A stretch of 20,343 nucleotides of DNA. Source: Gracilariopsis chorda (taxonomy: Eukaryota; Rhodophyta; Florideophyceae; Gracilariales; Gracilariaceae). Where the stretch lies: the NCBI GenBank assembly GCA_003194525.1, contig NBIV01000594.1:1-20343 (forward strand), read 5' to 3'. A program made the position numbers and the translations under genes. Shown here piece by piece: positions 1 to 20,343 of the stretch. Numbering within the stretch: position 1 is the stretch's first letter; the number at the start of each line of letters is the position of its first letter. The notes under the pieces were generated by a model. That model did not search any database and was not told the DNA's origin. It saw only the letters and a program-made list of their open reading frames with translations.

Positions 1-94
1 CCTTTAAGTAGAGAACTGGTGTTGCACAATAGTTTCCCGCCTGACATATACGTATACATGTTGTATTCGTTGTCTCAAGATGTTCCTGACAACA

Positions 95-530
95 TCTGTA
101 ACTGGATTGTTTACAAACGTAATACTTTACTATGTACATATGCAATGCATTCTTATTTGGTCTTGGTTTCAGACGTCAATACATATCGAGTACGATTTAC
201 CTACGTATGCAACGTATAGATTGTTCCTATTCTGTTACAGCGTTCTACGTTTCTAGAACTGTACGGCCTTCTTATGCACTACATAGATTAAAACTATTTT
301 TGTTAGAAGGGTATACGTTTGCAGTACTGCGCAGCCTACGTATGCGCTACGTAAACTATAACTATTCTTGTTAGAAGGGTATACGTTTGCAGTACTGCGC
401 AACATACGTATGCGCAACGTAAACTATAACTATTTTTGTTAGAAGGGTATACATTTGAAGTACTGCGCAGCCTTCGTATGCACTACTTAAACTATAACTA
501 TTTTTGTTAGAAGGGTATACGTAGGTTGTA
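95..530. repeat. 68-bp tandem repeat array
   Basis: The motif GTTAGAAGGGTATACGT starts at 302, 370, 438 and 506, an exact 68-base period. Each unit also holds TACGTATGC, a TGCAGTACTGCGCA-like palindrome and an ACTATAACTATTTTTG tract. Diverged units extend the array leftwards: TGTTACAG at 233 is one period before 301, and CTACGTATGC at 201 is two periods (less one base) before 336; a still weaker unit starts near 165. The array stops about 180 bases before the start codon at 711, so it could act as a promoter-proximal repeat, but nothing proves a regulatory role. It is not a CRISPR array: there are no unique spacers. Confidence 0.85.
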
Positions 531-710
531 CTATACGTAATTTATTTTGTTGTTTGAGTAGGTTACGTTTCTATTTTACCTATTGTCCAATGTGCTGAAG
601 ATTGTGTACTTAAGCTAGAGCATACCCTAAAGTAACAGAAAACTTTTTTCCAAGCAGCCACCTACAACTTATATTACTCTACTTCTTCTTCTGAACTATT
701 TTCTAACACC

Positions 711-1088
711 ATGGCCGATATGTCCCAAACAGAGGTTCGCTACCTACAACTATGCTGTTTGCGCGGCCGCATGGATGCTATTCTACCGCACTTGGGAACA
801 TTATTGGAAAAAATGTGCATCATACAGGCTGCATTGAAGCACACTGATATGCACCGTTGCAATGTCAACTGTTTTGTTTTGGAAGAGATTTTGTGCTCCA
901 TTGGCCCAAACATCGACACCGTGTACACGGAATTGGAAGACTACCGCGTGCTTGGACGCAGCAAGGATTTGCCTGTTCGCTGGCCGTCAGAGATATCCAT
1001 GTGTGAGACGGGTTCAACGGGGCTGATAGAAGTTGAGGCTGTCGAGAGTGCCAGATCATACACGTGGTTGACTGATTCGTGCCAGTAG
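711..1088 (+). CDS. hypothetical 125-aa cysteine-containing protein
   Basis: The start is supported by a strong eukaryotic context (CACCATGG) after a pyrimidine-rich leader, and the frame is open to TAG at 1086. I do not recognise the family. The protein has eight cysteines, including CC at residues 15-16 and CNVNC near 50-54, and an amphipathic helical first half followed by an acidic, probably disordered C-terminus. There is no signal peptide or membrane segment. An AATAAA signal lies 42 bases past the stop, which supports a self-contained short transcription unit. The 68-bp repeat array lies upstream and a hairpin repeat array downstream. It shows no obvious link to the large genes further right and may be a lineage-specific gene. 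Confidence 0.55.
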   Translation: MADMSQTEVRYLQLCCLRGRMDAILPHLGTLLEKMCIIQAALKHTDMHRCNVNCFVLEEILCSIGPNIDTVYTELEDYRVLGRSKDLPVRWPSEISMCETGSTGLIEVEAVESARSYTWLTDSCQ

Positions 1089-1129
1089 GACAAATACTTT
1101 GATTACCATTGGCTATTCATTTGGAGGGA

Positions 1130-1135
1130 AATAAA
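1130..1135 (+). terminator. poly(A) signal of the 125-aa gene
   Basis: A canonical AATAAA hexamer lies 42 bases after the TAG stop and is followed by a TGTG/TTTATTG stretch, as expected of a eukaryotic 3' end. Confidence 0.5.
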
Positions 1136-1157
1136 TGTGCGTTTATTGATGTATTCT

Positions 1158-1212
1158 AAGGGGTCAAATTGCTCGTTGTCAAAGCAATCCTTAGGTAGGT
1201 TAGACAAGGGTG
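1158..1212 (+). repeat. direct repeat, copy 1
   Basis: The segment from TAAGGGG through CTCGTTGTC, AATCCTTAGGTAGGTTAGA is repeated imperfectly about 506 bases downstream (1663-1712, with AATCCTTAGATAGGTTAGA). The two copies bracket the 65-bp hairpin array and two further hairpins, so the intervening DNA may be an insertion or a local duplication. Confidence 0.6.
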
Positions 1213-1214
1213 AG

Positions 1215-1488
1215 AAGGGCCTTCGGCCCTACCACTCTTCCCTGCATTTGTAGCATATGCATCTTGCCTGCAGGAAAGAGTGGTAGGGCGGTCCTACCAT
1301 TCTTTCCTGCAGTGGTGACGTTTCCATCCTGCCTGCAGAAAATAGTGGTAGCGCCGCCCTACCACACTTTCCTGCAGTTGTGATTTCTGCATCTTGCCTG
1401 CAGGAAAGTGTGGTAGGGCCACCCTACCATTCTTTGCTGCAGTTGTGACGTCTGCATCTTGCCTGCAGGAAAGAGTGATAGGGCCGGA
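1215..1488. repeat. 65-bp tandem array of hairpin-forming units
   Basis: GCCTGCAG starts at 1266, 1331, 1396 and 1461, an exact 65-base period, with a partial diverged unit from about 1215. Each unit is itself an inverted repeat: GCAGGAAAGAGTGGTAGG pairs with CCTACCATTCTTTCCTGC around a four-base GC-rich centre, giving arms of about 18 bases with one or two mismatches. The flanking linker ends in TCTGCATCTT. The leftmost unit has a separate short stem, AGGGCC-TTC-GGCCCT. If transcribed, the RNA would be a string of similar hairpins. The array has no coding potential. Confidence 0.85.
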
Positions 1489-1518
1489 GCTTGAGCGGTG
1501 ATAAACCTGAGAATCAAA

Positions 1519-1538
1519 CGTTTTGGTTGTCCAAAACG
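1519..1538. repeat. short perfect inverted repeat
   Basis: CGTTTTGG and CCAAAACG are perfectly complementary around a TTGT loop. It lies just past the hairpin array and inside the direct-repeat bracket. Confidence 0.5.
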
Positions 1539-1597
1539 ATTGATTATCATTGGTGCAAAGAGTTGGCGTACCAAAAGGCTCAAAAAAAGAACATGAA

Positions 1598-1647
1598 GCA
1601 CGATTTTGGGTGCTGGCGCAGTTTGTGCCAAAAAAACGAAATCGTGC
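1598..1647. repeat. nested inverted repeat
   Basis: GCACGATTT (1598-1606) pairs perfectly with AAATCGTGC (1639-1647). Inside it, TTTTGG faces CCAAAA, so a two-part stem can form. With the 1519 hairpin this makes the whole 1215-1650 block unusually rich in secondary structure. Confidence 0.5.
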
Positions 1648-1662
1648 ATTTTACTTATTTTT

Positions 1663-1712
1663 TAAGGGTTGCCAAGGTCGTTGTCGCACAAATCCTTAGA
1701 TAGGTTAGAGAA
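1663..1712 (+). repeat. direct repeat, copy 2
   Basis: Imperfect partner of 1158-1212. The best match covers TAAGGG, TCGTTGTC and AATCCTTAGATAGGTTAGA. Confidence 0.6.
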
Positions 1713-2050
1713 GACAGCACGATGAATTTTTGCAATGCGTATGTGAATCTGGGTGTATGCTCTTGTTATATTGGCAGGGCGTCCACCCCAAAATTACCAT
1801 GCCCTGCCATCATGGCAAGACTATGCATCTGGATAAGCATCAAAATAGCCGGCGAGTCCACCGCACTGGCAGCGCCCTCACGACGCCCTGGCGCAGATGC
1901 TGCACAACATGCTGTTGCATAATGGCGGTTGCGTCTGGTTTGGAAATACGGCGGGTTAGAACGATGTTGCTGGAATCATCTGGTACTGTCACGGAGTACT
2001 GTATAGATACAAAAATACCCTGAAAAGAACAAACCTTTGCCAAGCTGGTT
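1713..2050. other. intergenic, no supported gene
   Basis: Short open frames exist here on both strands, but none has good start context, recognisable domains or consistent coding character. No repeat or RNA gene is evident. Confidence 0.4.
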
Positions 2051-2690
2051 TTACATGGCAGAGAAGTGTCCCCTAACCGGTTTTTATGGGTTATTATCTA
2101 GACCTAGTATTAATAAAAAGACACTATGCACACAGCCTAGTTGTCTATAGAAGCCTGGGGTTGGTGGCCTCCAAGCCAACTCGGGCCAGACCACTTCTCC
2201 TCCCTTTCGCAAACCCCATCTTCTCTTAGAGCAATCTGCTCCTCGCTGCCATCAACCACACTCATCACCACTCACCCCTTTACGTGTTGCGGCTTGGTCT
2301 CCCACATCCTCCCACGTGCTTGTACTACACTGCTTTTGTTTGGGTTCGTCTTTTGTAGCACGGTGCACTTCGGCCGCGCACTAGACCTAAGTTTTTGGTC
2401 CTGCGTGTAGGTCACTGCGCTATAATAGGATTGATCATCAGCACTACGCCAGATCTAAGGTTTTGATCGCGTAGGTTATCCGCTGGTGTAGTCTCTTTGC
2501 TACATTTTACCGGGCTTTGTCGCTCGTTTTGTTGTACGGCACTACCAAGTTTCTTTTCTACCTTGCATCTTGGTTCTTTGTCGCAGTTTGTGCCTACTCA
2601 GTACATTAGCGTTGCACGCCTGTGCTGGTACTCTCGAGCTACGAACCCATTTCTTGTCCTCTTTTAGCTAAGAAGAGCGCATATTAAGGA
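2050..2690 (+). mobile_element. possible LTR or repeat-derived segment
   Basis: A TATTAATAAAAAG box near 2108 is followed by a long pyrimidine-rich stretch (CTCCTCCC, CATCTTCTC, CACTCATCACCACTCACC) and pyrimidine/GT-rich DNA, a composition typical of LTR U3-R-U5 regions. An internal imperfect direct duplication is visible: CTAGACCTAAGTTTTTGGTC near 2380 and CCAGATCTAAGGTTTTGATC near 2450. TGGTACTCTCGAGC near 2631 weakly resembles a tRNA primer-binding site, but it does not fit a tRNA 3' end properly. No matching second LTR and no gag/pol frame were found, so this is a tentative call. Confidence 0.25.
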
Positions 2691-2699
2691 CTTTCTTTG

Positions 2700-3480
2700 T
2701 CCGGTGTCGTTTCCTCGTGAAAAATGACACTCACAGTGTATGTGGTTTTTGCCGTATGTCGTTCTTATAGCTTTCTTGATAAATGCCCCAGGTTTTATGC
2801 ATTAATATACCATTGCAAAATGGGGTTCGATATATAGAAAGCTGTAACTGATTGATATGACTACCTAGGGCACCTTTGTGGTGGACTCTTGCTTTCAGTC
2901 GAAGCACCTAATAATATTTTATTGAAATCGTTCACAAGACGTTACCAGATTCTTCCAATATTTGTGCCATTTCAGCGCGCAATTCAAGCTACATCTGCCT
3001 TCCAAAGCTCTGAGTGGGGAATGCGTGTTCTGTAGAGCTCATATTTTTGATTCTATGATCTGATGCCGTTACGAGGAGCGCGTAGAACGTGGAGTCAATT
3101 TACATCTAGGTGTCGTATTATTCAGTATACGCACCCGTATCGTTGGTCTTGATCATATCCTATACTTTACCAGACATATCCTTACAACCGAATGCGGGTT
3201 AAATATCAAAACTGCTTGAAAATCGGCTGAGAACACTCCGCCCGTCATAATCCAACAAAAAGTGTGTCAAGAGTCCCTGTGCTCCCACGACTGCATCGGG
3301 TAAACATAAGTCTTCCAGCAATGCTTTAATTGCCTCATCCAACTACTTCTGGTGGATGTAAAGCAACAAATTTGCAACACGTTTTTCACTTTCAACTTTG
3401 TTTTATAATTTGAACATATTCTGGAACTCTGGCAAAGTATTTAGGGTTTTACAAAAAATAGAATTATTTTATATCTTTTG
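2700..3480. other. AT-rich intergenic DNA, no supported gene
   Basis: No frame of useful length or character is present. An inverted repeat of about ten bases (ATAGCTTTCT near 2767 with AGAAAGCTGT near 2836) encloses an AT-rich stretch; its role is unknown. Confidence 0.4.
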
Positions 3481-3499
3481 TAAATAGATATGGCACAAG

Positions 3500-3740
3500 G
3501 AGGTCCAACTCTCGAACTGCGGTGGTGCCAGATCGAATTCCGCAGGTGCCAGAACGATTTCTAAAGGTGCCAGGAACATTCTGGAGGTGCCATGACGAAT
3601 TCGGGAGGTGCTATGGCAAATTCTGGAGGTCCCAGGACAAATTCAGGAGGCGCTAGAGCCAACTCGGGAGGGGCCAAAACATATTCTGGAGCACCAGAAC
3701 AAGCTCTGCAGGGGATAGAGCGAACTTGGAGGGGCCAGGG
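3500..3740 (+). repeat. 21-bp minisatellite encoding an NSGGA-type heptapeptide
   Basis: The TTC/CTC core of AATTCTGGAGGTGCC-like units recurs at 3517, 3538, 3559, 3579, 3600, 3621, 3642, 3663 and 3684, with steps of 20 or 21 bases and mostly exactly 21. A 21-base unit keeps frame, so the plus strand reads as a run of NSGGAxx heptapeptides and the minus strand as APPEFxx. Further degenerate units continue to about 3740 with a one-base slip. It leads directly into proline-rich plus-strand coding debris, suggesting a disordered repeat region of a former protein. Confidence 0.75.
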
Positions 3741-4027
3741 TGAACTCAGGCGGCGCAAGGCCAGGAGATGGAAGACCTCGACGATTGCCAGTTCTTCCCG
3801 CTACAGATGAGACGCCGGTAAATGAGAGCGGAGCGCACGTGCAAGTACCCCTTGTTCCTGCCGTGGAAGACGAACTGACACCTGCACCTACGTGCGTCGC
3901 TTGGGCAAGTGGTTCCATACCCACATCACGACCAACTTCCTCTCCTATGCCTCCACCACTTCCACCACTACCTGCGCCTGCCATCAACGATGAGGGCAAC
4001 ACAACCGTGGAGACAGATGCGGGTCCT

Positions 4028-4228
4028 CTGCCGCAAGTTGAAGAAGAAGAAACAGGTGCCGGCTTCCGATGGATGTGGAAGAGGGCGAGATCATTCCCGC
4101 TCCTTGACAGCCACCACAGCAACCTGTTCTGCCACAAGTTGAAAAAGAAGAAGAGAGATGCCAGTTACCATGGAAGTTGAAGACGATGAGATCATTCCTG
4201 CTCCCTTACACCCACCAAAGCAGCCGCA
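4028..4228 (+). repeat. 101-bp tandem duplication
   Basis: Two diverged copies begin at 4028 and 4129. Shared landmarks are CTGCCRCAAGTTGAA, GATGTGGAAG/GAAGTTGAAG, GAGATCATTCC and GCTCC. It lies within Pro/Glu-rich coding debris. Confidence 0.65.
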
Positions 4229-4300
4229 ACAGCCGCAGCAGCCGCAACAGCCGCAGCAGCCGCAACAGCCGCAGCAGCTGCAGCAGCCACAGCAGTTACA
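4217..4300 (+). repeat. 9-bp CAGCCGCAA repeat (PQQ-coding)
   Basis: Repeats of CAGCCGCAA/CAGCCGCAG encode PQQ triplets in the frame of 4158-4367. This is a coding-type microsatellite drifting to CAGCTG and CAGTTA at its right end. Confidence 0.7.
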
Positions 4301-4379
4301 GCACCCGCACCAGCACAGCAGCTGCTTGATACGACGATCATTGCAGTCTGCTGGACGTCAGGATTGAGGACTGTGGGAT

Positions 4380-6038
4380 CCTGTAGCAGCTGATGCTTGG
4401 AATCTTCAAGCCATCCGTGCAAACGTTCCAGAGTTTAGACGCTTTCCACTGCGGTTCAACGGCGATGCGGAAGATTCGGCGAGTACTCCCACATGCTTTC
4501 CTCCTGCCCGTACCCAGACTAGACATTGAGAATTTTATAGCTGCAAGTACTGCCGATGCGTTTTGCTTGGCAAAGAGACCACCAGAGTGTGCTGTGGAAT
4601 GAAAAGAATGTCAGGATAAGATGTAACTTTCTTCAGAAGGTATAGCAACGAGTTGGTTTGAACTCTTTATAGCCTGAAAGCTTTTCGATCTCACTTCCTC
4701 AACTTCAATACACTCTTTGCAACGACGTAAGCGTATATGGAAATATCTTATTTGACGGGAGGCGGTCCTTCCTTTCTCAGACTTGAGGGCAATGCAGCTC
4801 TCGCTCTCCCCACGCAGAAGCAACACAACAAGCGCTACAGGTTTTTTTTTGGGTACCGGTCCGCTTTACTTGGCTCTATCTCACTATGCGCGTGCCAATC
4901 TGCGTGCGATCACTCAGGAATTCAACGTAAGCCACATTTTATCTAAGTTGTACGATGTGATCCAGCCGAAGCCAGACGTGGTGCGCCAGCGTTACTGATC
5001 CATGCTTAGCACGCAACAAGAACAACAAAACTCAGAGACCGCCGTAGATATCAGCGTGCATGCAGCGGAACAAGGAGTAATCGTACATGAATACAAAGGA
5101 ACCCAAAGTGCCACAGGCAGTGCTCCTCATGCAGGTGCTGGCCCTCTCCCTGAAGATGTTCCTGGTGGGGGGCCACCAATTATGAGAACGCTCGTAGTTA
5201 ATCCGACTGGCCTGTACCAAGTGGAGTCTCAAGTACCGTGCTTGGTAAAATGAACTGTAACAGAAGAGCACGCTGCAGTGACGACTGCTGCTTGCTGCTG
5301 GAGCAGGGGGAATTTCGAATGCTGCAAACAACGCGCAAGAGTGGTACTGACTCCAAAAACTTGCATCTGAACTTGCAGAGAAGGAACTTTCCCTCACGGC
5401 GATCAGCACTACCCATTTGACATCGGGCTGTTTCTGAAGGCAAGGAAATCCACACAGCAAAAGCTCAGGCCTCAGCTTCAACTAGTGGAAGCTCCGAAAG
5501 CGCAAGTGGGCTAAGAACGCGAAGCAACGTTTGTACTCAGACAACATCCTCCTAAACAGTGGACCGTTGATGCAGATTTGGATGCTTCGCAATCACACAA
5601 ACATTGAAGACATGAGACTGTGGTTTCTGGAGAGAGAACAACAGGCGCCATGGTAAAAAAGCAAAAAATCCAGCAAGCAGAACAGCAAAATGGCCTAGTG
5701 TCACCATCCCAGTTCGCGCGAATGGCACGTATCTCTCTACCCAATGACACAGTCAACTCAGCAGCGTACTGGAACAACAAGCACATGGATGTACAAGCAG
5801 TCGTGTCGCAGAGAGAGCTTTCCTCCCTTTTCATTCCAATAACCATACACATCTGGCGAGAGAACATCCAGCCCCTTGGTATGGACACGGGCAATCGTAA
5901 CGCGTTTAAAGCACAGAGTAACGCCATGGACCGTTTGACGGACCGGATGTGATTGCATGGGTGTGCAACCAGTACGGAAACGTATTCATGAAGGACTTCT
6001 AGAAGAACACGGAGCACATCTTTGAAATGAAGTGCTAG
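4380..6038 (+). pseudogene. decayed plus-strand gene, possible 2OG-oxygenase relic
   Basis: Several short, protein-like plus-strand stretches follow one another in different frames: about 4382-4530, 4783-4998, 5002-5253 and 5620-5952. The last contains YWNNKHMDVQ (an HxD-type motif near 5780), then changes frame near 5935 to read GPDVIAWVCNQYG before TAG at 6000. That last phrase resembles SAPDAFMIWVCERS, which follows the HTDF motif of the dioxygenase-like domain encoded at 12225-13583. The HxD-to-PD distance differs (about 54 against 26 residues), so homology is only suggested. No intact reading frame remains. It may be a diverged dead paralogue of the dioxygenase gene or an unrelated gene with introns I cannot place. 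Confidence 0.3.
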
Positions 6039-6049
6039 GGGCTTGCACC

Positions 6050-6770
6050 AACGTCTAGTAGAATACTAGTCCAAAAGCCAAGTGGGGAAGTAGTACCTAC
6101 TAGGGGTAGCGGCGGCAGAGTACCAGCCACTAGATGACAGTCCACTGGGTCTAGTTGTGTCGTGGTACCTTATGACGTGCGGGTGCAATGGGCGGGCGTT
6201 ATCTGAGGTCCCTAAATGTCGGGCGCACTCGTAACAATGGCTTGGAAGCCTGTATCTACTGGAAGCTTGGGGGCGACTACAGGACGGAGTTGGTGCTTGC
6301 CTTTACTCCTCAGTGGCCGCCTGCACTCCAGCCAACTAACATAGTCGGCGAGATGCTCTAGACCACCGGTAAATACTACAAAATACTTAAACAAAATACT
6401 ACATTATTCTACAGTGCACTGTACTGCAGTGCCAGGTCCACCAGAGGTCACCCTTCAGATCACAATTATCTCTGACCCACGTGGCTTATATTGACACGTG
6501 CCAGTAGTGCTCTGGTCCTTCGTCCACCCCTTCGGCACTCCAGCTTGACATTCATTCTGACCTCAGGGCCATTGTACTACATACTTCCCCCATAAGTTTC
6601 TTGCCGCCTCGGCAGCACTCACCGTCGCCCACCTCTTCTTCGACGCCCATTTCCGTGTACTCCTGTTTAAAGATTCGCTGGGATAGCTGCACTAGCGCTG
6701 ATCGCCATCCCAATGGTCTATTGGTTCGTGTAGCACCCCCCTACTAGGCCTTAGTAAGGGCTGGGAAGGA
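6050..6770. other. intergenic with short repeats and two CACGTG boxes
   Basis: No gene is supported. Visible structure: CTAGTA-GAA-TACTAG hairpin near 6054, an AAATACTACAAAATACTTAAACAAAATACTACA direct repeat near 6369, an ACAGTGCACTGT palindrome near 6411, and CACGTG at 6478 and 6495 flanking TTATATTGA. The paired E-box/G-box motifs beside a TATA-like string could be promoter elements, but they have no clear target gene. Confidence 0.35.
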
Positions 6771-7218
6771 CATGGATCGCCCATTGGTCGTGCCCGCGTT
6801 CCTGTTTTGTATTGAATGCCAGTGGCCACGGGGATGGGTGCATCACTTGTGGGTCTATTGGGCGCCCACTTCTACAACCAGGGTGTCGCTACTGCGCGTT
6901 AGCAACCACTTCGTTCGCTTTGGTTCTTTTGGGTCGTCCCTTCTACCACCACGGCGATTGGGCGCGGAGACCGTTGATCTCCAGTTTATATTGCACCTGA
7001 AAACCTCCCACTACGACCCTTGGCCATCCTGCTTGGTGATTACTACACTCGGCATGTCTTTTGGAACAGATTCGTTTTTAACCCATTAGGGCCCTCGCCC
7101 GCTGTACGACGACGGTGAACGCATCCTGCGGTTCGGACGTCATTTTTGAATCCTCTCCAATGGCTTTAGTCCCCGCCAGCAGCGCGTACGCCCATTCTGG
7201 AAGAGGTATGACCATACC

Positions 7219-8379
7219 TTGGGGCGCAATCCGATGGCCGTAAGGAGTACCCATTTGCCCAGTTCGGTCAAGGAATTTATCAGCTACCAGGCCCAATGTG
7301 TGGACGGCCGCAGATTCGCGGCAATTCCGAATTATGTCCATGAGAAGAAGAACGCGCGAGAGACCTCTTGGTACAACTGTTGGCTACATCCCTCCACGGA
7401 CTTCCAAGTGGTGGCGCATTGCCGTACCGTGGTACCCCCGGACATGCCCTACGCCCGTTGTGAAGAAGAAGCATACTACCCAAGTAGGGTTAACCGGCTC
7501 CTCGTGGACCTATACCTCTTACACGGTGAGCCCCGGTATTCGTTCCCGCATGGCGAACACAACCTTCTGGGGCTGATATGCTACAAGCCGCCTTATGATC
7601 AGCTCTACTGGATTACCAACAGGTCCTATTGAAATGACATGATCGAACCCGACAGCCGTACCCAGACTAATTTGAAGTACTTCATCTGCTGGCATCAGGT
7701 CTAAATCCATGACATATCGCCATCCCGTAGGGCCCATGTCTACCTTCCAATGCGCCCGGGCAGTGTTAGCCCTGACGCACCCATTTGGCATGCATCTAAT
7801 CTCCTCATGGTCCCTACTTCGTCCATTGTGGCTTATTACACCACCCAACGCCAGGGCGAATTCCGTCAGCGGCTCCGTTGGCTTACCTGGCTGGTCTTCT
7901 TTGTGGAATGGGCGGTATTCTGCCTCGTGGTCTTTTTCGATACTGCTTGTAACGGCGTGCATGCAAATGTCCGTGAGGCTGACCATCGTATTTGGAATGA
8001 AGAAATCATTCCGAGTCCTGAGGCCCGATTGGTGCCCCTGCCTCCCCGCCTCATCGCGTTCATTCGCGAGCTAGGGTTGCAGAATATAGTCCGAGGGACT
8101 GCGTATAGCGCGGAGCAAACGGAGGAGCTTTTAGATTATTTACTTCAGGTCCATTGGGCGAAAAACCCTGGATAATTGTAGTACGACTACGTGGCAGACG
8201 AGCTCTGGCTGATTCCAGAGCATCCTTTGGGTCGCGACGATGGCAAGGCCTACGAGGCAAAGCCCTTATTGGATACCCCAGTCGACTTACTGCATCGGAC
8301 CCTCCCGGATTATTATCTGCAGGCCATTGGGTTTGATGCCGCTTGCCTACGACCTCCTTCCGCTGTTCCTTCGCCCTAA
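7219..8379 (+). pseudogene. long plus-strand relic with in-frame stops
   Basis: One plus-strand frame stays protein-like over about 1.1 kb and is broken by only four stops: TGA 7630, TAA 7702, TAA 8173 and TAG 8179. It contains 7219-7629 (aromatic- and charge-rich), a strongly hydrophobic stretch that could span a membrane (WLTWLVFFVEWAVFCLVVFF, about 7879-7938), then a G-initial-codon-biased segment with EEIIPSPEARL and AEQTEELLDYLL, and ADELWLIPEHPLG up to TAA at 8377. Codon pattern favours this strand at least over 7980-8380. The antisense frame (7519-7986) is also open but breaks up sooner. I do not recognise the family; repeat-element origin is possible given the surroundings. Confidence 0.35.
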
Positions 8380-9165
8380 CTGGTCGCTGGCAAATTAAGT
8401 AAAGCCTTGAGCCCTCAATAATGTCTACATGGGTCCTAGTTTGGGATTTCTGTGCTTATATTCGTCGCTCCCCTATTGTAGACCCACGGCTCTCCGTTTG
8501 TAAGGTCAGCTGTTAGGCCTTCAGGCATTATTTTCGCGTCTCACATCCTCTGGGACTCTATTTATCGTGGACGTAGGGTGGGTTCCTTCCGGCCATTCTG
8601 GTTAAGTTTAACCTTCAGGCCCTGAGTCCTTGTTCAAGTCCCATGGTCCGTGTTTTGTGAGGTCAAACCTTACACCTTTGGCCATCACTTGCACCCTTCA
8701 GAACCATTGGGACCCTTTTTTGAAGTTCAATTACGGGGGTCTGTAGTCGTTGCGGTTCCCGTTCGGCCATAGTTCCGCCTGATGAAGACAGTGAAGGCGG
8801 TGCCGAGGGAGGCGGTTCAAGGACGCGCCGTGGCACGCGCGCAGTCCTATTGGTCGGAGGCGGTTTGTGGTGACGTCAAAATTATCTTGTGTCAATAATT
8901 TCCCCCCCTCCTTAAGGGCACGCTCCATGTGGCCACCAGTACGCGTGTGTAGCGAGAACGTCTGCAGAGCGGCTCTGACAAGCGATTAGTTCCCCATGGG
9001 TGGCCTTTGGTAGAGTTACACCTTGGGTCTCACAGTGCAATTTGCACTTCACAGGCCCTTCGGATGTGCTTTTCTAAGGCCAGTTCCGTAGGTCCAAAGT
9101 TGGCGTTTCCACTGTTCTCCATGCCGGAGTGTCGAGGAGGACGGAGCGAGCGGCCCGGCCAGGAG
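8380..9165. other. non-coding or decayed DNA with a diverged direct repeat
   Basis: No supported gene. An imperfect direct repeat of about 90 bases links 8809-8900 to 9165-9260, spaced about 356 bases; shared landmarks are AGGCGG, CCGTGGCA(C/T)GCGCG and CCTATTGG. CCTTCAGG-like and CCATTGGG-like words recur through 8510-8720. These suggest old repeat-derived DNA. Confidence 0.35.
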
Positions 9166-9199
9166 GCGGATTGCCGATGCACCGTGGCATGCGCGCGTG

Positions 9200-9708
9200 C
9201 CTATTGGCCAGCGGCGTTTCGGGGCTCCTTGGCAGTGAATGTGTGATCAGTGATAAACCCTTTTCGGAGATCGCTCTCCGTGTAGCCCATTTTGGTCCAA
9301 TAGCGATTAACAAAATTCGCCGGGATATTTTCAGGCGGTATCCACTGGTCCTCGTCCAGGCCATAGCCATAACAGCGAACTTTGTAGAGCACCTCACCTT
9401 TTTGGTCAATGCCAGTGGAGGACGATGTGGTCTACGACATATTCGTGGTGGTCCTCTTCTGGTAAATACATGTCATAGAAGGCTCCATAGCCGTTGTCTG
9501 ACGGGACGGTTTTGCAACCGCGTTCTCCATGGTCTATCCCTCGCACCGCGGCATGTTGCGCCGAATCTTCGGCAACGGCACCCTGTTGAACCGCTATATT
9601 GACCTTCAGGCGAAGAGGGTAGGCGATAGTGGCGCGTGTCTCCGGCGGTGCTGCCGAGGTCGTCGGTTCAGATGGTAATGGCAGCCTTGAGCGGGCCGCG
9701 TCGACCAC
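9200..9708 (-). pseudogene. chromodomain protein relic
   Basis: On the minus strand, EYVVDHIVLH (9415-9444) and, one frame away, YKVRCYGYGLDEDQWIPPEN (about 9325-9385) together match the chromodomain pattern EYVVExxL...YxxKWxGYxxxxxTWEPxENL, followed by a helix-like ANFVNRYW. Chromodomains bind methyl-lysine histone tails through an aromatic cage; the first Tyr is kept but the usual Trp of KW is Cys here. The upstream 9446-9708 part is disordered and acidic towards the domain and has no ATG. A one-base frameshift near 9410 and the lack of a start mark it as broken. It could be the tail of a chromovirus integrase or a cellular chromatin protein; no integrase motifs are visible to decide. Confidence 0.55.
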
Positions 9709-9709
9709 T

Positions 9710-10240
9710 GGAGTGCTTCATGAGCGCGGGGCGGGAGGTGGCGGCGTCAGTATATGTGGGGATGTACACGCAAAGGCCTGCAGTACGCTCGCACTTCCGG
9801 TAGGGTGTTGCATTGGTCTGACTGACGGGGGAGGCACCATGGACACGCGGTTTGTCGACACAATATCCTGAAGGCCGTCTCGTTCTATCGTAACCATATG
9901 GCCAGTGGACTTGATTACGCTTTATGGTCCGGTGGAACGAGGTATCAACTTGGCCGCAATGTGCTCAGCCTTGTGTTTTTCTTTGGTTCGTCGGTCCAAA
10001 TAGACATCGTCGGTGTTCTTGGAATGCTAGATAGAGGCGCTAGATCGCAAGTTTCTTAGGCAAAAGCTCAAAAATTACTACGAAAATGATAGATTCTGCT
10101 AGTTTCTGGCGCTTCCCAAGTAAAAAGAATTTTTTTTTGGAATTCACACTTCCATATCTTACAGAGCCTTGCCTCACCTGCACTGCGCATCGCTAGTTTC
10201 AAGTTTGGAGCAAGTTCATTCTCCACTAAAAGCTAGATAC
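9710..10240. other. intergenic, no supported gene
   Basis: GC-rich to about 9850 and then AT-rich, with a poly(T) run at 10130. No consistent coding frame, RNA gene or element boundary is evident. Confidence 0.35.
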
Positions 10241-10244
10241 AGAT

Positions 10245-10287
10245 CTCAAAATGGCGCTGGCCACGCAGCGGCCAGCGCCATTTCGAG
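10245..10287. repeat. strong hairpin, 14-bp perfect arms
   Basis: AAATGGCGCTGGCC (10249-10262) and GGCCAGCGCCATTT (10270-10283) are perfect reverse complements around a seven-base loop. With one mismatch the stem extends outward to CTC/GAG. It lies about 200 bases beyond the 3' end of the coiled-coil gene. It could be a transcription-end structure, a small RNA hairpin or a foldback repeat. Confidence 0.7.
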
Positions 10288-10308
10288 CACCCAACCAACA
10301 CTAACATT

Positions 10309-10314
10309 TTTATT
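10309..10314 (-). terminator. candidate poly(A) signal for the coiled-coil gene
   Basis: TTTATT on the plus strand reads AATAAA on the minus strand, 172 bases past the stop of the 10486-11016 gene. Confidence 0.35.
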
Positions 10315-10485
10315 TCCATCTTTTGAATTTCAAACTTCATACTGCCCTAGTTTGACTTCCAACTCGTCCTCAGGAACTCATCTGGGTAGCTCTCTTTGTT
10401 CTCACACACCCGACACACCGCGCATCAGATTCCAATACCACCCATTCCGTCGTCCTAACAGCCTCAACGACACTCCTAAACATCA

Positions 10486-11016
10486 CTAGCCTTCTTCTCC
10501 CTCTTCCCTCTTTCCATGCCTCCTCTTAAACTGACTCTTAATCTCCAATCCTTCTTCTTCATTCTCCTCCAACCTCCTTTTCGCGCCCCCTCTACCTCCA
10601 GGAGTAACCGGAGACCCACTCCCGACAGCACCTCCGACCCCCCCTTCCCCTCCACCTCCATACATCTTGTTCTGCATATCCTCGACTAGATGCACAGCCC
10701 TGTCCACCAGTAAAAGTCGCTTTTCCAGCTCCAAAATCCGTCCTCGCAACTCCTCATTCTCCTTCCACAGCCTCCCCAGATCCTCTCCCACACACGCCAC
10801 AACCCCATCGACGTGCTGCTCTGCCCACACTCCAGCCTCCCTCACCCTCCGGCGCAACTCAGCCACAGCGCCCATCCGCACTCCTTCCTCCGACGCACTC
10901 AGAACCATCCCTTCCAACTCCACGACAACCTCCTCAATACACTCATCCAAACGCTCCTTAAGCCCTCCCCCAGCGCTCCTCAATAGTTCCTTCACATCGT
11001 GGTAGAACCCATCCAT
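10486..11016 (-). CDS. hypothetical 176-aa coiled-coil protein
   Basis: An ATG at 11014-11016 opens a frame to TAG at 10486. Residues 1-115 are almost wholly helical and charged, with leucine heptads strongest in LWKENEELRGRILELEKRLL (about 83-102), so a dimerising coiled coil is expected. Residues 118-145 are a Gly-rich linker (MYGGGGEGG, GSPVTPGGRGG). The C-terminus alternates KRR and EE clusters (AKRRLEENEEEG, FKRRHGKREEGEEG) and could hold a nuclear localisation signal. No enzyme motif is present. It lies on the same strand as, and about 810 bases downstream of, the ParB/dioxygenase gene. The family is not recognised; a nuclear structural or DNA-associated partner is possible but unproven. 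Confidence 0.6.
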   Translation of the reverse strand: MDGFYHDVKELLRSAGGGLKERLDECIEEVVVELEGMVLSASEEGVRMGAVAELRRRVREAGVWAEQHVDGVVACVGEDLGRLWKENEELRGRILELEKRLLLVDRAVHLVEDMQNKMYGGGGEGGVGGAVGSGSPVTPGGRGGAKRRLEENEEEGLEIKSQFKRRHGKREEGEEG

Positions 11017-11177
11017 TCGTCTCCCTCAACTTCCCCCTACCCCTCCTCCTCGACCACCCTCGCCCGCACCTCCCTCCCCACCATCCCCTCCCATCATCGT
11101 CCCAACCCCAAGCTCACTGACCGAAAATTGCAAATAGTAGTCATGGTGCGTGTGGATGTTCTCAAATGACATGAATC

Positions 11178-11241
11178 TTCAAGAGTCGTGAATGAATGTT
11201 CAAGAGTCGTGAATGAATTTTCAAAAATCGATAATGAATGT
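11178..11241. repeat. three 21-bp tandem units
   Basis: TTCAAGAGTCGTGAATGAATG starts at 11178 and 11199, and a diverged unit (TTCAAAAATCGATAATGAATG) at 11220, an exact 21-base period. It lies 160 bases upstream of the coiled-coil gene start, so it could hold promoter elements. In one minus frame it reads as a FTTLExS heptapeptide, but that frame has no ATG. Confidence 0.7.
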
Positions 11242-11289
11242 CCCACCTCTTCACTTGAACCAACTTCGTCACTGCTTAAATGCACAGTT

Positions 11290-11825
11290 TATCATATTCT
11301 CATTTGCTCACCCCTTGTCCTTCCCAAAACACAAAACAATATTTGGAACCTCTACACGATAATGCTTTCACCCTCTTCACTCTTCTTCATACATCAAGCA
11401 CGCCACAATGCATTCATGTATGAAAAGAACCAGTACTTTCTATATCAACAGAATGGACAATCGCGGTATTTGGCTATAACAACGGGATCCTTCACATCCG
11501 TACAATCACCTTCAATTCTCATACATAATCCCATACTCAATTTTACATCCATTCGTGTGTCATAAGAGCTGCCCCTTCATTCTCCCCTCCAATACACCCA
11601 TCCCAAGTTTCTTCTCATACTTGCAGAACTTTCTTTATTGAATATAACAAAGCGAAATCTTTGTAGACATCATCCCTTCATTATTACCCATCATTCGAAT
11701 GAAGCCGCATAAAAAGTAATCCCCATCGTAGTAAACCTCTCCCATTCACTATAAACATTCACTATAAAGATCAAAAAGCAATCATCAGATTTAACAAACG
11801 TATATCACTAGTTTACTTATCATTA
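11290..11825. other. AT-rich intergenic region
   Basis: No gene is supported; the 125-codon plus frame across 11188-11565 shows no coding character. Visible items: a minus-strand AATAAA (11634-11639), about 190 bases past the stop of the dioxygenase gene, and a short TTCACTATAAA direct repeat at 11745-11768. Confidence 0.4.
11634..11639 (-). terminator. candidate poly(A) signal of the ParB/dioxygenase gene
   Basis: TTTATT on the plus strand gives AATAAA on the minus strand, downstream of the stop at 11826. Confidence 0.3.
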
Positions 11826-12224
11826 TCAATCGCTTTCATCGTCCTCACCTATCATACCCTCTGCTACTTTAGGAACGATTTCACCCTCATCGTCATCCTC
11901 CTGTTCATAATCTCCATCAGTGTTCATTTCCGCTGGTTTCAGTATATCCTCATCGTCCTCCTCATCCGACGGGTTCTCACCTTCGGCTTCTTGCATAACT
12001 ACATCTCTATCGTCAGCTTCATCTCCCCGCTCCTCTTCCCCTCCTCCCACCTCACATAAATCGCCACGGTCCTCTTCATAATTAAAAAAGGGAGGGCGGA
12101 AACCGCTTTGCCTATGCACCGCATCCGGGAGATTGTATCCCTCAGGTACAAAGTACATAATGTATCGCATGCAATAGCCTTTCGCTATTGCATCAATGTA
12201 GCCAGGCCCAGCATGAAATACATC
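11826..12224 (-). CDS. distal half of oxygenase core and acidic tail
   Basis: Directly after the TAG at 12225 and in the same frame, DVFHAGPGYIDAIAKGYCMR gives the distal iron-binding His (codon 12213-12215) and, after CM, an Arg (12165-12167) followed by YIMYFVPEG. D-x-x-HAG...R is the usual second half of this oxygenase core, where the Arg holds the 2-oxoglutarate carboxylate. This makes readthrough, editing or recent mutation of the TAG likely. Downstream is a strongly acidic tail (EEEDDEDILKP-like, EQEDDDEGEIV) ending at TGA/TAA near 11826. On its own the ATG at 12168-12170 would give a 114-aa product without a complete domain. Confidence 0.55.
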   Translation of the reverse strand, partial: DVFHAGPGYIDAIAKGYCMRYIMYFVPEGYNLPDAVHRQSGFRPPFFNYEEDRGDLCEVGGGEEERGDEADDRDVVMQEAEGENPSDEEDDEDILKPAEMNTDGDYEQEDDDEGEIVPKVAEGMIGEDDESD

Positions 12225-13758
12225 CTATCTTCCAATGAACACAGAAAATGGTGGAATTCTGAACTTCTGAACCATCATAGAAGCCGAAAGCTCTTTCAAG
12301 TTACCCCGTGTCATTGTCAGAGTATGTGACCGTTCACAAACCCAAATCATGAACGCATCCGGTGCCGATGCCATTTCAAAATACCCCGGGTTCACATTTC
12401 TCATCCTGTCATTCTCCGTCAAAACCCTGAAATCCGTGTGTAGCACCTGCCTCGGACAATACCCTCCAGTACAAAGGATACGGCCACCCGCGTGAGGGGC
12501 ATACATCGTTCCACCTTCAGACAACCCGAGATCCGCTGCAATCTGACCGAGCTTTGCATCCAACATGGCTCTCGTTCGAGCAAGAACCGCACCGTTTTCA
12601 AGCTCCTCAATTCTGTCTTCAATCCCTCGTTTGGTTGTGATGAAACGCTTCACCGCCTTGATACCATTCTTAACATCCTTAACCCCTCCTCCATTGATGA
12701 TCATATTCCAGAAAACACGATTCGCTTCGTTCGTGAGATCCGGTTGCGAAACAAAGTCGCGTTCGAAGAATTCCATCAGTTCTCCTATCACATCTTCGTC
12801 CATTTGCAGTCCCCTCGTCGAAGCCTCACTCGCCATGCCTTCATCTGTCCCAAAATTCTCCAGCACACAAAACCCACTCTCCGACAGCTCCACTCTCTTC
12901 TTCCCAAAGTAAACACGAGCCGAGTCCTCTCTCTCAAAAGCAGCCATCCATAACTCTTCCTCTTCATTTGATGCCGTTCCTGATGACGGCATCTTCACGC
13001 CCAGCACTGCACGTGTCGTAGTACCCATCTCTTTGTGCATGTTGCGAGACGCACGCCAGTACACAGCATGATGAACCATTTGGAAGTCATCAGGTGATAG
13101 GCACTCCGCCCGATGGTGCTTCCTCAGTTTTATCCTCTGCATCCATGGATGGGAATACTTCACTGCATTTCCGTTTGCAGGCCACTCACTCGGCAACGAG
13201 TATACCAGGTCCACCCAAGACATGTCCGCTCCCATAGCCAGCTCTCCTGGCGTAATTAAGCCAGCTGGAAGCTTGTCAGGATTCTTATCGTCAAAGCTGC
13301 CTGCGGTTTGCTGCTCCTCTGCCTCGTCTTCCTCATCATCCACAAAGTCCTCCTGAGCTTCATCCTCGCTTGACTCGAGCACAATGATCTCTTGTGCTGT
13401 CAACCACCTCTTCAAATCTCTCCTTTCCATAATACGCAGCCAATCCACCACCTCCTGCGAGATACCAAAGCCAGGTCGCTTCACACCAGGTGCAGTCGGC
13501 TTACGATTCGATCGTCTCTGCCTCTTCACCGGTGGCTCAAAATCAACTGACTCTTCATCTTCATCTTCGTCCAGGACCTCCACTTTACGCTTCCTTGATA
13601 CTTGCTTACTTCTTCGAGGCTCCTGGTCAGGGTTTGGAGGCTCCTGAGCAGCTTCCTCAGACCAAGCAACTCGATCACGTCCACATCGGCCGCAGAGGGA
13701 GCAGCAGCAGTAGCCTCCTGTCCCTGCATGTCCGACAAAGCGCTGGACAACGTCCTAC
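12225..13758 (-). CDS. NLS-rich linker and 2OG-Fe(II) dioxygenase-like domain, N-terminal part
   Basis: This frame is open from 13758 but has no ATG before residues deep inside it, so it must continue from the ParB exon by frameshift or unseen splicing. It starts with a bipartite NLS-like stretch (SRKRKVEVLDEDEDEE, VKRQRRSNRK). Then EVVDWLRIMERRDLKRWLTA, an acidic linker, and from about 12550 a domain with RQVLHTDF (HxD: His codon 12438-12440, Asp 12432-12434), PGYFEMASAPDAFMIWVCERSH, and FRIPPFSVFIGR. HxD is the Fe(II)-binding pair of double-stranded beta-helix dioxygenases, and the WVCERSH strand matches the place where related oxygenases have a GSH/ERSH turn. The frame ends at TAG, just before the distal His. 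Confidence 0.6.
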
Positions 13759-15358
13759 GAACCTCTTTCACCTTATTACTCACTCTGGACTCCAGTGAAC
13801 TGCGTTTCCCTTTCATATACCACTTCCCCAGACGAGATATGATATACTTTGACACAGTCCGGGCAGAATCGCCGATGGTAACTGTGGTATTCATCACTTC
13901 CTGTGCATGCTTTTTCTCCTTCAGGGAACTCCCCAGCTCACTGCAAATGTCATACGTTTTAGAAGTGCAGTCGAAGAAGTACTTTCGGAAATCCTCAAAC
14001 GGCCCCGTCTTCACAGTGGCCGCCGACCTCACTCGAACATGCGCCTGTAGACATTGGATAGTAAAACGAAACTTATCCCCTGACATTCCAAGCAGAATAT
14101 CACTAGACATATGAGTGATTCCACTTTGAGGCGTCTCCTGCCACACCACATCGAAGAACTCTAACAGACCGGGATTACGAGCAAACTTCAGAGCAAGAGC
14201 AGAATGGCGATTGAAATGACGTATCTTCCCTTCTTTCCCCTTCGTCTCACTGCTCCACAACACCCCCGTGATTTGGCTTGGTTTAAGCTTCGACAACTCA
14301 TACCCATCCTGCTCTACGCCATTACGAATAAACGAAACAGCAGTGTGAATCTTATCTGCGAAGGACATCACCAGAACATTGGAGCTCAAATCATTCAACG
14401 TATTCCCCAGCCACAACACCTCATTCAATGTCATTCTCCGGCCGTCGTTCCGTTCCCAAAGCGTGACGTTCAAACCAGCAGTAATCCGTGCCCATCTCGC
14501 ACCATCCAGCTCGAGGTCCAGTAGAACACTCACTCGACGGAAGCCGTCCACCAAAACCACAGGAACAATCAAACGCCCACTCGCATCAATAGCGTCACGA
14601 ACCGGCACATCCTCCAACAGGGCCACCGCAATCGACCCAAGAGAAGGGAGCCATCCGAATTTCCTCATTTTGTTCGAAGTATCCCGAAGATGTTTGTCAT
14701 TCCTCGAACGAACCATGTTCTTCGGAAATCGAATGTTGTGGGTATCGATTACGCAATTGTGCTGGTCATAATCATCTCGATTGATGTCTAAGACCCTAAA
14801 ACTGTTATCCACCTCTTCCGAAGGAACAGCATCTCCGTCATCATATAAAACCCTCTCCTCCGGATCAAGATCGTTCCTGGAGAGTACAGCCACCTCTATG
14901 ACGTCATCATGGGAGCTTGCTCCGACTTCAGGGCCTCCTCGGTTTCCAGAGCCGCCCGCGAGAGCACCTAATGTTCCTCCACCGCTCCGACGGGTTTTCA
15001 CCGGAGCCTCTCCACCGCTCTGAAGGCTGTTCACAGGCGCTTTGGTCACAAAAAAGCTTGATGGTGTACCAGCAACAGCGGGAAGGCGCTTGACTTGTCT
15101 TGCAGTGGTCCTGGAAGCTGTACTTCTGTGGACAGTATTCACATTTGCTCCTGACTGCGGTGGAACCGACTCAATCCCCTCTTCGCCTTCATTTTTGACA
15201 CTCATCATCGCAGTGTCCAGTGCATATAAACCCGCTGAAACCATCTCCTTCAAAGTTGCGGGCGGTTCGTCGGGACCCCCAAAAACATAAGGGTACTTCT
15301 CATCTTGGCGTGACGAAGTATTTGCCTTAGAGATAACCACCAAGTCCTCTCCAGGTCT
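13526..15358 (-). CDS. ParB/Spo0J-like domain exon
   Basis: About 610 codons with no internal stop. A Ser/Gly-rich disordered first third (to about 14900) is followed by a ParB-like region: FPKNMVRSRNDKHL, a GWLP turn, IVPVVLVDGFRR (DGxRR at 14535-14551, the family's nucleotide/phosphate-contact signature), WARITAGLNV and later SSNVLVMSFADKIHTAVSFI, which sits where ParB proteins carry the helix after the core. A helical C-terminal domain follows. The ParB/sulfiredoxin-like fold binds CTP in segregation proteins and acts as nuclease or DNA-binding module in other contexts; which applies here is unknown. This frame remains protein-like up to LEEVSK (about 13605), then terminates out of frame at 13526. 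Confidence 0.7.
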   Translation of the reverse strand, partial: RPGEDLVVISKANTSSRQDEKYPYVFGGPDEPPATLKEMVSAGLYALDTAMMSVKNEGEEGIESVPPQSGANVNTVHRSTASRTTARQVKRLPAVAGTPSSFFVTKAPVNSLQSGGEAPVKTRRSGGGTLGALAGGSGNRGGPEVGASSHDDVIEVAVLSRNDLDPEERVLYDDGDAVPSEEVDNSFRVLDINRDDYDQHNCVIDTHNIRFPKNMVRSRNDKHLRDTSNKMRKFGWLPSLGSIAVALLEDVPVRDAIDASGRLIVPVVLVDGFRRVSVLLDLELDGARWARITAGLNVTLWERNDGRRMTLNEVLWLGNTLNDLSSNVLVMSFADKIHTAVSFIRNGVEQDGYELSKLKPSQITGVLWSSETKGKEGKIRHFNRHSALALKFARNPGLLEFFDVVWQETPQSGITHMSSDILLGMSGDKFRFTIQCLQAHVRVRSAATVKTGPFEDFRKYFFDCTSKTYDICSELGSSLKEKKHAQEVMNTTVTIGDSARTVSKYIISRLGKWYMKGKRSSLESRVSNKVKEVRRTLSSALSDMQGQEATAAAPSAADVDVIELLGLRKLLRSLQTLTRSLEEVSKYQGSVKWRSWTKMKMKSQLILSHR

Positions 15359-15479
15359 CTGCGTAGAGGACAGGGTATGTTTGTGGACAGGGGGACAGGG
15401 TATGTTTGTGTAGAGAACGACAGAGTCTCGTCCCCGGCCCCCCAGCAACCCCCGCACCGCGCAATTTTGCCTCTCCTAC
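15359..15479 (-). other. 121-base GT-AG intron
   Basis: Minus-strand donor AAG|GTAGGAG at 15480/15479 and acceptor CTACGCAG|AGAC at 15359/15358. Removal joins two protein-like frames in phase 0 (DANVK to RPGEDL). The pyrimidine-rich 3' part holds an 18-base perfect direct repeat (CACAAACATACCCTGTCC; plus coordinates 15368-15385 and 15393-15410), placed just before the acceptor. Confidence 0.65.
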
Positions 15480-15480
15480 C

Positions 15481-15767
15481 TTCACGTTTGCATCAACACT
15501 CCCAACTCGTACGAACAGATTGACCTCCGCATCGCCCTTAAGCACCTGAGCCGTATTGCCCCCAATTGATCACTCAGAGTGGCTGGCAGTTCGGGTGGCG
15601 CCCCAGCTCTTCGCTTTGCCTCGCGTTGTCGGCATGTGGATAACACGTCTCTCCGGCGAAACAGGCTTCGTCGGAGTCCGTTTCCGTGATGGCGCGTTTA
15701 TCTTCTTCCCAGTGGAATCCATGGCTGAGTACTTCAAAGGTCGCGCTTGCGTTTTCTTGGCACCCAC
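15481..15767 (-). CDS. 5' exon(s) of the ParB/dioxygenase gene, with in-frame TGA
   Basis: The frame gives a Lys/Arg-rich, probably disordered segment (TGKKINAPSRKRTPTKP, TTRGKAKSWGATRTASHSE). It meets TGA at 15572-15570, then goes on in the same frame with SIGGNTAQVLKGDAEVNLFV to the splice donor. The in-frame ATGs are near 15722 and 15632; upstream codons are also open. CGA in place of TGA would give a single exon. The opposite strand is also open here (15556-15822), so the strand choice rests on continuity with the strong downstream exons. Start uncertain. Confidence 0.45.
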
Positions 15768-16126
15768 TGACGTCGAATGTTCCCGTGATCACATATGCTT
15801 GGTTCCAAAGACATGGACGTAAGCACTATGTATCATTTTCAAGACGTTTCATGACATCCATTGTCGTCAACGTAGCATCCCTGCAATTCCCCTCCCAATT
15901 ACTTGCATTGCAAAAAGAATTTGATAATATTTTGGTCGAGGTCTATGGTCCGAGGTGTCATGGTGCTCCATCGCGAACACGATGGAGCGCCAGGACGCGA
16001 AATTTTAATTAAAATTCATGCCTGGCGCTCCCTCGTGTTCGCGATGGAGCACCATGACACCTCGGACCACGGTCCTCGACCCAAAACGAAGAGAAACATA
16101 ATCAGAAGGAAACTGGTTCATTCAAG
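15768..16126. promoter_or_regulatory. divergent spacer between the two large genes
   Basis: About 360 bases separate the 5' end of the minus-strand ParB/dioxygenase gene from the ATG at 16127 of the plus-strand methyltransferase-SET gene. A shared bidirectional promoter is the simplest reading. Its right half is taken up by a large palindrome. A plus-strand frame (ending in the palindrome at about 16010) is open across it, but no strong coding evidence was found. Confidence 0.45.
15930..16087. repeat. 158-bp near-perfect palindrome
   Basis: Left arm 15947-15994 and right arm 16021-16068 match as reverse complements at 47 of 48 positions (one T/G difference). Weaker symmetry extends outward to TTTGGTCGAGG (15931) and CCTCGACCCAAA (16074-16084). 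The 26-base centre contains AATTTTAATTAAAATT (16001-16016), itself a perfect palindrome. It could extrude as a cruciform, fold in RNA, or be a foldback/MITE insertion; no clear target-site duplication was seen. Confidence 0.9.
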
Positions 16127-16663
16127 ATGCACGGAACTGGAGAAGAGCTTATTGATGCTTATCTTGCAGTTCGTGATGACTACGCAGCGACGAGGCAAAA
16201 TTTGGATGAGCTGAGAAGTTTGAAGCACACCGACTTTGTGGAGTTCGCGGTACAAAGTCGCAACGTTCATGACTCTGCCAAGAAAATGTTTCTCACTCTC
16301 ATCGGACCGGATTACATCTCGTATTTGGACTCCGAGCTCCGTAACATGTCTCTCAGAGGGCCTCCACGTCAACTCTACCTTATGGAATGAGTGGTGGACG
16401 TAAAGGACCGTGAAAAAGACAGGCGTGTAAGGGACTTTTGGAAGGTTTATTGTAAAAGGGAAGGGCTTTAAGGAATTCCCCGTAACGTGTTGCTATCTAT
16501 CTTTTGCAAGTCCAGTTTTCTGGAAGCAACCAAGAAATATTCCGCTTTCCACACGGATCCTTGCACCGACTCGGAAATAGTCATTGGGTTGTCTATGGTG
16601 CAACAGAATGCCGTGGATAAGAAAGGAAGTGGTAGGAAGAGGAAAAAGGGGCATGGCAGCTAA
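16127..16663 (+). CDS. N-terminal segment of the methyltransferase-SET gene
   Basis: From ATG 16127, 87 helical, charged codons (GTGEELIDAYLAVRDDYAAT, SAKKMFLTLIGPDYISYLDS) lead to TGA at 16388. The same frame continues with VVDVKDREKDRRVRDFWKVY to TAA at 16469 and then GIPRNVLLSIFCKSSFLEA up to a basic KKGSGRKRKKGHGS ending at TAA 16661. Just before this, the A5G4 run at 16642-16650 is a likely frameshift site, because the next frame carries on with AAKKFSKVSLSD. At both stops Arg or Gln would fit the local sequence. I do not recognise a domain here. Confidence 0.45.
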
Positions 16664-17696
16664 GAAGTTCTCGAAAGTGAGTTTGTCGGACAAAACCCAG
16701 AGTCAGAGAGTCGGGTATGATGTGCAGCTGGTGTCCAGGGCTTGGGATTGTTTCTCCCAATTCTTCGGGTTTCCCAACGTTGAGGTTATGATCTTGCCTT
16801 ACATTCGACTCAACTATATCAGTGTAGTCTTCACCGATATCGCACAACGCTCCATGGGCTTCCAACACAAAGATTGTTCCAAACAGTTTGTGGAGGAGAA
16901 GAACGTCACCACCGTAGAGGAAAACGATACCAAATGGGCATGGAATCTGCTGGACCCAGTGGATACAGCGCTTCGCCTTTGTGCCAAAGAATACCTTGGT
17001 GAGGTTTCTAATGTGGTGGTCCAAGAGAAACTGTTCGACATCTCTGCTCCCAGCAAATGGGATGCCCTCAAAAGGTTCATCATCACGAGAACGAGACTTT
17101 TCCCTCTGCGTTTTGAGAACTTTAGTGAAACTCTTTTCACTACGGTTCAAGAGGCCATAAAGCCTCTGGAGCTCATTGCAATGCATGGAAGCAATGTGAA
17201 AGTACATCAACCTGTGAAACCAGAGCCCGCAGAAGACATTGATATCATTATGGAGCCGGTAGAAACTGGTACGGCTGGTGGTGGGAGCGGACGTGCTGAG
17301 CGTGTGGAAGGTGTTGATCTGGGTGAGTTGGAAGAAGTGGAAGAGATAGAGATGGTAGAGGATGCCGAACGTGGTACTGCAGAACGTGGTACTGCACCAA
17401 AGGCCACTGAAGGACTGCAGACAACAGCTTTGTCGCAAAACTTATCGTATGATGTCAAAGGCACGGGGATTCGTGCACTACCGTACCCTACGACTTTGTA
17501 TGATGTGATAGCTTACAAGTATTTTGAGAAGGAGATGTCCCGCAACTTCCGTTTCCACAAGTGCAAGTCCGAAAATCTCATCGAAGTTGACGACAACAAG
17601 TGTGTCGAAAGCGAGGTATCTATTGAAGGAAGGGTACAGCTCCTGCTTTCCGATCCTCCATATGGGACTCGTTCTGAGCGTCGTTTGGAGAACAGC
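16608..17696 (+). CDS. methyltransferase, N-terminal half to DPPY
   Basis: An open frame with ATGs at 16608 and 16653. The first 200 residues are unrecognised, mixed alpha/beta in character (VGYDVQLVSRAWDCFSQFFG, VEVMILPYIRLNYISVVF). An acidic low-complexity linker follows (GELEEVEEIEMVEDAE with an AERGT duplication), then GTGIRALPYPTTLYDVIAYKYF and finally VQLLLSDPPYGTRSERR. D-P-P-Y is the catalytic motif IV that contacts the target amino group of adenine or N4-cytosine. The frame meets TAA at 17697 only eleven codons after DPPY, inside what should be the loop before the LRPGG strand. Confidence 0.65.
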
Positions 17697-17699
17697 TAA

Positions 17700-18896
17700 C
17701 ACGATATTCTGACAGAGAACAGCATGAGCAGGTCAGCGAGGAGGTCTTCAAAGCTTCTACGTCCTGGTGGACATACTACACAGTTCTGCTCATGGGATCA
17801 GGTACCGTTGTGGCGGGATGTCCTACGGAAAGTTACCTACATGGATGAATCTGATACGATGTGTTACTCCTTTGTCGTCGACGAACAGCCCCTACATTTC
17901 GTACGGTCTTTAGGTAGTACGACGGGTAACGTTGGGAGAAGAAGTTGCCGGTTGCACCAGACGACAGAATACGCTGTACATGCTGTTCGTTTTGGAGTTC
18001 CTTATGCACAACAGCACCGGATGGTCAACTATGAGAACTTCAATTATGTTGCTTCACGATACCCAGCGTATCATGCAATCATGGATCAGGTGCTGCCGAT
18101 GTCAAATAGTGAGATGCTCATGTGGTCTGTGAAAAACCTGGATGGGAAATATACGAGGAAGAGGGTGCAACCGGAACAGAAGTGTAGGGCACTGTTGAAA
18201 GAGCTGATTTGCAGCTTTAGTCACCCAGGAGACGTCGTGGTCGACATGTTTGCCGGAACGTTCTCGACAGCGATGGCGTGCATGGAACTGCCCAAGCATC
18301 GGAAGATTGTGGGGTGTGAACTGGACAAAGCTTGCTTTGAACACGCCAGGCATGCCACTATTGTTCGCTTCGCTTCCATAATACGGGAAGGACATACGAA
18401 TATGGAGAAGAGCCAGGAGCTTCGAAAGATGGCTCATTGTGTTTCCTCTGCATTCCAAATGGGAAGAAGCAGGTACACCGTGTTATGGAGCGCTATCGAC
18501 AAATTTCCACCGTACCAAATTCTTCCCCCACACCTTGTCGACTTTCTCTCCACTTTGTGGGAAAGTGAAATTCTAGGGAAGTTGGGAAGGAAGAAAGCTT
18601 TGGATGGATGGCCGAGGGAGCTGCAGGGAAGATTGAATCTGGAGAACATCAAGTCTCTATTGGCAATGGAGGCTGTGCAATATGGGTGGCGAGTGGGCAA
18701 GTCTACTATTCGTCACGAAAAGGCTGGTGTTGGAGTGTTTGCAACTCGTCGAATTGCTGCAGGCGAGGTAGTGTGCTATTTCTACGGGAAGTTGGTTTAT
18801 CATGACCTTTCGAATCGGAAAGAAGTGCAAAAGACCTATGGGGACGGAGTCATGGGTGTGACGAAGGATCGCTTCCGCAGTATGCGGTGGAGATAA
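17700..18896 (+). CDS. methyltransferase C-terminal half and start of SET domain
   Basis: Same frame as the previous segment, right after TAA 17697. LLRPGGHTTQFCSWDQVPLW corresponds to the strand and turn after motif IV. The local codons 17710-17745 read better in another frame (EQHEQVSEEVFK), suggesting a pair of compensating indels. PEQKCRALLKELICSF and PGDVVVDMFAGTFSTAMACM (18243-18285) with VGCELD form the SAM-binding motifs X and I: acidic residue, F-x-G-T and a following ELD. The linker then leads into a SET N-terminus, GVGVFATRRIAAGEVVCYFY (about 18725-18785), matching GxGVxAxxxIxxGxxxxxYxG. The frame runs out at TAA 18894 within the SET domain. Confidence 0.65.
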   Translation, partial: HDILTENSMSRSARRSSKLLRPGGHTTQFCSWDQVPLWRDVLRKVTYMDESDTMCYSFVVDEQPLHFVRSLGSTTGNVGRRSCRLHQTTEYAVHAVRFGVPYAQQHRMVNYENFNYVASRYPAYHAIMDQVLPMSNSEMLMWSVKNLDGKYTRKRVQPEQKCRALLKELICSFSHPGDVVVDMFAGTFSTAMACMELPKHRKIVGCELDKACFEHARHATIVRFASIIREGHTNMEKSQELRKMAHCVSSAFQMGRSRYTVLWSAIDKFPPYQILPPHLVDFLSTLWESEILGKLGRKKALDGWPRELQGRLNLENIKSLLAMEAVQYGWRVGKSTIRHEKAGVGVFATRRIAAGEVVCYFYGKLVYHDLSNRKEVQKTYGDGVMGVTKDRFRSMRWR

Positions 18897-19291
18897 AAGT
18901 CTACGGTCAACAGTTCCAATCACTTCCGCATCGAAAACAGCTGACGAATTGGCATGGAAAACAAGCAAACCGCATTTTATGGGTGGTTTTTGCCCCTTTT
19001 TGTATTGCGGGGTATATCAACCATCCAAAATACGTGGAAGGGGATAAACAGTTAGAAGCCATGGTGGATGCCATGGTGGATGGCCTCGTGAAAAAAAGGG
19101 AGGCTAATGTGTGAATGAAACGGACACCGGGAGTGGGACGAACACCAGGGGGAATAACGGACTACAAACTTATTAAGATGGAGGCGACAGCCAACATAGA
19201 GCAAGGAGAGGAACTCTTCGCCAGATACGGTGATGTTTATGACTGGCAAACCCATTTGAATGTGGAGGATGGAACGATAGTCATTGATTAG
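18870..19291 (+). CDS. SET domain, C-terminal half
   Basis: A one-base frame change near 18875 brings in QYAVEIKVYGQQFQ, then FAPFCIAGYINHPKY (N-H at 19019-19024, the motif that helps form the SAM pocket and pseudoknot in SET proteins). TGA at 19112 interrupts, and the same frame resumes with KLIKMEATANIEQGEELFARYGDVYDW (GEEL-x-x-x-YG near 19205-19235), which is the classic last SET motif with its catalytic-region Tyr, ending at TAG 19289. An insertion between INH and GEEL is longer and more basic than in canonical SET domains, and no Cys-rich post-SET follows. Substrate cannot be predicted. Confidence 0.6.
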
Positions 19292-19584
19292 TTTGTTGTT
19301 ATAAACCTTTGTCCACAGCTTGGCTAAAGGGCGACGTTTATTATTTGAACGGATGTGTAGTCCTAACTTAGGGAACACACTTTTCAGTAAGGATAGAAGA
19401 TACAAAGCGATATAGATGTGACACAGAAACGTCCATTTTCGGTACCACGGAGGATTGTATTCTCAAGATTTCACAAAAAACAAAGATTTTTGTGCGCATT
19501 GGGTGGGGAGATTTTCCTGGACAACACACGGCATGCGCCATCCCAAGCGTCGCTAGCCACTTGCGCAAGAGATTGACTCCAAGA
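19292..19584. other. intergenic
   Basis: Spacer between the SET gene and the next plus-strand frame. No poly(A) hexamer of canonical form and no further gene is evident. Confidence 0.35.
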
Positions 19585-20343
19585 ATGGCGCCGAAGGGAA
19601 AGAAGCGAGGCCCGGCAAGGGTTAGTGCGGCGAGTGCGCCTAAGACGCGGCAAAAGGCTATTGAGGAGCGAACCGCGAGTGGAACGAAACCGAAATCATG
19701 TGTTCCCAGGAGCGGATTATCGAGGAGGAGGTCAGGAGAAGGTGCTTCGAAGAGAGGGGGAAGAGATGGGGCAAAGAACGTCGGATCCGAGCGCACGACG
19801 AGTGACAACTTGAAGGCTGATGCCCATGCGCATGTAGCACGTAGGAGAGATTCGGTTCGGGGACAGCGATCTATGCCTGGGTCGGTGGTGGGGTGGAGGG
19901 TAAGAAAGGGTCGGTTGCTAGGAGAAGAGAAGAGGTACCAGATCAGGGAGGGTTGGAAGCAAATGCGCCGGTCGAAGACCGAAATAAAGATGAAGAAATG
20001 CCGGAAAGGAAACAAATGGAAGAGCATTTGCGCTGAAGAAAGGGGGAGCCCCAAGGGGATATCAATATGGAGGAGAGGTAAATGTCCCTTTGGTAGAGAG
20101 TGATGGGGACGAAGAGGATCACAATGTGAAGGGGAGATGGAGGAGAGAGAGAATAAAGAAAAGAGTGGGACGCCCGCTCTGATTCAAAGGAAACGCGAGA
20201 AGTGGAAGAAATGGTCAGAGCGACGGATGGAATACAGGAAGCATCGAAAAGCGGAGAACGTACGGGCACCCCGGTACGGGCGCAAAAGGTGCAAATGGCT
20301 CAAGACTTGGAAAGTGAGAAAGGAAGCATAACGCCGCGGACTC
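19585..20343 (+). CDS. partial plus-strand gene with basic disordered N-terminus, frame broken
   Basis: An ATG in good context (AAGAATGGCG, 19585) starts APKGKKRGPARVSAASAPKT, a Lys/Arg/Ala-rich disordered tail. The protein-like signal shifts frame to the right: about 19945-20030 reads LEANAPVEDRNKDEEMPERK in another frame, 20090-20180 reads VPLVESDGDEEDHNVKGRW in a third placement, and 20166-20343 reads ETREVEEMVRATDGIQEASK and stays open to the window edge. No domain is visible. The tail is similar in style to the N-terminus of the ParB/dioxygenase gene, so a second copy of that family is possible, but there is no direct alignment evidence. Incomplete at the right edge. Confidence 0.3.

Follow-up and report, generated by a model that had tools for sequence, protein, structure and literature searches.

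The head-to-head pair of a ParB-oxygenase gene and a DNA methyltransferase-SET gene in Gracilariopsis chorda is the cargo of a repeated Plavaka-type DNA transposon, a member of a family of large cut-and-paste elements, and the copy in the window (the whole 20,343-nt stretch analyzed here, which is the entire contig C589) is decayed and truncated. The element's ends with their target duplications, its transposase, the recurrence of the gene pair, dN/dS values well below 1 and a conserved palindrome between the two genes were all established computationally. Taken with the predicted enzymatic repertoire, they lead us to propose, at a probability of roughly 55%, a transposon-borne chromatin module, probably anti-silencing, by which the pair would set the chromatin state of the element that carries it. 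The features of the window are collected in Table 1.

Table 1. Annotated features of the window, with strand and the basis of each assignment
Feature	Position	Strand	Basis or remark
Decayed Plavaka transposon copy	10008..20343	.	contig end precedes transposase gene and right end
Left terminal repeat CGTCGGTGTTCTTGGAATGCTAG, 23 bp	10008..10030	+	alignment to related-subfamily ends
GCTAG sites, subterminal, 5 in first 229 bp	10026..10236	.	near-same spacing in young subfamily
Gene A, 176-aa ORF	10486..11016	-	coiled-coil-like by eye
ParB-oxygenase gene, decayed	11829..15689	-	matches residues 64-1417 of intact relative
Putative Fe(II)/2OG oxygenase core	12087..12941	-	HTDF 12440, HAG 12215
ParB-like core	14381..14794	-	VLVDGFRR at 14548; profile comparison with phage ParB-type domains
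Spacer between matched gene ends, ~420 bp	15690..16111	.	match to intact relatives
Palindrome	15930..16085	.	65-nt arms, 92% complementary, centre TTAATTAA
DNA methyltransferase-SET gene, decayed	16112..19288	+	matches residues 19-1060 of intact relative
DNA amino-methyltransferase domain	17634..18350	+	DPPY 17652 before FAGT 18249
SET domain, borderline, two frames	18726..19231	+	GVGVFA 18726, YINH 19013, GEELFARYG 19205
Gene C start	19585..19821	+	first 76/775 residues of C550 ORF, 47% identical

The element and its broken copy

The left end of the window copy was placed by alignment to the ends of near-identical copies of a related subfamily. In the young subfamily, the left and right terminal repeats mismatch at 1 of 23 positions, and 2-bp target duplications (CG, AG, TA, AC and TA) accompany all five two-ended copies among the ten examined, the other five having one or both ends outside the sequence examined. 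The termini, CGTCGGTG..CACCGACG, fit neither of the Plavaka types defined in the relevant passages of PMC12730594, TGT..ACA (A) and CATCA..TGATG (B), and the element may therefore perhaps represent a further Plavaka lineage. A Plavaka transposase (PF18759) was recognized in C332 at 1.7e-21, while the window itself stops short of the transposase; one nearly complete young copy measures ~18 kb. Two additional genes accompany the pair. Gene A, whose domain search gave none, has a homologous ORF in C53 (69% across the matched stretch), and the remainder of gene C is either unmatched in the window or lies past the contig end, the 775-aa ORF of C550 having zero Pfam matches.

The phage-type methyltransferase could also point to an endogenous giant-virus or phage fragment, not a transposon, but this origin is largely refuted: terminal repeats, 2-bp target duplications and a Plavaka transposase argue against an endogenous virus, and two viral-contig scans using few peptide patterns confirmed no relative. 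A scan of prokaryote genomes with the ParB-oxygenase alignment, also using few peptide patterns, likewise confirmed none. In protein searches, P0001 (94%) was the one close relative returned, and P0002 (45% identity over 45% of the query) and P0003 (28% over 90%) were distant; an alignment-based protein search returned nothing, missing P0002 and P0003 as well, and its result is hence no evidence of absence.

Recurrence and selection of the gene pair

The pair is not a chance arrangement, because the genome holds 106 scored matches to the methyltransferase, next to 85 for ParB, 96 for the oxygenase and 114 for Plavaka (110 of them above the cut-off). This copy number, together with the element ends, rules out a pair of host genes. 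A ParB/oxygenase piece lies upstream of 52 of the 106 methyltransferase matches, divergently in 52/52, so that the head-to-head order reported for the window by the first-pass annotation recurs in the genome; conversely, 52 of 89 ParB/oxygenase clusters belong to a divergent pair. Plavaka lies downstream of 59 of the 106 and is convergent in 58 of these. The earlier suggestion of a single module, for which recurrence of the divergent pair across the same genome was the named test, is thus upheld in that respect, but it had overlooked that the pair is transposon cargo.

Two observations count against a module. First, no ParB/oxygenase piece lies closer than 9 kb to 54 of the 106 methyltransferase matches; five of these are internally deleted copies that retain both ends and still moved, and the ParB-oxygenase gene is therefore dispensable in cis. 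Second, C125, the one copy read of a distant family (42% in the oxygenase), is without the ParB core, although its gene order survives in pieces. Such losses, as well as the amplification to near-identity of copies lacking most of the ParB-oxygenase gene, would suit the view that the two genes are retained only through riding an active transposon, with no joint role. This view is weakened, and we consider it improbable, by a dN/dS of 0.15-0.21 (intact relatives vs. 15 gene copies of the window subfamily, 7 of one gene and 8 of the other), by the same gene order in a family only 42% alike in the oxygenase, and by a palindrome preserved through changes on both arms. Both genes appear to be retained under selection.

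Domain content of the two genes

The first-pass annotation described two large genes; the pair is real, but neither gene is intact in the window. Against intact relatives, the ParB-oxygenase gene falls into three pieces in two frames with two stops, and the methyltransferase-SET gene into three pieces in two frames with four in-frame stops. Introns are ruled out as the cause of the broken frames, the relatives being single intact ORFs (1417 aa, L035:453-4703:-, and 1060 aa, L022:5082-8261:+, respectively). All motifs listed earlier for the pair were found (DGFRR, HTDF and HAG on the reverse strand; DPPY, FAGT, YINH and GEELFARYG on the forward strand).

The methyltransferase assignment is firm. 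The N6_N4_Mtase model is significant both in the window ORF (7.9e-14) and in the intact relative (3.6e-18), and DPPY precedes FAGT, the order that defines class beta amino-methyltransferases, in agreement with the beta type named earlier. The enzyme is predicted to be a phage-type DNA amino-methyltransferase, probably acting on N6-adenine, and the family assignment gives good support to the earlier prediction that the module writes DNA methylation. The SET domain is a borderline assignment: the expected YINH and GEELFARYG motifs are present, but the score reaches only 17.7 bits in the window ORF and 22.0 bits over the full domain length in the intact relative (cut-off 22.4). The canonical SET motif NHxCxPN is absent (YINHPKY in the window, YINDPKY in the young ORF of C332), which also counts against the module; methylation of a protein by the predicted SET domain may nevertheless be part of its activity.

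Both domains of the partner protein escaped the HMMs: ParB and 2OG oxygenase went unrecognized in Pfam, PHROGs, NCBIfam and PDB sequence searches of the window and its relatives. The putative ParB-like domain proposed earlier is supported by profile comparison only. Aligned with hhalign to a phage ParB-type profile, it scores 22.2 (P 3e-4, probability 17%), or 26.6 over the first 150 columns (P 5e-5, probability 40%), with none of 100 column shuffles reaching 22.2 (maximum 9.6); of the six phage proteins in this comparison, M.PhiCh1-I alone was itself checked against ParB_N. Matches to PDB profiles stayed at chance level (including sulfiredoxin at E 0.58), and tblastn against phages and plasmids gave nothing useful. 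The Fe(II)/2OG oxygenase is putative, by motifs: HxD...H and a distal Arg (H1223, D1225, H1298 and R1314 in the intact protein) are invariant in 4/4 aligned relatives, the Tet_JBP model has zero matches in the oxygenase proteins, and PDB, PHROG and phage tblastn searches gave chance-level matches only. In the window, a stop at 12225-12227 breaks this core four codons ahead of the C-terminal His of the triad. The earlier alternatives for this protein were oxidation or cutting of a modified target; no nuclease domain was found and cutting is unsupported, leaving a putative oxygenase that would oxidize such a target.

JBP and some phage enzymes make oxidized or hypermodified bases, and the linked methyltransferase and oxygenase genes, the former phage-like, might similarly place a protective base on the methyltransferase-marked DNA, shielding the element from host nucleases or silencing. 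We judge this quite unlikely: the ORFs searched contain no additional modification enzyme, and Tet_JBP is unmatched in the genome in a search run without a positive control.

The palindrome and the subterminal GCTAG sites

The ~420-bp spacer figure, to be set beside the roughly 360 bp given in the first-pass annotation, omits the first 63 residues of the ParB-oxygenase and 18 of the methyltransferase-SET protein; in the relative C550, 701 bp separate the two ORF starts. The palindrome within the spacer (DNA fold z -19.8) adjoins these genes in 40/40 scored genomic places, and between subfamilies 7 of 38 arm positions are altered alike on both arms. It is a likely candidate for a control or docking site and offers a specific site for experimental testing.

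The element also carries GCTAG sites near its left end, five per 700 bp in the window and six in C53 vs. 0.33 per kb in ~15 kb of flanking DNA. With five to six sites in the first 229 bp at near-same spacing in two subfamilies, and a DNA methyltransferase encoded by the element itself, one may envisage a control of timing in which the methyltransferase mark limits cutting to freshly replicated, hemimethylated ends, an element protein binds GCTAG, and the oxygenase resets the mark. Dam and IS10, and methylation-sensitive TnpA binding in Spm, are precedents. We regard such a control as unlikely, although less so than a protective base; GCTAG is absent from the last 700 bp at the C550 right end (one strand counted).

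Proposed role of the gene pair

In the anti-silencing reading that we prefer, the methyltransferase (perhaps with the SET domain) would write a mark on the DNA or histones of the element, and the ParB-oxygenase, tethered to the element via DNA binding, would strip or oxidize a mark, allowing the element to evade silencing or to time its own transposition. An anti-silencing role has been proposed for TET/JBP enzymes in fungal transposons in the part of PMC12730594 concerned with them, and, according to the relevant passages of PMC12695648, eukaryotic 6mA, there made by another enzyme family, accompanies permissive, H3K4me3-marked chromatin. No C5 methyltransferase was found in a search of the genome, so that a classical 5mC target is doubtful; yet among old copies, CpG transitions are up 2.4-fold in one set (62/436 vs. 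94/1580), and only 1.3-fold in another (73/446 vs. 182/1439). Genome searches for MT-A70 and Chitin_synth_1N, whose controls were silent too, and for IFT57, where 3 of 14 controls gave a signal but none above the cut-off, had no match.

ParB recognizes parS. By analogy, and tentatively, the ParB-like protein may recognize the palindrome that lies in the divergent promoter of its gene and anchor the oxygenase there, which together with the methyltransferase-SET protein would write and erase a DNA and histone mark as an on/off switch. Such a self-addressed system would aim a writer and an eraser at a site unique to the element.

Transposons are usually regarded as targets of DNA methylation; this one appears to carry an adenine-type methyltransferase-SET gene of its own. 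If active, the pair would give a parasite of a eukaryotic genome its own writer and eraser, open a route for bacterial or phage methyltransferases into eukaryotes, and provide a testable system for the effect of adenine methylation on transposition.

Comparison with known systems

The closest parallels are the Plavaka elements of Kojima 2025 (PMC12730594), which, in the passages describing them, share with this element the Plavaka transposase, an element-borne dioxygenase gene and 2-bp target duplications. The present element differs from that description in its ends, in an oxygenase that escapes the Tet_JBP model and has a ParB-like domain as its fusion partner (the word ParB is absent from the main text of that paper), and in its additional methyltransferase-SET gene and intergenic palindrome. 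HarbingerS and MuDR elements of oomycetes, as cited there, resemble it in carrying a SET gene; they belong to other transposase superfamilies, and the passage in PMC12730594 mentions no DNA methyltransferase. The Plavaka giant repeats of Amoebidium carry tyrosine recombinases as named cargo, and the passages of PMC11244446 devoted to them name neither a methyltransferase-SET nor a ParB-oxygenase gene.

M.PhiCh1-I, which ranks first among the phage matches to the methyltransferase, likewise joins a DNA amino-methyltransferase to a ParB_N-like partner region (23.7 bits, cut-off 26.3), but does so within one protein, whereas here the two reside in divergent genes, each with a new fusion partner. 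The N4-cytosine methyltransferase of bdelloid rotifers is a host gene, in contrast to the transposon cargo described here. Both are bacterial-type amino-methyltransferases, the rotifer enzyme acting on eukaryotic DNA, as the one described here is predicted to do (PMC8885841). A literature search of open-licence PMC papers found no transposon with the present combination of enzymes. TET/JBP or SET enzymes are already known as transposon cargo; a methyltransferase-SET gene next to a ParB-oxygenase gene would be a new combination.

The element and its copies

The ParB-oxygenase and methyltransferase-SET genes are carried by a transposon whose ends are 23-bp repeats (CGTCGGTGTT...), differing at one position between left and right, with 2-bp target duplications that match in all five copies having both ends present (the other five of the ten copies were compared over sequence without one or both ends). 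The right half of the element in contig C332 encodes a Plavaka transposase (1.7e-21), and the genome holds 114 Plavaka matches, 110 of them above the cut-off. Such a match lies within 9 kb downstream of 59 of 106 methyltransferase matches, convergent in 58 of the 59; none was found upstream within 9 kb among the matches listed. Contig C550 retains a nearly whole element (~18.3 kb in all, first ~210 bp missing) in which ParB-oxygenase is a single 1417-aa ORF and the methyltransferase-SET frame is broken; the latter is a single 1060-aa ORF in C332 and C53.

The window spans all of contig C589 (20,343 bp); its element is truncated by the contig end, and both genes of the pair are broken. C400, a close copy that may be allelic or may have inserted separately, is 100% identical in the methyltransferase fragment and palindrome and 95–99% in three ParB pieces, but 66–69% in two longer, stop-containing stretches of the oxygenase; a Plavaka match lies downstream of it. 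Shortened copies (C144, C64, C37, C232, C281a; 7.4–8.0 kb) match C144 at 99.2–99.7% identity across their main blocks. Relative to C550, C144 is missing the bulk of the ParB-oxygenase gene, the N-terminal region of methyltransferase-SET and a portion of the transposase gene, and still has one palindrome. The young subfamily (C550, C332, C53, C144 and kin) carries ~1.5 kb unmatched in the window element, including an ORF for which a Pfam search gave no significant match.

Coordinates of features in the window and in related copies
Feature	Position	Strand	Description
Left end of element	window 10008		
GC-rich inverted repeat	window 10249-10283		near left end of element; similar stretch in young subfamily
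Palindrome in spacer	window 15930-16085		156 bp; arms 92% complementary; DNA fold z -19.8
Tandem array	window 266-522		68-bp unit, 3.8 copies
Tandem array	window 1226-1486		~4 copies of 65-bp unit; unit ends are inverted repeats
Membrane-like ORF	L036:1704-2432	-	243 aa; in the ~1.5 kb of young subfamily
C550 element, in order	right end 18070		ParB-oxygenase (-), methyltransferase-SET (+), gene C (+), Plavaka (-)

Recurrence and selection

The first-pass annotation had taken the head-to-head genes for one module, and the divergent order does recur in the single genome covered (91.3 Mb, 1081 contigs). Match counts, all lower bounds, are at least 106 for the methyltransferase ORF (106 of 284 candidates scored), at least 85 for ParB (69 of 345) and at least 96 for the oxygenase (93 of 219). 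A ParB/oxygenase piece lies within 9 kb upstream of 52 of the 106 methyltransferase matches, on the opposite strand in all 52, and 52 of 89 ParB/oxygenase clusters stand head-to-head with a methyltransferase; among the 54 matches and 37 clusters left unpaired are deleted copies, fragments, contig ends and perhaps some families too distant for the other query. Gene order is the same in C125, from a family whose oxygenase is 42% alike, where remnants of methyltransferase-SET (325 codons aligned) and of gene C (199 codons) are present and a search for the ParB core found it missing. The divergent arrangement also persists in C539 (45% and 40%).

Internal stops interrupt 54 of 65 methyltransferase matches of 80–90% identity (counted by eye). 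Many matches of a second subfamily, ~73–74% to the methyltransferase ORF, are stop-free, and the ten copies compared share sharp-ended blocks 98–99.9% identical. Against window-subfamily copies, window included, dN/dS is 0.16–0.19 for methyltransferase-SET (seven copies) and 0.15–0.21 for ParB-oxygenase (eight), rough values, given nearly saturated synonymous sites and the decay of the old copies. With C125 as the comparison, methyltransferase-SET gives 0.26, gene C 0.21 and Plavaka 0.33; for ParB-oxygenase the ratio could not be computed.

Domains and the mark written

All motifs quoted in the first-pass annotation are present in the window sequence, and its DNA methyltransferase assignment is confirmed by a Pfam match in the window ORF (7.9e-14); its SET domain is matched weakly by Pfam, and its ParB and 2OG oxygenase domains are recognized by no library used. 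The evidence for the putative oxygenase consists of four residues, H1223, D1225, H1298 and R1314, which are unchanged in 4/4 relatives. The ParB-like region gave a profile score of 22.2 against six ParB-type phage proteins (shallow alignments; low probability, 17%, or 40% when limited to the first 150 columns), compared with at most 9.6 for 100 column shuffles, 3.9 for the reversed alignment and 2.7 for the oxygenase alignment; of the six, only M.PhiCh1-I was itself checked against ParB_N.

The DPPY motif and similarity to an adenine methyltransferase favor 6mA as the mark written, with N4C possible. A genome search for C5 methyltransferases, which does match in 10 of 14 controls, gave none, though a gene interrupted by introns could have been missed. 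For MT-A70 and Tet_JBP, genome and controls alike gave no match. In contrast to the C5 result, old copies L002–L008 show CpG transitions at 62/436 sites vs. 94/1580 at other C/G sites.

The palindrome

A whole-genome search scored at least 40 full palindrome places (of 109 candidates), all 40 adjoining a methyltransferase (36) or ParB gene (4), sometimes several per contig (C263 three, C347 and C2 two each). The young-subfamily form is 86 bp, self-complementary at 86/86 bases in C550 and at 82/86 in a second copy there, with close matches also in C53, C332 and C144. Among 38 aligned arm positions, 28 are identical in all arms, 7 are altered alike on both and 3 are unpaired in the window; the like changes could also reflect gene conversion between arms. 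By analogy, our guess is that the palindrome would be the binding site of the ParB-like protein. In the boldest reading, which we consider unlikely (roughly one chance in five), this protein would anchor the oxygenase there and, together with methyltransferase-SET, write and erase marks on the element itself.

Comparison with known systems

Searches of open-license PMC papers found no report of a transposon with methyltransferase-SET and ParB-oxygenase genes. Passages of Kojima (2025, PMC12730594) describe TET/JBP dioxygenases in fungal DNA transposons, Plavaka included, and cite SET-carrying elements. The phage enzyme ranked highest against the methyltransferase, M.PhiCh1-I, combines a ParB_N-like region (just below cut-off) with a methyltransferase in one protein, which hints that the two transposon proteins are partners.
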